Shown here one piece after another: positions 1-64,000 of a stretch of 64,000 bases of DNA. Positions within the stretch are counted from its first letter, which is position 1. Each line of letters begins with the position of its first letter. The DNA comes from Ponticaulis sp. (GTDB taxonomy: Bacteria > Pseudomonadota > Alphaproteobacteria > Caulobacterales > Hyphomonadaceae). Made by a program: the position numbers and the translations under genes. The notes beneath the pieces were generated by a model that searched no databases, was not told the origin of the DNA, and saw only the letters and a list, made by a program, of their open reading frames with translations. The DNA lies in contig NZLU01000023.1 of NCBI GenBank assembly GCA_002692725.1, positions 124,001 to 188,000 of the forward strand. The letters run 5' to 3'.

Positions 1-577
1 TGCCAGGATTGAGTTCACACAGGAATTTCATCCGCTCCAAAGGGATGAACCCCGCGCCTACATGGCCGAAGTCTCTCCCTTTGCGCTTGTGCCGTCCATG
101 AAGCTCGGAGACCAGCTCATAGGCGATAGCTGGGCGATCTGCGAATGGGCCGCCGAACAAATGCCAGGCCTCTGGCCTGCTGACCCGACTGTCCGTGCCC
201 AGGCGCGCATGCTGGCGGGGCAAATGCATGCCGGTTTCATGAATATACGGCGCGAACTGCCCATGGATATTGGCCGGTATGGAGAACCGCGCGCGACGCT
301 GGATGACAGCGTGCTCACCGACATCGAAAAACTGGTCCGCGGCTGGCGCTTTGCGCTCGAAAAATCCGGCGGGCCGTTTCTCTTTGGTGACTGGTCCATT
401 GCGGATGCATTTTATACACCTGTCGCCTCCCGCTTCCGCTCATATGACATCACCCTGCCACCCGACATGCAGGCCTATTCTTCCGGCCTTCTTGAAACGC
501 CGGAATATCTGGAATGGCAGGCTCTGGCCGAAGCAGAAAGCTGGGTGATCGAAAACACGATCCCGGGTGAAGACTGA
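1..577 (+). CDS. Glutathione S-transferase family protein (5' partial)
   Basis: The frame is open from the first bases of the window, so the N-terminus lies upstream; the ATG at 62 is internal. Visible are the end of the thioredoxin-like domain, with the GSH-site motif GDSWAICEWAAEQ, and the all-helical C-terminal domain ending in GDWSIADAFYTPVASRF, which holds the N-capping box (SxxD) of GST folds. Such proteins conjugate or reduce electrophiles with glutathione in the cytosol; the substrate cannot be told. It ends 93 bp before apt on the same strand. Class assignment is not possible without the N-terminal catalytic residue. Confidence 0.88.
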   Translation, partial: ARIEFTQEFHPLQRDEPRAYMAEVSPFALVPSMKLGDQLIGDSWAICEWAAEQMPGLWPADPTVRAQARMLAGQMHAGFMNIRRELPMDIGRYGEPRATLDDSVLTDIEKLVRGWRFALEKSGGPFLFGDWSIADAFYTPVASRFRSYDITLPPDMQAYSSGLLETPEYLEWQALAEAESWVIENTIPGED

Positions 578-670
578 GCCCGGCGGCTCACCTTGTGCGC
601 GGGCTATTTCTTTTTTGTCTGTGCAGGCTAAGAAGGGAAGGTCAATTTCATTCAACCCAATGGCGCCTCC

Positions 671-1198
671 ATGAACCTTAAAGACACGATCCGCACCATT
701 CCGGACTATCCAAAGCCCGGCATTATGTTTCGCGACGTCACGACGCTGCTGGGCCAGCCGCGTGCGTTTCGCAAAGCAGTTGATGAGCTGGTGCAGCCTT
801 ATTCCGGCAGCGGCATTCACAAGGTCGCCGGAATTGAGGCGCGCGGGTTTATTCTCGGCGGCGCGGCGGCGCACCAGCTGTCGGCCGGTTTCGTCCCGCT
901 CCGAAAGAAGGGCAAGCTGCCCTATAAAACCATCACCGAAAGCTACACGCTGGAATATGGCGTGGATGAAATGGAAATGCATGAGGATGCCATTCAGCCC
1001 GGCGACAAGGTTTTGCTGGTTGATGACCTCATCGCGACGGGGGGAACAGCCGAAGCTGCCATCAAACTTCTGCGCCGCGCAGGGGCTGAAATTGTTGCTG
1101 CAGCTTTTGTTATAGATTTGCCAGATCTTAAAGGTGCAGACCGCATCCGTAATATGAACTGTGAAGTTCAGGCGCTTATGGCCTTCGAAGGCCATTGA
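671..1198 (+). CDS. apt: Adenine phosphoribosyltransferase
   Basis: Salvages adenine with PRPP to give AMP in the cytosol. The 175-residue length is normal. The PRPP-binding signature [14 protein letters not shown] lies near residues 115-128, and the family hallmarks [16 protein letters not shown] (N-terminal) and [11 protein letters not shown] (near residue 55) are present. The chosen ATG follows a short leader, and the protein begins at the usual family start ([14 protein letters not shown]). A ClpP-like gene follows 46 bp downstream on the same strand, so co-transcription is possible. Confidence 0.96.
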
Positions 1199-1244
1199 CG
1201 TGGGCGAATGAACGTCACACCTATAGGGAAATTCTGGAGTGATT

Positions 1245-1835
1245 ATGTACCGCCTCGACGAAGAAGACGAACCAACACAAATCTCAGAGCCAAACAGCTT
1301 TCTCGAGCAGGCCCTGTTCAAAGCGCGCACCATCATGCTGACGGGCGGCGTGGACGACAAACTGGCGCGCCGGGTATGCGAACGTCTTCTGGCGCTGTCC
1401 GCTGAGAGTACCGATCCAATCCTGCTGGTGGTGTCCTCGCCGGGGGGACACGTCGAATCCGGCGATATGATCCATGATATGGTGAAGTTCGTGCCGGCGC
1501 CTGTGAAAATCCTCGGCACGGGCTGGGTCGCCTCTGCCGGTGCGTTGATCTATTCATCGGCCAAGCGTGAAAATCGCTTCTGCATGCCGAACACTCGCTT
1601 CCTGCTTCATGAACCCCGCGGCGGTGTCGGTGGTCAGGCGTCTGACGTTGAAATTCAGGCCCGTGAGATCATCAAAATGCGCGAGCGGCTCAACAAGATC
1701 TTTGCTGAGGCGTGCGGCAAGTCGCTTGAACAGATCAAGAAAGACACCGAACGCGATTACTGGATGACCGCACAGGAAGCGGTTGATTATGGTCTGGTCG
1801 GCAAGATCGTGACCCATCAGAGCGAAATCCAATAA
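1245..1835 (+). CDS. ClpP-like serine peptidase (Clp protease proteolytic subunit family)
   Basis: A ClpP-fold peptidase of about 196 residues. The nucleophile serine lies in GTGWVASAGALI, the histidine in FLLHEPRGG, and the aspartate in the DTERDYWMTAQEAVDYGLVG stretch, so the catalytic triad is complete. The surroundings differ from the canonical MGQAASMGA and HQP motifs, so this looks like a ClpP paralogue rather than the housekeeping subunit; whether it pairs with ClpA/ClpX is unknown. ATG 1245 is preferred over GTG 1239 because GGAG at 1236-1239 sits five bases upstream. A strong terminator follows. Confidence 0.88.
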   Translation: MYRLDEEDEPTQISEPNSFLEQALFKARTIMLTGGVDDKLARRVCERLLALSAESTDPILLVVSSPGGHVESGDMIHDMVKFVPAPVKILGTGWVASAGALIYSSAKRENRFCMPNTRFLLHEPRGGVGGQASDVEIQAREIIKMRERLNKIFAEACGKSLEQIKKDTERDYWMTAQEAVDYGLVGKIVTHQSEIQ

Positions 1836-1857
1836 GATCAGCCTGATCGAAAACATC

Positions 1858-1888
1858 AAAGCGCGGACTGGAAACGGTCCGCGCTTTT
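1858..1888 (+). terminator. Rho-independent terminator after the ClpP-like gene
   Basis: GCGCGGAC (1861-1868) pairs with GTCCGCGC (1877-1884), extended by two inner pairs around a GAAA tetraloop (1871-1874). It is followed by a T run and preceded by AAA. It starts 22 bp after the stop codon and probably also serves the convergent hydrolase gene. Confidence 0.9.
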
Positions 1889-1896
1889 CTTGTGTG

Positions 1897-3573
1897 TCAG
1901 ATATGCGTCGCCTGTCCCGCTACAATATACCAGGTAACAAACAGGGCAGAGAGTAGTGCGCCGGGCAGGGCCGCGCGCGTCGTACGCCAGGACACAACCG
2001 CGATAATCGCTGTGATGGTGAGGATCGGTACAAACTGGATCCCGACAATGCTGAATAGCGGATCGGCGAAATCCGGCAATTTCCCCTTCGCAAAGAGCGC
2101 GGCATAGATCCAGCCAATCAGAAAGGTCATCCCGCCAGCTGACACCAGCCAGGCGAGGCCAAACTGAGAGAGTGCGCCTGTCTTGCCTGCAATCATTCGT
2201 ATCAACGCGGCGTGGGAGAGATAGAAAAAGGCCAGGAAGGGCAGAAGATAGCTCAGAAAAATGGGCCAGTGGTGCAGGCCGAGCGGTTTCAGCGCGACCA
2301 CCCAGAAGCGGAAATCAACCTTGAAGACCAGAGAGATCGCGACGCTTACCAAATAGAGCGCTCCAGCAGCGCCAAGCGCCGCGAGGAGTCCTTTCGGGGC
2401 CAATGTTAAACCAAACCGGCGCGCAATGAGCAGGCCTGCGCCTGCGACCGCGCCATTACCCAGAGCCCAGACCATGATCTGATTGGTGATGTTCTGGCGG
2501 AACACTCCAAAATTCGGGAGCTGCTCTCCGAAATGGGTCAGGGGAAAGAACGTCAGGGCAGGCATGACGACGCCCAGAACAAGCGCCACAATGAAACTGA
2601 CGCCAGTTGGCGCTGTGATAGCGTTATTGGCCTGTAGGCCAGTCCCTGCGCCGAGTGTGAGGTTGAGCGCGGCGAAACTTCCGATCAGGAACACCACCGT
2701 GCCAATTAAGCTGATCAGTGTGCCGAGCTCTTTGAAGTGCCAGATCTGCTCATTTGCCGGAATGCCTCTCGGCGCGCCGAGCGTCGTGTCCATCCAGTTG
2801 ATGGCGTCCGCGGTTGCGCCGAAATCGAGATGGTCGCCCGGGTGCGTCGTCACAGGCTGGTTCAGAATGCGGGCTGTCCCATCGTCAACGCTGCCATAGA
2901 TCTGGTCCGGCTTCACCGGGGCATCTGTGCCAAAAACGGCTTGAAGTTTCTCGCTTTTGGTCACATCAGCCGCCTTTACAACACCCCACATCAGTGTGCT
3001 GAACTCATCGAACTGACTGAAGATCACAGCCAGGTTTCGGGGGAAGTCCGGCGTGCCAGGCGCTGCAAACGGGGCACCGGTTGACGAGCCGACCAGAGCC
3101 ATGGACTGATAGACTTCCGGCATGGCCATGGCGGCATTCAGAACGGTCCAGCCGCCCATGGAATGGCCTTCAAGGCCAATCCGGTCTGCATCCACAAAAG
3201 GCAGCTCCCTCAGATAGGCCAGTCCCGCTGGTCCGCCAAAGGCGTTCGAAAAGGCGGTGTTGGTGCTATAGCCATGACCGCTTTGATCCAGCGCCAGAAC
3301 AACATAGCCGCGACGCGCAAACTCAATGGCAAAGGATGACTGCGTCTCCCGGGAATTGATATAGCCATGCACGGCCAGAATGCCGGGAGCAGGCGTTTCA
3401 GGCGAAGCGTTTTTCGGCACATAGAGATAGCCGGAAAGCTGACTGCCATCCTCCAAGGGAATCCGGATATCCTCGATTTCTGTTCCGTCTGATGTCTGAA
3501 TGATATGCGCCATCAGACTGCCCGACAAAATCAGCACCAGCCCGATCAGCACGCTGACAAATGCCTGCCGCAT
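1897..3573 (-). CDS. Alpha/beta hydrolase with C-terminal multi-pass membrane domain
   Basis: A 558-residue protein. An N-terminal signal anchor (VLIGLVLILSGSLMA) precedes an alpha/beta-hydrolase domain with the nucleophile elbow GLEGHSMGGW near residue 135, an oxyanion-type HGY motif (ILAVHGYINSRETQ) and a likely catalytic histidine in THPGDHLDF. From about residue 280 onward there are roughly seven hydrophobic segments. The hydrolase therefore probably faces the periplasm, tethered to an integral membrane domain of unknown role. The substrate is unknown; an ester or peptide is plausible. It is convergent with the ClpP-like gene. Confidence 0.8.
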   Translation of the reverse strand: MRQAFVSVLIGLVLILSGSLMAHIIQTSDGTEIEDIRIPLEDGSQLSGYLYVPKNASPETPAPGILAVHGYINSRETQSSFAIEFARRGYVVLALDQSGHGYSTNTAFSNAFGGPAGLAYLRELPFVDADRIGLEGHSMGGWTVLNAAMAMPEVYQSMALVGSSTGAPFAAPGTPDFPRNLAVIFSQFDEFSTLMWGVVKAADVTKSEKLQAVFGTDAPVKPDQIYGSVDDGTARILNQPVTTHPGDHLDFGATADAINWMDTTLGAPRGIPANEQIWHFKELGTLISLIGTVVFLIGSFAALNLTLGAGTGLQANNAITAPTGVSFIVALVLGVVMPALTFFPLTHFGEQLPNFGVFRQNITNQIMVWALGNGAVAGAGLLIARRFGLTLAPKGLLAALGAAGALYLVSVAISLVFKVDFRFWVVALKPLGLHHWPIFLSYLLPFLAFFYLSHAALIRMIAGKTGALSQFGLAWLVSAGGMTFLIGWIYAALFAKGKLPDFADPLFSIVGIQFVPILTITAIIAVVSWRTTRAALPGALLSALFVTWYIVAGQATHI

Positions 3574-3636
3574 GGATCCATCCTCCCGATAGTCTTTATA
3601 TTTTTTCAGGATTAGGCCTGCAGCGATCTGGCTTGT

Positions 3637-4773
3637 CTAGGTCTGACTGCGTTCAGAGGGGCGTCTTCCGAAGCGACCTACAACCTCGCGGCCAACGGCA
3701 AGGGAAGAGGTCAGGCCGGGGCTTTCAATGCCGAACAGGGCCACCAAACCGGGAATGCCGTGCACGTCCGGGCCATCAATCTGGAAATCGGGTTGCGGCT
3801 CGTTGGGGCCGTGCAACTTGGGACGGATGCCGGTGTAATCCGGCACCAGCGTGTCATCCTTCAGGCCCGGCCAGAACCGGCGAATGGTGGAATAGAATTG
3901 ATCCAGCCGATCGGTCTCAACCTCATAGTTTTCCTGCTCAACAAAATGCAGGTCCGGACCAAACCGGGCCTGCCCGCCCAGATCGCGCCGGTAATGTGTG
4001 CCGAGTGCGCCCTTGATTGGCAACGGGTACACAAGATGCCGGAAGGGCGCTTTGCCCTGAAGGGCGAAATAATTGCCCTTGCCGAAATGCACGGTCGGAA
4101 TCTGGCCTTCGGGAAAGCCGTCAACTCGCCCGGCAACCCTGGCACAGCTCAGGCCAGCCGCCAGTATTAGCCGCTCTGTCGTTAGTTGCATCGGGTCTGC
4201 CCCGCCGGTTCTCACCTCAAACCCGCCGGCTGGCAGAGGTGTTGCGCGTTCAAACGGGGTCGAGAGCACCACACGGCCGCCTGCGTCTTCGATTTTGCCC
4301 TGCAGGGCGGTCATATAGCCATGGCTGTCAAACGTGCCGCTATTGGGGGAGAGGAGGGCGGCAACGGTGCAAAGCTCGGGCTCACGCGCCATGGCCTGTG
4401 CGGCCGTCAGCTCTTCCATCCCCGGCACACCGTTTGTTCTGGCTTGCTGCAGGATTGCGCCCAGCCGATCTGTTTCGTCCGGCTCGACGGCGACCACCAG
4501 CTTGCCGCAGCGGTCATAGTCGACCTTGTGTGCGTCACAAAAGGCGTAGAGGTCATGCGCCCCTTCAACACACAGGCGCGCCTTGAGCGATCCGGTCGGG
4601 TAGTACAGCCCGGCATGAACGACTTCAGAATTGCGTGACGAGACGCCTGAGCCAATCAGGTCAGCCTGCTCGATCACAATCGGCGCAATGCCGCGCTCGG
4701 CGAGCCTGTAGCCAATGGCCAGTCCGACAGCGCCAGCGCCGACGATAATCGCTTCGGTGTCGAAGGCGGACAT
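3637..4773 (-). CDS. FAD-dependent oxidoreductase, L-2-hydroxyglutarate dehydrogenase-like
   Basis: A DAO-type flavoprotein of about 378 residues. The dinucleotide-binding motif IIVGAGAVGLAIGYRLAERG is at the N-terminus, followed by the acidic strand end VIEQ. The segment SSRNSEVVHAGLYYP is characteristic of the LhgO / 2-hydroxyacid dehydrogenase branch, and GIRPKLHGP with FGIESPGLTSSLAVG lies at the C-terminus. ATG 4773 is chosen because GGGAGAGA lies just upstream and it places the GxGxxG fold at the N-terminus; a further upstream ATG at 4821 would add 16 unrelated residues. Oxidation of a 2-hydroxy or amino acid is likely; the exact substrate is inferred from family resemblance only. Confidence 0.83.
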   Translation of the reverse strand: MSAFDTEAIIVGAGAVGLAIGYRLAERGIAPIVIEQADLIGSGVSSRNSEVVHAGLYYPTGSLKARLCVEGAHDLYAFCDAHKVDYDRCGKLVVAVEPDETDRLGAILQQARTNGVPGMEELTAAQAMAREPELCTVAALLSPNSGTFDSHGYMTALQGKIEDAGGRVVLSTPFERATPLPAGGFEVRTGGADPMQLTTERLILAAGLSCARVAGRVDGFPEGQIPTVHFGKGNYFALQGKAPFRHLVYPLPIKGALGTHYRRDLGGQARFGPDLHFVEQENYEVETDRLDQFYSTIRRFWPGLKDDTLVPDYTGIRPKLHGPNEPQPDFQIDGPDVHGIPGLVALFGIESPGLTSSLAVGREVVGRFGRRPSERSQT

Positions 4774-5136
4774 GTCTCTCCCTATCCTTTTATCGAAAAG
4801 AGTATTGTCCGTTTTCAGCAAAAACCAATGCGCTATGCGTGTTTAAACGCGCTCGATTTTTCTATCGTGTTGCTCGCAAAACGCTGAAACCGCTTTCAAT
4901 CCTTCTTTAAAGCATGCCGACCTGTGGTCGGCTTTGCCCGCCCGGCTGGAGCCGCGTCGCTGTGTGAGGCAAATGAGAAAATGGCTCGCGCAATTCTTTT
5001 TGTAATGTGTAGCAGAACCAGTCCGACTTTGCGGAAGCTTCGCCGCGACAGCCTTCGCGCATCCGTCGCAAAGGAAATGCGGTATGGATACACCCTCGGC
5101 TGGCTTGCCACGCCGAAACCCCATCGGGGCGAAGGC
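4774..5136. other. Intergenic stretch between oxidoreductase and tRNA
   Basis: About 360 bp with no gene I can support. Short open frames run through it on both strands but lack recognisable protein features. The oxidoreductase promoter should lie near its left end and the tRNA 3' trailer at its right end. The GCTTCGCCGCGACAGCC stretch around 5036 looks like low-complexity sequence of the kind found beside tRNA genes. Confidence 0.5.
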
Positions 5137-5213
5137 TGGTGGGCCCGGAGGGACTTGAACCCCCGACCAAACCGTTATGAGCGGTCCGCTCTAACCAACT
5201 GAGCTACAGGCCC
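5137..5213 (-). tRNA. tRNA-Ile2 (CAU anticodon, lysidine type)
   Basis: The reverse complement folds as a full cloverleaf. The acceptor stem is GGGCCTG/CGGGCCC (one wobble), the D-arm GCTC...GAGC, and the anticodon loop CTCATAA with anticodon CAT at 5177-5179. The T-arm carries TTCAAGT, the discriminator base is A, and CCA is encoded at 5137-5139. The loop context CTCATAA followed by TTTGGTCG resembles bacterial tRNA-Ile2, whose CAU is modified to lysidine, rather than elongator or initiator Met. The amino-acid assignment is from that resemblance. Confidence 0.92.
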
Positions 5214-5309
5214 TACCAGATAAGGAAGCGGAACTTACCCGTTTTTCCTCTCACGTCGAGAGGAAAAGCTGGAAAATTCGTTGGCTTTTTCCGGATTTGC
5301 CGGCGCTGA

Positions 5310-6830
5310 TCAGGCCGCGAGCGTCCGCTTGAGGAAGTCCTGAATGCGCAGAGTGATCTCACCACCCGCACGACTGACATCCTGTGTCGCACCGAGAATG
5401 GTCCGTGCAGCGGTGGATGTCTCATCAGCGGTTTGCGCGGCCGAGGCCACTTCATCAGCCGCCTTGCGCGTGCCTTCCGAGGCGATGGTCACGCTCTGAG
5501 CGATTTCGTTGGTCGCAGCGCCTTGTTGTTCCATGGCCGCAGCGACCTGAGTTGTCAGGCTGTTCAGCTCGGCGATCTGTTCGGAAATCTCCGAAATCAT
5601 GCCCGATGTTTCATGGCTGACATTCTGAATTCGGTCGACCTGATCTGAGATGACCTGGATGGCATTGGCGGTCTGATCCGCCAGGCCTTTGACTTCAGAG
5701 GCCACAACGGCAAACCCCTTGCCGCTTTCACCAGCCCGCGCGGCTTCAATCGTTGCATTGAGCGCCAGAAGATTGGTCTGAGACGCGATATCCCGGATCA
5801 GCTGGACGACGTCGCCAATCTCTTGTGCGCTCGATGCGAGCTCAGTGACCTTGCCGCGCGTTGTGCCGGAGGAGGTGTTGGTCGATTGGGCCAGATCGTT
5901 TGACCGGCTGATCTGGTTCACAATCTCATTGATCGATGAGGACAATTCCTGAGCCGCACTCGCGGCAGCCCCGACACTGTCAAAGGCGCTCGAGGTCGCC
6001 TGATCGATATGCTGAGCCTGTCCTCGTGACCGGTCTGCAGCCTGATCGAGCGTATGGGCAATATTGGTCAATTCGCTCATATGACTATTCAGTCGGTCGA
6101 GCTCGGCATTCACTTCGCGCTCGAAACTGGCGGCATCGTTTTGCAGATCTTCATTGCGTTTGGCCGCAGCAGCCGCGCGATCCTCGGCTGTTGAAGCCAG
6201 CTCATTGGCGCGGGCCTCGGCGGCTTCAGCATTCTGACGCGCGGTCTCTGCAGACAGAAGCGCATTGCGGGTTGCCGCGAGCAAGCTGGTAATCTTTGTC
6301 GACAGAAGGATCAGAACGCCGCATTCCACGGCCAGAATACCGCCATGCAGCAGAACGCGAAGAAGTGGCGCGCCATCAGGAAATGCAATTGTGGGCACAA
6401 AGAAGGCTGCGCCCAGATGGTGGAAGGCAACGGCCAGAGTGTAAGCAATCAGAGCGCGCCAATCCATCAGGCCAGCCAGCATGGCAAGTCCCGCGAAAAA
6501 CGTCATGTGCATGTCGATCTGATAGGCGATGCCGGTGCCATCCCACTGGAAATCGTAAACCAGAAGCGCCAGTATGCCCGCCATGCTGACCGCCGCAGAA
6601 ATCGGCATCGCGCCATAAATTGCCGGAATGCGATAGCTGATCGTCGGCAGAGCCGCGAGGCCAATGGCCACCAGCGCAACGGGCAGTGAACTCAGTCCCG
6701 AATTATAAAAGCCGATCCCCGCAACAAGCGCGGCAATGCTCCAGATAATCGCGAGCACGCCGATCGCGACGGGCCGACGCACGACTTCGATTTCAAATCC
6801 ATCAATATTGAGGTCTTTTGGGGCTTTCAT
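5310..6830 (-). CDS. Methyl-accepting chemotaxis protein with multi-TM N-terminal sensor
   Basis: A chemoreceptor of about 506 residues. The N-terminal 180 residues contain about six hydrophobic segments and the histidine-containing stretches [13 protein letters not shown] and [12 protein letters not shown], in place of a periplasmic ligand domain. No HAMP is obvious. A coiled coil leads to the signalling domain with the conserved hairpin [20 protein letters not shown], which contacts CheA/CheW. ATG 6830 overlaps the stop of the upstream gene (ATGA), which argues for this start over an upstream TTG at 6872 and suggests translational coupling. Confidence 0.9.
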
Positions 6831-7174
6831 GAGGTCAGGTTCCACTGGGATGTGTTTGTTTTCGGACTGCAAAAGGCTGCAAAATCAGCACTCAGCACAT
6901 AATCTGCGCCGAGGGCCTTGAGGGTCCGCTGTGTGTTTCCGCTCTGGTCGCGCACAATCAGGTGTCTGAACTTTTCATCGTAAGACACAATCTCGAGACC
7001 TAGGCGCTTCGCCTCTGAAACGATCTCTGTGCTGGTCATTTCCCGAGGGAAAATGCCAAGCATGTCCTCTCCGGCCTTCGGGAGCAGATTCAGCCCAAGG
7101 ACAGGAAAAGTAGACATGAGAATCGAAATCAGGACAAAGAGTCGCATTTTAACCATAGCTTTTGGAGAGAGCAT
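6827..7174 (-). CDS. Small exported protein of unknown function, coupled to the chemoreceptor
   Basis: Up to 115 residues. A hydrophobic N-terminus ([20 protein letters not shown]) looks like a signal peptide or anchor. The mature part holds a compact domain ([19 protein letters not shown]...[19 protein letters not shown]) that I do not recognise. The stop codon overlaps the chemoreceptor start by ATGA. Three in-frame ATGs (7174, 7156, 7147) compete and none has a good ribosome-binding site; 7147 gives the cleanest signal peptide. The coupling suggests a periplasmic partner of the chemoreceptor (inference). Confidence 0.6.
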
Positions 7175-7348
7175 GGTGTGACTTGCTTTTTATTTGGTGA
7201 ACTCAAGTGGTGATTTTTTTAATACATCAAAATGTCGCAGGTGCGCTGCTGGGTTTTCCAGCGAGTGTTGATGACCTCAAAATGAATAGCGCTGTCATTC
7301 ATCTGCCGAGATTCCTGTCTAGACCCATGGCATACAAAGGAGTTTCTT

Positions 7349-8095
7349 ATGACCCATTCACTTCAACGCGCCTTGCTGAGTGCTGCCGCCATCGGTTTTG
7401 TTTTTTCGGTCGCACCTGCTCAGGCACAGACCATGGACACCATGAATCATAATTCTATTCAGCCCGAGACCACGCTCAGCATCTCTGCTGAAGCTCGGGT
7501 CACGTCCGAACCGGATATTGCTTACCTTAACGGGGGCGTGATCAGTGAGGCGACCACCGCACAGGAAGCGCTGCAAAAGAACGCGAGCGATATGGCGGGT
7601 GTTTTCGAGGCTTTGAAAGCGGCTGGCGTTCCTGAGAAGGATATTCAGACGTCGAATTTCTCACTGAATCCGCGCTATGAATATCCGAAAAACGGCCAGC
7701 GTATTCTGACCGGCTATCAGGTTTCAAACCAGGTTCAGGCCAAGGTCACGGACATGGAAAATGTTGGCAAAGTCATCGATGCCATGGTGGCTGAGGGAGG
7801 CAACAGCTTCTCGGGCGTCAGTTTTGCGGTCGAGGACCCGAGCGATCTGATGAATGAAGCCCGCCGCAAGGCCATCAAGGATGCCATGGCGCGCGCAGAG
7901 CTTTATGCCGAGGCGACGGGTTACACGATCGCGCGGATCGTCACGATCGAAGAGGGCGGATCTTACGCTCCGCAACCTCGTCCGGTCATGATGGCCCGGA
8001 GCATGGCGGCGGATGAATCCGCATCCACTCAGATTTCCGGTGGCGAGCTGACATATTCTGCCAATGTGAACGTCGTGTTCGAGTTCCGGAAATAG
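7349..8095 (+). CDS. SIMPL-domain (DUF541) periplasmic protein
   Basis: 248 residues with a clear Sec signal peptide (LLSAAAIGFVFSVAPAQAQ). The body matches the SIMPL family: ISAEARVTSEPDIAYLNGGV near the start, GYQVSNQVQAKVTDMENVGKV in the middle, and EARRKAIKDAMARAELYAEA near residues 170-190. The AAGGAG ribosome-binding site at about 7337 fixes the start. SIMPL proteins are periplasmic or surface-associated with poorly defined roles, some linked to oxidative stress. Confidence 0.9.
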   Translation: MTHSLQRALLSAAAIGFVFSVAPAQAQTMDTMNHNSIQPETTLSISAEARVTSEPDIAYLNGGVISEATTAQEALQKNASDMAGVFEALKAAGVPEKDIQTSNFSLNPRYEYPKNGQRILTGYQVSNQVQAKVTDMENVGKVIDAMVAEGGNSFSGVSFAVEDPSDLMNEARRKAIKDAMARAELYAEATGYTIARIVTIEEGGSYAPQPRPVMMARSMAADESASTQISGGELTYSANVNVVFEFRK

Positions 8096-8115
8096 TCTCA
8101 CCGAAGGCAGTCGAG

Positions 8116-8370
8116 ATGAATGATGATATGTCCGAACTGAGAAATCTCGGCCTGAAATCCGCCCGTCTCCTGAAGGAGGCGGGCGTTCTTACGATTTCTG
8201 ACCTGAAGGAGATGGGCGCAGATCGATCTGCCTGTTTGAATTTGACCATGTTTATGTCAGGTTTCGTGACGGATACGGCGGAGGGAAAAAATGACCAGAG
8301 ACGACGTGAACGCCTATTGCGCGAGCCTGCCCGGCGCGGAGGTATCAGATCCCTGGGGCGGCGGTCATGA
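8116..8370 (+). CDS. Short TfoX C-terminal-domain-like protein
   Basis: 84 residues. The first 55 (SELRNLGLKSARLLKEAGV...ISDLKEMGA...LNLTMFMSGF) match the helix-hairpin-helix C-terminal domain of TfoX/Sxy, with about ten residues fewer between GA and LNL than usual. The last 27 residues are Arg-rich and overlap the following gene by 80 bp, so the native end may have been lost. TfoX-C domains are often found alone in alphaproteobacteria. The function is uncertain and a decayed gene cannot be excluded. Confidence 0.6.
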   Translation: MNDDMSELRNLGLKSARLLKEAGVLTISDLKEMGADRSACLNLTMFMSGFVTDTAEGKNDQRRRERLLREPARRGGIRSLGRRS

Positions 8371-8638
8371 TGCCTGGAAAGTATGTGGCAAAATGTTTGC
8401 CTGCTTCGGTTCGGTCACGCCTGGCGTCAGCCTTAAAACCGAATCTATCGACACGGCTGAATTGCTGATTGAGCAGGGTGTCGGGGTCAAAGCCCCATAT
8501 TTCCACCGCAGCTGGATTCTCATCCAGCCTGAAGACTTGCCAGAGGACGAGATGAAATCCCGTCTGAAGCAATCTTATCTGATTGTTCGAAAAGGCCTGA
8601 CGAAAAAACTTCAGGCGACACTGGGGGAAATCGAATGA
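8291..8638 (+). CDS. MmcQ/YjbR family protein
   Basis: 115 residues typical of the MmcQ/YjbR fold: an N-terminal YCASLPGAEVSDPWGG, a central VSLKT and a C-terminal SYLIVRKGLTKK. Members have a DNA-binding-like fold (CyaY-like topology) with no firmly known role. GGAGGGAAAAA directly before ATG 8291 supports the start even though it lies inside the upstream frame. It is convergent with panD, with only 6 bp between the stops. Confidence 0.85.
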   Translation: MTRDDVNAYCASLPGAEVSDPWGGGHDAWKVCGKMFACFGSVTPGVSLKTESIDTAELLIEQGVGVKAPYFHRSWILIQPEDLPEDEMKSRLKQSYLIVRKGLTKKLQATLGEIE

Positions 8639-8644
8639 AATCGA

Positions 8645-9001
8645 TCAGCTTGGCTGAACGACGTCGTTCTTTTCATTCAGCAGAACGACGCTCGGATTAT
8701 AATTCCGGGCCTTTTCCGCCTCGACCTGACCAAATGTGCAGATGATCACGCGGTCACCGACCTGAAAATGCCGGGCCGCAGCGCCGTTGACGCCAATCGT
8801 TTTCGATCCGCGCGGAGCTTCAATGGCATAGGTCATGATACGCGAACCGGCGGTCACGTTCCAGATATACACCTGCTCGTGCGGCAAAATGCCAGCTTCG
8901 TCCAGCAAATCCTGATCGATGGAAACAGACCCTTCATAGTGCAGGTCACATTGCGTGACAGCTGCGCTGTGAAGCTTGGCTTTCATCATGGTCAGTAGCA
9001 T
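8645..9001 (-). CDS. panD: Aspartate 1-decarboxylase
   Basis: A pyruvoyl enzyme that makes beta-alanine from aspartate for pantothenate synthesis. 118 residues with the self-processing Gly-Ser site in [10 protein letters not shown] (Ser becomes the pyruvoyl group), the leading [10 protein letters not shown] and the conserved [16 protein letters not shown]. The ribosome-binding site GGAGGG is placed correctly before ATG 9001. It is alone on its strand here; the 200 bp upstream hold a TATATA -10-like element and a dyad described separately. Confidence 0.96.
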
Positions 9002-9049
9002 TAAAAAGACCCTCCAGAGACCCTTACGCAGAAGATAGATATCTTCTCT

Positions 9050-9083
9050 TACTTATATAGGACGCAGGTTGACGTAACGTAAG
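9050..9083 (-). promoter_or_regulatory. Candidate panD promoter with TTGACGTAA-type dyad
   Basis: Reading toward panD, CTTACGTTACGTCAA (9083-9069) is an imperfect dyad. It is followed after about 10 bp by TATATAAG, a plausible -10 element about 50 bp upstream of the panD start. The arrangement resembles an operator overlapping the -35 region. The regulator is unknown; a MerR-type protein is one possibility. Confidence 0.4.
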
Positions 9084-9201
9084 TCTTTGGCCTGTATTGC
9101 GGCTGCGAAAATTAGATGCGCCTTATGCCGGAAGAAGCCGGTTCCGTAAAGAGAATTTCCTGAATTACCCGGCAGTCAAACAGGTTAAACGTGAGCGTGC
9201 A

Positions 9202-9489
9202 CTAGTGTTGCTGCGCCTGCGAGAAGGTCATGTTGCGCAGATCAAGCATGACTTCGAGTGCGCCATTTTCTTTCTCACAAAGCCGCTCCAGCGGCACAAT
9301 CACTGCCTTTAAGAGGTCATAGTCACGATTGTCGCCAATTTTTTGCCCTGCTTCATCCAGACAAGTCAGCCGATAATTGACCTCATTTTTGGCCGGAAAT
9401 GTCCGTGCAAAGATGATTTTCTCCGCACCCGGAAGTGCCGCACGTTGCAGTGCGGCAATCCATGCTTTTCTGTCTTCCATTGAGATCAT
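9202..9489 (-). CDS. Small hypothetical protein
   Basis: 95 residues, with no signal peptide or membrane segment and no family that I recognise. Charged, probably cytosolic; it begins MISMEDRKAWIAALQRAALPG. It starts 12 bp after the stop of the CocE/NonD hydrolase gene on the same strand, so it is probably the second gene of that operon. GAGTGAG, overlapping the upstream stop, may serve as its ribosome-binding site; ATG 9480 is an alternative start. Confidence 0.55.
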   Translation of the reverse strand: MISMEDRKAWIAALQRAALPGAEKIIFARTFPAKNEVNYRLTCLDEAGQKIGDNRDYDLLKAVIVPLERLCEKENGALEVMLDLRNMTFSQAQQH

Positions 9490-9501
9490 GAGAAATAAGG
9501 C

Positions 9502-11178
9502 TCACTCGCCATTCGGATAGATGATGGGCAGATAGATCGCACTTGGACGGTCTTCTGTCAGGTAAATCGTGTTTTCTGCCACGCGCGGCTCCACACCCGG
9601 TGCCGGATTTTCTCCCGTATTCGGGTTCAGATCAAATCGGGGATAGTTCGATGATGAAACCGTTACCTGAATTTTGTGGCCCTTCTCGAACGTGATCGCT
9701 GTATCCCAGAGATCGATCTGCATTTCTTCGGGTGTGCCGGGATACATCATTTCGATTTCATCTGGCATGCGGCCATTGCGATACCGGGTCCGCAGAGCGC
9801 TATCGAGCACAATCGCCTCATAACCATCGGGATAAACGTCAACCAGTTTGACCATGAAATCAGTGTCCGGACCGTCCGTGGCGGCAAACAGATTCATCGT
9901 CACCGGACCCGCAATCACGACATCCTCGTCGAGCGGCGCTGTTTCAAACCGCAGATAATCCTGGCGATCGCCAATCACTCGCTGATCCATCGGGCCACGT
10001 TCAAAGGTGAGGTTGGCGCCGCCGACGCTCGGCACCGGGTCAGCCGGATCGAAGGTATAGGTCATGGTCTCGCCTTCCTCCGGTTTATCGGGCGAAAGCG
10101 TGCCATCGGCATGGAGGTAGTATGCACGTTCGCGCGGAGCAGGCGGCCAGTTGCCAAATTCCATCCAGCGGTTTTTGTGGGTCACTGCACCCTTGCGGGC
10201 CGAGGCCATCATGAAGGCGTTGACTGGCGCTTCATCCATAATGCCGTTCTCTTCGCCCTTCAGCCAATAGCTGAACCAACGGATTTCCTGATCGACACCA
10301 TCGACGACATTGCCGCGCAAGCCGCCGCCTTCATACTCCAGATCACCGGACAGCGGGCCATGTCCGAACGGTCCCATAGTCAGTTTCTGATTGCCGCGCG
10401 CGCCCTCCGCGCCTTCATTCTGCAGATAGCTGAAATTGCGGACATTGCCCTCGTTGAAGATGTCGTACCAGCCGCCATAATTATACATCGGAATGTCGAT
10501 ATATTTGCGGTTCTCATTGATCTCGCCATTGGCCCAATAGGCCTTGTCGGGATAGTTCGCCGCGTTGGCTGCGATCACCTCTTCGGCAATGCCCTGACGT
10601 CGCGACCAGTCACCGGAATCCTTTTCCTTGAAGGCCCCGCCAATGAACGACCCGGTCAGACGGGAAGACGGCGCAACCACCACATAGGCGGCTTCGAGGT
10701 GCGGCGGCGCGTAGGTGGCAGCCAGGTTCGATGTAATGCCCATGGCCGATCCGCCGGTAATACCGACCTTGCCATTGCACCAGTTCTGCTCGGCCATCCA
10801 CTCGATCGTGTCATAGCCATCCGGGCCATCATCGACGAAGGCGCGATAAAAGCCTTCAGACCGGCCCTTGCCCCGGACATCCTGCACCATGAAGGCAAAG
10901 CCCGCATCAGTGTATTTCTTCGCGGATTCGGGATTGGCATACCGCGCATCCTTCAGATACGGCGTCCGGGTAACGATGCAGGGCCAGGGGCCTTCGCCGT
11001 CCGGCAGGAACACATTCGCCGCGAGCTTTGTTTTATCTGTCATGACGGCGAAGGCTTCAAACGACCCTTCCGGCGGGGCATAAGCCTCAAGCGTCGGTTT
11101 GGCCTCTTGCGCACTGGCAATCATCCCCATGGTCGTTACGGCAAATATAGCCGCAATCGCGGTGAGCGTGTTTCGCAT
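9502..11178 (-). CDS. CocE/NonD family (X-Pro dipeptidyl-peptidase-like) exported hydrolase
   Basis: About 558 residues with a signal peptide (FAVTTMGMIASAQ). The S15-type catalytic domain shows GKVGITGGSAMGI near residue 145 (nucleophile Ser; usual form GxSxxG), DGPDTDFMVKLVDVYPDG (catalytic Asp region) and TMGPFGHGPL (His). The C-terminal jelly-roll domain ends in the expected SSNYPRFDLNPNTG. ATG 11178 is chosen because GGGAGA lies just before it. It probably cleaves acyl, ester or dipeptidyl substrates in the periplasm; the exact substrate is not readable. Confidence 0.88.
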   Translation of the reverse strand: MRNTLTAIAAIFAVTTMGMIASAQEAKPTLEAYAPPEGSFEAFAVMTDKTKLAANVFLPDGEGPWPCIVTRTPYLKDARYANPESAKKYTDAGFAFMVQDVRGKGRSEGFYRAFVDDGPDGYDTIEWMAEQNWCNGKVGITGGSAMGITSNLAATYAPPHLEAAYVVVAPSSRLTGSFIGGAFKEKDSGDWSRRQGIAEEVIAANAANYPDKAYWANGEINENRKYIDIPMYNYGGWYDIFNEGNVRNFSYLQNEGAEGARGNQKLTMGPFGHGPLSGDLEYEGGGLRGNVVDGVDQEIRWFSYWLKGEENGIMDEAPVNAFMMASARKGAVTHKNRWMEFGNWPPAPRERAYYLHADGTLSPDKPEEGETMTYTFDPADPVPSVGGANLTFERGPMDQRVIGDRQDYLRFETAPLDEDVVIAGPVTMNLFAATDGPDTDFMVKLVDVYPDGYEAIVLDSALRTRYRNGRMPDEIEMMYPGTPEEMQIDLWDTAITFEKGHKIQVTVSSSNYPRFDLNPNTGENPAPGVEPRVAENTIYLTEDRPSAIYLPIIYPNGE

Positions 11179-11411
11179 AAATCGTCTCCCATCAGCCACA
11201 GATTATTGCTCAGCGGTCTCTCGATCGGACACTAGCAAGAGATCAGAAGAGCGCAATAATGCGAAAGGGCAATTTTTCGAGAGCAGATCTGTCAGACTGG
11301 GAAAGAGAAAAAGTCTGAACATGTTTGAAGAAAAGCAGTGCTTCGCCATGACACACCCGGGTTAATAGGCTAGGATTTGTGCCGGGCCAGAAGGGTTTCA
11401 GGAGGGGTATC

Positions 11412-12224
11412 ATGAAAAAGTCAGCAAAGGCCGCAATCGGTCTTTTTTTGAGCGCTTGTTCAGTCGGGATGATCGCACATGCACAATTAGATCCATCACC
11501 GGCGATACCAATTGATCGTCCAGAAGGCGTGTTTCACAACAAGGCTGGTACTGGCGAGCTGATCTGTGTGCCTATTCCACCCAATCCGGGTGATGACTGG
11601 TTCCGCTCCCTTGCTTGGGATCAGCGCATGTTTGGCACGCGTGGACCGTGTGATCCGGATCTCGAATATATTGATGAAGGCACATGGGGCCGCACAGTCC
11701 TGCTCAGCGGAGTGGATTCAGCGGGCCGTCGCGCAGACTTCCGTTTCTATGTGCTGAACGAGACTTATGCATGGGCGCTCGGCTCCGCGAGCCGGATTGA
11801 AGGACGTGGTCGGGCTGCGAACTTCGATGCGCTTCTGGCGACGGAAGTGTTTTTCCGGCGGTTCTGTTCCGCTGACGCCGCGCTTGGTCTTGGAGCTGCT
11901 TCCTATGAAGGCGAGACCGCGGCCAATCATCGGCTTTCCGGCGCACGTGCAGATGTCATCTCGCAACAGGTAAGCCGTGTTGCTCCGCGTTGCACAACCA
12001 GTTCGACGCCGGATGTCTATTCGGTGAATCTCGGCGAACACGCTGAGACGCCGGACGCAAACACAGCCGACCAGCGCAAAGTGGTCATCGTTCTGATGCG
12101 AAATGCGCAAGAGGGTGTGAATATTGGCGAAGCGCTAAAGGATGCCGTTGGCGATCAGGAACTTGTCGACGGCTTTGCGCTCAAGTATTACGACCTTCTG
12201 CAGGTCAGTTCGTATCAGGGCTAA
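11412..12224 (+). CDS. Exported protein with degenerate OmpA-like C-terminal domain
   Basis: About 270 residues. A signal peptide ends near AHAQ. The N-terminal half is unrecognised. The C-terminal half has OmpA-like spacing: an EGETAANHRLSGARADVISQ helix and a final NTADQRKVVIVLM strand. In OmpA domains these contact peptidoglycan, but the usual NxxLSxxRA / NRRVEI residues are only partly kept. The start has a strong AGGAGGGG site. Four bases are shared with the convergent phosphatase gene. Envelope location is inferred. Confidence 0.65.
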   Translation: MKKSAKAAIGLFLSACSVGMIAHAQLDPSPAIPIDRPEGVFHNKAGTGELICVPIPPNPGDDWFRSLAWDQRMFGTRGPCDPDLEYIDEGTWGRTVLLSGVDSAGRRADFRFYVLNETYAWALGSASRIEGRGRAANFDALLATEVFFRRFCSADAALGLGAASYEGETAANHRLSGARADVISQQVSRVAPRCTTSSTPDVYSVNLGEHAETPDANTADQRKVVIVLMRNAQEGVNIGEALKDAVGDQELVDGFALKYYDLLQVSSYQG

Positions 12225-12883
12225 GCCGCGCCCTGTTCACCAAGGGGAAGGCCCGGCATCGGGCCTTCTCCGGCAACGAAATGCTCAATTTCCATTCTGT
12301 CGCCAATTTCCGTCACCCGGATCACGGTCTCATTGGTCTGCTTAACCTCAAGCACCTGCTCCGGGGTAAGCCCGGTTAGCCGTCCCACCATCACACGAAT
12401 GATAAAGCCATGTGCCAGCACAGCGCGGGTTTGGGCCGGATGCGCTGCTGCCTCAGTCAGAAAGCTGTCGGCACGCACTTCCAGATCTTCAAAATTTTCA
12501 CCATTGGGCGGGCGATAGCCATAGCGGTCAGTCACCCAGGCATGCCATTCCTCCGGGCGTTCAACGCGAATATCGGCATAGAGCATGCCCGACCAGTCGC
12601 CTGAGCTCCATTCCTTCAGCCGGTCATCGAAAGTGGGATTGGCGGCCAGCGGCATGTGCTTTGAGATGATCGCAGCGGTCTGGCGCACGCGAATTTGCGG
12701 GCTCGCCCAGACGTGCTCAATCCCGAGGTCTTTCAGCCAGCGCCCATTCACATCGGCATGGCGTTTGCCATTCTCGTTGAGATCAGACTCCCACTGGCCC
12801 TGCATACGCTTTTCAGCGTTCCAGACGGTTTCACCATGGCGCACAAAATACCAGACACGATCAGCTTGAAGCTGTTCTGCCAT
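12221..12883 (-). CDS. Histidine phosphatase family protein
   Basis: About 220 residues of the phosphoglycerate-mutase-like fold. The RHG motif is in WYFVRHGETVWNAEKRMQG. The second half of the active site has ASPQIRVRQTA (Arg), LKEWSSGDWSG (the conserved Glu region) and VLAHGFIIRVM (second His). Such enzymes act on varied phosphoesters, and the substrate cannot be assigned. ATG 12883 has GGAGGG eight bases upstream; an earlier ATG at 12904 lacks one. Confidence 0.9.
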   Translation of the reverse strand: MAEQLQADRVWYFVRHGETVWNAEKRMQGQWESDLNENGKRHADVNGRWLKDLGIEHVWASPQIRVRQTAAIISKHMPLAANPTFDDRLKEWSSGDWSGMLYADIRVERPEEWHAWVTDRYGYRPPNGENFEDLEVRADSFLTEAAAHPAQTRAVLAHGFIIRVMVGRLTGLTPEQVLEVKQTNETVIRVTEIGDRMEIEHFVAGEGPMPGLPLGEQGAA

Positions 12884-12926
12884 GTTGGAACCCTCCATCC
12901 GCAATCAGATGGAGCAGGACTTAGCC

Positions 12927-13481
12927 CTAGAACACCCATTCATCAATGCGACGGTTGAGATCAATCTCGATTTCGAGGTCTTCGCCCTTGCTGAAGCCCT
13001 GGCCGACACTGACGGGCGCGAAGATCAACTTCTTCCATGCGCTTCGATAGGTCGATTTCAGCATCGGATTGTCGCAGGACACGCGCACGTTTTCCGGCGT
13101 GCCGACTTGCGGCAGGTCAAAGGTTATCCGGCAGCTTCCACCAAACCCATCCATGCGGGTCGCTGCATCAAGTTTGATGTCCAGCGGGCTGACGGACCAG
13201 TCTTTCCAAACCCGCATCTGCGTGTTCGGCATGGCCTCGACCGCACTGACATACAAATCCTCAAAAACGCCTGCCTTCACGCAATCATCCCGTGATTGCG
13301 CATAAGACACCATGGCCAGATAGCCGCCAAACTGGACAAGCCCATTGTCGAGCAATTGCGTGATCTTCGCAGCGCTTTCGAGGGTTTCAGCACTCGGCGT
13401 GCCTGCACACGCCTGCGCGATTGCCGGAGCGCTCATCGCAAGACTTGTCAGACATCCAAAAAGGCAGGCAATCCGTTTCAC
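12927..13481 (-). CDS. Periplasmic protein with TonB C-terminal-like domain
   Basis: 184 residues starting at GTG, with GAGGAA upstream. A signal peptide (LTSLAMSAPAIAQA) is followed by a helical part. The C-terminal segment CRITFDLPQVGTPENVRVSC...LKSTYRSAWKKLIFAPV is laid out like a TonB C-terminal domain (strand, turn, Ser, helix, W-x-F-x-P). It lacks the N-terminal TM and proline-rich parts of real TonB. The role is unknown; the domain assignment is by pattern only. Confidence 0.6.
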   Translation of the reverse strand: MKRIACLFGCLTSLAMSAPAIAQACAGTPSAETLESAAKITQLLDNGLVQFGGYLAMVSYAQSRDDCVKAGVFEDLYVSAVEAMPNTQMRVWKDWSVSPLDIKLDAATRMDGFGGSCRITFDLPQVGTPENVRVSCDNPMLKSTYRSAWKKLIFAPVSVGQGFSKGEDLEIEIDLNRRIDEWVF

Positions 13482-13573
13482 TTCAGAAATTCCTCGAACC
13501 TTGGGTTGAACCCCTTGAGGAATGAATATTATGCGATGTTGGCGGCGTCCAGCGACATGTGCAGCGCCGGTGC

Positions 13574-14134
13574 TTATTTCGGTCGCTTGTCCGGATTTCT
13601 GGCAAAATACCGCTCAGCGTAATGCAGCGCGGCGGCATGATGGCACTGCTGCGGCGTGACACCGTCAAAGTTTAGATAATCCTCATAGGCCATATCAAGC
13701 ACCTCGATCTCTTCAGTGGCGTCGAGGTCCTGATCATGCGTTTTCAGAGCATTAAAGGCGAGGAAGAACCAGACCTGATTGTTCTGGGTCGCCCAGTTCG
13801 AATAGGCGTGGCCAATTTGAACCCAATCATCTGATGTATAGCCCGTTTCCTCGCGCAATTCGCGTTTCGCAACATCGAGATAATCGGTCTCGCCGGGCTC
13901 AGAACTTCCCGCGGGCAGCCCCAGCGTGATGGCCTCGGCGCCGTGGCGATATTACTGGATGATGATCAGTCGTCCTTCAGGTGTGAAGGCGAGCACAGAC
14001 ACCCAGTCAGGGTATTCAATAACGTGATAATCCTCGAGTATCTGACCGGAGGGCTGTTCCACCTTATCCGTACGCACGCTGAGCCATGGATCTTTAAAGG
14101 TCTGGCGAGAAGAGAGCACTTTCCAGGGTTTCAT
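13574..14134 (-). pseudogene. Nudix hydrolase interrupted by an in-frame TAA
   Basis: One reading frame of 187 codons encodes an ADP-ribose-pyrophosphatase-like Nudix protein, but codon 61 is TAA (13952-13954). The stop falls in ...GRLIIIQ(stop)YRHGAEAITLG, where homologues normally have Q-Y/F-R. The Nudix box follows intact (GSSEPGE...RELREETGY, with one extra residue in the X7 spacer), then the rest of the fold to residue 185. A single C-to-T change in a CAA codon would explain it. It could be a pseudogene, a sequencing error or readthrough. It overlaps the upstream gene's stop by one base (TGATG). Confidence 0.75.
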
Positions 14135-14394
14135 CAGCGATTCCGTCCGAAACGGCGCGTCCGTTCAAACGCGTCATTCTTCTCTTCAGCGGTCATGTAG
14201 AGACCGGGACATTTAAAATGAAGAAGAACCGGAGCTCCCAATCCAATCAGCAGGCCAAGCACGGCCGCAAACCATATGGGCGTGACGCTGAAGGTGAGCA
14301 GGAATGCCAGAAAACCGGCTCCGACAAGAAATTGATCGATCAAACTGCCCGTCGAGCCGTTCAGAAAGTCCATCCATTTGAATCGTCCGCGCAA
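14134..14394 (-). CDS. Small two-TM membrane protein
   Basis: 86 residues with two hydrophobic segments (LVGAGFLAFLLTFSV and WFAAVLGLLIGLGAPVLLHF) and a basic C-terminus. It starts at TTG with GGGAG seven bases upstream. The stop overlaps the Nudix start by one base, indicating translational coupling. I do not recognise the family. Confidence 0.6.
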   Translation of the reverse strand: MRGRFKWMDFLNGSTGSLIDQFLVGAGFLAFLLTFSVTPIWFAAVLGLLIGLGAPVLLHFKCPGLYMTAEEKNDAFERTRRFGRNR

Positions 14395-14421
14395 ATTTTA
14401 CTCCCTGAGTTTCATCCGGCA

Positions 14422-14703
14422 CTAATGCCTGTTTCTGGCTTTTACCCGTTCTCTGAGTGACAAGCGTTGCTCGGAAAGAGATTTACGTTTTGGCTTAAAG
14501 AACAGCATCCAAAAACCAACACAGAGACAGACCAGCAGCCCGATGACACCGATGACGAGCGCCTCTATGCCATTATCAGGACCAAATATAGCTTCTGCCT
14601 GCGACAAGATGAGTGCCAGAAACCCGAACCCCAGAAACCACATCAACAGAAAGCCGTAACTTCGGACGAGCTGCGCTAGAAAGTATTCGAGAAAGCGCAA
14701 CAA
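14422..14703 (-). CDS. Small two-TM membrane protein
   Basis: 93 residues: an N-terminal hydrophobic stretch (YGFLLMWFLGFGFLALIL), a second one (ALVIGVIGLLVCLCVGFWMLFF) and a strongly basic tail. It starts at TTG 14703 (TTG 14700 is also possible), six bases after the peptidase stop, and so is in the same operon. No family is recognised. Confidence 0.55.
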   Translation of the reverse strand: MLRFLEYFLAQLVRSYGFLLMWFLGFGFLALILSQAEAIFGPDNGIEALVIGVIGLLVCLCVGFWMLFFKPKRKSLSEQRLSLRERVKARNRH

Positions 14704-14709
14704 AACTGC

Positions 14710-17163
14710 TTATTCCCCCGGTTTCAAATGCTGATCCAGAAACCGCATGCGCGTCTTCATCAGATGCGTTGAAAGCGCCTGTCCACGGATGCCATGCCGC
14801 TGACCGGGATAGGTCATCAGGTCAAACAACAACCCGCGCTCCTGCATGGCCGCCATCAGACGTGTGGTGTTATCGAAGGTCACGTTGTCGTCTGCCATGC
14901 CATGCATCAGAAGCAGCGGCGGCAGATCGCCTTCCCACCGGTCGAGATGATAGAAGACCGACGACTTCTCATACCCGTCGGCATTGTCCTGCGGGGTATC
15001 CATATAGCGCTCAGTGTAGAAGGTGTCATAGAGCGCCCAGTCCGTCACCGGAGCGCCCGAGGCGGCCGCGGCGAACGTGCTGGGCTCGGCCTGCAGCATC
15101 ACCATCAAGGTCATATACCCGCCATAGCTCCAGCCCTGAATGGCGATGCGGTCGGGATCAACGAAAGGCTGGTTTTTCAACCAGTCCACGCCAAGCAGCT
15201 GGTCGCGCACTTCTGGCCCGCCCGTCTGGCGATAGATCACATCCTCAAACTGCTTGCCGCGATTGTAAGAGCCGCGATTGTCCAGCCGGAAAACCACATA
15301 GCCCTGATGGGTATAGAACTGATCCGTCATCCGCTCCCAATTGCGATTGACGGTCTGCACATGTGGCCCGCCATACACCTCGACAATAACCGGATATTGT
15401 TTCGTCGGGTCAAAATCCGGCGGAGTCTGATAGCTGTAATGAAGCGTCTGACCATCTTCAGCCTCCAGCGTGCCATAGGTCGGAACCGTGTGGTTTGCGA
15501 GGTATGGGAAATAAGGATGACTCTCATCCAGCCTGTTTTCCTCAATCCATGCGATCAGCTCGGTTTCCGGGCAGATCATGCGTTCGATGCGCGCCGACAT
15601 GGGCGTGGTGTCGATGCAGGTGGAGTCCGGCAGGCGCTCCCAGCCTTTCTCTTCCAGCTCGTCATCGGTGTGAACATGAGGCACGCGATAAAGCCCTGTT
15701 TGTGGCGGTTGCGTTGGCGAAGAGGACGTGCCGACAAAGCTCTTCCCATCCGGGCTCATGGTTACGGACCAGCTCTTGCCAGCTTCAGTGAGGCGGATGG
15801 GAGGTGGCCCATCAACGAGACGAAGACCCGCACAACCCTGACACGTGTTTATCTGATAGGATGTGATGGCTTGCCGATAGAGATGTTTCTCCAGCGGCGT
15901 GTCCATATAGCCCGTGAAATAGACGAAATTGTTTTCGATATCCACGCCCTCAATGGCGCTGACGACCCATTCGCCATCCGTGATGCGGATATACTTTTCG
16001 CCTTCACGCGAATTGGCGATGATGTGCCGATAACCATGCCCATCTTCTTCAGAGGTTGTGAGAATCCAATCATCTGTGACGGTAAAATCCTTGCTGAGAT
16101 TGACCCAGCGTGACTGGCTTTCTGCAGACGCTGCCTCCACTGTCCAGTCCGGCGCTGAACTCTCGAGATAACGGATGAGGCTCTGGTCGCGGTTCACCGC
16201 CTGGGTGACCATTTTCTCGCCGATCCAATTCACCCGCGTGAGATACTGGTCCGTCGCCGGGCCCCAATCCTCGCGGCGCCAGTTCAGTTCAGTCGCTTCG
16301 CCACTCGCCATATCGCGCACAAACAGATCCACAATCGCATTCGGGCGTCCGGCTCGGGGATAGCGCTGGTCGATGACGGTGGTCTTGTCGGCGGCGATGT
16401 CGAAGCGCTCGATGACATCGACCGTGCTTTCGTCTACTTTGGTGTAGGCGACATAGCTTTCGTCAGGTGACCACCAATAGCCCGTATACCGGCTCATCTC
16501 TTCCTGCGCTACGAACTCGGCCACGCCGTATGAAATGGCGTTTTCCGGTTCAGCATCCGGCGTGATTTGCGTTTCCGTGCCGGTGGCGAGCTCTATCACC
16601 ACCACAGCACCATCGCGGACAAAACTCACATAATTACCCTGCGGCGAGACCTTCGCGTCGTATTCGAAGGCCTCGGTCTCGGTCAGCTGCCTCGTCTCCG
16701 GCCCATTCGCCGTCAACGTCACGAGGTGCAGATCGCCGCCGATCGGCACGAGAATCGTATCCGCCGTGCCCCAGTCATAATCGACAATACCGCGTTGGCC
16801 CGCAATCCGCTTGCGCTCACGTAGAGCCTTCTCTTCTTCTGAGAGTTCGACCTCTTCAGGCTCCAAAAGTGTAGAATCCACCAGCAGGCTCTGCTCGCCC
16901 GTTTGCACATCAAACTGCCAGAGGTCATAGCGCGAACCATCACTCTCCCGTCCTTTCAGAAACGTCACGCGTTTGCCGTCCGGTGAGAACTTCACACCGC
17001 GAGGCGAGGGGCCTGAAAGCGAAGGGGAGGAATAAAGGCGCTCGATGGTGAGTCGCGGTGCGTCAGTCATGTTTTCCGAAGGATCCGATTGAGAAAAGCC
17101 CGGCGTGCCTGCGCAGGCAGCAGAGAGCATCATAAGAAGAGGCAGAGAGAAATGTTTGTGCAT
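14710..17163 (-). CDS. Dipeptidyl-peptidase IV-type S9 serine peptidase
   Basis: 817 residues. The N-terminal signal ends at a Cys (SAACAG), perhaps a lipoprotein, although the -3 residue is atypical. The beta-propeller holds AEFVAQEEMSRYTGYWW, the Glu-Glu pair that binds the substrate N-terminus in DPP-IV. The C-terminal alpha/beta hydrolase domain has the nucleophile in QGWSYGGYM, the Asp in GMADDNV and the His in GQRHGIRG. Removal of X-Pro dipeptides in the periplasm is expected. It heads an operon with two small membrane proteins and the Nudix gene. Confidence 0.93.
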   Translation of the reverse strand: MHKHFSLPLLMMLSAACAGTPGFSQSDPSENMTDAPRLTIERLYSSPSLSGPSPRGVKFSPDGKRVTFLKGRESDGSRYDLWQFDVQTGEQSLLVDSTLLEPEEVELSEEEKALRERKRIAGQRGIVDYDWGTADTILVPIGGDLHLVTLTANGPETRQLTETEAFEYDAKVSPQGNYVSFVRDGAVVVIELATGTETQITPDAEPENAISYGVAEFVAQEEMSRYTGYWWSPDESYVAYTKVDESTVDVIERFDIAADKTTVIDQRYPRAGRPNAIVDLFVRDMASGEATELNWRREDWGPATDQYLTRVNWIGEKMVTQAVNRDQSLIRYLESSAPDWTVEAASAESQSRWVNLSKDFTVTDDWILTTSEEDGHGYRHIIANSREGEKYIRITDGEWVVSAIEGVDIENNFVYFTGYMDTPLEKHLYRQAITSYQINTCQGCAGLRLVDGPPPIRLTEAGKSWSVTMSPDGKSFVGTSSSPTQPPQTGLYRVPHVHTDDELEEKGWERLPDSTCIDTTPMSARIERMICPETELIAWIEENRLDESHPYFPYLANHTVPTYGTLEAEDGQTLHYSYQTPPDFDPTKQYPVIVEVYGGPHVQTVNRNWERMTDQFYTHQGYVVFRLDNRGSYNRGKQFEDVIYRQTGGPEVRDQLLGVDWLKNQPFVDPDRIAIQGWSYGGYMTLMVMLQAEPSTFAAAASGAPVTDWALYDTFYTERYMDTPQDNADGYEKSSVFYHLDRWEGDLPPLLLMHGMADDNVTFDNTTRLMAAMQERGLLFDLMTYPGQRHGIRGQALSTHLMKTRMRFLDQHLKPGE

Positions 17164-17215
17164 AGCTGACGTTTTAACGTTGTTTTTCGCGCTGTCATCG
17201 GTTCAACTTCGAATC

Positions 17216-17665
17216 ATGAACGAAGCACAAGCTTTATTTGAGACGGCAAGACGTATTGCTGCGGTCGCTGAAAGCGAAGAAGAGCTCACCACTGCCGCTG
17301 GGCTTATGCGTCAATCTGCTGAATTAGGGCATGGCGCTGCTGCGGGCGCGTTTGGCACAATGGTCATGCGTGGGCAGGGCGTTGCTTCAGATCCTGAGCT
17401 CGCCCTTCGATACTGGACGCAGGCGGCCCTCGATGGCGCGGACGCCGACAGCGCCTTCCGCCTCGGCATGGCCTGTCGCGATGGTCTGATCTGCACACAA
17501 GACCTCGCCGCCGCGCTCGCCTGGTTCCTTCTGGCTCGGGATCTTCTGCATGATGTCGTCCTGCCGGATATCGACTCCCTGCAGTATGAGATGGACGAAG
17601 CGACCCGCGCCGAAGCCTATTCGCTTTACGACCACCTCCGCGAAAACTCAGAACATTTGCGCTAG
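17216..17665 (+). CDS. Sel1-like repeat protein
   Basis: 149 residues from ATG 17216. Two to three Sel1-like helical repeats are visible: AAGLMRQSAELGHGAAAGAFG, GQGVASDPELALRYWTQAALDG and DGLICTQDLAAALAWFLLA. These solenoids act as protein-interaction scaffolds. No signal peptide, so cytosolic. It is divergent from the DPP-IV gene and overlaps the convergent cytochrome gene by four bases. Confidence 0.8.
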   Translation: MNEAQALFETARRIAAVAESEEELTTAAGLMRQSAELGHGAAAGAFGTMVMRGQGVASDPELALRYWTQAALDGADADSAFRLGMACRDGLICTQDLAAALAWFLLARDLLHDVVLPDIDSLQYEMDEATRAEAYSLYDHLRENSEHLR

Positions 17666-18843
17666 TTCGCAGCTCGGGTCGCCACCACAGTCACATTGGC
17701 GGTCACCTGCGTGTCATCCACATCTGACACGCCAACCTGCCACTCGGCGCGGTCAAAACTGACCACGCCTTCGGCGATTGCCTGATCTCCTGAAACATCG
17801 AGGGTGAAGGTCAGATCGGCCGGATGGCTCACGCCCTTCAGGGTCAGCGCACCTTTCGCCAGATAGCCGCCATCAGATGTCAGACGGATGTCTTCAGAAT
17901 TGAAAAAGGCTTCCGGGAATTGGCCAATATTCAGCCAGCTCAATTCAGAGGCCAGTTGGCGGGCCATATGCTCGTCACTGGTGATGCTGCGCGTGTTGAT
18001 GGCGACATCGATCAGGCCATGCCGCTCTGGGTTCGACGGGTCCAGAATGATCGTGCCTGAAATCTCATCAAACCGGGCCTGACGCGTGGCCTGTTTGGCG
18101 TGGACATCGACCGTCAGAAACGTGTCCTCCGGCACAATCTGCCAGGCATGGTCGCCCTGTGCAGCTTCGACAGTTTGGCCTGGTTGCGCGACGGCTGACG
18201 CTGCGTCACCCGCCTCATCATAGGGCTGCGCAAAGACAAAAATGAGCGCGGCGCCGGCTGCAGCGGCCAGCGCAAAGCCCAGCCATGGGCCGAGCCCGCG
18301 CCCCGCCATACGCGTCACGATCTGATCCTTCTCGATGAAATAATGCTTCAGCGCAGCGGCCACATGCAGGCCGAACAGACCGATCGTGGCAAAGGCGAAA
18401 AATTCATGGAGTCCTGACAGGGTTTCCGCCAGCTCCGCTCCCTGTGGCAGCGGTAGAAGCGGCACCTCAAACAGGCCGAAAAACTGAGTTTGGATGCCGA
18501 GCGGCGAGGCTGAAATATAGAGCCAGCCTGCCAGCGGTGTCGCCACCATCACCACGTAAAACAGGATATGCGTGAGGCCAGCCAGCGCTTTCTCCCAAGC
18601 CGGCATTAGCGTCGGCAAGGCAGGCGGCTTATGCATCAACCGCCAGACGAGACGCACAACAGACAGCACAAGCACAACCAGCCCAAAACTCTTGTGCAAC
18701 TGAACGACCTGAAAGCCGAGATCGCCGGAAACCAGCTTATGGCCAAATGCAAACCCGCCAATCAGCTGTCCCAGAATCAACACGGCCATGAGCCAGTGAA
18801 GAAAGCGGGCAACGCCAGTATAGTGCTCTGAAGATTGGTTCAT
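17662..18843 (-). CDS. Cytochrome b561 - YceI fusion protein
   Basis: 393 residues. Residues 1-190 form a four-helix di-heme cytochrome b561 with heme-ligand histidines in RFLHWLMA, VQLHKSFG, LTHILFYVVM/GLHEFFAF and GLHVAAALKHYF. After a TM segment (FALAAAAGAALIFVFAQ) comes a YceI-like beta-barrel domain (residues ~225-393; AWQIVPEDTFLTVDVHAKQ at the start, GALTLKGVSHPADLTF). YceI folds bind isoprenoid-type lipids, so electron transfer to or from a bound quinone is an attractive guess. Both parts exist as separate genes elsewhere. Confidence 0.9.
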   Translation of the reverse strand: MNQSSEHYTGVARFLHWLMAVLILGQLIGGFAFGHKLVSGDLGFQVVQLHKSFGLVVLVLSVVRLVWRLMHKPPALPTLMPAWEKALAGLTHILFYVVMVATPLAGWLYISASPLGIQTQFFGLFEVPLLPLPQGAELAETLSGLHEFFAFATIGLFGLHVAAALKHYFIEKDQIVTRMAGRGLGPWLGFALAAAAGAALIFVFAQPYDEAGDAASAVAQPGQTVEAAQGDHAWQIVPEDTFLTVDVHAKQATRQARFDEISGTIILDPSNPERHGLIDVAINTRSITSDEHMARQLASELSWLNIGQFPEAFFNSEDIRLTSDGGYLAKGALTLKGVSHPADLTFTLDVSGDQAIAEGVVSFDRAEWQVGVSDVDDTQVTANVTVVATRAAN

Positions 18844-18934
18844 GGGTGGAATCCATCTGCGTGTCGAATATTAGGTGAATATGATATAAAGTGGCGCGCG
18901 TCCATGGGGCTGATGCGTCTCGGCCCGCGCGTCG

Positions 18935-19675
18935 TCAAATCTCGGAAAAAGCGGTCACCCAGGCCGAACTGATCGAAAAGGCGATCATATTGGTCGACAT
19001 GGAAATGAAAAGGCTGACCAACGCAAAGACGGTCGCTCTCACGATTTTTCCGAACACGCCCTGACCTGCCACTCCGCCACGCATTGCCGTGGAGAAATCC
19101 AGTGTCAGAACGCCGCCCATCATGAGGATAGAATTCACAAACCAGATGGTCTCAGACGTGACGCCCAGCGAGGTGGTCATGAAAAGCGAAAAAACCGCCC
19201 CCGGAATAAGCGCCAGAAAGTAAAGCCGGATGCGCAGCACCATGGCCGTGCCCTTACCCCAGAGGGGCAGGACCAGCGCCGCCAGAACATGCAGAAACAT
19301 GAAGACCAGTGGAAAGGCGAACACAAACGTGTCCATCAGCTTTTCTGTGAACGCATCTGCCAGTGCGCGCGTCGCAAAGTCCCCGGTCGCGAATACAATG
19401 TCGGCCGTGACCTGATAGAGATAGGTGTCTTCGCCTGTCCACAGAAACCGCAGCGCGGTCATGGCCGCAAGCAGCGAAAAGACCAGCCGGATGGAAGGCG
19501 TATAACGGCGATGACCCCAGTCAGGGTCACGGGCTGTTTCAAACACACGGGCCGGACGCCGGTACATGGCCCAGATCGTATGCAGGCCGCGCACATTCAG
19601 TCCGAACATGTCTTCGACCAGATCGTCCATGCCGACCTTCGGGTTTTTCTGTTCGGTTTTGGCGTCGCTCATCAT
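18935..19675 (-). CDS. Multi-pass membrane protein of unknown function (DUF3667/Yip1-like layout)
   Basis: About 246 residues. A cytosolic N-terminus includes GLNVRGLHTIWAMYRRPARVF, then RYTPSIRLVF leads into five or six TM segments. The 'GLHTIWAMYRRP' type of entry helix is seen in DUF3667 and related Yip1-like proteins, but I would not name a function. ATG 19675 and ATG 19672 are adjacent start candidates. Confidence 0.65.
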   Translation of the reverse strand: MMSDAKTEQKNPKVGMDDLVEDMFGLNVRGLHTIWAMYRRPARVFETARDPDWGHRRYTPSIRLVFSLLAAMTALRFLWTGEDTYLYQVTADIVFATGDFATRALADAFTEKLMDTFVFAFPLVFMFLHVLAALVLPLWGKGTAMVLRIRLYFLALIPGAVFSLFMTTSLGVTSETIWFVNSILMMGGVLTLDFSTAMRGGVAGQGVFGKIVRATVFALVSLFISMSTNMIAFSISSAWVTAFSEI

Positions 19676-19765
19676 CTTACCCGCTTGCCATGATTGAACT
19701 CGACGCCCAATTGAGGCAAACACCAGCCTTCACTTTGCACCCAGTTCTGAAAGCCGACATCACTC

Positions 19766-21433
19766 ATGGCCTCATACCAGTATATCTACCAGCTCTCCGG
19801 ACTTACCAAGACCTATCCCGGCGGAAAAAAGGTATTTGAAAACATTCATTTGTCATTCCTGCCGGACGCGAAAATCGGTGTGGTGGGTGTAAACGGGTCA
19901 GGTAAATCCTCGCTCCTGCGCATCATGGCACAGGAAGATAAGGAATTTAACGGCGAAGCCCGTGCAGCAGACGGCATCAAGATCGGCTATCTCCCGCAGG
20001 AGCCTCAGCTCGACCCGAGCCTCAATGTGTTCGACAATATCGCCTCAAAATGCCCGGAAAAAATCCTGCTCGACAATTACAACGCCATCTCTGCGAAAAT
20101 GGCGGAGGAATACACTGATGAGCTGATGGAGGAAATGACCGAGCTGCAGGAGCAGATCGACGCTGCGGATGCCTGGGATATCGATTCCAAAATTCAGATG
20201 GCGATGGACGCGCTGCGTTGCCCCGATGAATTCGCAGACGTGAACAAGCTCTCGGGCGGTGAAGTCCGTCGCGTGGCCATCTGCCAGCTTCTCCTGTCCA
20301 AGCCCGACATGCTGATCATGGACGAGCCGACCAACCATCTTGACGCGGAAACCGTCGCCTGGCTGCAGAATTACCTGGTGAACTTCCCTGGCTGTGTGAT
20401 CCTCGTCACCCACGACCGTTACTTCCTCGACCAGGTCACCGGATGGATCCTCGAACTCGATCGCGGCAAGGGCATTCCGTATGAAGGCAATTACTCGGCC
20501 TGGGTCGAGAAGAAAGCCAAGCGCATGGAGCAGGAAGCCCGCGAAGAGGCCTCCAAGAAACGCACCCTGTCCAAGGAACTTGAATGGGTCCGGTCCGGCG
20601 CAAAGGCACGTCAGGCCAAATCCAAGGCGCGTATCTCCCGCTATGAAGAAATGGCGTCCAAGGCTGAAGCTGAGAAGGTCTCAACCGCACAGATCCGCAT
20701 CCCGCCAGGGCCGCGTCTGGGCGGTGTGGTTCTGGAAGCTGAAGGCCTGCGCAAGGGCTTTGGCAATCGTCTTCTCATTGAAGACCTCGAGTTCAAACTG
20801 CCGCCGGGCGGGATTGTCGGCGTGATCGGACCGAACGGCGCGGGTAAATCCACCCTGTTCCGCATGATCATTGGCGATGAACAGCCCGATGCCGGTTCTC
20901 TGCGCCTCGGTGAGACGGTGAAACTTGGCTATGTCGACCAGAGCCGTGATGCGCTGAACCCGAAGGCGACCGTCTGGGAGGAAATCTCCGGCGGTACGGA
21001 CATTATCGACCTGGGCGGCGTCGAAGTGCGCAGCCGTGCTTATGTCGGCGCGTTCAACTTCAAGGGCACTGACCAGCAAAAGCCGGTGGGTGTTCTCTCC
21101 GGTGGTGAGCGCAACCGCGTCCACCTTGCGAAAATGCTGAAGACGGGTGCCAATTTGCTCCTCCTCGATGAGCCGACCAACGACCTCGACGTTGAAACCC
21201 TGTCAGCGCTGGAGGAAGGCCTTGAGAACTTCCCGGGCTGCGCTGTGGTGATCAGCCACGACCGTTGGTTCCTTGACCGGATGTGTACCCACATTCTGGC
21301 CTTTGAAGGCGACAGCCATGTGGAATGGTTTGAGGGTGATTTCAGCTCTTATATTGAAGACAAGAAACGCCGCCTCGGCGACGAAGCCGTCGAGCCAAGC
21401 CGCCCGAAATTCAAGAAACTGACCCGGGATTAG
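19766..21433 (+). CDS. ettA: Energy-dependent translational throttle protein EttA (ABC-F)
   Basis: 555 residues with two ABC domains and no membrane part. Walker A motifs are GVNGSGKSS and GPNGAGKST, signatures LSGGEVRRVAI and LSGGERNRVHLAK, and Walker B motifs LLIMDEPTNHLD-like and LLLLDEPTNDLD. The P-site interaction linker (residues ~240-300) is Lys/Arg/Glu-rich. EttA binds the ribosomal E site and gates the first elongation steps according to ADP/ATP ratio. A strong terminator follows. Confidence 0.96.
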   Translation: MASYQYIYQLSGLTKTYPGGKKVFENIHLSFLPDAKIGVVGVNGSGKSSLLRIMAQEDKEFNGEARAADGIKIGYLPQEPQLDPSLNVFDNIASKCPEKILLDNYNAISAKMAEEYTDELMEEMTELQEQIDAADAWDIDSKIQMAMDALRCPDEFADVNKLSGGEVRRVAICQLLLSKPDMLIMDEPTNHLDAETVAWLQNYLVNFPGCVILVTHDRYFLDQVTGWILELDRGKGIPYEGNYSAWVEKKAKRMEQEAREEASKKRTLSKELEWVRSGAKARQAKSKARISRYEEMASKAEAEKVSTAQIRIPPGPRLGGVVLEAEGLRKGFGNRLLIEDLEFKLPPGGIVGVIGPNGAGKSTLFRMIIGDEQPDAGSLRLGETVKLGYVDQSRDALNPKATVWEEISGGTDIIDLGGVEVRSRAYVGAFNFKGTDQQKPVGVLSGGERNRVHLAKMLKTGANLLLLDEPTNDLDVETLSALEEGLENFPGCAVVISHDRWFLDRMCTHILAFEGDSHVEWFEGDFSSYIEDKKRRLGDEAVEPSRPKFKKLTRD

Positions 21434-21436
21434 GTG

Positions 21437-21470
21437 TAATAAAGGCGGCCATCGGCCGCCTTTATTATTC
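21437..21470 (+). terminator. Rho-independent terminator of ettA
   Basis: A perfect 14-bp stem, TAATAAAGGCGGCC (21437-21450) with GGCCGCCTTTATTA (21454-21467), and an ATC loop. The T-rich 3' arm provides the U tract. The symmetry allows bidirectional action. Confidence 0.92.
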
Positions 21471-21471
21471 T

Positions 21472-21505
21472 TGGATTCCAGATCGGCTATGCCGTCTGGA
21501 ATGAC
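21472..21505 (+). repeat. REP-like palindromic repeat, copy 1
   Basis: Stem ATTCCAGA (21475-21482) with TCTGGAAT (21495-21502), plus inner CGGC/GCCG and a TAT loop. The ends are TGGAT and ATGAC, the same asymmetric ends as the two copies around the GIY-YIG gene, with a different inner loop. Confidence 0.75.
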
Positions 21506-21528
21506 TGCTCCATTTGCGCATTAGTCCC

Positions 21529-21562
21529 ACTGTCATCCCAGACTTGATCTGGGATCCAGAAA
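21529..21562 (-). repeat. REP-like palindromic repeat, copy 2 (reverse orientation)
   Basis: Stem TCCCAGA/TCTGGGA with a CTTGA loop, flanked by GTCA and TCCA ends. The 34 bp are the exact reverse complement of 21896-21929. It ends two bases before the GIY-YIG stop codon (21564). Confidence 0.88.
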
Positions 21563-21563
21563 A

Positions 21564-21857
21564 TCAAGCCACAAAACGCTCATCATAGAGATCGTCCCAG
21601 TTGGGGTTCTCCCGTTCAATCAACGCAATTTTCCACGCGCGATTCCACGCCTTTAATTGCTTTTCCCGCGTGATGGCGTCGCCAATACCCTCAAAACTTT
21701 CAGACCAGACCAGCCGATATACCTTGTATTTAGTCGTGAACTGGCTGCCTCTGTCATTCCGATGTTGCCACACTCGCAAGAACAGATTGTTGGTCACGCC
21801 GATATAGAGCGTACCGTTTTTCTGCGAGGCGAGCATATAAACAAGATAGGTTCTCAT
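21564..21857 (-). CDS. GIY-YIG single-domain nuclease (UPF0213/YhbQ-like)
   Basis: 97 residues: the whole protein is one GIY-YIG domain. YLVYMLASQKNGTLYIGVTN carries the two Y-x-Y/Y-I-G strands; the catalytic Arg is in NLFLRVWQHR, followed by KYKVYRLVWSE, the Glu in AITREKQLKAW, and the last segment. Such proteins are single-strand or structure-selective endonucleases in some cases; the role of most is unknown. The gene sits between inverted repeats, with 2 bp after the stop and 38 bp before the start. Confidence 0.92.
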   Translation of the reverse strand: MRTYLVYMLASQKNGTLYIGVTNNLFLRVWQHRNDRGSQFTTKYKVYRLVWSESFEGIGDAITREKQLKAWNRAWKIALIERENPNWDDLYDERFVA

Positions 21858-21895
21858 GTAAAGAACATATCATGAACGATCTATCTTGTCATCCA

Positions 21896-21929
21896 TTTCT
21901 GGATCCCAGATCAAGTCTGGGATGACAGT
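21896..21929 (+). repeat. REP-like palindromic repeat, copy 3
   Basis: The exact inverted copy (34 of 34 bases) of 21529-21562, lying 38 bp upstream of the GIY-YIG start. TCCCAGA/TCTGGGA arms and TGGAT...ATGACA ends are seen, as in copy 1. Confidence 0.88.
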
Positions 21930-22013
21930 CTTCAAAGCCGGTACGGTGTTCGTTCGAGCAAGCCATTCAACAATCAATTGAACACCGTACAAAACTAAGA
22001 CACCCTCCCTGCC

Positions 22014-22394
22014 ATGTCTGATCTGGTCATTCTCGCGCGGCTCGACGATTATCAGGAGGCCTACATCATTGTGGGCTTACTGGAAGCCCATGGCATCAAG
22101 GCTGTGCTGGATGGCTATAATCCGGAAAGCGCCTCACACTCGGCGCGGTATGGCAGTTTTCTCAGCACCAATTCGGCCCGCATTCTGGTGCACAAGAACC
22201 AGCGTATGAAAGCGCGCCGGATCGTTGAAGACCATTGGGCGGCAGCTGAACAGGCGCTTCTCGATGAGTTCGGCGCGCCCGAAGAGGAGGATCAGATCAA
22301 TCCGGACCGCGACCGGCCCTGGCTTCGCTGGTATGCGATTGTCCTTGGTGGCCTCATGTTGCTCATGTGCGTGCTTGCTCTCAGTCAGTGGTGA
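22014..22394 (+). CDS. DUF2007-like protein with C-terminal TM segment
   Basis: 126 residues. The N-terminal ~65 residues resemble the DUF2007 'putative signal transducing protein' fold (LVILARLDDYQEAYIIVGLLEAHGI, ILVHKNQRMKARRIVEDHW). A TM segment (WYAIVLGGLMLLMCVLALS) anchors the C-terminus. A paralogue with the same layout lies at 27078-27545. Family function is unknown. Confidence 0.75.
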   Translation: MSDLVILARLDDYQEAYIIVGLLEAHGIKAVLDGYNPESASHSARYGSFLSTNSARILVHKNQRMKARRIVEDHWAAAEQALLDEFGAPEEEDQINPDRDRPWLRWYAIVLGGLMLLMCVLALSQW

Positions 22395-22524
22395 CGGGTT
22401 CACGGTCTTCTGCATTGTTAGAAGGCCTGAGGAGGGCAGGTTTAAGTCGTTTCCGCCGTTTCCGGTGAACTCCTCGCCTCTGATCGCGCCGGTGCAAGAA
22501 CAAACGCATTCCATCGTTCGGCAT

Positions 22525-22541
22525 ATTGACGTAAGGTCAAT
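22525..22541. promoter_or_regulatory. Candidate operator upstream of the CE15-type esterase gene
   Basis: Inverted repeat ATTGAC-GTAAG-GTCAAT, 93 bp before the esterase start, with a further TTGACC overlapping. Its TTGACGTAA core is shared with the panD upstream dyad. No regulator is adjacent. Confidence 0.35.
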
Positions 22542-22633
22542 TGACCGCGCTCCGAACGTGTTTAAGGTGCCTCCCAATCAAAGAAGACGGCTGCCCCGGA
22601 ACGTATCGGGAGTGAGCAGGGGGAGGATTAAAC

Positions 22634-24055
22634 TTGAAGTATCTGAAGTCTGGAGTCGGACTGGCATCCGTATTTTTCGTTGCAGCCTGCGCCAGCTGCT
22701 CGGGGGGCGGATCTGGCGAAACATCCACCCCGACATCTATGCCGGTGAGCACTACGCCCACGCCGACACCGACGCCTACACCCACGCCTCTGTCGGGCGC
22801 CGAGCACTATTCCGACATGCTGAACAAGCTTGGTATCAACAGCATGAGGCCGGGCCGCGATCCCGACGAGACTGCGCCGAACGGTGCAAATTACGACGAA
22901 TCTCAGGCCAATCCCTATCCGGATCTGCCAGACCCGCTGACCGATAATGCCGGCAATCCCGTCAGCACACCGGATGCCTGGAACAATGTCCGGCGCGCTG
23001 AAATCATTGAGGCGTTTGAGCGGGAAGTATATGGCCGCGTGCCGTCATCAGCCCCGCAGATATTCTGGCAGGTCACCGACTCCGAAAACGGTGTGCTTCA
23101 GGGCGAGCAGGTCCTCATTCGCAGGCTCGTTGGTACGCCAAATGCAGCCATTGATGGCATTGACCTCGAACTCCGTATGCTGGTGGTGACGCCCGCTATC
23201 GCAGGCGAGACGGCCCCTCTGCTTGTCATGCTGGGTCCGGGGGATGACACCCCGCCAGCAGTACCGGATGGTCATGGCGACCTGCCACGACAGCACCTGC
23301 TGATAGAGAATGGCTGGGGCTATGCCATGCTGAACACCGACACCATCCAGCCAGACAATCCGGACGGATTATCCAAAGGTGTCATCGGATACTCAATGTC
23401 CGGCGGATACCGTGATCCTGACGATTGGGGCACACTGCGGGCCTGGGCCTGGGGCGCCAGTCAGGCGCTGGATTTTCTCGAGTCAGACAGTGAAATTGAT
23501 CCCGACCAGATCGGCGTAGAAGGCGTATCGCGCTATGGCAAAGCCGCGCTTCTGGCCATGGCCTTTGATGAGCGTTTCGATGTTGGCCTGATCGCATCCT
23601 CAGGAAAGGGTGGCACAACGTTGTTGCGGCGCAATTTTGGGGAGGCGGTTTCAAACCTCACCAGCTCCGGCATGTTTCACTGGATGGCCGGAAACTTCCT
23701 GAAATATGGATCGGCTGATCCGGGCGCGCTCAATGCGGGCGATCTACCCGTTGATTCTCATCAACTCCTCGCTCTGATTGCGCCACGGCCGGTCTTTGTC
23801 AGTTATGGTATTCCGGAACAGGGAGATTCGCTTTGGCTGGATCATCTGGGCACGTTCAAGGCCGTCATCGCCGCCAATCCGGTCTATCAACTGCTCGGCG
23901 TGCCGGGGCTTTTGCCCATGCCTGCTGATACGAGCACTTTGCCGCCTGTGAATGAAAGCCTGCTGGATGGCCGGCTCGGCTGGCGACAGCATGATGGCGG
24001 CCACACTGACAGGCCGAACATCTCGCACTTCACAGCCTGGGCTGACGCGCAATAA
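22634..24055 (+). CDS. CE15-type (glucuronoyl esterase-like) lipoprotein
   Basis: 473 residues. A lipoprotein signal with lipobox VAAC and a Thr-Pro linker (residues ~32-53) precede a catalytic domain resembling carbohydrate esterase family 15. Seen are the nucleophile in GVEGVSRYGKAALLAMA, the LIAPRPVFVSYG strand with the following acidic residue, and a His in RQHDGGHTD. CE15 enzymes cut lignin-glucuronoxylan esters. TTG 22634 is chosen because GGGAGGA lies eight bases upstream. Expected at the outer membrane, facing polysaccharide. Confidence 0.85.
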   Translation: MKYLKSGVGLASVFFVAACASCSGGGSGETSTPTSMPVSTTPTPTPTPTPTPLSGAEHYSDMLNKLGINSMRPGRDPDETAPNGANYDESQANPYPDLPDPLTDNAGNPVSTPDAWNNVRRAEIIEAFEREVYGRVPSSAPQIFWQVTDSENGVLQGEQVLIRRLVGTPNAAIDGIDLELRMLVVTPAIAGETAPLLVMLGPGDDTPPAVPDGHGDLPRQHLLIENGWGYAMLNTDTIQPDNPDGLSKGVIGYSMSGGYRDPDDWGTLRAWAWGASQALDFLESDSEIDPDQIGVEGVSRYGKAALLAMAFDERFDVGLIASSGKGGTTLLRRNFGEAVSNLTSSGMFHWMAGNFLKYGSADPGALNAGDLPVDSHQLLALIAPRPVFVSYGIPEQGDSLWLDHLGTFKAVIAANPVYQLLGVPGLLPMPADTSTLPPVNESLLDGRLGWRQHDGGHTDRPNISHFTAWADAQ

Positions 24056-24175
24056 GTCGTTCAGCTCTGGCCGCTGATTTGCTTTGGCTGAGCCGTTTTG
24101 ACTGCGGCCATGGTTTGAAATACCGCCACTTTTCTCTAGTTTGAATCGGGCATGAAGAGTCCGGGAGCGAAAAGC

Positions 24176-25570
24176 ATGAGACTTAGGAACCTGATGATCA
24201 CCCTGATGTCGGGCCTCCTGGCTTGTAGCATCCCGGCCTCCGCAGATGACGACCGCTATGAAGCGCCTCTGGCTGATGGTCGTCGCGTGATGACGGACCG
24301 GGAACTCTCTCTGGTTCACATGGCCTGGTATGGCGACAGTTTTACCTTCGAAAATACAATCAGGCGCCTCGCCATGGATCGCACCTATGGCGACCCGGTC
24401 TATGGCGAAGATCGCTACGCGTTCTCTACATATACGAGGGGCCTCAGAAACCGTTCGTTAGCTGCCATGGAGGACGAACAATGCCCGCTGCATATGCATG
24501 TTTTCTATTCCTTCATGTCGGCGCCTGAAGGCTCAGAGCAGCTTCACGATGCAGCCGAGAAAATGGCGTTCATGCTGCATCCCTATAAACGGCTTGTCGC
24601 ACGAGAAGAGGCGCAGCAGGCCGCATCGAGTCCGAGCGAGGCTTCAGGCACTCCGACCGCCGAAGAACAAGCCGTTATCGACAATCTCAACGACACCATG
24701 GGGCTGATCGAGCGGCTCGACCCAGAGCGCGCAGCCCGCATGCGGGCCGAACGGATCGAGCGTGAAGAGCGGCATCAGAGATGGTTGATGCATCCGCGGC
24801 GGTCAGATGCCTTTACCTGGGTCCACGCCAATCGAGACGCATGGTGTCGTTTCGAAGACAAATCTATCAGCTTGCCGGGATACGCTCTGCCGCCAGAAGG
24901 CGGCCGACTTTATTCTGAACTCGCCCGTGCGAGCATAGATGAGCGGACTGCGCAGCGTGCAACAGCCATGATAGACCTTATGCTGAGCATGGGTGAGTTT
25001 GATCAGGAAGAGTATAACAATAGTCTCAGATACCATCTGAGCCGCCGACAGCAGGAACGCGACCGGGCAATACGTGTTCAGCAGATGATCGCTGAACGAG
25101 AAAGAGCCGAGGCCGAGGCCCTTGCAGAAGAGAACCGCTTGGCTCGCGAAGAGTTTCTTCGTCGCAATCCGGACTGGGGGAATAAAGACAAGCAGATGCA
25201 GGATTTACTCGGGCAGATGCAGCAGGGGCTTGCCGTTACTGTGGGACGCCTCGATGCCGGTTCATCGCAATATGGCGGGTATGATGAAGGCTATTATCAA
25301 GCGCTCCGAGAGCTGGAGAACCGCTCGAGACGTGACTACATGCGCAGCATGGGGCTCGATCCCGGCCCTGATCCATATGCTCGCGGACCGTCTCAGAGTG
25401 CGAGCGGATCGGGCGCTACAAATAATTCTGAAAGGCCCGGCGCCTGCGATGACTTTGATCCCATCGCATATGCCGAAATTCACGGACCAGAATGCCTCGC
25501 GCGGCATCTCTGCGTGGCGGATAATTCCATCTCTTCTGATGGCCCGGGCGGGGCAACAATCTGTAACTGA
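24176..25570 (+). CDS. Hypothetical exported protein with coiled-coil region
   Basis: About 464 residues. The signal peptide (LMITLMSGLLACSIPASA) is followed by a helical body. Residues ~310-350 are strongly charged and Ala/Glu/Arg-rich, probably coiled coil (AERERAEAEALAEENRLARE). The C-terminal 60 residues are Gly/Ser-rich with several Cys (CDDF, CLARHLC, TIC). GGGAGCG before ATG 24176 favours this start over ATG 24152. No family recognised. Confidence 0.7.
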   Translation: MRLRNLMITLMSGLLACSIPASADDDRYEAPLADGRRVMTDRELSLVHMAWYGDSFTFENTIRRLAMDRTYGDPVYGEDRYAFSTYTRGLRNRSLAAMEDEQCPLHMHVFYSFMSAPEGSEQLHDAAEKMAFMLHPYKRLVAREEAQQAASSPSEASGTPTAEEQAVIDNLNDTMGLIERLDPERAARMRAERIEREERHQRWLMHPRRSDAFTWVHANRDAWCRFEDKSISLPGYALPPEGGRLYSELARASIDERTAQRATAMIDLMLSMGEFDQEEYNNSLRYHLSRRQQERDRAIRVQQMIAERERAEAEALAEENRLAREEFLRRNPDWGNKDKQMQDLLGQMQQGLAVTVGRLDAGSSQYGGYDEGYYQALRELENRSRRDYMRSMGLDPGPDPYARGPSQSASGSGATNNSERPGACDDFDPIAYAEIHGPECLARHLCVADNSISSDGPGGATICN

Positions 25571-25678
25571 ATACTCTGGTGTCCAGAGGATCAAATCACC
25601 CCCGATAAGCCATTTATCATCCAGTGAACTCTTTTCCGTTGCGCGCGTTATTACCGGAAGAAACGGAAAGGAGACCAT

Positions 25679-25957
25679 ATGGCTTATACCGACCGACTGA
25701 ATGCGACGGGCAAAGCAATGTTGATGGCTGGTGCGCTGACATTGCCACTCGCCGCGTGCGGAGGCGACAATACGCCAACCGTGCCAACACTCGACTCCCC
25801 CGAAGCGCCCGAGACGGCGATTGAGGACCCAACTCCGACGCCGGAAATCACGCCAACAGCAGAACCGACCTTCGACCCTGACACGCTTTCAGATGACGGT
25901 CTTGGTGAACCTGAAGAGGTTGATCCCTATCTCGATGAAGAAGACTTGCCGGAATAG
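25679..25957 (+). CDS. Small acidic Pro/Thr-rich lipoprotein
   Basis: 92 residues. GGAG precedes ATG 25679 (AAAGGAGACCAT). A signal with lipobox LAAC (residues ~24-27) is followed by a disordered tail rich in Pro, Thr, Asp and Glu (EDPTPTPEITPTAEP; EEVDPYLDEEDLPE). Probably outer-membrane anchored; no known family. Confidence 0.75.
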   Translation: MAYTDRLNATGKAMLMAGALTLPLAACGGDNTPTVPTLDSPEAPETAIEDPTPTPEITPTAEPTFDPDTLSDDGLGEPEEVDPYLDEEDLPE

Positions 25958-25992
25958 CGGCTGAGGCATCAGCAGAGCAACGCTGCTTGTCA

Positions 25993-26991
25993 TCACCCCA
26001 TCACCAGCAAAATCAGGCCGATCAGCGCAGCAAGCAACACACCCCACACCGCAAAATTGATCTGACGAGAGCGTTTGGCCGAGCGCTTTTCCAGCCAGGT
26101 GCGAGGCCGCACGCCGCGAATGGCGAACACCAGAAGGCTGGCGATATTCACGCAGATAATATTCGTCGCCAGCAGAACTGCCGCGCGCAGGGACAGCCCG
26201 ATTTCCCCCGCGCCCAGATAAACCGCCACAGCCACCGAAGGCGGCAATAGCGCCACCGCGACCATCACGCCGACCAGAGTCGTCGACAGCCCGCGCGATA
26301 CCGACAAGGCGGCCGCACCGCCCGAGGCCAACGCCAGCACAACACTGTCGAGACCAACATGGGTGCGGTCCAGCAATTCAGGGCTGGTCAGATTCACAGG
26401 GATCACAAACCCGATCAGGAAAGCCGTCAGAAACCCCAGCGCCAGCCCGGTGATGGCGGTGCGCGTGGCTTTCACCATCAGTTCAACATCGCCAATCGCC
26501 GAGGCAAAGGAGAATGCCAGAAGCGGGCCGAGCAGGGGGGCAATCACCATAGCGCCGACCACAACCGCGACGCTGTCCCCATTCATGCCCAGCGCCGCAA
26601 CGATGGCCGAAAGCAGCGTGAGAACAAGAAAAACCGAGTCAATCTTCGTGCCTTCGGCGACGTCCTGATAAATTTCCTCGCGCAGGGCGATCACCGGGTC
26701 GGCCTTCTTTTCCGGCTCGTCGTCTTTTGCTTCGTCGACAATGTCTTTCGTCTTGGGGCCGATACAGGCTTCCACCGGCACGATGACAAGTCGCCAGCCC
26801 TCATAAGGGGTGAGGCGGCTCTGCAGGGCATCCACCAGCGACTGCCCGTCCGTTTCAGGCAGCACCACCCGCACATCCATATAATCGTCTGCGGAGTCCT
26901 GAACCGACCAGTCGAGTGCATCCCATTCTTCGAGAACCGCCGAAACCGATTGCCGGGCATCAGCCGGATAAGAGAGAAACATCATGCGCAT
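25993..26991 (-). CDS. DUF389 / TIGR00341 family membrane protein
   Basis: 332 residues: a ~100-residue cytosolic N-terminal domain, then a DUF389 membrane region. That region carries the family pattern VLTLLSAIVAALGMNGDSVAVVVGAMVIAPLLGP (split across TM1-TM2), then VSRGLSTTLVGVMVAVALLPP and about six TMs in total. The transport or signalling role is not established for the family. Confidence 0.87.
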   Translation of the reverse strand: MRMMFLSYPADARQSVSAVLEEWDALDWSVQDSADDYMDVRVVLPETDGQSLVDALQSRLTPYEGWRLVIVPVEACIGPKTKDIVDEAKDDEPEKKADPVIALREEIYQDVAEGTKIDSVFLVLTLLSAIVAALGMNGDSVAVVVGAMVIAPLLGPLLAFSFASAIGDVELMVKATRTAITGLALGFLTAFLIGFVIPVNLTSPELLDRTHVGLDSVVLALASGGAAALSVSRGLSTTLVGVMVAVALLPPSVAVAVYLGAGEIGLSLRAAVLLATNIICVNIASLLVFAIRGVRPRTWLEKRSAKRSRQINFAVWGVLLAALIGLILLVMG

Positions 26992-27077
26992 GGCGCGATA
27001 TGATCATGCTGCGGCACCGAAGACCAGATCAGACATTCTGCTTGCCAGATCAGGCAAGTCTGGCAATGCTCGCCGCC

Positions 27078-27545
27078 ATGGTGAAAGCGGTTGAGATTGC
27101 ACGGTGCAGTTCGGTGGAAGAGGCGGTCGTTCTGTGCGGCTTCCTTGAGGCTTCAGGCATTCCGGCGGCGGTGGCCGACTTCAACATGGCGATCAATCAA
27201 TGGATCATCAGCTCCTCCCAGTATGGCCGGGTTCTGGTGCCTGAGTCTTCAAAAGCTGAGGCGCGCCTTCTCGTCATGGAGCGGATGACGGAGGCCCGCG
27301 AAATACTGCGCGAGGAGTTCGGCGATCTGGATGAAACCAGTTATCGTCGGGATCGATGGAAGGCCTGGATCTGGTTGATTTTTGCCGCCTGGCCGACCGT
27401 CCCGATTTTGCTCGTGATCCTTATCGGACTGCAACGCTTTCGACGCCGTGAACCCATTCTCGGCCTGTTTCGCAAAGTCGAGCGGCGCTCGGACAAACTC
27501 TTTGCTCCCTTTCCGATCCGTGATGGAAAACCTGCCGACCGTTGA
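27078..27545 (+). CDS. DUF2007-like protein with TM segment (paralogue of 22014-22394)
   Basis: About 155 residues. The start is set by alignment with the 22-kb paralogue: both begin with a ten-residue strand (MVKAVEIARC / MSDLVILARL) followed by E-A...LEA-GI. A TM segment (WIWLIFAAWPTVPILLVILIG) and a basic tail follow. ATG 27066 is an alternative. The promoter overlaps the divergent DUF389 gene's 5' end. Confidence 0.7.
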   Translation: MVKAVEIARCSSVEEAVVLCGFLEASGIPAAVADFNMAINQWIISSSQYGRVLVPESSKAEARLLVMERMTEAREILREEFGDLDETSYRRDRWKAWIWLIFAAWPTVPILLVILIGLQRFRRREPILGLFRKVERRSDKLFAPFPIRDGKPADR

Positions 27546-27558
27546 GTCCGGAGGGCTG

Positions 27559-27574
27559 TTAACCCTTTGTTAAC
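27559..27574 (+). promoter_or_regulatory. CtrA-type box
   Basis: TTAACCCTTTGTTAAC: the full TTAA-N7-TTAAC pattern bound by the cell-cycle regulator CtrA in alphaproteobacteria, about 75 bp upstream of ATG 27649. Identified by motif only. Confidence 0.6.
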
Positions 27575-27648
27575 GAAAAAATTTCTTTTGAACCAATGTC
27601 TCTCTCACGCGTCATTTGGGCAGGATTAGCTGCGCAAGGATATTTGCC

Positions 27649-27837
27649 ATGACTGCCAGAACGCCAACCATTCGTCGGTTTGCTGCCAATGTCGGCAAAT
27701 CCTTCGCGAACTGTCATCAGACCGCCGCCGCAAACGGTCGTGGGCGGGCGGGTCTTCCGCTGAAATACAAATCCACTCGTATCCAGACCTATTCGTTGGA
27801 GAAACTGTGCCGGGATCTGTCCTCAGACGAAAAATAG
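27649..27837 (+). CDS. Small basic protein downstream of a CtrA-type box
   Basis: 62 residues, strongly basic (MTARTPTIRRFAANVGKSF at the start; LPLKYKSTRIQTYSLEKLC later). AAGGA lies eight bases before the ATG. No signal peptide, TM or known motif. The supporting evidence is the ribosome-binding site and the CtrA-type box. It is convergent with the cytochrome gene, with 14 bp between them. Confidence 0.5.
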   Translation: MTARTPTIRRFAANVGKSFANCHQTAAANGRGRAGLPLKYKSTRIQTYSLEKLCRDLSSDEK

Positions 27838-27851
27838 GCCCTGCCTGAGGT

Positions 27852-28463
27852 CTATTTATCCCGCGCAGTAAAGGTGTTGTGGCACGCGACACAATTGTTC
27901 AGATTATCGGCAAACGCTGTTTGAATTTCCTTGATGTCGGCCGTTTCTGCCATGTCAGCGATGGCTTTGAAGTTCTGGTGAAGTGGTCGTCCAAAGCCGA
28001 AGAATTCATCTGGCAGATCACGCATCAAACCCATGCCGCCTCCGTTGCCCATTCCCCTATTCTGTCCGTGGCCCATACCCTGACCGCGTCCTTCGCCGGG
28101 TGCGTGCCCGCCGTGCTGGCCATCGCCTTCGCCAAGACGCATGCCCTCGCCAGACCCGTGCCGCATGCCGCCACCCTGACCTTGCATTCCATGTGGGCCA
28201 AGACCTGCCGCGATCTCAGCGATTGCCTCACGGTCTTCATAGGCGATGGCCTCTGTCAGTCCCTGCACGCCGGTCAGAAAGCTTCTCATTTGTGTTCGGA
28301 TGTGATTGCGCTGTTCGGAGCTCAGATAGAGGATCTCTCGACCATCTTCAGAAAGCGCTGGCCTGGCCTCCGTCACGACCGGGGTTTCTCCGTTCGAGAC
28401 CCCGCCTGACAGCACAGTCGACAGAAGCAGCACTAAGGTCAGTTTATTGATTGGGTTTCGCAT
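27852..28463 (-). CDS. c-type cytochrome with Gly/His/Met-rich linker
   Basis: 203 residues. The signal peptide (LTLVLLLSTVLSGGVSNG) precedes a helical domain. A ~55-residue low-complexity segment rich in Gly, His and Met (residues ~95-145) follows, then a C-terminal helix ending in CVACH, the single heme-binding CxxCH, as in cytochrome c' where it lies near the C-terminus. Periplasmic. ATG 28463 follows GGAGG. The Gly/His/Met segment might bind copper or another metal (inference). Confidence 0.8.
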   Translation of the reverse strand: MRNPINKLTLVLLLSTVLSGGVSNGETPVVTEARPALSEDGREILYLSSEQRNHIRTQMRSFLTGVQGLTEAIAYEDREAIAEIAAGLGPHGMQGQGGGMRHGSGEGMRLGEGDGQHGGHAPGEGRGQGMGHGQNRGMGNGGGMGLMRDLPDEFFGFGRPLHQNFKAIADMAETADIKEIQTAFADNLNNCVACHNTFTARDK

Positions 28464-28473
28464 CTCATCCTCC

Positions 28474-28493
28474 ATATTAACTATAGCTAATAT
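28474..28493. promoter_or_regulatory. AT-rich 20-bp palindrome before the cytochrome gene
   Basis: ATATTA-A-CTATAG-C-TAATAT: perfect dyad symmetry apart from one mismatched pair, placed directly upstream of the GGAGG of the cytochrome gene. Such AT-rich dyads are typical of ArsR-family operators. No such regulator is adjacent. Confidence 0.5.
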
Positions 28494-28566
28494 AAGGATA
28501 GCTTGACGAGCGTCGAGTGCGGATCAGTGCGACAAATTGGAAATCAGTCGCCGCGTCCCGAGAGAT

Positions 28567-28881
28567 TTAATCCTCGTTCGAAAACCCCTGACCAAACACC
28601 CAGGACACGATCTCGATAATAGCGCGGGCGATCAGTGTCATCAGAATGCCGAAGATCGTGTTTTCATTCACCAGAGTGCGATAGAGGATCAGCCCCTGAT
28701 CATCGAGCAGAGGCGGGGTCCGGACCATGTCGTTAATGCCTTCGATGTGATCCTGCGCGCTGCGGATCGCTTCCGGCATAAAGGCAAAGGCCAGAACCAT
28801 CATCACGATGACCAGCACAAAGCTCGCGACCAGCTTGGCAGAGGATCGACCCAGCGATCCCAACAGTGAAAACAGGAACAT
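28567..28881 (-). CDS. Small two-TM membrane protein
   Basis: 104 residues. An N-terminal TM (LVASFVLVIVMMVLAFAF) and a C-terminal hydrophobic stretch (NTIFGILMTLIARAIIEIVSWVF) flank a short polar loop. GGAGGGTCATCA before the ATG supports the start. Family unrecognised. Confidence 0.65.
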   Translation of the reverse strand: MFLFSLLGSLGRSSAKLVASFVLVIVMMVLAFAFMPEAIRSAQDHIEGINDMVRTPPLLDDQGLILYRTLVNENTIFGILMTLIARAIIEIVSWVFGQGFSNED

Positions 28882-28937
28882 TGATGACCCTCCTCAGGCG
28901 ACCCGGCTCTTGCTGCCTATTGCCCAGTTGAGGAAGC

Positions 28938-29765
28938 TTACCGCCGGATCCAGAAACAATCTACCGGGTGTTCCAGCGAGAGGCCGTCAGCCCCCTCAAT
29001 GGCGGATGTTTCAAAGGCATTTATGAGCGCCGTTCGGGCAGTCTCTGACAATTGGTCGAGTTTCGCCTGAACCGTGAATTCTACCACGTCTTCGTCTGCT
29101 GATGCGCCTTTGAACAGGGAAAGCGGCATGTCTGCGGCAATCTCTTCGCGTTCATAGCTGAGGCCTATTTCGGTCAGAAGCCGATCAACATCCTCTGAGA
29201 ACAGCGCGTCTGTGCCCTGGCTCTGCCAGAACAGTTCAGCAATGACATTCATCGGCGATTTCGGGGCCACAGCCACCATGGTGAGGCCACCCGGCGCAGT
29301 CACGTTCAGCAATTGATCGATGAATCGTCCCGGGTCACCGACATAATAGATCACGTGGACAGCATAGACGAGCGAGAAGGGTGCGCCCCGGATGGTTTCT
29401 GCCATGCCCTGATGGAGGAAGCTCGTGCCGGGATAATGAGACAATCGCTCCCGACAAGCCGCGATCTGCTCAGGGTTTGGGTCGATGCCACAATAAGACC
29501 GGATCTGACCCGCATTTGCTTCCAGGATGATCTCATCCAGGGCGCCATCGCCACAACCAACGCTTAAAAGGTCGATCGGGCCGACCTCCTTTTCGGCGAG
29601 CCCTGTCAATTCGCGCTGTATGGATTGCGCAACCAGGCTGCGCTGTGGGCTGGCGGCTTCGAACCGATCGTGTCGCCTTGTATAGTCGGCCCCTGTGAGT
29701 TCTGGTGTGGTTTCGCCTTTCAGGCTCTGGCGAAGCTGCGTTACTGCTTCTGCAAATCCGGTCAT
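28938..29765 (-). CDS. SAM-dependent class I methyltransferase
   Basis: 275 residues. Motif I is LLSVGCGDGALDE, the ribose-binding acidic residue lies in YCGIDPNPEQ, and motif II/III regions include FSLVYAVHVIYYV and APGGLTMVAVAP. The layout resembles histamine N-methyltransferase-like enzymes of the class, but the substrate is not readable. AAGGA precedes ATG 29765. Confidence 0.87.
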   Translation of the reverse strand: MTGFAEAVTQLRQSLKGETTPELTGADYTRRHDRFEAASPQRSLVAQSIQRELTGLAEKEVGPIDLLSVGCGDGALDEIILEANAGQIRSYCGIDPNPEQIAACRERLSHYPGTSFLHQGMAETIRGAPFSLVYAVHVIYYVGDPGRFIDQLLNVTAPGGLTMVAVAPKSPMNVIAELFWQSQGTDALFSEDVDRLLTEIGLSYEREEIAADMPLSLFKGASADEDVVEFTVQAKLDQLSETARTALINAFETSAIEGADGLSLEHPVDCFWIRR

Positions 29766-29840
29766 GAGAATCCTTGAATGCTTGCCTGACCCGACTAGTA
29801 TGAGGTCAGGGCTTGGAGGTCAAAGGGCGGATTTATCTCA

Positions 29841-30692
29841 ATGAGTGATGACGTCATTCTGCAGAACACTGAAGGTGAAGATCTGACGCTCTGGGGGGCG
29901 ATTCGGGATCTGGGCTTTATTTTCTGGCTGTTCACTTTTGTTATCGGCGCGCCAAGCATTTTGTCGCTTATCCAGACCGTGTTCGTCGATTTCCGGTTTG
30001 TAGACCTGCTGCAATGGATCATTGATGGGTATAGCCAGCTTCTCGACACGCTTGCGAGCGTGCTTGAACCCATTGCGATCGCCCTGTTTCGGCAGATGAA
30101 AAGCCTGTTCGGGTTTGACTTGTCGCTCAGGCCACACTGGCAACCGCTCTTCATCGTGCTCAGCATTTTCATTTCCGCTAACACCCGGTCGCTCTGGAAT
30201 GATGGGTATCGGGAAACGACCTTCCTCTTCGCCTTTTTCATGGTGATCGCCGCCTTGCTGGGCAGCTGGATTGCAGGTGTTATTCCGTCAAATGCGGTGT
30301 GGTGGATGCAGGGGCTTGCGGCTGCCGCGCCAACCTTTCTTCTCTTCGTTGGCATGTGGGTGGCTTATGGGCTGGCCAGCCTGATTTTTACCTTTCCAGA
30401 GGGGTATAGAAAGCCGCTGGCCTCCTATCTATTGCGCGGATGCATGTTGGGAATCTCGGCCTTTATTCTGGCGGCTGTCATCTCCTTTGTCCGGCCGACC
30501 AACACCCATTCCGGCGTTTTGGTCCTGTTCTCGGGCATGTTTCTCTATGGTGCATTCTGGGTCTTTGAGGGCTTCCGAACACGCGATGTGCCCGAGGTCC
30601 GCTTTGGTCTGCGCGTGGTAGGCGGGTTTCTTTTTGCCATCGTGTTTCTCGGGCTTAATCTCATCCTCAGCATAACAACAGGCAACTCATGA
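29841..30692 (+). CDS. Multi-pass membrane protein of unknown function
   Basis: 283 residues with about seven hydrophobic segments; no catalytic motif visible. Its stop overlaps the next gene's start (ATGA at 30689-30692), so it is coupled to the DCC-family protein. It may supply a membrane partner for that redox protein (inference). Confidence 0.7.
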   Translation: MSDDVILQNTEGEDLTLWGAIRDLGFIFWLFTFVIGAPSILSLIQTVFVDFRFVDLLQWIIDGYSQLLDTLASVLEPIAIALFRQMKSLFGFDLSLRPHWQPLFIVLSIFISANTRSLWNDGYRETTFLFAFFMVIAALLGSWIAGVIPSNAVWWMQGLAAAAPTFLLFVGMWVAYGLASLIFTFPEGYRKPLASYLLRGCMLGISAFILAAVISFVRPTNTHSGVLVLFSGMFLYGAFWVFEGFRTRDVPEVRFGLRVVGGFLFAIVFLGLNLILSITTGNS

Positions 30693-31072
30693 CCAATGCC
30701 TCCAGACTGACGGTTTTCTATGATGGCGCCTGTCCACTCTGTATTCGCGAGATCGGTCTTCTTCGCCGGCTGGAGAAAGACCGGCGGATCGATTATCTCG
30801 ATGTCTCCCCGCCGGGCGCCGCGGAATTCTGCCCGATACCGCAAAAGGAGTTGATGGCGCGGTTCACGGTCAAACGAGCCGATGGCGCTCTGGTCAGTGG
30901 CGCACAGGCCTTCACCGAAGCCTGGTCGCAAATTCCCTGGCTGATCTGGCTGCGTCCGATCGGCCGGTTTCCGCCGACGCGATGGGTGCTCGACCTGATC
31001 TATTCCGGCTTCCTGAAAATCCGACCCGGTCTGCAGCGATGGGTGAAGCGTCGCCTGAAGGATGCGGAGTGA
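30689..31072 (+). CDS. DCC family (DUF393) thiol-disulfide oxidoreductase-like protein
   Basis: 127 residues. The family signature VFYDGACPLCIREIGLLRR has the C-x-x-C pair near residues 15-18, and LDVSPPGA and GAQAFTEAWSQIP follow. Thioredoxin-like redox activity is expected but unproven for most members. Its start overlaps the stop of the membrane-protein gene before it. Confidence 0.88.
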   Translation: MTNASRLTVFYDGACPLCIREIGLLRRLEKDRRIDYLDVSPPGAAEFCPIPQKELMARFTVKRADGALVSGAQAFTEAWSQIPWLIWLRPIGRFPPTRWVLDLIYSGFLKIRPGLQRWVKRRLKDAE

Positions 31073-31138
31073 TTTCGGTTTGCGCTGAGCGCGAGCTGAG
31101 AATAGTTTCGGGTCAAATATGATTGGGGGAAATCACAC

Positions 31139-33058
31139 ATGCAGAATTGGTCACGGAACGAGAAGTTCTGGCTTTTTGTGCTGGTCGCTGCCTCTGTCAT
31201 CAGTGCTCTGTGGACCTTGTTTCTGGCTTCGCAGGCCAACTGGATCTGGGAAGAACTTCATTTCCTGATGGCCGGGCGAAACCCCGACTGGGGCTATCCG
31301 GATACGCCCGCGGGAACGCCTTTATGGGTGGCGGGCAGTGAAACGCTGTTTGGTCCCTCCCGCCTTGCCGTTCGCAGTGCGACCTGGTTTGTCTCGTCTC
31401 TTCTGCCCTTTGCGGTCTGGTTCATGGCCAGCCCGGTCGTCTCGCGCAAACATGCCCTGATGGCGGGGGGGCTCGCTGCCATCCTGCCCCCGTTCGTCAC
31501 GGGTGCGGTTTATGCCTATCCGGAAGGCCCGCAACAGGTTCTGACGGCGCTCTTTCTGGGTTGTCTTGTACGTGCCCTGCAGAAGAACAAGCTGACCGAC
31601 TGGGTGATGACCGGGCTGGTCTGCGCAGTCGGTGTGTTCTTCTACTATCGCTTCCTCTTCGTTCCCGGCGCCGCATTCGTCTTTGCGATCGCAACCGCAT
31701 CTGGCCGGAAACACTTGCTCAATCCGCTTGCCTGGTTTGGCGGTGGCATCGCGCTGCTTGGTCTGGTGCCGAGCCTGATCGACAATTTGAACAAGGATTT
31801 CGGCCCGCTCCTCTATCATGCCGGACGACGTCAGGATTGGACTTTCTTTCCCGAGGCCTTGACCTATCCCCTTCAACAGGCAGGCCTCGTCACGCCCATC
31901 GCCTTCATTCTCCTGCTTCTGGGGGCAGTCCACGTGATGTCGCGTTGGCGCACCGAGAAAACTGCGGAGACGGCCCTCTTTTCTGTCGCCGTCCTGTTCC
32001 TCTTCCTGCCTTTCATGATCCTGGCGCTGTTTGACTCCAATTCCCTGCCGCACTGGCCGTTTCTCGCTTATGTCGCGGTGCTGCCTTTCGTGCCCGAGGC
32101 GGTTGCAAAGCTCAGCAATCGTGTCGCCAAAGGCTGGCAAAGCCTCGCGCTGAAAACCGGCGTGATTTTGGGGCTCGGTCTGGCAATCGGCACAACGCTT
32201 TTATTCGGTGTGAACATCCTTCTCTGGCGGCACTCGGAGACATGGCTCACGGAGAACCAGATGGGATTGCTGCGCGGCGGTGATCTCGAAGACTGGTCAA
32301 TCCTCGAAGACGATGTCCGTGCTGCGCTTCAGGCTGCAGGACCAGACGCCGTGTTCGTTGGCGGTGATCACATCACCACGCTGCGCATTCAGAAACTCCT
32401 TCCGGAGGATCAGCCTGCTTATACAACGCAAAGTCCGATCGATACGCCGAGGGATTATCAAGGGTATCGACGGCGTTTGGGGCAAGGAGAAGCCGACCTG
32501 CTCGGCGAACACGAAGGCGAGCCGGCGATTATTGTGTTGTCTGAACCGGCCTATCTGTATCGAGAGGCCGACGAATTCGGTTTCAGAGAGCATCTCTGCG
32601 GTATTCTCAGCAACTCCGAACGGATATCGACAACGAGCCTGACGCCAGGCGAAGTTCAGGTGTCAATCTTCCGGGCGGACGTCGGAGCCTATGGCGGCGA
32701 CTTGGACCCAGCCGACTGCGCTTTCCTTCCAAGCGTTGTGATCGAACAGCCCAGAGCGGGCAAATACGTCTCCGGCGAAGAGCCCGTGTTCGGCATTGCC
32801 GCTGACCCGGCGGGTGTGAAAGCCGTCACCATTTTTATCGACGGCGCGCCCGTGCCGGTCCAGCAGACGCGGGTTGATCTGCCGGGCTATCGTTTCCCCG
32901 AGCTTCTCTCCTTTGACCCCGATTATCCGTCAATTTACTGGACCCGGCTTGTCGACTTCAGTCAGTTCGAAAAGGGGCGACACACACTCGAGGTCGAAGT
33001 GGAGACGATGTCAGGTGAAAAACGGCGCTATGGCGAGCGGCTGATCTATATCCGCTAA
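31139..33058 (+). CDS. GT39/ArnT-like membrane glycosyltransferase with C-terminal beta domain
   Basis: 639 residues. Residues 1-370 hold about ten TM segments in the GT-C order; the first loop has acidic WEELHFLMAGRNPD and GYPDTPAGTPLWVAGSETLFG, where GT39 enzymes keep catalytic acidic residues. The soluble C-terminal half has a Rossmann-like strand and ends in an Ig-like domain (AVTIFIDGAPVPV, TLEVEVETMSGEKRRY). It probably transfers sugars from polyprenyl phosphate in the periplasm. The acceptor is unknown and the C-terminal domain is unusual. Confidence 0.7.
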   Translation: MQNWSRNEKFWLFVLVAASVISALWTLFLASQANWIWEELHFLMAGRNPDWGYPDTPAGTPLWVAGSETLFGPSRLAVRSATWFVSSLLPFAVWFMASPVVSRKHALMAGGLAAILPPFVTGAVYAYPEGPQQVLTALFLGCLVRALQKNKLTDWVMTGLVCAVGVFFYYRFLFVPGAAFVFAIATASGRKHLLNPLAWFGGGIALLGLVPSLIDNLNKDFGPLLYHAGRRQDWTFFPEALTYPLQQAGLVTPIAFILLLLGAVHVMSRWRTEKTAETALFSVAVLFLFLPFMILALFDSNSLPHWPFLAYVAVLPFVPEAVAKLSNRVAKGWQSLALKTGVILGLGLAIGTTLLFGVNILLWRHSETWLTENQMGLLRGGDLEDWSILEDDVRAALQAAGPDAVFVGGDHITTLRIQKLLPEDQPAYTTQSPIDTPRDYQGYRRRLGQGEADLLGEHEGEPAIIVLSEPAYLYREADEFGFREHLCGILSNSERISTTSLTPGEVQVSIFRADVGAYGGDLDPADCAFLPSVVIEQPRAGKYVSGEEPVFGIAADPAGVKAVTIFIDGAPVPVQQTRVDLPGYRFPELLSFDPDYPSIYWTRLVDFSQFEKGRHTLEVEVETMSGEKRRYGERLIYIR

Positions 33059-33142
33059 TCTTGCTGATATTCTGGCTTAATCTTTGCGTTACTCAAGAAA
33101 ATGTGAAGTTTTGTCTTTTCCTGGCACGACTCTTCTGGTTAA

Positions 33143-33158
33143 TGTCCGTTAACGGACA
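33143..33158. promoter_or_regulatory. Perfect 16-bp palindrome upstream of the 33281 gene
   Basis: TGTCCGTTAACGGACA is fully self-complementary, about 120 bp before ATG 33281 and 85 bp after the GT gene. A binding site for a dimeric regulator is likely; identity unknown. Confidence 0.4.
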
Positions 33159-33280
33159 GACCTGAATGGGTCACTTTACGACAATCGCCCGATCCAGCGA
33201 TGTTGTAAGCGCCTCAGAAGAGCGCTCCGCACCAAATAAACAAAGCCGGAAACCATATAATACCGGTTAGGGAGGACCAG

Positions 33281-34171
33281 ATGATCAGGCGTTTCGCCAC
33301 ACTTGCCACCAGCATTTCCTGCTTTTTTGCAGCAGCGGCTTCTGCTGATACCGCGACTCTGATGTCTGAAACTGAGTTTCGGAATGCGATCATCTCAGCC
33401 ATGCAGGACACCAGCGAGACCGAGCTCTGCGTTGCGCGGCTTTCTGACGATAGCTTCCGCGCTGGTCTGACCACAGAAAGCTGCGATTACTTTGCCTATC
33501 TGGAAAATCTCTACATTGAATACGAGAATGATCCGGCTCGGGGCGAGGCGCTGATCAGCGAAACCGCTGAGAAATATGTGCGCCTCATCCATACCGGGAT
33601 TGATGACACCAATTTTGAAGAGCGCCTGGTTGTTCAGCTCCGTCCAGCCAGCTATCTCGACGAAAACACACATTCAACCGATGGGGCCATTGTCGCACGG
33701 CCTTTCGCGGGCGACTTGGTCGCCGTGCTGATGCTGGATAGTCCTGAAACTCTGGCCGCTGTCACCGAAGCCCGGCTCACCAATAATGGTGTGAGTGTTG
33801 AGCAGGCTTTCGACCTTGCCATTCAGAACACTAGGTCGCGCATGGGTGAAGTCTATCAGGACGAATACCAAAAGATCGATTTTCTCTCCTCGTCCAATGG
33901 TCTGATCTCCGGTCAGATCTGGCTGCCTGAAACCTGCAGCGCGGAAACCCGGGACGCGGCTTACTTCATCTATGATCATAACAGCATGATGAAGGTGAAC
34001 CTCAACAATCCGCTTGGCGTGTCCAACATGCTGTCTCTGGCGACGGGGCTGGTCGGGCAGGGCGAGTCCATGGCGAATTCTGTTGTGCGCTGCAAATCCG
34101 GCAAATGGTCACAACTTTGGCCAGCTCAGACTGCGGAAGTGACATCCTTCCGGTTCGACCCTCGGCTCTGA
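33281..34171 (+). CDS. Hypothetical periplasmic protein
   Basis: 296 residues. The signal peptide ends near AAAASADT, and GGGAGGACCAG precedes the ATG. The body is mixed alpha/beta with SMMKVNLNNPLGVSNMLSLA near the C-terminus. No family recognised. The next gene (amidase) lies 57 bp downstream on the same strand. Confidence 0.65.
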   Translation: MIRRFATLATSISCFFAAAASADTATLMSETEFRNAIISAMQDTSETELCVARLSDDSFRAGLTTESCDYFAYLENLYIEYENDPARGEALISETAEKYVRLIHTGIDDTNFEERLVVQLRPASYLDENTHSTDGAIVARPFAGDLVAVLMLDSPETLAAVTEARLTNNGVSVEQAFDLAIQNTRSRMGEVYQDEYQKIDFLSSSNGLISGQIWLPETCSAETRDAAYFIYDHNSMMKVNLNNPLGVSNMLSLATGLVGQGESMANSVVRCKSGKWSQLWPAQTAEVTSFRFDPRL

Positions 34172-34228
34172 TCTGAAACGCTCGCCAGTCCACCCTGTTT
34201 GCACTAGGCTTTAAGTGCAGCAGGGGAG

Positions 34229-35815
34229 ATGAGCGTGCGCATCCAGAAAAAAATCGGTAGTTTCTGTCTGGCGGCAGCGCTGTCAGCCTGTTCTGCGAAT
34301 GAAGCGCCTTCCCCTTCTGAGACCGGGCCTTCTGGCCGGTCGGCCTGGGAGCTGACGCGCGCGCCTATCCCGGACATCATTGCCGCGCTTGAAGCCGGAG
34401 AGATCACATCTGAAGAACTGGCCATCGCTTACACAGCGCGCGTTGCGCACGGTGAAAAGGCTGTCGGGCTCAACGCCATTATCCGCCTCAACCCCGATCT
34501 GAAGGCGCAGGCCGCAGAAATCGATGCACGTCGGGCCGCAGGTGAGGATGTCGGTCTTCTGGCGGGTCTCCCCATTCTGATCAAAGACAATATCGAAACC
34601 GCAGACAACATGCCCACCACGGCGGGCTCACTGGCGCTGAAAGATAATTTTGCGGTCGCAGATGCCCCGCTGGTCGCAAAGCTCCGCGAGAATGGCGCCC
34701 TTATTCTGGGCAAAGCCAATCTCAGCGAATGGGCAAATTTCCGCTCTAACCGGTCTCAGTCCGGCTGGTCCGGCGTTCTGGGGCGCACGCGCAACGCCTA
34801 CGACCTTGATCGCCAGGCCTGTGGCTCGAGTTCCGGCTCGGCCGTTGGAACCGCCGCTGCCATGGCGGCCGGGGCGGTCGGCACGGAAACAAATGGCTCA
34901 ATCATCTGCCCATCTCAGGGCAATGGCATTGTCGGCTTCAAGCCAACGCTGGGCGTCGTCGCGCAGGACGGTGTCGTCCCCATCGCCTTCTCTCAGGACA
35001 CAGCCGGGCCGATGACGCGTTCAGTTGAAGGCGCTGCCATGATGCTGACGGCGATGGCGACAAATGGGGCTGGTATTGATTACACGGCCACGCTGTCTGA
35101 CACGGCATTGGAGGGCAAGCGGATCGGCGTTTTGCGCTTTTCAGTCAGCGAACAGCCCGGTCTGGCAGAGCGGTTTGATGCGGCACTCGCTATGCTTGAA
35201 GCGCAGGGCGCAGAGCTGGTCGAGATCGAGGCGTTTGATCTTCAGGTCGAGGATTATGGCCGCAAATCCATGAGTGTGCTCGTCCATGAATTCAAAACCA
35301 CAATTGATGCTTACCTGGCCGCTACGCCCGACACCGTCACCACGCGCAGTCTCGCCGATCTGATCGCCTTTAATGAAGAGAACGCGCCGCGCGAATTGCC
35401 GATTTTCGGGCAGGATATTTTTGAACTGTCGGAAGCCACCAACGGCGTTGACGACCCTACCTATCAACAAGCGCTTGCCGACGTAAAACGCGGCACAGGA
35501 GAGCTCGGAATTGACGCGCTTTTGGCCGATCATGACGTGGATGTGCTGGTGTCACCGAGTGGGCCCATCATGCCGGTGGTCGATGAAAACGGTCCCGATA
35601 ACTGGCCGCAATGGTCGGGCGCCGGTTATCTCGCGGCGGTCGCGGGCTATCCCCATCTCACGGTTCCGATGGGGCAGGTGGACCGTGTGCCGATTGGCCT
35701 GTCTTTCATGTCGACAGCCGGCAAAGACGGCGAAGTTCTGGCCTTCGGATATGACTATGAACAGGCCAGCCAGATGCGCGTGCCGCCGAGCTATATTGAG
35801 GCCGGCGAGAACTGA
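34229..35815 (+). CDS. Amidase signature family lipoprotein
   Basis: 528 residues. The lipobox LSAC (in ALSACSANEA) implies a lipid anchor. The Ser-cisSer-Lys triad is visible: Lys in LPILIKDNIET, cis-Ser and Ser in GSSSGSAVGTAAAMAAGAVG followed by TNGSIICPSQGNGIVGFKPT. It cleaves amides, perhaps peptidoglycan-derived or xenobiotic ones, on the periplasmic side. GTG 34235 fits GGGGAG better than ATG 34229, so the start may be six bases later. Confidence 0.92.
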   Translation: MSVRIQKKIGSFCLAAALSACSANEAPSPSETGPSGRSAWELTRAPIPDIIAALEAGEITSEELAIAYTARVAHGEKAVGLNAIIRLNPDLKAQAAEIDARRAAGEDVGLLAGLPILIKDNIETADNMPTTAGSLALKDNFAVADAPLVAKLRENGALILGKANLSEWANFRSNRSQSGWSGVLGRTRNAYDLDRQACGSSSGSAVGTAAAMAAGAVGTETNGSIICPSQGNGIVGFKPTLGVVAQDGVVPIAFSQDTAGPMTRSVEGAAMMLTAMATNGAGIDYTATLSDTALEGKRIGVLRFSVSEQPGLAERFDAALAMLEAQGAELVEIEAFDLQVEDYGRKSMSVLVHEFKTTIDAYLAATPDTVTTRSLADLIAFNEENAPRELPIFGQDIFELSEATNGVDDPTYQQALADVKRGTGELGIDALLADHDVDVLVSPSGPIMPVVDENGPDNWPQWSGAGYLAAVAGYPHLTVPMGQVDRVPIGLSFMSTAGKDGEVLAFGYDYEQASQMRVPPSYIEAGEN

Positions 35816-35936
35816 GCGTCCGAAACTTATTTCTGGCTCGGTTCGACCTGGTTGAACTCAGAACAGTCTTCAATTCTCTGGACAAATCGAGGTGATGCGC
35901 CAAGGATAGTCTCATCGGGTTATCGGGGGATTTCAG

Positions 35937-37781
35937 ATGGATTTTGAACAGGCCGGCAAAGAGCGGGTTTACCAGATCGTCAAACTGGTCGTGACGTGTG
36001 TCCTGGTCGTTGTAACAGTTGTGTGCGGCTATAAGGGCTGGCGCGAATACAATATCGATCATCTTGAATCCATGTATCGCACAATCGGCGCATTTGAATT
36101 CGATGAAATCTACCTGACAGAACCCGAAGACGACACACGTCTTTCATGGTTCGGGGAAGCCAACAAAGACAATCGCCCCGACGTGAACATCTGGCTGCAG
36201 ATTGCGAGACTGACAGGTGTCGGAACGCTGTTTGCCGCTGTAATTCTCACCTTGTCCGGATTTCTGTCTGAGAATTGGAAGCGCTTCTGGATCAAACTGC
36301 GCAAAAAGGACATTCTGATCCTTGGCTCCGGTCCGTTCACAAAAGATGCGATGGCGCTGATTGCGAACAGTCCGGACAAGAAGCTCAAGAATGTAAAACG
36401 TCGGCACAAAGTTCTGCATCTCGGCGCGAGCAGTTTCTCCTGTAGTCAGTCCTCATTTTTCCTTGGAAAATATCGCGCGACGCTACCCTGGGCTGACCCT
36501 GATCTTCCTGAAATTACCCTGAGAACGCACGCACGATCAGGTCGACATGTGCTCGTGTCGGAAGAAGAAGATTCAGAAACAATTGAACTCGCAACCAAAC
36601 TGCGTGACATGCGCAAAAAGCACGACACGTCGTCTTCATGGTCGCGCACCCTCACCATTACGGCAATTCTGAGAGATGCCCGACTGGCAGAAGATGCGAA
36701 CCTCAATTGGTCAGATGATGTTCTGAGCTTTGTGGATTCTTCCAGCCTTGCGGTCAGACGACTGCATCGACAGCATCCGCCTTTCCGTCAGGCCAAGGGG
36801 TTTGGTCATGACCGTATCAACGCATTAATCGTCGGGTTCGGCGATATGGGGAAAGCCGTTGCCGGTGATCTCGCCATGAATTGCGCTGTTGACGGCTTTC
36901 AAAAGCAGAAGATCACGGTGGTGGATCCCCATGTAAATGCGCGAACCGAGGCGCTGAAACTTCGTTCACCAGAATATAATGAATTGTTTGAACTCGAGCG
37001 ATTGCCCGGCGCATTTGGCTGGGGCGATATCCCGCCGCCTTCATCCACAAATGTGCCTGAGAAAGTCAGTGCGGTGTATGTTTGCCTGTCTGACGATACC
37101 TCGGCACTTGCAGCGCTAAGCGATGTCCGGATCTGGTTACAAAGAAGCGGTCATATTCAAGTGCCCATTTTCGTCCATTTGCGCCATGCAGCGCTGTTGA
37201 AAAAGTTCGACGACAAACAGCCAGATGAAAACGCGGCGCCGCTTTATGTGTTCGGGGACCGAACCTCCATTCTGGAGGAATCCGGATTTCTCAATCCAGA
37301 TGCCGACAAGGAAGCCAGGCGAATCCATGCGGCTTACTGCGCAGGCGTTCCTGAAGCGGAAAGATGGAAACGCGGTGAAACGGTCACTAAGAACAATGAA
37401 AGCACTGTGTCCTGGTTCGATCTCAAGCCGAAATATAAGGCCTCAACCCGCGCGGTCGTGGATCATATCCACGCCAAATTGTTTTCACTCGACAAGTTGT
37501 CTGGGGACATGGTGGAAAAATGTCCTGATTTTTCGAAAAACCCGATCGTATTGGACGAAGCCGATATGGATAATCAGGCGCGGCTGGAACATGACCGCTT
37601 CATTGCGGAACGTCGATGGGCGGGATGGCGCGCCGCAGAAACAAAAAATGCCGATCTGCTTCTCCATAACTGCTTCATTCCCTACGATCAGCTCGATGAG
37701 AAAACTCAGGGGTATGACAAGGAGATCGTCGAACGGGTGATGAAGGTGCTCAATGGCGAATACCCGAAGCCGTCGGATTAA
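35937..37781 (+). CDS. Two-TM Rossmann (TrkA-N/RCK-like) protein with C-terminal RyR domain
   Basis: 614 residues. TM segments lie near residues 16-33 and 92-108. A first Rossmann-like unit (KDILILGSGPFTKDAMALIA) and a second (INALIVGFGDMGKAVAGDLA) follow, resembling K+-channel-regulating TrkA-N/RCK domains. The C-terminal ~70 residues (LEHDRFIAERRWAGWRAA...FIPYDQLDEKTQGYDKE) fit a bacterial RyR repeat. Ion-channel or ligand sensing is inferred. GGGGGATTTCAG precedes the ATG. It overlaps the convergent isomerase gene by four bases. Confidence 0.75.
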   Translation: MDFEQAGKERVYQIVKLVVTCVLVVVTVVCGYKGWREYNIDHLESMYRTIGAFEFDEIYLTEPEDDTRLSWFGEANKDNRPDVNIWLQIARLTGVGTLFAAVILTLSGFLSENWKRFWIKLRKKDILILGSGPFTKDAMALIANSPDKKLKNVKRRHKVLHLGASSFSCSQSSFFLGKYRATLPWADPDLPEITLRTHARSGRHVLVSEEEDSETIELATKLRDMRKKHDTSSSWSRTLTITAILRDARLAEDANLNWSDDVLSFVDSSSLAVRRLHRQHPPFRQAKGFGHDRINALIVGFGDMGKAVAGDLAMNCAVDGFQKQKITVVDPHVNARTEALKLRSPEYNELFELERLPGAFGWGDIPPPSSTNVPEKVSAVYVCLSDDTSALAALSDVRIWLQRSGHIQVPIFVHLRHAALLKKFDDKQPDENAAPLYVFGDRTSILEESGFLNPDADKEARRIHAAYCAGVPEAERWKRGETVTKNNESTVSWFDLKPKYKASTRAVVDHIHAKLFSLDKLSGDMVEKCPDFSKNPIVLDEADMDNQARLEHDRFIAERRWAGWRAAETKNADLLLHNCFIPYDQLDEKTQGYDKEIVERVMKVLNGEYPKPSD

Positions 37782-38398
37782 CCACAGGCCGCCCAGTCGA
37801 GCGCGTCTTCCAGCCGGTCATCGCCCCAGAAGAGTTCGTCGCCCACGGTGAAGCTTGGTGCGCCGAAAATGCGCGCGGCGATCGCCGCGTCAGTATTGGC
37901 CCGGAGTTTTGCTTTGCAGGCCTCACTGGCAATTGACTCTAATGCTGAGGCCGGGTTTCCGCCCGCTCCAGCAACGCAATCGTGCAGAAACCCGTCAGCT
38001 GAAATGTCGGCTTGGTCGACAAATTCGCCGGTATAGACCGCGCGGGAAAAGGCTTTGCCCCAGCCTTCCTCCAGCCCGACTATGGCGAGCCGCGCAGCCT
38101 TCACGGAGTTCCGCGGCCAGCCGCCGTCTGACGTGTCGGGCTTCTCGAACGGGATGCCGTATTTCGTACACTGGCGCTCCATATCGCGCCACATATACCG
38201 GCCTTTCGCCGGGTAGAGATTGAAAGGTGAGGTGTTCCAGCCCTGCGCCCCAAAGATCGGGCCGAGCAGAAACGGTTTCCACGCCACCTCAACACCCTTC
38301 GCCTCGGCCAGCGCTTCAATCCGCATGGCCGAGAGATAGGAATAGGTCGAGGCGAATTCATACCAGAAGGTGAGGCGGGGCATTGACGAACTTTTCAA
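37778..38398 (-). CDS. 2-hydroxychromene-2-carboxylate isomerase (DsbA-like) family protein
   Basis: 206 residues. The fold is DsbA/GST-kappa: LTFWYEFASTYSYLSAMR at the start (Ser in place of the DsbA Cys), VEVAWKPFLLGPIF in the second strand, and FGAPSFTVGDELFWGDDRLED at the C-terminus. The isomerase acts in naphthalene catabolism in some bacteria, but members are used widely with glutathione. TTG 38398 has GGAGAGGGA upstream and ATG 38383 is an alternative. It faces the RyR gene, sharing the stop region. Confidence 0.85.
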   Translation of the reverse strand: MKSSSMPRLTFWYEFASTYSYLSAMRIEALAEAKGVEVAWKPFLLGPIFGAQGWNTSPFNLYPAKGRYMWRDMERQCTKYGIPFEKPDTSDGGWPRNSVKAARLAIVGLEEGWGKAFSRAVYTGEFVDQADISADGFLHDCVAGAGGNPASALESIASEACKAKLRANTDAAIAARIFGAPSFTVGDELFWGDDRLEDALDWAACG

Positions 38399-38407
38399 AT
38401 AAAAAGT

Positions 38408-38442
38408 CCCTCTCCTGGAGAGGAGAGGGATTTAGGGTGAGG
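38408..38442 (+). repeat. Palindromic repeat, CCCTCTCC family (left half of a pair)
   Basis: CCCTCTCCT (38408-38416) pairs with AGGAGAGGG (38421-38429), loop GGAG. It is followed by the tail ATTTAGGGTGAGG. The right partner is in inverted orientation at 38562. Confidence 0.8.
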
Positions 38443-38495
38443 TCGAAAACAAATCGGACCTGAGAATTTCGGCGTGAAGCAATAGGAAAAAAATC

Positions 38496-38555
38496 ATGGC
38501 GAAGAAAGCGAAAAGACCAAAATCATGGTGGTTTGAACTTTGGTCGAACGCATAA
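38496..38555 (+). CDS. Possible 19-residue peptide between paired repeats
   Basis: ATG at 38496 with AGGA nine bases upstream; it encodes MAKKAKRPKSWWFELWSNA and ends in TAA. A very basic start and a Trp-rich end. It could be a chance frame; the ribosome-binding site and its position exactly inside the repeat pair are the only support. Confidence 0.25.
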   Translation: MAKKAKRPKSWWFELWSNA

Positions 38556-38561
38556 TCCCAA

Positions 38562-38600
38562 CCTCACCCCTAACCCCTCTCCTTCCCGGGAAGGAGAGGG
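38562..38600 (-). repeat. Palindromic repeat, CCCTCTCC family (right half of a pair)
   Basis: CCTCACCCCTAA then CCCTCTCCTTCCC joined directly to GGGAAGGAGAGGG, a perfect 26-bp palindrome (38575-38600). It is in the opposite orientation to 38408-38442, with 119 bp between the two. It lies 12 bp from the nitronate monooxygenase stop. Confidence 0.85.
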
Positions 38601-38612
38601 AGATGTTAGGAT

Positions 38613-39590
38613 CTACCCCTTCAGCATGCCGCCCATGCGGCTCGTGATGATCTCTTCGGCCTGAGACATAATACGATCAATCAGTTCCTGACAGGTCGGA
38701 ATGTCATTGATCAGACCAGCCACCATGCCGCATGACCATGCGCCGGCATCCATATCGCCTTCTTTCATGATCTTCGGATAAACGCCCGCCACTTCCGGCA
38801 GAATGTCTTCAAACTTGATCTTGTCGCCCAACTCGCGCTCTTTTTCGAGCAGGCGCTCAACACCGGCATTCGTCAGAACGCGCTCTGTGTTGCGCAGTGG
38901 ACGCATAACGAGCCGGGTATCCAGCTCAGAGGCCGCCAGAATCGCCTGTTTCACATTCTCATGCACTGGCGCTTCTTTGGTTGCGATGAAACGCGTGCCC
39001 ATATTCATGCCTTCTGCGCCAAATGCCAGAGAAGCCACCAGCGACCGGCCATCCGCCTGACCACCAGAGGACACAAACGGAATTTCCAGCTCATCCGCCG
39101 CGCGTGGCAGAAGGATGAAGTTCGGCACATCATCTTCGCCCGGATGGCCGCCGCACTCAAAGCCATCAACAGACACGGCGTCACAGCCAATCGACTGCGC
39201 CTTCAACGCGTGGCGCACAGCCGTACATTTGTGGATCACTTTAATGCCCGCATCCTTCAAATGAGGCAGAACAGACGCCGGGTTGTTGCCTGCGGTCTCA
39301 ACCACTTTCACACCGCCTTCGATGATGGCCTTGATATAGCCTGGATAGTCCGGCGGGGTGACGCTTGGCAGGAAGGTGACGTTCACGCCAAACGGCTTGT
39401 CGGTCATATCCTTGCATTTCGCGATTTCGTTGGCGAGGTCGTCAGGCGTGCGCTGGGTCAGCGCTGTGATGATGCCGAGACCACCGGCGTTCGAAACAGC
39501 TGCGGCCATTTCGGCGAGGCCCACATGGTGCATACCGCCCTGAATAATCGGATGCTGTATGCCAAACATTTCGGTGATTTTGGTTTTCAT
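38613..39590 (-). CDS. Nitronate monooxygenase (2-nitropropane dioxygenase-like) FMN enzyme
   Basis: 325 residues. A TIM barrel of the NMO family: QHPIIQGGMHHVGLAEMAAA at the start, SNAGGLGIIT, HKCTAVRHALKA, GFECGGHPGED, PFVSSGGQADGRSLVASLAFG and GMNMGTRFIATKE, all around the FMN site. Such enzymes detoxify alkyl nitronates using O2. GGGGAGATATCC precedes ATG 39590. Confidence 0.92.
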   Translation of the reverse strand: MKTKITEMFGIQHPIIQGGMHHVGLAEMAAAVSNAGGLGIITALTQRTPDDLANEIAKCKDMTDKPFGVNVTFLPSVTPPDYPGYIKAIIEGGVKVVETAGNNPASVLPHLKDAGIKVIHKCTAVRHALKAQSIGCDAVSVDGFECGGHPGEDDVPNFILLPRAADELEIPFVSSGGQADGRSLVASLAFGAEGMNMGTRFIATKEAPVHENVKQAILAASELDTRLVMRPLRNTERVLTNAGVERLLEKERELGDKIKFEDILPEVAGVYPKIMKEGDMDAGAWSCGMVAGLINDIPTCQELIDRIMSQAEEIITSRMGGMLKG

Positions 39591-39743
39591 GGATATCTCC
39601 CCTCAGACGGACTTGAGTTATTGTCTGGTGTCTTAGACCAACTCAAACCCGTCTGTCGCCCCTCTCCTTGCGTTACCCTGGTTTAACTTGCCCGCTGCGC
39701 GAGTGTTCTCTCAATTCGATCAGGAGTGGCTGGGGAGGGTGAT

Positions 39744-40622
39744 ATGCGGCTAGTTATTTTCTGGAGTCTGGCGCTGTGCTTGCTCGTGGCCTGTGACGGA
39801 GCCAAGGAGAAACCAGATCCAGGCAAAAGCGCGGAAGCCTCATCAGAGACGCAGGCAATTGCCGTTGAAGCTGATCAGCTCATAGAAGACAGTTTATCCG
39901 CAACGCAAATCGATCTGTTAGAGCGTTTTTACCAATGGGTCGAAACCGGCATCCGTGAGCGAACAGCCTATGGCGCGCCTTGGCAGCAGAACATTGATTA
40001 CCTTGGAAAGCTGATTGACGAGGCCGACACCGCGTTTGAACAAGAGCTCTACAATCGCGCTTTGCGAGAGCAATATGGGCGTCTGATTTACCCGTTCAAA
40101 ACACAGTCCGTCATCGATTTGTATGGGGAGCACGGAGTGGTCATCAGTGAGGCCGATGCGGCCGCCATTCATCCCCGAATGGGAACATTTATTTTCAAAG
40201 CCGATGAAGCAAACACAGAATGGCTGAAGGCTGAACTGACCAGGCGCAACGACGAATGGTGGACGATTTCAGAGTTCGGCGAAGATGTGTCCAGACATGT
40301 ATGGCTCCTGACCCAGCACGCAGATCACGATCGTGATTTTCAGCGCCACGTCCTAAAGCTTATGGAACCGCTCGCAGCGACCGATGAAATCTTACCTCGG
40401 AATTTTGCTTATCTTTATGACCGCGTTGCGGTCGGCGAAGCTCGTCCTCAAAGATATGGCTCACAACTCGGTTGCTATGATGGCGTGTTTCACACCGGGC
40501 CACTTGAACAGCCTGATAAGGTTGACGCGCTTCGCGCCAGCGTCGGCCTTGGTCCGCTCCAAGTCTATATCGACGGCGAGTTTTTCGACCAGTCGCGTGC
40601 GATTTGTGAGGCAGCAGACTGA
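39744..40622 (+). CDS. Hypothetical lipoprotein
   Basis: About 292 residues. ATG 39744 follows GGAGGG. The lipobox LVAC (LLVACDG) is clear. The body is charged and helical, with no motif that I recognise; a few Trp and Tyr residues cluster in the middle (RNDEWWTISEFGEDVSRHVW). Probably membrane-anchored in the periplasm. Confidence 0.7.
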   Translation: MRLVIFWSLALCLLVACDGAKEKPDPGKSAEASSETQAIAVEADQLIEDSLSATQIDLLERFYQWVETGIRERTAYGAPWQQNIDYLGKLIDEADTAFEQELYNRALREQYGRLIYPFKTQSVIDLYGEHGVVISEADAAAIHPRMGTFIFKADEANTEWLKAELTRRNDEWWTISEFGEDVSRHVWLLTQHADHDRDFQRHVLKLMEPLAATDEILPRNFAYLYDRVAVGEARPQRYGSQLGCYDGVFHTGPLEQPDKVDALRASVGLGPLQVYIDGEFFDQSRAICEAAD

Positions 40623-40698
40623 CTTTCTGTCCTGCCCATTGCCAAACACGTCTGAGATCGCTCTAGTGGAATGAAATAGTCTACTGGGGTACTAGGAT

Positions 40699-42420
40699 AT
40701 GAGTGATACGCCTGAAACGCAGGATCATGCGAAAGGCTTTCTCGGATTCGTCGAGCGAGCGGGGAATAAACTCCCCGATCCGGTTTTCATCTTTCTGTTT
40801 TTGCTCGTGGTGCTGGTCGTCATCTCTGTCATCGCCAGCCTGACCGGCCTGTCGGCGACACTGACTGATCAAGTTCTGAGCGGCATGTCAGACGGTAATA
40901 AGGCGCGATTTGCCATTGGTGACGATGGTGTCATCCCCGCGATCAGCCTGTTGTCTCCTGACAATATCCAGCGTCTGTGGACCGAGATGCCGGCCACATT
41001 CACACACTTCCATCCGCTCGGTTATGTCCTTGTCGTGATGCTGGGTGCTGGTGTTGCCGAGCGCACGGGCTTGTTCGGTGATGCCATGCGCGCAGCCGTT
41101 CGCGGCGCGCCAAAATATCTTCTGACACCGGTGGTAGCCTTTGTTGCCATGGCAGGCAACCACGCGGCGGACGCGGCCTATGTCGTGCTGATTCCGCTCG
41201 CCGGCATTCTTTTCGCTTCAGCAGGCCGTCATCCGATTGCGGGCATTGCGGCCGCCTTTGCCGGTGTCTCCGGCGGCTTCTCTGCGAACTTCGCACCGGG
41301 CCAGCTGGATGCGCTTCTATACGGGATCACGCAGGAAGCTGCGGAAATTCTGGTGCCGGACTATCAGGTGAATATCGCCGGTAACTGGTATTTCATCTCG
41401 GCCATGATGCTCATCTTCATTCCTGTCATCTGGTTCGTCACCGACAAAATTATCGAACCCAAACTCGGCAAATGGCAGGGCGTTGACGGCTCAACTGAGG
41501 ATGACGTCGACAAACCGCTCAATGATGATCAGAAGAAAGGCCTCATGTGGGCCGGGCTGTCCGTGCTCGGTGTCTTCGCGCTCTGGACCTTTTTCGTCAT
41601 TGGGCCCGGCACACCGCTTTACATTACAGATGCAGAATACATTGCGCAGTTCACCGCAAATGCGATTGCCGAATGTGAGGCTGATGCAGCGGCATGTCTG
41701 CCAGCGGATGAATTACAGCGGAATGCTGCGGAATTTGCAGCGGGCAAAGCGTGGTATGAGCGCTGTGGACCTTTATTCAACTCGCTGGTCGCCGCCTTTC
41801 TGGTGCTCTTTCTGGCTGCAGGCGTCGCCTACGGCGTGTGCGCCAAGACCATACAATCTGGCGATGATCTCGTGGGCATGATGGCCGATGCCATGAAGGA
41901 TATGGGCTATTATCTGGTTCTGGCCTTCGCGGCAGCGCACTTTGTGGCCATGTTCGGCTGGTCCAATCTGGGCCTGATCACTGCTGTACATGGTGCAGCA
42001 GCAATCGAGAGCGCGCAGCTGCACCCCGCTTTGATCCTGGCCATGATCGTTTTGTTTACCGGCCTCATCAATCTGTTCGTCGGCTCAGCCAGCGCAAAAT
42101 GGGCGCTCCTTGCGCCGGTCATGGTGCCGATGCTGATGCTGGCAGGAATTTCGCCTGACGCCTCGACGGCAGCTTATCGCGTGGGTGACTCGGGCACAAA
42201 CATCATCACACCGCTTATGGTCTATTTCCCGCTGATTCTTATCTTTGCTCAGCGTTGGGTGAAAGGCTTCGGCATCGGATCCCTCACGGCCATCATGATC
42301 CCGTATTCGATCTGGATCATGATCTCCGGACTGTTGCTCATGATCGTCTGGGTCTTGCTGGGGATCGATCTGGGGCCTGGGGCGCCGGTGGATTACTCGC
42401 TTCCGCGCGCCGATAACTAA
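40699..42420 (+). CDS. AbgT family transporter
   Basis: 573 residues with about 11-12 TM segments. Family hallmarks: a first TM preceded by VERAGNKLPDPVFIFLFL, then GYVLVVMLGAGVAERTGLFG, VAFVAMAGNHAADAAYVVLIPLAG, GFSANFAPGQLDALLYG, the conserved GSASAKWALLAPVMVPM, and GDSGTNIITPLMVYFPLI. AbgT proteins export sulfonamides or import p-aminobenzoyl-glutamate. A bidirectional terminator follows. Confidence 0.93.
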   Translation: MSDTPETQDHAKGFLGFVERAGNKLPDPVFIFLFLLVVLVVISVIASLTGLSATLTDQVLSGMSDGNKARFAIGDDGVIPAISLLSPDNIQRLWTEMPATFTHFHPLGYVLVVMLGAGVAERTGLFGDAMRAAVRGAPKYLLTPVVAFVAMAGNHAADAAYVVLIPLAGILFASAGRHPIAGIAAAFAGVSGGFSANFAPGQLDALLYGITQEAAEILVPDYQVNIAGNWYFISAMMLIFIPVIWFVTDKIIEPKLGKWQGVDGSTEDDVDKPLNDDQKKGLMWAGLSVLGVFALWTFFVIGPGTPLYITDAEYIAQFTANAIAECEADAAACLPADELQRNAAEFAAGKAWYERCGPLFNSLVAAFLVLFLAAGVAYGVCAKTIQSGDDLVGMMADAMKDMGYYLVLAFAAAHFVAMFGWSNLGLITAVHGAAAIESAQLHPALILAMIVLFTGLINLFVGSASAKWALLAPVMVPMLMLAGISPDASTAAYRVGDSGTNIITPLMVYFPLILIFAQRWVKGFGIGSLTAIMIPYSIWIMISGLLLMIVWVLLGIDLGPGAPVDYSLPRADN

Positions 42421-42436
42421 GCCGTACCGAGCAAAG

Positions 42437-42466
42437 AAAACCCCGGCAGAGATGCCGGGGTTTTTT
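42437..42466. terminator. Bidirectional terminator between the AbgT and mlaC genes
   Basis: AAAACCCCGGCA (42437-42448) pairs with TGCCGGGGTTTT (42453-42464) around GAGA, with a T run on the + side and an A tract on the other. It serves the two convergent genes. Confidence 0.92.
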
Positions 42467-42490
42467 GTCTGTGCCGATTGGGCTCAAAAT

Positions 42491-43180
42491 TTAGCCAGCG
42501 TTGGACGTGACGCCAGTAGTTCCACCTGCTGCCGCCGTCCGATTTGCCCGGGCTTCAGCCTTCAGCTTATCTGTCATCTCATTGATCTTGGCGATCAGGC
42601 CCGCCGCGGAACCATTATTGCGATCAAGAAGCGACAGGAATTGCGCGCGCTGCTCAATGGCAAGCCAAGGCAGATTGCCATCAAGGTCGAGTGCAACGTC
42701 GACAACCTGATAGGGCACTTCCGCGTTGTCGTCATCTTTCAACACACGCCATTTCACGTGCAGATCGCCCTGAGGACGTTCAATAACGGAATCGACAATT
42801 GAATCGGAGTCGCTTCTATCGACAGATCCTGTCACGACAACTTCATTGCCGCGATATTGATCAAGCTGCGCTTCGTACACGGCAAGAGCATAGCGGCTAT
42901 AGGCTTCTTTATAGGTCGCCATGTCCGCATCTGAGAACCGACGGGCATATTTGCCGATCACAAATCGGGACAGGCGCTCAATATCCGTAAACTGATTCAT
43001 CAGACGCTGGAATTCGACTGATCGCTGGTCATGCGTCAGGTTCGGATCATTAAGAGACGCAAGCGCCAGATTGGCGTTTTTGCGCACGAAGTCTTCTGTC
43101 GCCTTGTCAGCAAATGCCGGAAGGCCCGTGGCCAGAATGAGACCGGCAGAAAGTGCAAGTGCTTTAAATCTGAGTGTCAT
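42491..43180 (-). CDS. mlaC: MlaC-type phospholipid-binding periplasmic protein
   Basis: About 229 residues with a signal peptide (GLILATGLPAFA). The MlaC/Ttg2D pattern is visible: LSRFVIGKYARRFSDADMATYKEAYSRY in the middle, VKWRVLKDDD...YQVVDVALDLDGN and LGLLDRNNGS-like helix near the C-terminus. MlaC shuttles phospholipid from the outer-membrane MlaA to the inner-membrane MlaFEDB complex. It lies 17 bp after mlaA, same operon. ATG 43180 follows GGAGGGACATC. Confidence 0.9.
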   Translation of the reverse strand: MTLRFKALALSAGLILATGLPAFADKATEDFVRKNANLALASLNDPNLTHDQRSVEFQRLMNQFTDIERLSRFVIGKYARRFSDADMATYKEAYSRYALAVYEAQLDQYRGNEVVVTGSVDRSDSDSIVDSVIERPQGDLHVKWRVLKDDDNAEVPYQVVDVALDLDGNLPWLAIEQRAQFLSLLDRNNGSAAGLIAKINEMTDKLKAEARANRTAAAGGTTGVTSNAG

Positions 43181-43197
43181 GATGTCCCTCCGACACA

Positions 43198-43935
43198 CTA
43201 ATAATCATCAAAATCGGGCAAATCTTGGTAAGCATTGGGGTCAGATTGCCCATTTCTGATCTCAGCATCACGTCTGGATGTATGGTTTCGGCGTAGCGCG
43301 ACATAGGGCTCAGGCTGAGACCGAAGGGTCTCGATCTGTTCCTGAAGGTCCGCCCGGCTATTGATGCCATTCAGAACCCCGAGCCCGATCCGGACGGGGA
43401 GTTCGTCATCGCTGTCCGTTGTGTAATTGATGGTATTGGTCGGGTTCATGGCCCGGTCAAATCCAAATCCGACAATGTCCCGCGGGTTGGTCGACCCGAG
43501 CAGGGGCAAGACAATGTAAGGGCCGCTATCCACGCCCCAGACAGCCAGAGTCTGGCCAAAATCCTCGTCATGCGATTCCAGGCCTTCAAAGCGCATAATG
43601 TCGAAAAAGCCGCCAAGACCGACCGTCGAGTTGACGACAAACCGCACTGTGGTTTGGGCTGCACGCTCGGCATCGCCCTGAAGAACATCGTTCACGAATG
43701 TGATCGGTTCGCCCAGATTGACGAAAAAGTCATTGACCCGATCCCGCCCCCATCGAGGCGTAACCGTACGATATCCTTGGGAGACAGGTTCCAGAATGGC
43801 ACGGTCCAGGCCCAGATTGAAATCCAGCATGGCCCGGTTGAAATCTTCATATGGGTCATTTCGGGAAGTGTCCCCCGGAGCGGTCGCGCACGCAGCCAGA
43901 CTCAGCATCAAAGCTGTGCTCAGAAGTGTTTTCAT
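43198..43935 (-). CDS. mlaA: MlaA/VacJ outer-membrane lipoprotein
   Basis: 245 residues from ATG 43935. Lipobox LAAC (LMLSLAACATAP). MlaA features: DPYEDFNRAMLDFNLGLDRA, PRWGRDRVNDFFVNLGEPITF, FVVNSTVGLGGFFD, DEDFGQTLAVWGVDSGPYIVLPLLG. MlaA removes phospholipid from the outer leaflet and hands it to MlaC. A longer frame extends 58 codons upstream but lacks the lipoprotein start. It is divergent from the SahR-like gene. Confidence 0.95.
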   Translation of the reverse strand: MKTLLSTALMLSLAACATAPGDTSRNDPYEDFNRAMLDFNLGLDRAILEPVSQGYRTVTPRWGRDRVNDFFVNLGEPITFVNDVLQGDAERAAQTTVRFVVNSTVGLGGFFDIMRFEGLESHDEDFGQTLAVWGVDSGPYIVLPLLGSTNPRDIVGFGFDRAMNPTNTINYTTDSDDELPVRIGLGVLNGINSRADLQEQIETLRSQPEPYVALRRNHTSRRDAEIRNGQSDPNAYQDLPDFDDY

Positions 43936-44105
43936 TGATCTGGCGCTCCGTCTGTTCCATCGGGCCAAAAAAGTCTGCCCGTACATTGCAGCAGAAATTT
44001 GACTTCCGACCTTGGGTTTCAAGTCATAGGGGAGGCAGTTTGCAATGCTCCTGCCAGAAATGTGGCACGATACACACACATTATAGTATTTCTTATTGAC
44101 TTGGA

Positions 44106-44129
44106 CCATATAAAGATATGTTTATATGG
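44106..44129. promoter_or_regulatory. Candidate operator of the ArsR-type (SahR-like) regulator
   Basis: CCATATAAA (44106-44114), GATATG, TTTATATGG (44121-44129): a perfect 9-bp inverted repeat that ends 14 bp before the TTG start of the ArsR-methyltransferase gene. ArsR-family repressors bind such AT-rich dyads, so autoregulation of the met operon is likely. Confidence 0.7.
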
Positions 44130-44143
44130 TTTAGGAGTATGTC

Positions 44144-45103
44144 TTGGACAAGTTGATTGAGGCCCTTCGTAGTATTGGCGAGCCGACGCGTCTTCGCGTT
44201 CTCGCGCTGTTGTCGCATGGTGAATTGGCGGTTGGCGAATTGGTTCAGATTCTTCAACTCAGCCAGCCGCGCCTATCCCGGCATATGAAATTCCTGACAG
44301 CGGCCGGTCTGGTCGAGCGGCTGCCAGAAGGGGCCTGGGTCTTCTATCGTTTGCCGGCTGATGGTCCGGGGCGCGAGCTGACCAATGCCATTCTTGAATT
44401 CCTGCCAGACGACCATCCTGAACTGGCCCGCGACCTGGTGAATCTCGAAGGCGTCCGGAAACTCAGACAAGGCGCGGCAGAGGAATATTTCAACAGCCGT
44501 GCCGAAGATTGGGACGATGTTCGCGGTGAACATTATCCGGCGCAAATGGTCGAGCGAGCCTTGTTGGATGCCGCGGGCGACCGCAGCTACGACTATCTGG
44601 TTGATTTCGGTACCGGCACCGGACGCATGATCACACTGTTCGGAGATCGGGTGAAACGCGCTGAAGGCATCGACCTGAGCCATAAAATGCTGACCATTGC
44701 CCGCTCAAATCTCGAGCAGGCGCAAATGCCTCAGGCAAGTGTGCGTTTTGGGGACGTGACAGCGCCGCCGTTTGCTGACGGCACGGCAGATCTCATTACA
44801 ATCCATCAGGTGCTACACTATATGGATCAGCCGGAGCGTATCATTTCTGAGGCCGCGCGCATTCTCAAGCCTGACGGGCGTTTGCTGATCGTTGATTTCG
44901 CACCCCACCAGCTTGAATTCCTGCGGACGGAACATGAGCACCGCCATCTCGGCCTGAATGATCATGCCGTCGAAGGATGGATGCGATCCGCGAAGCTGAG
45001 CCCGCAGCCGCCCTGCCATCTGACGTCCGAAACCGATAGCAATCTGACAGTGACGATCTGGATTGCCGACAAATTGCCTCTCATTGGAGAAAAAGCCGCA
45101 TGA
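44144..45103 (+). CDS. ArsR-family regulator fused to a SAM-dependent methyltransferase (SahR-like)
   Basis: 319 residues. An N-terminal ArsR winged helix (IGEPTRLRVLALLSHGELAVGEL...QLSQPRLSRHMKFL) and, from about residue 120, a class I methyltransferase domain (DYLVDFGTGTGRM, AEGIDLSHKML, ADLITIHQVLHYM, RILKPDGRLLIVDF). SahR proteins sense S-adenosylhomocysteine and control the SAM cycle; the fused form and the metF/metH downstream make SahR likely. TTG 44144 follows GGAG; ATG 44139 is out of frame. The stop overlaps metF (ATGA). Confidence 0.85.
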   Translation: MDKLIEALRSIGEPTRLRVLALLSHGELAVGELVQILQLSQPRLSRHMKFLTAAGLVERLPEGAWVFYRLPADGPGRELTNAILEFLPDDHPELARDLVNLEGVRKLRQGAAEEYFNSRAEDWDDVRGEHYPAQMVERALLDAAGDRSYDYLVDFGTGTGRMITLFGDRVKRAEGIDLSHKMLTIARSNLEQAQMPQASVRFGDVTAPPFADGTADLITIHQVLHYMDQPERIISEAARILKPDGRLLIVDFAPHQLEFLRTEHEHRHLGLNDHAVEGWMRSAKLSPQPPCHLTSETDSNLTVTIWIADKLPLIGEKAA

Positions 45104-45996
45104 GCCTTCAAAACACTCCCAAGAACATCGAGGTTTCGTTTGAGTTCTTTCCGCCGAAAAGCGAAAAAGCGGAAGAAGCGCTCTGGGATTCTGTGCGTCG
45201 CCTCGAACCTGTCCATCCGAAATTCGTTTCTGTCACCTATGGTGCAGGCGGGTCCACGCGTGACCGGACACACCGCACAGTCAAGCGCATGGTGGATGAG
45301 ACGGATCTCACGCCAGCGGCGCACCTTACTTGCGTCGGCGCGTCCAAGGCTGAGGTCATGGGCGTGGTGGATGATTATCTCGATGCCGGTGTTGGCCACA
45401 TCGTGGCGCTACGCGGCGATGCGCCCGAAGGCATGGGCGCGAAATTTACGCCACATCCGGAAGGCTTCACGGGATCGGTTGAACTGATCGAGGCCATTCG
45501 TGCGCACAAGCCAGAATTCGGCAAGAAGTTTGAAATTTCGGTTGCGGCCTATCCTGAACCACACCCGGATAGTCAGGGGCTGGAAAAGGATCTGGAACTT
45601 CTGAAAGCCAAGCAGGATGCAGGGGCGGACCGGGCCATTACGCAATTCTTCTTCGAGCCCGAGCCTTATCTCAAATTCCTGGATGCGGCGCGCGATTATG
45701 GCATCAACATGCCAATCGTGCCCGGCGTCATGCTGCAGCCAAACTTTAAGGGGCTGAAGCGGATTTCGGGCCTGTGTGGTGCGTCCGTGCCAAACTGGCT
45801 GCATGAGCTTTATGAAGGACTGGATGACGACGCCCAGCAACGTGAGCTGATCACGGCCAATGTGGCGGCAGATCTCACCATGAAGCTTGCCGATCAGGGG
45901 GTGAAGGATTTCCACTTCTACACGCTGAACAAAGCCGACCTTGCTCTGGCGACCTGTCGATTGCTCGGGCTGCGCCCGGCATCTCAGGCGGCTTAG
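45100..45996 (+). CDS. metF: Methylenetetrahydrofolate reductase (MetF)
   Basis: 298 residues, an FAD TIM barrel reducing 5,10-methylene-THF to 5-methyl-THF with NAD(P)H. VSFEFFPPKSEKAEEALW at the start, FVSVTYGAGGSTRDRTHRTV, AHLTCVGASKAEV, VALRGDAPEG, and ADRAITQFFFEPEPYLKFLD are present. The start overlaps the regulator's stop by four bases, so it is translationally coupled. It supplies methyl groups to the MetH proteins. Confidence 0.96.
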   Translation: MSLQNTPKNIEVSFEFFPPKSEKAEEALWDSVRRLEPVHPKFVSVTYGAGGSTRDRTHRTVKRMVDETDLTPAAHLTCVGASKAEVMGVVDDYLDAGVGHIVALRGDAPEGMGAKFTPHPEGFTGSVELIEAIRAHKPEFGKKFEISVAAYPEPHPDSQGLEKDLELLKAKQDAGADRAITQFFFEPEPYLKFLDAARDYGINMPIVPGVMLQPNFKGLKRISGLCGASVPNWLHELYEGLDDDAQQRELITANVAADLTMKLADQGVKDFHFYTLNKADLALATCRLLGLRPASQAA

Positions 45997-46023
45997 AACG
46001 CGACGGCGTCTGGAGATTGGTGT

Positions 46024-46449
46024 ATGTCTGGCCGGATGCTCAGCCTGAAACACTCCGAAATTCTTCGGAAGACAGACAAATATATGAACTGGCTTTTGAT
46101 CGGGCTTTTCCTGGCTCTGATCGCGCTGGTCATTATCACCGATGATGGCGGGCCATCATCCGGCTACCAACAGAATACACAGTTCTCACAGGATCTGTTC
46201 CGGACCATGCAGGCGCCATGCGCAGCGCTGCCCGAAAGTATTGCCTATCTCGAGGCCTGCACGGCGGATCTCGGAGAAGAGGGTGACGGACCGCTCAGCT
46301 GTCCGCTCATCAAGCCAGTTGGCATTGCCGTTGAGCCGCAGACAGCTGCGTTGGCCCGTACATTGACCAAAATGCTCAAAGATCGGCAGACGTCCGCAGG
46401 ATGTCAGCCGCTTATACCACCGTCGGCCCCCTTGGAGTCGACCGAATGA
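46024..46449 (+). CDS. Hypothetical protein with one TM segment
   Basis: 141 residues. A TM segment at residues ~22-40 (WLLIGLFLALIALVIITD) separates a short cytosolic part from a soluble tail containing several Cys (PCAALP, EACTAD, LSCPL, AGCQP). ATG 46024 or ATG 46084 could be the start. It sits between metF and metH in the operon; its link to methionine synthesis is unknown. Confidence 0.6.
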   Translation: MSGRMLSLKHSEILRKTDKYMNWLLIGLFLALIALVIITDDGGPSSGYQQNTQFSQDLFRTMQAPCAALPESIAYLEACTADLGEEGDGPLSCPLIKPVGIAVEPQTAALARTLTKMLKDRQTSAGCQPLIPPSAPLESTE

Positions 46450-46473
46450 AGAATTCACAGAGAGAGGTGTCTC

Positions 46474-47541
46474 ATGTCTGACAGAACACAACGCGTTGAA
46501 AAACTGATCGCATCCGCAAAAGACCGCATCCTTGTGTTTGACGGATCCTGGGGCGTTCTGATCCAGAACAAGGGCCTTGAGGAGCAGGATTATCGCGGTG
46601 ATCGCTTCCAGGCGTTCAAAGGCCAGATGAAAGGCAATAACGACATTCTCAATCTGACCCGTCCGGATATCATTGCGGATATTCACGATGAATATTTCGG
46701 GGCAGGGGCCGACATCTCGGAAACCAACACATTCTGCGGCACCACGATTGCGCAGGATGATTATGAGCTGGATGCCGAGGCAGTCTACGACATCAATTTC
46801 GAGGGCGCAAAGATTGGCCGCCAGCGCGCTGATGCCTGGACGGAGAAAGAACCGCACAAACCGCGCTTTCTTGCAGGTGCCATCGGCCCGCTCAACAAAA
46901 TGCTGTCCATGTCACCCGATGTGAATGACCCTGGCGCCCGGTCTGTCACGTTCGATCAGGTTTATGAAACCTATCGACATCAGGTGAAGGGTCTCTATGA
47001 GGGCGGCGTCGACCTTTATGTCATCGAGACGATCACTGACACACTCAACTGCAAAGCCGCGATCAAAGCCATTCGCGATCTAGAGGCGGAAGGCCATGAG
47101 CGCCTGCCGATCTGGATTTCCGGTACGATCACCGACCGGTCTGGCCGCACACTCTCAGGCCAGACAGTCGAAGCCTTCTATAACTCCATCCGTCACGCCA
47201 AACCGTTTGCCGTCGGCTTTAACTGCGCGCTCGGTGCTGAACTGATGCGCCCGCACGTGGCCAGCTTGTCGCGCGTTTCAGATTGCTTTGTGTCGGCACA
47301 CCCGAATGCTGGTCTCCCAAATGAAATGGGCTCTTACGACGAGACACCTGAGCAAACCGCTGCGCACATCGAGAAATGGGCGAAAGATGGGCTTCTTAAC
47401 GTTGTCGGTGGCTGTTGCGGGACGACCCCGGCGCACATCGAAGCCATCGCCAAAGCCGTGGAGGGCGTCACACCGCGTCAGCCGGTGGAAGACAAGCACA
47501 CGCTGCGTCTGGCAGGCCTCGAGCCGTTCGAAATGGCCTGA
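46474..47541 (+). CDS. metH: Homocysteine S-methyltransferase half of split methionine synthase
   Basis: 355 residues, corresponding to the N-terminal homocysteine/Zn domain of Met[20 protein letters not shown] at the start; the zinc cysteines are in GFNCALGAE (one Cys) and [13 protein letters not shown] (Cys-Cys). It activates homocysteine thiolate. The cobalamin, folate and reactivation domains are supplied by the separate gene at 54291-56912. The ribosome-binding site is GAGAGG. Confidence 0.94.
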
Positions 47542-47546
47542 CGCGC

Positions 47547-48155
47547 TTGGAGCTGCTGCCCTTCCTCCTTGCCGCCCTGGCCATTGAGCTCACCCCAGGG
47601 CCCAACATGCTCTACATCGCGCTTCTGAGTGCGCAACATGGCCGGAAGGCGGGATATGCGGTGGCTACAGGTGTTGCGCTCGGGCTCTTCATTGTGGGTG
47701 TTCTGGCTATGCTGGGCTTCTCCACTTTCGTGGCTGAAAACCGCGTACTCTACGAAACCCTGCGCTGGAGCGGAGTCGCCTATCTTCTTTATCTCGCCTG
47801 GGATACCTTGCAGGACGCGAACCGACCACTCGAAACCCTGCCTCAGAACGAACTCTTGCGCGAGAGCTTCACCCGCGGCCTCGTCACAAACCTTCTCAAC
47901 CCGAAAGCCTTCCTTTTCTATATGGCTGTTCTGCCAAGCTTTATCTCTGTGGAGCCGAACTATACCGGGCAATTCTTCCTTCTCACCCTGATCTATGTCG
48001 GCGTAGCCACGGCCATTCACCTGGCCATTGTGCTGATGTCCGGGGTTGTATCGGGCCTGCTTCAGCACCCGCAAAGACGACGTGTTATCGGTTGGGTCTT
48101 TGCAGTCTTGCTGGTGCTGGTGGCCATTTGGGTCGCGATGAAGACGGCGCAGTAA
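47547..48155 (+). CDS. LysE/RhtB family amino-acid exporter
   Basis: About 203 residues with six TM segments. Family signature AIELTPGPNMLYIALLS at the N-terminus, HGRKAGYAVATGVALGLF next, then GLVTNLLNPKAFLFYMAVLP. TTG 47547, six bases after the metH stop, gives the typical N-terminus; longer frames run into metH. Location after metH suggests homoserine or methionine efflux, but substrate is inferred. Confidence 0.83.
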   Translation: MELLPFLLAALAIELTPGPNMLYIALLSAQHGRKAGYAVATGVALGLFIVGVLAMLGFSTFVAENRVLYETLRWSGVAYLLYLAWDTLQDANRPLETLPQNELLRESFTRGLVTNLLNPKAFLFYMAVLPSFISVEPNYTGQFFLLTLIYVGVATAIHLAIVLMSGVVSGLLQHPQRRRVIGWVFAVLLVLVAIWVAMKTAQ

Positions 48156-48188
48156 AGGACTGTGCTGGAAATTCTACCCAATTTATGC

Positions 48189-48200
48189 TATTCTAGAATA
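48189..48200. promoter_or_regulatory. Candidate VapB operator
   Basis: A perfect 12-bp palindrome TATTCTAGAATA, 30 bp before the vapB GTG. Toxin-antitoxin promoters are commonly autoregulated by antitoxin binding at such palindromes. Confidence 0.55.
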
Positions 48201-48230
48201 CCAAGTAATTTCTGGAAATGGAGTCGTTTC

Positions 48231-48488
48231 GTGGGGATCAGCATAAAAAATGATGAAGTGGAATCACTGATCCGCAAAATGGCTGAGACAGCTGGTGTTC
48301 CGATCACAGAATCCATACGCATGGCCGTTACCGAATGGCTCGAAAATCATCATTTGCAGGAGCAGGTGAAGGAGGATGTTCGTCAGCGTGAAATTGACGA
48401 TATCCTTGAGAAAATGAGAAGCTGGCCCGTCAGAGATGAACGGGACCACTCTGAAATTTTATACGACCGTGACGGTTTACCAAAATGA
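48231..48488 (+). CDS. vapB: VapB-type antitoxin (Rv0623/PSK family)
   Basis: 85 residues from GTG 48231, with GGAG upstream. GISIKNDEVESLIRKMAETAGVP then ITESIRMAVTEWLE is the PF07704-like DNA-binding region; the C-terminal half (EKMRSWPVRDERDHSEILYD) is the toxin-wrapping tail. The stop overlaps vapC (ATGA). It binds and neutralises VapC and represses the operon. Confidence 0.85.
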   Translation: MGISIKNDEVESLIRKMAETAGVPITESIRMAVTEWLENHHLQEQVKEDVRQREIDDILEKMRSWPVRDERDHSEILYDRDGLPK

Positions 48489-48895
48489 TCGCAGTCGATG
48501 CGTCTGCACTTCTGACGGTGCTTAGGCAGGAAGAAGACGCTCAGTTATATTCGGACTTTCTGCGGCAAAGACCGGGTGAATTGGTTATTTCGGCTCCCGG
48601 CTTTGTAGAAGCTACAATTGCGGCAGAACGTCGGCTTGAAGGTGCCGGCGGGGCGGTGTTGATGGCGAACTATTGCAAGGCTCTTGGAGTTGAGATTGCA
48701 CCATTCAGCGAAAGCCATATGTCCTGTGCTTTAGAAGGTTTTGCGCGTTTCGGCCAAGGCAGAGGCAAAGAGCCATCGGCGCTCAATTTTGGCGATTGTC
48801 TCTCCTATGGTTTCGCGATGGCAGAAGGCATTCCTCTTTTATTTGCGGGCAAGGATTTTACAAAAACTGACGTGAAAGTTCAGAAGTTGAAATGA
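48485..48895 (+). CDS. vapC: VapC-type PIN-domain toxin
   Basis: 136 residues. PIN acidic residues: D in MIAVDASALLTVL, E in FVEATIA, D in LNFGDCLSYGFA and D in AGKDFTKTD. VapC proteins cleave tRNA or rRNA. Coupled to vapB by overlapping ATGA, and its own stop overlaps the next gene's ATG. Confidence 0.9.
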   Translation: MIAVDASALLTVLRQEEDAQLYSDFLRQRPGELVISAPGFVEATIAAERRLEGAGGAVLMANYCKALGVEIAPFSESHMSCALEGFARFGQGRGKEPSALNFGDCLSYGFAMAEGIPLLFAGKDFTKTDVKVQKLK

Positions 48896-49314
48896 CTGCA
48901 AACGGCCCGGTGCAACCCGGCGATCTCTTCTTTTTCTACGGACTCCTGAAGCAGGGTGCGGCAGGCATGCCGGACCATATCGACTTTGAGGCAAACGGTG
49001 CCTTCCTCTCGCCTGCCTTCATTCGTGGAGACCTCTATCGCGTCGCGTACTATCCGGGCGTGGTTGAAGGAAGGGGCCTGACGCAAGGGCTGCTATACCG
49101 GCTTGATGACATCTCAATTCTGCCGCTGCTGGATGAGTTCGAAGACGTCGATCATGCCCGCCCCGATCGATCTCTATACCACCGCGTGAGGCGACCCGTT
49201 CTCGATGCAGACGGTGCGCCCACAGGCGAGCTTGCCTGGGTCTATTGGTATGTTCGGTCGGTAGATGGGTGTGAGAATATTGCTGACGGAAATTGGCCCC
49301 TCGACGGTTTATGA
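48892..49314 (+). CDS. Gamma-glutamylcyclotransferase (AIG2-like) family protein
   Basis: 140 residues. The YGLLKQG motif (FFFYGLLKQG) and the acidic LDEFEDV stretch are typical of the BtrG/GGCT fold. They cyclise gamma-glutamyl amides to 5-oxoproline. Starts at an ATG overlapping the vapC stop. Whether it is functionally linked to the toxin pair is unknown. Confidence 0.8.
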   Translation: MTANGPVQPGDLFFFYGLLKQGAAGMPDHIDFEANGAFLSPAFIRGDLYRVAYYPGVVEGRGLTQGLLYRLDDISILPLLDEFEDVDHARPDRSLYHRVRRPVLDADGAPTGELAWVYWYVRSVDGCENIADGNWPLDGL

Positions 49315-49321
49315 GCCGGGC

Positions 49322-49801
49322 ATGACACCTGAAGATCTGACTGACATCATCTGCAGCACTTATGACGGCGTGATCTTCAAGCCGTTCTGGGGCGATCAAT
49401 CCTTTTTCTACAATCCTGAAAACCGCCTCTCAAACGGGACGTATTTTGCGACCATGAAGTTGAAAGATGGCGAGAATGATTCAGCGTCTCACATAAACAG
49501 AGAGGGCGTCTGGCGGCTCAATATCGGTCTCCCAGTCAAAGCGTTTGAGGCCCGGTTTGGCAAACGACCGACTCGCCCGGCGCAAGGCCAGAGCATAGAA
49601 GGGGAGTGGGATTTCACCACACTCAATACCCTGACACCGCACCCGGTCTATGGCTGGATGGGCTGGGCGGCGATTCTGTCGCCGAGCCGCGAGACCTATG
49701 ACACCCATCTCGCGCCGATACTGGATCAGGCATATCACAAGGCCAGGCAGGCTTTTGACAAGCGCATGAGGGCGTTGGAGCGATCCGCAGCCAGCACATA
49801 A
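49322..49801 (+). CDS. DUF6194 family protein
   Basis: 159 residues from ATG 49322. SFFYNPENRL...TYFATMKLKDGENDSASHINREGVWRLNIG (read as separate parts) is the pattern of DUF6194, with WDFTTLNTLTPHPVYGWMGW in the second half. No known function. It begins seven bases after the previous stop, so probably belongs to the same operon. Confidence 0.75.
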   Translation: MTPEDLTDIICSTYDGVIFKPFWGDQSFFYNPENRLSNGTYFATMKLKDGENDSASHINREGVWRLNIGLPVKAFEARFGKRPTRPAQGQSIEGEWDFTTLNTLTPHPVYGWMGWAAILSPSRETYDTHLAPILDQAYHKARQAFDKRMRALERSAAST

Positions 49802-49828
49802 AAAAAGGGCCTGTCCGAAGACAGGCCC
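49799..49828 (-). terminator. Terminator of the TonB-dependent receptor gene
   Basis: GGGCCTGT (49807-49814) with ACAGGCCC (49821-49828), plus a C-G pair and loop CGAA. On the minus strand it is followed by seven Ts. It lies 25 bp after the receptor stop. Confidence 0.88.
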
Positions 49829-49853
49829 GCGCAGTTAGGAGGAAACGTCTAAC

Positions 49854-52800
49854 TTAATAGCGGATTTTCGCGCCGATGGAGAATGTCCGGCCGAGCGCAT
49901 TACCCACATAAGGGTTGTAAGAAAGCTCGAGCTGAGCCGGTGATGGTTCTTCATCCGTGATGTTCTCAACAGCTGCGTTGAGTGTCACATCAGCGAAATC
50001 AACCGGCACATCCCAGAACGCCAGAAGGTCATGCTGGAAGTAGTCTTCGCCGTTTTTGCCGTAGATGATGGCGTCACGGTTGTCTTCAACGCCGCTGGTG
50101 TATTCACCCTGATAGCGGAAGGTCCAGTCGTTGAACCCGTAAGTCGCGAAGATGTTGTTCTTCAGCTCAGAGATCGCAGGCGCAGACCGGTTCCAGTTGA
50201 GGAAGCCAACTGCGTCATATCCTGGCGCGAAGGTTACGCCACCGAGTTCGAACTCACGAACATCATATTCCAGAGTGTAGGTACCCGCAGAACCGACCGT
50301 CATATAACCGGGACCGAGATCCCAGCCATAGCTGATGGAATAGTCGATACCTGAGGTTTTCACGCCAGGGCCGTTCACAACATCCGTACGAACGCGCTGA
50401 ATGTCGTTGCCGACCGTCACGCCTTGCGTACAGGTGTTGCCAGCGAAGGTGATCAGATAGGCAAGCGGGTGCGAACAATCGACAGGATCTGTGCCCGAGG
50501 TCTGACCGTTTGCGACAGCTGACGCGACCTGCTGAGCAGGGGTCGAAGTGATCTCGTCTTCGAAGTCATAGCTCCAATAGTCGACAGACGCTCTGAGGCC
50601 ATTGTTGAAGTCGAACACCGCACCAAGGTTGTAGGTGAAGGCTGATTCAGGGCTCAGATTCGGGTTACCGAAGCTATCAACTGATTTGAAGTTGCTGCCA
50701 GCTGCGGTGATGTTCGCAAGGCCTGTGGCCAGACGACCCGAACGGACAGAACTCGGAAGTGGGCCACGGAAGGTCGTACCGGTAGAGGCCCGCAGAACCA
50801 GCCAGTCAGTTGGCTCATAGCGAAGAGACAGTTTCGGGTCAGTGGTTGAACCAACACCGCCGCCATAATCTTCGAAACGCACGGCCAGAGTGGCTTCCAG
50901 CGTATCAAGCAGCGGAACTTTCACCTCGGCAAACGCGGCATAAACGCTTTGTTGCAGACGGGATTCAGTGGACTGACCCAGGAAGATGAACGGTCCAATG
51001 ATCGGATCGCCATTGGTCAGGCAGCCATTGTCGCCTTCAACTGCACACGGATTGATATCAGCGTTAGACAGATCATTGATCGGATCGCTTGAGAAGTTGG
51101 AGTGGCGATACTGGCCACCCACAGCGTAAGCAATCTCGCCTGCGCCCAGGTCCCAACCTGTCATGCCAGCCAAAACCGTGTCGAAGACAAACACGTCTTC
51201 GCTCTGGTCGGTGCCGTTATCGACATAGAGATGGTCGAGAATCTCTCGGCTGTTCTCATTCCCGGCCACATAGGCAGGGTTTGCTGCGCCGGTTGCTGGG
51301 TTGGTGGCGTGCGCGTTGATGAATGGGTTGAACCACATACAATCGCCAGCGCCCGCTGTACCCGTTGTGCGGTCACAATTCGGGCCACCAAAGCCTTCCA
51401 GAGCATCCTGCAGACGCTGACCAACAATATCCGGGTTGAAGAACAGACGGTTGGTCTGGAAGAAGGTCAAATCGGTTGACCAGGTCGCATCTTCCCAGAC
51501 ATCCCATTCAAAGCCACCGGAAACACGGAACGCATCGTCACGTGCCTGACCGACCTGGCCGCCTTTGCCGCCAAACAGTTCTTCTGCGCCACCAAAGCCG
51601 ATTGGACGGCCGAGCAGGATTGAGGAATAGCTACCAAAAGCGTTTGCTGGCGTACCCGCCGTGAACGGGTCAGCAGGGCCACCCGTCAGACCAGACTGAG
51701 CGACGAAGGCCGCATAGCCCGGATTGGTGTCCGGTACATCGAACGCATAGGTCGAACCAGGGCCTTTCGGACCTTGTGTCGGCGGGAAGCTTGGCGAATA
51801 ACGGTTATTGACCGTGTCAGTTTTCGCATACAGCGCTTCCGCATTGATGCGGAATTCTGGTGACAGATCGGCGTTGAAAGAGGTGAAGATCTGATAGCGG
51901 TCGGTGTCCTCAACGAGGTTGTCAAACGGAATATAGTTGAAGCGACAGATCGGCAGGCCAGATGTTGAACCGACTTCGCCGCCAATAGAATCACACGCAT
52001 TGACGTTCTGACCGTCAATCACGAGGCCGAGTGAGGTCCCCGCTGCGCCTTGGGAGAGTGGGCCAAGCTTTGGAATGTATGTGCTTGGATTGCCCAGAAC
52101 CGACCATTGGGCCGGGTTCACGCTGTAAGGCTGAACCACGAAGTCACGCTCGGTGGTCGAAAGCTCAGAGCGGTGCTGGTGACCGATACCGATCATGAAG
52201 TCGCCATTGTCGAACGTCTTACCCCACAGGGCCGACACTTCGTAATCGCCATTCGAACCGTCGATTGCGGTGAAGTCACCGTCGAGTTCCAGACCGTCAA
52301 AACCGGTTTTGGTGATGAAGTTGGCAACGCCTGAAATCGCGTCAGAACCATAAGTGGCGGCTGCGCCGTCTTTCAGAAGCTCGATACGCTCAAGGGCGAA
52401 CATTGGAACAAGCTGGGTGTTGGCAAAGCCGTCGCCCGGAGAGCTGATCGTCCGCTTACCGTTCAGGAGAACGAGGTTCCGGCTTGGGCCGAGGTTACGA
52501 AGGTTGATCGAGCCCTGGCCCTGCGCGCCCTGGGCGCCGGCGGCAAACTGGTTGGAGTCACCAAGAACCGAACCAACAGATGGCAGGGATTTAATAAATT
52601 CGAGTGGCGAGCTGACGCCGGTCTCATCAAGTTCTTCTGCGTTGAACACATCAACAGGCAGAGCAGAGTCTTCAGGCGTTCCGGCAATGAATGAACCTGT
52701 AACGACAACTTTCTGTTGATATGCAACGTCGTCTTCTGCTTCAGGCGCTTCGATGGTCGTCGGAGCCGTGTCGTCTTCTTGAGCGACGGCGAACTGCGTC

Positions 52801-52862
52801 GCCGAAAGGCCCAGTGTCAGCACAAAGGCTGAATGAGCACAGGTTGAAAGCAAGCGATTCAT
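49854..52862 (-). CDS. TonB-dependent receptor
   Basis: About 1002 residues. Signal peptide (ALTLGLSATQFAVAQ-like) precedes a plug domain (VVVTGSFIAGTPEDSALPV, EFIKSLPSV, INLRNLGPSRNLVLLNGKR, ELLKDGAAATYGSDAISGV). The barrel runs to the C-terminal aromatic strand ending IGAKIRY. TonB box not certain. Large receptors of this sort import glycans, peptides or vitamin complexes. ATG 52862 follows GGGAGA; an upstream ATG at 52898 is unlikely. Confidence 0.95.
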   Translation of the reverse strand: MNRLLSTCAHSAFVLTLGLSATQFAVAQEDDTAPTTIEAPEAEDDVAYQQKVVVTGSFIAGTPEDSALPVDVFNAEELDETGVSSPLEFIKSLPSVGSVLGDSNQFAAGAQGAQGQGSINLRNLGPSRNLVLLNGKRTISSPGDGFANTQLVPMFALERIELLKDGAAATYGSDAISGVANFITKTGFDGLELDGDFTAIDGSNGDYEVSALWGKTFDNGDFMIGIGHQHRSELSTTERDFVVQPYSVNPAQWSVLGNPSTYIPKLGPLSQGAAGTSLGLVIDGQNVNACDSIGGEVGSTSGLPICRFNYIPFDNLVEDTDRYQIFTSFNADLSPEFRINAEALYAKTDTVNNRYSPSFPPTQGPKGPGSTYAFDVPDTNPGYAAFVAQSGLTGGPADPFTAGTPANAFGSYSSILLGRPIGFGGAEELFGGKGGQVGQARDDAFRVSGGFEWDVWEDATWSTDLTFFQTNRLFFNPDIVGQRLQDALEGFGGPNCDRTTGTAGAGDCMWFNPFINAHATNPATGAANPAYVAGNENSREILDHLYVDNGTDQSEDVFVFDTVLAGMTGWDLGAGEIAYAVGGQYRHSNFSSDPINDLSNADINPCAVEGDNGCLTNGDPIIGPFIFLGQSTESRLQQSVYAAFAEVKVPLLDTLEATLAVRFEDYGGGVGSTTDPKLSLRYEPTDWLVLRASTGTTFRGPLPSSVRSGRLATGLANITAAGSNFKSVDSFGNPNLSPESAFTYNLGAVFDFNNGLRASVDYWSYDFEDEITSTPAQQVASAVANGQTSGTDPVDCSHPLAYLITFAGNTCTQGVTVGNDIQRVRTDVVNGPGVKTSGIDYSISYGWDLGPGYMTVGSAGTYTLEYDVREFELGGVTFAPGYDAVGFLNWNRSAPAISELKNNIFATYGFNDWTFRYQGEYTSGVEDNRDAIIYGKNGEDYFQHDLLAFWDVPVDFADVTLNAAVENITDEEPSPAQLELSYNPYVGNALGRTFSIGAKIRY

Positions 52863-53332
52863 TGCGTGAATGTCTCCCGGTAAATATTTTGAATACACGC
52901 CCTATACTTGGGCTTAGTACCGCTACTGCATCCGGGTTTAAACTTCGTCAAGCGCCAGTTTCCGGTAGGTTCCCGTTGCATTTTTCACGCGCCAGTTATG
53001 CGAAAACGCGCTTAAGATTTGAAAAAATTCATAAAAATCAGAAATTTGTACCTTTTATATAAGTGTAGTGAACTCGTTTAATGGACTGAACTATTGAAAA
53101 ATTTTTGCTAAAAATTTCGTGAATTCGGATTATTAATAAGAATTCATAATTTTAAATACACCATAATTCAAAGAAAAATTGAAACAACAGGTGAGATATA
53201 CAACATACATTGTACCTACAAATGTACATGTTCACCATTGCTGTGACGTGATAACCATTCCAGTAAGGGCGAAGATGTAAAGGCGGGTTGGTCAGAATTC
53301 GCCTCCCGCCGCAGGATAAAAGGATGTCGGGA
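52863..53332. other. AT-rich intergenic region upstream of the TonB receptor
   Basis: 470 bp without a gene. Positions 53030-53240 are far richer in A and T than the rest of the window. TGTAC (53211-53215) and GTACA (53224-53228) form an inverted repeat with 8-bp spacing, a possible operator for one of the two divergent genes. A hairpin (GGCGGG/CCCGCC) lies at 53281-53311. No tRNA was found. Confidence 0.5.
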
Positions 53333-53884
53333 ATGGCAAAGGTTTACGATCAACTCGGTGAGAAGCAGAAAGACTTCATCGCCCGACAGAAAGTCTTCTT
53401 TGTCGCCACGGCTCCGCTGTCAGCTGACGGGCACGTCAATCTGTCTCCCAAGGGCTATGACAGTTTTGTTGTGCTGGATGATAATACGGTTGCCTGGCTG
53501 GATCTTGGCGGATCCGGCATCGAAACGCTCGCTCATGTGAAAGAGAATGGGCGCATGACCATCATGTTCTGCGCGTTTGAGGGGCCGGCGAATATTCTCC
53601 GGCTCTATGGCAAAGGCGAGGCGGTCCAGTTCGACGATCCGCGTTTTCCTGAACTGCTCAAAATGTTCCCTGACTTCGATAAAGCGCGCTCCATTCTCAC
53701 GCTGAAGATTGACCGTGTGCAGGATAGCTGTGGCTGGGGCGTGCCCTTCATGGACTTCAAAGACCATCGCGATCAGCTGAAACGCAACTGGGACCATTCC
53801 TACGAAAAGCATGGCGACACCGAAACCCAGGCCAATTATCGGAAGAATGTTGCCAGCATTGATGGTCTGCCGGGGATCGAATAG
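53333..53884 (+). CDS. Pyridoxamine 5'-phosphate oxidase-like flavin-binding protein
   Basis: 183 residues. FMN split-barrel fold: QKVFFVATAPLSADGHVNLSPKG at the start, VAWLDLGGSGIETLAHVKEN, RMTIMFCAFEGPANILRLYGKG. These segments line the flavin-binding dimer interface in the PNPOx-like family. The reaction is unknown. ATG 53333 is nine bases after AAAGGA; ATG 53324 is an alternative. Confidence 0.88.
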   Translation: MAKVYDQLGEKQKDFIARQKVFFVATAPLSADGHVNLSPKGYDSFVVLDDNTVAWLDLGGSGIETLAHVKENGRMTIMFCAFEGPANILRLYGKGEAVQFDDPRFPELLKMFPDFDKARSILTLKIDRVQDSCGWGVPFMDFKDHRDQLKRNWDHSYEKHGDTETQANYRKNVASIDGLPGIE

Positions 53885-53910
53885 GTTTTCTGAGCTGGAG
53901 GGCATTAGAT

Positions 53911-54162
53911 ATGAAATGGGTGATCAAAGGCATTATCGCGACAGTCGCAGCGATCGTCGTCTATGTGTTCCTCAGTCTCGTCATCGGTATTATTTTCTCC
54001 AACATGATCCTCACCCAGACGATTGCCGTTATCGGAGCAATTCTGGTCTTTCTTGCCGTTCTGTTTGGGAAGGGCGGCAAGGGTGGCGGCGGAAATGACG
54101 GCTCTGGCGGCCTCGACCATGCTCAGCATCAGGCTCACATGATGGACATTCGAAACTCGTAA
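53911..54162 (+). CDS. Small two-TM protein with Gly-rich tail
   Basis: 83 residues. Two TM segments (residues ~4-24, 27-52) followed by GKGGKGGGGNDGSGG and a His-rich end (HAQHQAHMMD). GGAGGGCATTAGAT precedes the ATG. Unknown family. Confidence 0.65.
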   Translation: MKWVIKGIIATVAAIVVYVFLSLVIGIIFSNMILTQTIAVIGAILVFLAVLFGKGGKGGGGNDGSGGLDHAQHQAHMMDIRNS

Positions 54163-54290
54163 TCCCCCCATTCCGCTGATGTCTCACCACCAATTGTGAA
54201 GAAAGATCGGAAAACCCGCGCCTTGGGCTTTGTGAATACGTGCAAACCCTCTATGAAGGGCGTAAATCAATCATATGCGCCAAGGTTTAT

Positions 54291-56912
54291 ATGACTTCTG
54301 AGAGCACAGCCAGTTTCGTCAATGTCGGTGAACGTACCAATGTCACCGGATCCGCCAAATTCCGTAAACTGATCGAGAAGGACGATTACACCACCGCGCT
54401 TGATGTCGCGCGCGAGCAAGTCGAAAACGGCGCGCAGGTGATCGACGTGAATATGGATGCGGGTCTGCTCGACTCTGTCGCGGCCATGCGCACCTTCCTG
54501 AACCTGATCGCCGCCGAGCCCGACATCGCCCGTGTGCCGGTCATGATCGACAGCTCGAAATGGGAGGTCATCGAAGCCGGCCTCAAATGCGTGCAGGGCA
54601 AGGCGATTGTGAACTCCATCTCCCTGAAAGAGGGGGAAGAACAATTCCTCGATCACGCCCGCAAATGCCTTGCCTATGGTGCGGCGGTCGTCGTCATGGC
54701 GTTTGACGAAGTCGGTCAGGCCGATACCGAAGAGCGCAAGGTCGAGATCTGTCAGCGCGCCTACAAAATCCTCACCGAAGAAGTCGGCTTCGCACCGGAA
54801 GACATCATCTTCGACCCGAACATCTTCGCGGTCGCCACCGGTATTGAAGAGCACAATAACTACGCCGTGGACTTCATCGAAGCCACGCGCCGCATTCGTG
54901 AGACTTGCCCGGGCTGCCACATCTCAGGTGGCCTGTCTAACGTCTCCTTCTCCTTCCGCGGAAATGAGCCGGTTCGCCGCGCCATGCACTCGGTCTTTCT
55001 CTACCACGCCATCCCCGCGGGCATGGATATGGGTATCGTGAATGCCGGTCAGCTCGACATTTATGACGAGATCGACCCCAAACTCCGTGACGCCGTCGAG
55101 GACGTCATCCTCAACCGCCGCGAGGACTCCACCGACCGCCTGCTCGAGATCGCCGAGGAATATCGCGGCCAGAAGGGCAAAACAGTCGAGCGCGACATGT
55201 CCTGGCGCGAAAAGCCAGTGAAAGAGCGTCTCAAGCACGCCCTCGTCCACGGCATCACCGAATTCATCGTTGAAGATACCGAAGAAGCCCGCCAGTCGGT
55301 CGAACGCCCGCTCCACGTCATTGAAGGCCCGCTCATGGACGGCATGAATGTCGTAGGCGATCTCTTCGGCGCCGGAAAAATGTTCCTGCCGCAGGTCGTG
55401 AAATCAGCCCGCGTCATGAAGGCCGCCGTCGCCCACCTCATCCCCTATATGGAAGAGGAAAAGCGCCGCCTCGGTACGGAAGACGAATCCAACGGCAAGG
55501 TGGTCCTCGCCACGGTGAAGGGCGATGTCCACGATATCGGAAAGAACATTGTCGGCGTGGTGCTTGCCTGTAACGGCTATGAAATCGTCGACCTCGGCGT
55601 CATGGTGCCGCTCGAAAAAATCCTCGACACCGCCATCGAAGAAAAAGCCGACATGGTGGGCCTCTCCGGTCTCATCACGCCGAGCCTTGATGAAATGGTC
55701 GAAGTGGCAAAAGAGATGGAACGCCGCGAGATGGATATCCCGCTCCTAATCGGCGGCGCCACCACCAGCCCTGCCCACACCGCCATCAAGATCGAGCCAG
55801 CCTATAAGCGCCAGCCCGTCATCCATGTGAACGATGCCTCCCGCGCCGTCGGCACGGTCTCGGCTCTGCTCGGCGACGACAAGGCCCATTACTGGGACTC
55901 AGCCCGCGCCAAATACGACCGTATCCGCGAAAGCCGCGCCGGCGGCCCGCCCAAGCCGCGCCTGCCCATCGCCGAGGCCCGCGAAAAACACGTCCCCATC
56001 GACTGGGAGACCTACACCCCGCCAGCGCCAACCTTCACCGGCGTGAAGGAGGTCAGCTTCGACCTAGGCGATCTCTCCCGCTATATCGACTGGACGCCTT
56101 TCTTCGCCAGCTGGTCGCTCGCAGGCCGCTATCCGATGATCCTGGAAGACGAGAAGGTCGGCGAAGCCGCCACCTCGCTCTGGAATGATGCCCAATCCAT
56201 GCTTCAGCGCATTATCGGCGAGGGCTGGTTCGAGGCGAAAGGCGTGCTCGGCTTCTGGCCGGCCAAATCCCAGGGCGACGACATCGCGCTCGACAATGGC
56301 GAGACGCTCTACACGCTCCGCCAGCAAATGGTGAAAGACAACCAGCGCCCGAATTTCGCCCTCGCAGACTTTGTCTCGCCAAAGGGCGGCGACCATATTG
56401 GCGCCTTCGCGGTCTCTGTCTTTGGTGAGGAAACCTACTCCAAGCCCTTCGAACAGGCGAATGACGATTATTCCGCCATTCTCGTAAAATCGCTGGCCGA
56501 CCGGTTTGCCGAGGCCGCTGCCGAAGCGCTCCACGAGCAGGTCCGCAAAACCCATTGGGCCTATGCCTCTGACGAGGCCTATTCGGTCGATGATCTCATA
56601 AAGGAAGCCTATCAGGGTATCCGCCCCGCGCCGGGCTATCCCTGCCAGCCAGACCACACCGAAAAAGAAACTATCTTCCGTCTTCTGGATGCTGAAAACC
56701 GCACCGGCACAAAGCTCACCTCCAGCTTCGCCATGTCACCCGCGGCCAGCGTCTCGGGCCTCTATTTCTCACACCCGGACAGCGTCTATTTCGCCGTCGG
56801 CCGCATCGAGCGCGATCAGGTGGAAAGCTATGCGACCCGCAAGGGCTGGGATGTCCACAAGGCAGAAAAATGGCTCGGGCCCATCCTCAATTATGATCCG
56901 AATGAGGTGTGA
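54291..56912 (+). CDS. metH: Cobalamin-, folate- and AdoMet-binding half of split methionine synthase
   Basis: 873 residues. The pterin domain ([13 protein letters not shown]...[12 protein letters not shown]), the cap/cobalamin domain with the DxHxxG motif in [16 protein letters not shown], and the reactivation domain with [15 protein letters not shown] (AdoMet binding) occur in order. It transfers methyl from 5-methyl-THF via B12 to the thiolate bound by the partner at 46474. ATG 54291 follows AAGG. The partner lies 6.7 kb upstream, on the far side of other genes. Confidence 0.96.
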
Positions 56913-56972
56913 GGGGGATCGGAAGCGGAATAAACGTCCATTCGAACCACACCCCAAGGAAGCAGATTTAAT

Positions 56973-57779
56973 TCAATCCGGCAGATCAGCATCCGTGTAT
57001 GCGCCGACGGCCCATATAAAACTTTGAACGTCAATATTGTCACGTGGACCCAGGTCGGACGTTTTCTGAGCGGTCTGTGATGCCAAGTTCAACAGACTTC
57101 GATAGGTAACTACGTTCGGTGTCGGCTCATAATCATATTGAAAACGATGACCAACACGCTCGGCGAAGTCCTTTGTCACCGTCGGTTTAAGAAACATCTG
57201 CGTCTTGGGCGACCAGAAGAACGGAAGGTAAGTCAGAACAGGCCATTTAGCAGCATCGTGAGGCTTTGCTGCCGCGATCATCCGTGAAAAACCTGTATCG
57301 AGATCGCCCAAAACTATGTCTGCCGCGCCAGCGATGAAGGCCTGAGCGTTTGAGCCGCGGAGAAGTTCTTGCACGCGCATCTGTTCAAATTTCGAAAGCA
57401 TGTTCGTCTTGCGATAGCCCTCGAGCGCGGCCTCAGTATCTCGATTGCCAGACATGGCCAGCTCCGGCGGGAAATGTTCTGCCAGATGGTCACGTGCGAC
57501 GAGCTTATAATTCCGCTCTTTTTTGCAATAATAATCGGACTGGAACCCATCAGGAAACAGCGTTGAAAATCTCTTCATCGCGCCATCCCATCCGAAATAA
57601 TTGGGATGCACTCTGCCTACATAGTTGGCGAGCTTTGCTCGTAATTCTTCAAGACTGTCGGCTCGCAGTATTTCGCCTTTGTCTGCTTTGCTGAAGGCGC
57701 GTCCGCTAAAGCCGTCTCCGTTCGCGTCCTTCACGAAGCGCAGTTTATATTCGCCCATTTCTTCGTCAGGTATTGTCAT
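56973..57779 (-). CDS. Conserved-looking protein of unknown function
   Basis: 268 residues from ATG 57779 (GGGAGGAC upstream; GTG 57782 is another option). Mixed alpha/beta, no signal peptide. The C-terminal part MFLKPTVTKDFAERVG then YDYEPTPNVVTYRSLL and NIDVQSFIWAVG has a pattern seen in widespread hypothetical proteins, but I cannot name a domain. It is convergent with metH and followed by repeat-rich DNA. Confidence 0.6.
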   Translation of the reverse strand: MTIPDEEMGEYKLRFVKDANGDGFSGRAFSKADKGEILRADSLEELRAKLANYVGRVHPNYFGWDGAMKRFSTLFPDGFQSDYYCKKERNYKLVARDHLAEHFPPELAMSGNRDTEAALEGYRKTNMLSKFEQMRVQELLRGSNAQAFIAGAADIVLGDLDTGFSRMIAAAKPHDAAKWPVLTYLPFFWSPKTQMFLKPTVTKDFAERVGHRFQYDYEPTPNVVTYRSLLNLASQTAQKTSDLGPRDNIDVQSFIWAVGAYTDADLPD

Positions 57780-57850
57780 CACGTCCTCCCGACATGGAGG
57801 CTAGCGCAGGAAGTGACGTCTTGAAAGTCATCAGTCCGATGCTCTGCATC

Positions 57851-57886
57851 GGGTAGGGTGCATTAGGCGCATGCCGTAATGCACCA
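57851..57886 (+). repeat. Palindromic repeat, GGTGCATTA family, copy 1
   Basis: GGTGCATTAGGC (57857-57868) pairs with GCC-G-TAATGCACC (57873-57885), preceded by GGGTA. The same core is at 58700-58730 (degenerate) and 60757-60791. Confidence 0.75.
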
Positions 57887-58042
57887 GGATAACTTGATTA
57901 TTCAAACGCTTGAGTCCCTGATGTCTCTTTCGGCCATTCTGAGATGACAATTTCCCCAAATCAGCCTTATGTTGCATATGGCTGAATTTTTCGCCTTAGG
58001 CGAATTTGGCAGGCCATTCATGTGCTTAAACTGGGGGTGTTT

Positions 58043-58678
58043 ATGCGTGTTTCTTGTCTTCTCTTTTCTCTTGTTTTGACTGCGTGTGCAGGAATGCACT
58101 CCTCTTCATCGGCTCAAGCGCATGAAACCGCGGCGGCAGATGAGCTTTGGGCTCAATTAGATCAAACTGTTGAGCTGGATGCACTCGTTCAACCCACTCA
58201 GAGCGTGAAGGGTGGGACACCTGTTCAGACTGAAGAATCTCGATGCCGTGGCGCTTTATTGTCCTGCTCAGCCAGCAACGGTTGGTGTTCGACGCAGTTC
58301 TATCCCCGTGGCTATACAATCAGTTCGCAGTATCCTGATTTCAGGCTACTGCCCGAAAACCGAAAACAGTTGATCTTGGTCCATTTTCAGGGGGAGACGA
58401 GATCAAACGAGCACCACACATTTGAGGCTCGCGAGGTCAGATTCAGATTCCTCGAAGACGAAGATTTGCTGCGTGCCTGCGATTCATCACGGCAAGTTTT
58501 CGAACATGAAGAGGAGGGGTACAACGTCACTGTCAATTTGCCGCTGAGTGCATATCCCGATTTTATGGAAAATGTTGAGCGCCACGCGGGTCACTTGCGG
58601 TTCCGACTTGCATTTCCATCTGGGACAGCCTCATCCATTCGAACATATATCGAATCTGGCGTTCACTTCGCCCAATAA
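58043..58678 (+). CDS. Hypothetical lipoprotein
   Basis: 211 residues. Signal with lipobox LTAC (CLLFSLVLTACAG). The body contains Cys-rich SRCRGALLSCSASNGWC and several beta-rich segments; a disulfide-stabilised periplasmic domain is likely. GGGGGTG precedes ATG 58043. Family unknown. Confidence 0.65.
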   Translation: MRVSCLLFSLVLTACAGMHSSSSAQAHETAAADELWAQLDQTVELDALVQPTQSVKGGTPVQTEESRCRGALLSCSASNGWCSTQFYPRGYTISSQYPDFRLLPENRKQLILVHFQGETRSNEHHTFEAREVRFRFLEDEDLLRACDSSRQVFEHEEEGYNVTVNLPLSAYPDFMENVERHAGHLRFRLAFPSGTASSIRTYIESGVHFAQ

Positions 58679-58699
58679 TTCAATGGTGTGCATAGGGAA

Positions 58700-58770
58700 G
58701 AGTGTATTGGGCGGAGACCGTAATGCACCGTAATCGTCAAACGGTGGATTACGCTCCGCTAATCCACCCT
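58700..58770 (+). repeat. Palindromic repeats, GGTGCATTA family copy 2 plus GGTGGATTA hairpin
   Basis: A degenerate GTGTATT...TAATGCAC pair at 58702-58728, followed by GGTGGATTA (58743-58751) with TAATCCACC (58760-58768), a perfect 9-bp stem. The latter resembles a hairpin seen widely in proteobacteria (ACGCTCCGC loop). Confidence 0.7.
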
Positions 58771-58912
58771 ACGTACCGAGCGCAGCTCGACAGAGCCCGA
58801 CCGGGCGACGGGCGAATGCCCGCCTTATCGGAGCCGTGAGCGACGCGAACTGGCGTGAGATCAACAATTAAAACTTATCCCACCCCTCTGATCCGACCCC
58901 ATACTTGTCGCC

Positions 58913-59893
58913 ATGCATGACGAGGACGATCAACCCAAGCCGCTTTCCTCTGAGCCCGTTCATCTGGCTCAGCGTTTGCGCGGCTATATTGATGGCCTTG
59001 TCGATAACGCCGAGCGAGACACGGAAGACCCGCCCTGGCTGATTGATCAGGCGCGGAAAAACTACACCCATCTCCCTGAGCATGAGGCGATTGAGACCCA
59101 TCGCAAGACGATGAAACTCCGCCCCCACATGCAGCGCTGGATGATCAAACAGGCCATGACCCATGTGCTCCGCCTTGAATATCACCTCCGCTGTTTCATC
59201 CTGTTTCTGACCGCCCGTATCATCGAGATGGGCCGCGTGGGCGAGCCGCCAGAGCCGCGCGCTCCCGCCACGCCCCGAGGCCTCACTTACGCCCAGCGTC
59301 AGGATCAGGAGATGCGGGAGAACCGGCGCGAGCTTCCACGGCTCAACGGGTTCAAGGTCCTCACGCCCGTCATCGAGAGCACGGGCAAGCGTAAACGTCC
59401 GCGTCGGCCGCGCCCCTATCACATGCTGCCGGACGACCTCAAAGTCGTGGATGCAGGGCATGTCTTTGCCCGCCTCAAACGCCTCGAACATGTGCTCGCC
59501 AATGCAGACAAATTCGCCATGTCCCTGGCGATCTCTGCGGTGGTGGCGTTAAAGCCCCCTCTCCCTGTTCAGGGAGAGGGGGTTGGGGGTGAGGGTGAGA
59601 TCCTGCCTCCTTCTTACACCCCCTCATCCCAAACCCTTCTCCCCCAAGGGAGCGAAGGGCTTAAACAGAAACATCCCCTATATTTCGCGCCTTTGGCAAA
59701 CTTCTGTCCGCCCGCCGAGCATTACGACTCCGCCCCGGATTATGATCAGAAGCGCGATTTCAACCTCATTCACTGGCTCGCCTCATCAGGGCTAGAGCAG
59801 ATCGGCCTCGGCGTCCGACCGGACCCATACCAAGGCCTCCCGGATCTGAGTTGTCTCGATCCGCCCAAACCTCCCCAAATCAGAAGTTTATGA
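58913..59893 (+). CDS. Hypothetical protein carrying an in-frame palindromic repeat pair
   Basis: 326 residues, Arg/Pro-rich, no signal peptide. A possible TM-like stretch at residues ~91-105 (LRCFILFLTARII). Residues ~215-249 are encoded by a paired palindromic repeat (59555-59659) read in frame as PPLPVQGEGVGGEGEI and following; host sequence seems to resume at KHPLYFAPLANF. Function unknown. No good ribosome-binding site before ATG 58913. Confidence 0.6.
   Translation: MHDEDDQPKPLSSEPVHLAQRLRGYIDGLVDNAERDTEDPPWLIDQARKNYTHLPEHEAIETHRKTMKLRPHMQRWMIKQAMTHVLRLEYHLRCFILFLTARIIEMGRVGEPPEPRAPATPRGLTYAQRQDQEMRENRRELPRLNGFKVLTPVIESTGKRKRPRRPRPYHMLPDDLKVVDAGHVFARLKRLEHVLANADKFAMSLAISAVVALKPPLPVQGEGVGGEGEILPPSYTPSSQTLLPQGSEGLKQKHPLYFAPLANFCPPAEHYDSAPDYDQKRDFNLIHWLASSGLEQIGLGVRPDPYQGLPDLSCLDPPKPPQIRSL
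59555..59659 (+). repeat. Palindromic repeat pair (CCCTCTCC family) within a coding sequence
   Basis: Left half: CCCCCTCTCCCTG (59555-59567), TT, CAGGGAGAGGGGG (59570-59582) followed by TTGGGGGTGAGG. Right half in reverse orientation: CCCTCATCCC then CCCTTCTCCC (59634-59643) and GGGAGCGAAGGG (59648-59659). The same orientation and family as the 38.4-38.6-kb pair. Confidence 0.8.
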
Positions 59894-60321
59894 CCGACCT
59901 GGCACCGCCTTGGCGGTTAAAGGCGCATCCTCACCACCGCAGACACCAGCGTAGGCTGGTGACCACGCCACTTACATCTCGGCTTTTGATGGGTCTGAGG
60001 CATGGATCGATTGGTTTCCCGTCTCACCCTTCGCAGGTATCGGCGGAAAGTGAGGAGCTGCAATCTTACTACCGTCCCCGTCTACCACAGCTCCGGCTTG
60101 AACGGTCCTTCCATGCCATGCTAAGCTTGCGACCTTATCGGAGATTTTATGTCCTATTGAGGCAGGGCGGCCAGAGGGGCGTCCACACATTCAACACGAG
60201 CTGGCTGCACGCGCATTGGCGCCGTGCCTGAGAGGCCGTGTCATTTTCTCAAAATTCAAGCGTGATCAGCCTCCTGTTTGTCAGGGGCGCTCATGCCGGA
60301 CATGAAAGGCTCTGACGAGCT
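59894..60321. other. 428-bp region without a supported gene
   Basis: Contains open frames on both strands (+ 59851-60231, - 59972-60190) but no start signals or recognisable protein features. A CACCAGC/GGCTGGTG hairpin lies at about 59946-59963. It could be a remnant of a longer gene or a structured element. I do not call it. Confidence 0.4.
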
Positions 60322-60762
60322 ATGATTAGACCCTATAATCCAGTCGATACTGACGCCCTGGTAACCATCTGGCGAGACGCAACGGCGCTCGCACACCCGT
60401 TTCTGAACGATGATTTCGTCTCCTCAGAAGCGGACAACCTCAGAAACATCTATCTGCCAAATGCAGACACCTGGGTGCTGGCGGCAAACAATCGACTGCT
60501 GGGCTTCATCTCCATGATAGGCGATGAGATTGGCGGCCTGTTTCTGGACCCCGAAAGACATGGCCGGGGATTTGGCAGAGCCCTGGTCGACCATGTCGCC
60601 GCAACCCGCGACGAACTGACCGTCGAGGTCTTTGAACAAAATGCCATCGGGCGTCGGTTCTATGATCGCTACGGCTTTGTCGAATTATCCCGCTATCACC
60701 ATGAGCCATCGGGACAATTGACCATCCGCATGGCTTGCAATCCGATGCTCCGAACCGGGTAG
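60322..60762 (+). CDS. GNAT family N-acetyltransferase
   Basis: 146 residues. IRPYNPVDTDALVTIW at the start; the acetyl-CoA site is GLFLDPERHGRGFGRALVDH (pattern R/Q-x-x-G-x-G/A), then TVEVFEQNAIGRRFYDRYGF. Resembles YjaB-type enzymes; substrate unknown. The stop codon TAG lies inside the third copy of the GGTGCATTA repeat. Confidence 0.92.
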   Translation: MIRPYNPVDTDALVTIWRDATALAHPFLNDDFVSSEADNLRNIYLPNADTWVLAANNRLLGFISMIGDEIGGLFLDPERHGRGFGRALVDHVAATRDELTVEVFEQNAIGRRFYDRYGFVELSRYHHEPSGQLTIRMACNPMLRTG

Positions 60763-60791
60763 GGAGCATTAGGCACACGCCGTAATGCACC
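60757..60791 (+). repeat. Palindromic repeat, GGTGCATTA family, copy 3
   Basis: GGGTAGGGAGCATTAGGC followed by CGCCGTAATGCACC at 60778-60791. One base of the left arm differs from copy 1 (GGAGCATTA). It overlaps the end of the GNAT gene. Confidence 0.7.
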
Positions 60792-61035
60792 GTATTCGTC
60801 AAAAGTTGAATTACTGCAGGGGAACACGAGCAAGGCGAAGGCGCAGGACGGTCGAGCCTGAGAGATACACGTCCGAGCACACCACAAGACTTCTGCCACA
60901 CTGAACTGAATTCAGCTCACTCCACAACCGACCGCGCAGGCGCAGCCAGCCCGAACAGCGAAGTTGGAGGAACAGCTGGTGAGCATACTCAAATAAAAAC
61001 TCACGAGCAAACTCGAAAAACAAAACCGAACAAAT

Positions 61036-61668
61036 TTAGATTTTCGGCCGCTCCATCTCGAAATGCGTGTCGGGCGTGATTTCGTAATAGCTCGCCGTTC
61101 CGCCCGCGCGCAGAATGGTGTGCATCCGGCCGGGGTCATAAATACCATCGACCAGCGCGGACTGCGCGATGTGCACGCCGACCACTTCGCCAAAGATGAC
61201 CCAGGTCGGCACTTCTTCGCCCGTTTGCGTGGTCAACTGAACGATCTGGGTACATTTGCACTCGAATGAAACGGGGCTTGCAGCCACACGCGGGGCTTTG
61301 ATCACACGGGACGCGCCCTGTTCGAGTTTCGCGCGTTCAAATTCGCTTTCATCAGGGCCGATGGGGGCGCAGCTCTCATTCATCGCTTCGGCCAGTTCGC
61401 GTGTCACAAGATTCCAGGTGAACTCCCGGCTGGCTTCAATGTTGTTCAGGCTGTCTTTGCGGCCCACGCTCGCAAAACCGACAATGGGTGGAACGTAATT
61501 GAAGGCGTTGAAGAAGCTATAAGGCGCAAGATTCGGAATACCGTTTCCGCTCAGAGAACCAATCCAGCCAATGGGGCGCGGACCGACAATGGCGTTGAAC
61601 GGACTGTGTGGCAGGCCATGGCCATTTTTCGGTTCATAGAAGTGCGTGGCATTGGAGAGGGCGCTCAT
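61036..61668 (-). CDS. Flavin reductase-like (FMN-binding split barrel) protein
   Basis: About 210 residues. GPRPIGWIGSLSGNGIPNLAPYS and FNAFNYVPPIVGFASVGRKDS are typical of the DIM6/NTAB flavin-binding family, followed by EFTWNLVTRELAEAMN. GGAGCTTCC precedes ATG 61668. Reduces or binds FMN; partner unknown. Confidence 0.9.
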   Translation of the reverse strand: MSALSNATHFYEPKNGHGLPHSPFNAIVGPRPIGWIGSLSGNGIPNLAPYSFFNAFNYVPPIVGFASVGRKDSLNNIEASREFTWNLVTRELAEAMNESCAPIGPDESEFERAKLEQGASRVIKAPRVAASPVSFECKCTQIVQLTTQTGEEVPTWVIFGEVVGVHIAQSALVDGIYDPGRMHTILRAGGTASYYEITPDTHFEMERPKI

Positions 61669-61757
61669 CGGAAGCTCCGTCTGAAATGTTTCGGAAAGGC
61701 ATGTCCCTAACATCTCGCGCACGCCCTTTGCACGGCTTTTCTTGTCGCGAGACTGTC

Positions 61758-62588
61758 TCAGGATCCTGTTTGAGGACGATTGGCGAACCAGTGCGAAAAT
61801 GCGGGAAGAAGTTCTTCTGCGGCGTGTTCTGCAGTTTCGACTGTAACGCCATCTACTATATAATCCTGCAGGTCGTGCTGGATGCCAACGCCGAAAAGCC
61901 TCACCGGACTTTCACGCTCCAGGCGGCCAACGACCTGAAGATAGTGGGCCAGCAGAAATTCTTCGCCATTCTCGAGAATGGTGGAATCATCCACCGGTAC
62001 GCCGTCACAGAATTGCACAATGATGGAGTGGGACGCCTGTTGAGCCATAAGTCGTTGCTCGGCCCATTCCAATGCTTCACCATCCACGTTTTCTTTCAGA
62101 AGGTCCGGGTGAAACATTGGGGACAGATCGGTTGGTATGTCGGTCTGGTGATCAAATGATCGATAAACCACGTGTAAGAGGTCGCACAGTCTGCCTGGCA
62201 AAATTGGAGAGCCATCCTTCATCCAGTCGATACGAGATTTGCCGCCATGCCAGCTGTCGGTGGTATAACCCAGAACTTCGTAAGGAATGGCGGCTCTCAG
62301 AAGAAATTTCTCAAGAGAATGAACGGCGGTAACGAGTGTATCCAGATCGCAGTGTTTATTGAGCGAGTTGGAATGGTCAATCAGCAGGACCACGCGCGTA
62401 TCCTGTAATGAACCGGTCCACGATTTTAGAGTTTCAGTTACACGGTCCAAATGAGCTTCGAGATCGTATATTTTGCGGCAGGCATTCTCGAACTTTTGTA
62501 CCATCGAACCGCGAGAGAGATGGCCGGGTTGAGGGATGTCCGCTGCGCGAGTCTCCCGATCATTTTCGGTCGTGTAAATGTTGTACAC
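61758..62588 (-). CDS. CobT-like VWA domain protein, stand-alone
   Basis: 276 residues. From about residue 66 the sequence follows the C-terminal VWA domain of cobaltochelatase subunit CobT: LLIDHSNSLNK (MIDAS DxSxS), EVLGYTTDSWHGGKSR, PGRLCDLLHVVYRS, LLKENVDGEALEWAEQRLM, CDGVPVDDSTIL. The large acidic N-terminal part of CobT is missing and no cobN/cobS is nearby. A metal-chelatase-like or other AAA-partner role can only be guessed. GTG 62588 has GGGGGATGAT upstream. Confidence 0.8.
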   Translation of the reverse strand: MYNIYTTENDRETRAADIPQPGHLSRGSMVQKFENACRKIYDLEAHLDRVTETLKSWTGSLQDTRVVLLIDHSNSLNKHCDLDTLVTAVHSLEKFLLRAAIPYEVLGYTTDSWHGGKSRIDWMKDGSPILPGRLCDLLHVVYRSFDHQTDIPTDLSPMFHPDLLKENVDGEALEWAEQRLMAQQASHSIIVQFCDGVPVDDSTILENGEEFLLAHYLQVVGRLERESPVRLFGVGIQHDLQDYIVDGVTVETAEHAAEELLPAFSHWFANRPQTGS

Positions 62589-62662
62589 ATCATCCCCCTC
62601 GGGACCATTTTGATTAGCCTAGGTTGTCAGCGGTCATAAGTGAAGTCGATGTTTCGTGAGTA

Positions 62663-62674
62663 GATGTCGACATC
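62663..62674. promoter_or_regulatory. Palindrome upstream of the XRE regulator gene
   Basis: GATGTCGACATC, perfect 12-bp palindrome, 132 bp before ATG 62806 and 75 bp upstream of the divergent CobT-like gene. A candidate operator for either. Confidence 0.3.
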
Positions 62675-62805
62675 GTTCCACACGCAGCTTTTTCTTATGA
62701 CTGGCGGCCTTCTGGCGTGGGCGTGACGTAAGGCTGGCGTGGCGTGTTGGCGGGGTTTTGCGCTTTTTGAGGAAATTCTGTAATCGAATGTCTTCAGGAG
62801 AACTC

Positions 62806-63264
62806 ATGTCCTACAAAACTGATACCGCCAAGATCAAACGCTGGCGCGAAGAGCGTCACTGGTCGCAGGAACATCTGGCTGAGCTGGCAGGTGTGGGGTT
62901 GCGCACCATACAGCGCATAGAAAATGGCCAGCCTGCCTCACCGGATTCGCTGAAGGCACTGGCGAGCGCTTATCAGGTGGATGTTGCCGCGCTTTATGTT
63001 GATCCGTATGCCGAGGCAGCTGCGATCGTGAAACAAAAGAATGCGAAGTCGAACGCGGCACTTCAGTTGTCCTTCTGGATCCATCTGGCCAGCTGGGCCA
63101 TCGGAATGGCTGTGTTTGCGGCCATCAGTCTCGGCGCTGGCGTCGACTATTGGGTGATGAAATGGCCAACCCTGTGGTGGACGGTCGGCCTCATCTCGCA
63201 CGGGGCGACGGTTGCCATTGTCTGGGTTGCGCTACGCTATCAGGAAGAGCATCAGCCCGTTTAA
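62806..63264 (+). CDS. XRE-type HTH regulator with 2TM domain
   Basis: 152 residues. HTH: IKRWREERHWSQEHLAELAG...RTIQRIENGQPASPDSLKALA. After a linker, a two-helix TM region (LSFWIHLASWAIGMAVFAAIS; WWTVGLISHGATVAIVWVAL). AGGAGAACTC precedes ATG 62806. The membrane attachment suggests a sensor of membrane state or partner-mediated control (inference). Confidence 0.87.
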   Translation: MSYKTDTAKIKRWREERHWSQEHLAELAGVGLRTIQRIENGQPASPDSLKALASAYQVDVAALYVDPYAEAAAIVKQKNAKSNAALQLSFWIHLASWAIGMAVFAAISLGAGVDYWVMKWPTLWWTVGLISHGATVAIVWVALRYQEEHQPV

Positions 63265-63424
63265 GCTGGGTGAGCCGAATGGCCGGCTGAGTGACCACTA
63301 CGCGGATAGGTTCCGCATGATGAATATTTGCGCCCATATTGGCTTTCTTTTGGTCCCCGGACTGTAGAGTTGTGTACCTCTTTTCGCTCAGATATGACCG
63401 GGCTTGGCGCGATTGGAGCTGTCC

Positions 63425-63937
63425 ATGCCGGAACTCATTTTCATCACCGGATTGCCAGGGTCTGGCAAATCGACACTTACGCGCAAATTGGCAGGGCGAA
63501 GCGAAAAGTCGTTTCTGCTGCCTGTCGACGATATTCGCCAGATGGTGGTGTCCGGCTATCTGACGCCAGAAAGTCAGAGCGGATTTTTAGCCGAACTCAA
63601 TCGTCAATTCATGCTTGAGCGCGAAGCTGCCAGCCTGCTGGCCAATCATTATCTGATGGCGGGGTATGATGTGGTGGTCGAGGATGTCTGTCTTCCGCCG
63701 GGCTTTCTGGCTCATTTCGAGCGGGAATTCCGAACGGCGCTTTCGAAAATGATCCTGCTCAATCCTTCGGAAGCGGTCATCCGTGCGCGTCTGGAAGCGC
63801 GTGGCGACCCGCATGATGAGACGTTTCTGGACGCTCTGCCAGCGCTCTATCCACTCATCCAAAGTCAGAACTGGGATGGCTGGCAGGTGATCGATACGTC
63901 GGATATGACACTGGACGCAACGCTGGCGACGATTTGA
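63425..63937 (+). CDS. P-loop kinase-like ATPase
   Basis: 170 residues. Walker A GLPGSGKSTLTRKLAG at the start, then FLLPVDDIRQMVVSG, a hydrophobic strand VVVEDVCLPPGF and a lid-like ARLEARGDPHDETF. Resembles zeta-toxin/gluconokinase-type small kinases; substrate not known. GGAG ahead of ATG 63425. No antitoxin partner visible. Confidence 0.85.
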   Translation: MPELIFITGLPGSGKSTLTRKLAGRSEKSFLLPVDDIRQMVVSGYLTPESQSGFLAELNRQFMLEREAASLLANHYLMAGYDVVVEDVCLPPGFLAHFEREFRTALSKMILLNPSEAVIRARLEARGDPHDETFLDALPALYPLIQSQNWDGWQVIDTSDMTLDATLATI

Positions 63938-64000
63938 ATTTTTCTTCTAATTTTCAATGATGCCTGTGTGTTTGAGGGCAGAGGCGAACAAATTTCTATC

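Follow-up and report, generated by a model that had tools for sequence, protein, structure and literature searches.

Within the window, the 64-kb stretch of DNA analysed here, a single intact ORF starting with ATG encodes a protein with two transmembrane (TM) segments, two Rossmann/RCK units, and a C-terminal RyR domain (Table 1). The genes around it encode an amidase, a DsbA-family protein, and a nitronate-monooxygenase-like protein.

Table 1 Features of the RCK-RyR gene and its product
Feature	Position	Strand	Basis
RCK-RyR membrane protein gene, 614 aa	35937..37781	+	ORF; homologues of like length with the same domain order
GGGGGA, ribosome-binding-site-like, 6 nt upstream of ATG	35925..35930	+	Sequence
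TM1, residues 9-36	35961..36044	+	Hydropathy; model helix 2-36
Pore-helix-like segment and loop, residues 42-59, HLESMYRTIGAFEFDEIY	36060..36113	+	Model helix 42-50; GsuK pore alignment
TM2 and cytoplasmic extension, residues 85-121	36189..36299	+	Hydropathy; model
Rossmann/RCK unit 1, residues 124-290, degenerate glycine motif	36306..36806	+	GsuK/MthK/TrkA profile matches; VIA-align
Rossmann/RCK unit 2, residues 293-457	36813..37307	+	Weak Pfam NADP-binding match; VIA-align to tandem RCK rings
RyR domain, residues 541-605	37557..37751	+	Pfam PF02026; solved RyR structures
Predicted ligand-contact codons, span	37590..37718	+	RyDEP spacing; conservation in 71 other RyR domains
Predicted contact codon H552	37590-37592	+	
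Predicted contact codon F555	37599-37601	+	
Predicted contact codon H577	37665-37667	+	
Predicted contact codon D594	37716-37718	+	

The preliminary description had read two N-terminal TM segments, two TrkA-N/RCK-like units, and a RyR-like C-terminus from the sequence, and all three elements were borne out. Hydropathy is highest over residues 9-36 and 85-112, which correspond to two TM helices also present in the structure model, and the alternative of a soluble protein found no support. The loop between them is acidic (13 D/E versus 5 K/R), and a basic stretch follows TM2. Single-sequence scans of the protein against Pfam, PADLOC, and NCBIfam gave a weak RyR match only, and no PADLOC family; PF02026 matched residues 546-605 of the protein alone with an E value of 2e-5 and 25.2 bits, below the cut-off of 27.4, and reached 27.5 bits, marginally above that cut-off, in a genome-frame search. 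A profile of 16 homologues matched solved RyR structures with an E value of 4e-32, and the profile match over the domain assigns the C-terminus to PF02026. Pfam made no TrkA_N call on the window protein itself; TrkA_N was matched by 8 of the 16 homologues, and the match of a Bacteroidales homologue scored 74 bits. The GxGxxG motif is intact in the second unit (GFGDMG). Since dozens of homologues within the order keep an identical domain order, the arrangement is more than chance. The architecture of two TM segments, tandem RCK, and RyR is real, its RCK part being established from homologues, profiles, and fold.

A structure model built from 9 sequences (pLDDT 74.8, pTM 0.70) places a short helix (residues 42-50) between TM1 (2-36) and TM2 (85-121), followed by two Rossmann units and a RyR end that is helical. 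The top VIA-align matches were the gating rings of MtDMI1 and LjCASTOR, with Z scores of 18.6 and 18.1 over ∼320 residues; GsuK gave a Z score of 15.6 covering both TM and RCK (11-464), KtrA, TrkA, and Slo1 also scored highly, and the RyR structure 3nrt gave 10.7. Foldseek agreed with VIA-align. The likeness to K+ channel and RyR folds, proposed at the outset as a check, was thereby found for both. The homologue profile matched GsuK (E value, 1.4e-17) and MthK (4.9e-13), colinear from TM1 through RCK, and the protein has the 2TM pore followed by RCK that marks RCK-gated K+ channels.

The segment at residues 42-59 occupies the position of a K+ channel P-loop and lacks TxGYG. Neither the window protein nor its aligned homologues have a TxGYG or TxGFG filter in the stretch from TM1 to TM2, and TxGYG was likewise not found in ∼50 relatives; regular-expression near-matches in the relatives were TLGLG in L063, which lies within TM1, and TIGWA in L087. 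In the profile alignment, the P-loop motif opposite the GsuK filter resembles Y-R-T-x-x-A-x-x-x-x-[DE]-x-Y. Because TxGYG is absent, the window protein is not classed as a K+ channel, and an ordinary K+ channel was rejected. Membrane-disrupting effectors are common in defence, and the loss of the filter and the divergence of the pore loop in all relatives would also suit a membrane-anchored nucleotide-binding protein that is not ion-selective, one that damages or depolarizes the membrane by oligomerizing, or acts as a scaffold, with its 2TM-RCK ancestry vestigial. We consider this improbable, however: many relatives keep both the TM1-pore helix-TM2 layout and the Y-R-T ... D/E-x-Y loop motif, which would be unexpected of a mere anchor.

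The RyR domain, which resembles the nucleotide-binding part of animal ryanodine receptors, can be compared with that of the phage protein RyDEP, for which a structure and cADPR binding were reported in 2026 and which holds an ADPR-type ligand (3'cADPR) via H75, W78, H100, and D117 (PMC13232231). In the window protein, H552, F555, H577, and D594 lie at identical offsets (+3/+25/+42). Among the 71 other RyR domains collected, His552 is matched in 71/71, position 555 is Trp in 71/71, and His577 and Asp594 are found in 67/71 and 68/71, respectively; the replacement of the adenine-stacking Trp by Phe555 is thus the sole exception among 72 RyR domains. The predicted site retains most of the residues that contact cADPR-type ligands in RyDEP. 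Phe555 is still aromatic, yet caution is called for as to the affinity of the putative ligand site. The RyR score of the window protein is among the lowest of those found. The same genome encodes a paralogue of 614 aa (L034:6479-8323, G000:C20), in which the Trp is present; its gene is divergent from a patatin-like phospholipase gene and two unnamed genes.

Small RyR-only genes, mostly encoding 116 to 160 aa and retaining the site residues, occur in 11 channel neighbourhoods of relatives. The genome of the window carries one as well, away from the window gene (L035:8709-9065, G000:C22; 118 aa). Its product matches 285 records from Salmonella, Pseudomonas, Aeromonas, and other phages, the best at 39 to 45% identity; searching phages with the window RyR domain as the query gave no match. 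Both sponges and a glycosidase are known in the phage RyR family matched by L035 (PMC13232231), and by analogy the small RyR-only protein may sequester or degrade the signal and in this way serve the host as an off-switch. That the RyR tail of the window protein should itself degrade or sponge a ligand as RyDEP does, making the whole protein a membrane-bound off-switch, seems very unlikely. The His/Asp dyad of RyDEP is conserved (H552, D594), and most of the phage homologues assayed bind without cleaving (PMC13232231), but the architecture is elaborate for such a role, which the small RyR-only neighbours fill better.

The preliminary description saw no obvious partner for the gene. This holds for the window, in whose 64 kb no TIR gene was found, and none adjoins the paralogue; it does not hold for the homologues, around which a class of TIR partners is visible. 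Partnership with the amidase or DsbA-like neighbours was rejected, because only RyR and TIR-type gene families recur around relatives. Analysis of gene neighbours in homologues, defence genes included, placed a TIR gene within ∼9 kb of the RyR gene in 18 of 47 distinct loci, often in operon-like arrangements and across three phyla. The TIR gene precedes the channel gene by 61 bp in L064 (7932-8897 and 8959-10668), lies 53 bp beyond it in L081, and closes an operon-like channel-TPR-TIR order in L068. A Bacteroidales locus (L069) carries on a single strand genes for TIR (2214), SH3-like (3795), RyR/STAND-like NTPase (4901), SLOG-like (7596), and channel (8231) proteins, and an Acidimicrobiales locus (L070) has TIR and then RyR.

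Linkage was compared with random placement given the TIR number of each genome. In low-TIR genomes (three or fewer TIRs), a TIR gene adjoins the RyR-channel gene in 9 of 12 cases (expected, 0.14; tail, 6e-16). Over all tested RyR genes, 10 of 30 are TIR-linked (expected, 1.8; tail, 3e-6), the TIR number used for some TIR-rich genomes being that of first-look candidates (scored matches, at least 14). Both tails overstate independence, because some genomes share a genus. In the TIR-rich genus g21, where the gene is widespread, the one wide neighbourhood examined (L051) shows it without a TIR neighbour.

Other arrangements were also seen. At L045:3606-10669 and L049:7752-14738, channel-RyR genes stand with genes for a GH108 lysozyme-like protein and a double-trypsin/TPR-S protein and a short RyR gene. 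At L038:3864-7697, a protein with DUF4062, NTPase, and TPR parts is encoded beside a channel-RyR/short-RyR pair that has no TIR_2 neighbour; DUF4062 is a TIR-like NADase family (PMC13174449). In L082:5581-9882, from a genome without TIR_2, a TPR protein is joined to the last part of the second RCK and to RyR, as might result from a deletion within an L068-type operon. Two homologues (L026:790-3177 and L079:7951-10479) have an added SLOG-like domain after RyR ('GITGHR' or 'GVVGHR'). An 840-aa protein (L072:7041-9563), with domain names assigned by inspection, appears to combine a RelA/SpoT synthetase, repeats, a SLOG-like part, and RyR in a single polypeptide.

RyR is present in 72 of the 299 genomes of the order (Caulobacterales in the GTDB sense, going by named relatives such as Hyphomonadaceae and Alkalicaulis). 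With related genomes counted as independent, TIR_2 is found in 71 of the 72 RyR-positive and 148 of the 227 RyR-negative genomes, with median TIR numbers of 12 and 1, respectively; the excess of TIRs in RyR-positive genomes holds within genera g2 and g3 as well (p 6e-4 and 3e-3). The window genome (G000, 3.9 Mb) has 22 TIR_2 domains in 22 places, e.g., C63:106627-109003 and C63:134158-134475, against 0 to 2 TIRs and no RyR in four genomes of the same genus, which makes it plausible that the unlinked channel serves several TIRs in trans. A single-sequence scan of genome contigs with the window protein found nothing, and an alignment-guided scan found 10 loci. No homologue was detected by a channel profile scan of viral contigs, nor of the full protein on plasmids.

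These distributions also bear on a role in ordinary physiology, in which a nucleotide-regulated channel or transporter (K+, Ca2+, or osmotic) would use RyR to sense ATP, ADP, NAD, or ADPR, with the TIR linkage secondary. Going by the titles of solved structures, the RCK channels GsuK and TrkA bind nucleotides and RyR repeats bind ATP/ADP, and the wide spread in g21, with its one TIR-free neighbourhood, would fit. We nevertheless regard such a role as unlikely, given the patchy distribution and absence from the four same-genus genomes, the TIR linkage and co-occurrence, the presence of STAND, SLOG-like, TPR-S, and TIR proteins among the partners, and the lack of a K+ filter.

The suggestion that the protein is a ligand-controlled channel or effector remains the best fit to the architecture, the RyR site residues, and the TIR neighbours of relatives, with the ligand and the channel both putative. 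On balance we favour a receptor-effector that belongs to a Thoeris-like, TIR-based system of nucleotide signalling, is gated by a TIR-made signal, and has a noncanonical RCK pore; true ion conduction is less likely than this overall reading. Its observed basis is the domain architecture, the site conservation, the TIR linkage in relatives, and the genome-level co-occurrence, and the SLOG-like and TPR-S domains at the same loci as relatives were counted in its favour. Against it stand the separation of the window gene from any TIR gene, Phe555, the low RyR score, L051, a model made from 9 sequences, and the lack of a PADLOC family and of plasmid or viral homologues.

Because relatives often adjoin TIR genes, the putative channel is probably activated by an alarm nucleotide that a TIR protein makes. 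The linkage to TIR genes, together with known TIR chemistry, suggests that such a protein would sense infection or stress and make an ADP-ribose-type signal from NAD+. The C-terminal RyR domain, judging from its conserved site residues, would bind this signal, and the tandem-RCK ring would relay the change, as its fold implies. The 2TM pore without a K+ filter might then open, so that ions leak and the infected cell stops growing. In this genome, at least one of the 22 TIR domains would serve the channel in trans.

A more specific version is tentative: a bacterial immune ion channel in which cADPR isomers made by TIR proteins are recognized by the RyR domain and an RCK ring like that of CASTOR opens a cation pore of noncanonical type. 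Host RyR-only proteins would then be the off-switches, and phage RyDEP proteins captured forms of these. To our knowledge, cADPR has long been implicated in modulation of ryanodine receptors without an accepted binding site, and the immune channel could conceivably, though doubtfully, be the prokaryotic counterpart of this long-debated link. If true, the link would become testable in a simple bacterial system, ion-channel effectors would be added to TIR immunity, and a source of phage RyR sponges would be suggested.

In the literature, with TIR systems incompletely covered, we found no such RyR-RCK/TIR system and no RyR with TrkA-N or Rossmann domains in defence; novelty relative to known TIR systems is provisional. 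GsuK and MthK share the order TM-pore helix-TM and then RCK with the window protein, but carry a K+ filter (TTLGFGD in GsuK) and no RyR domain, the reverse of the window protein on both counts. The tandem RCK gating ring is common to CASTOR/POLLUX/DMI1 and the window protein (Z ∼18 over 320 residues), and both combine it with a non-TVGYG pore (PMC6697748 for CASTOR); CASTOR as described lacks a RyR domain, has a ring that binds Ca2+, and shares ∼13% sequence identity with the window protein, and the likeness is one of working alike, with homology claimed only at the level of the RCK superfamily. RyDEP and RyR Repeat12 belong to PF02026 and have the His/His/Asp site with the same spacing as the window protein, although RyDEP, a viral glycosidase or sponge, is soluble and has Trp, whereas the window RyR forms part of a membrane RCK protein and has Phe. 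As in Thoeris, a TIR protein is encoded in the same locus for many relatives, though not for the window gene, and the effector is predicted to carry a domain for an ADPR-type ligand. ThsA-type receptors as described (PMC11204291) use SLOG or Macro domains, whereas the ligand domain here is a RyR on an RCK channel-like protein.
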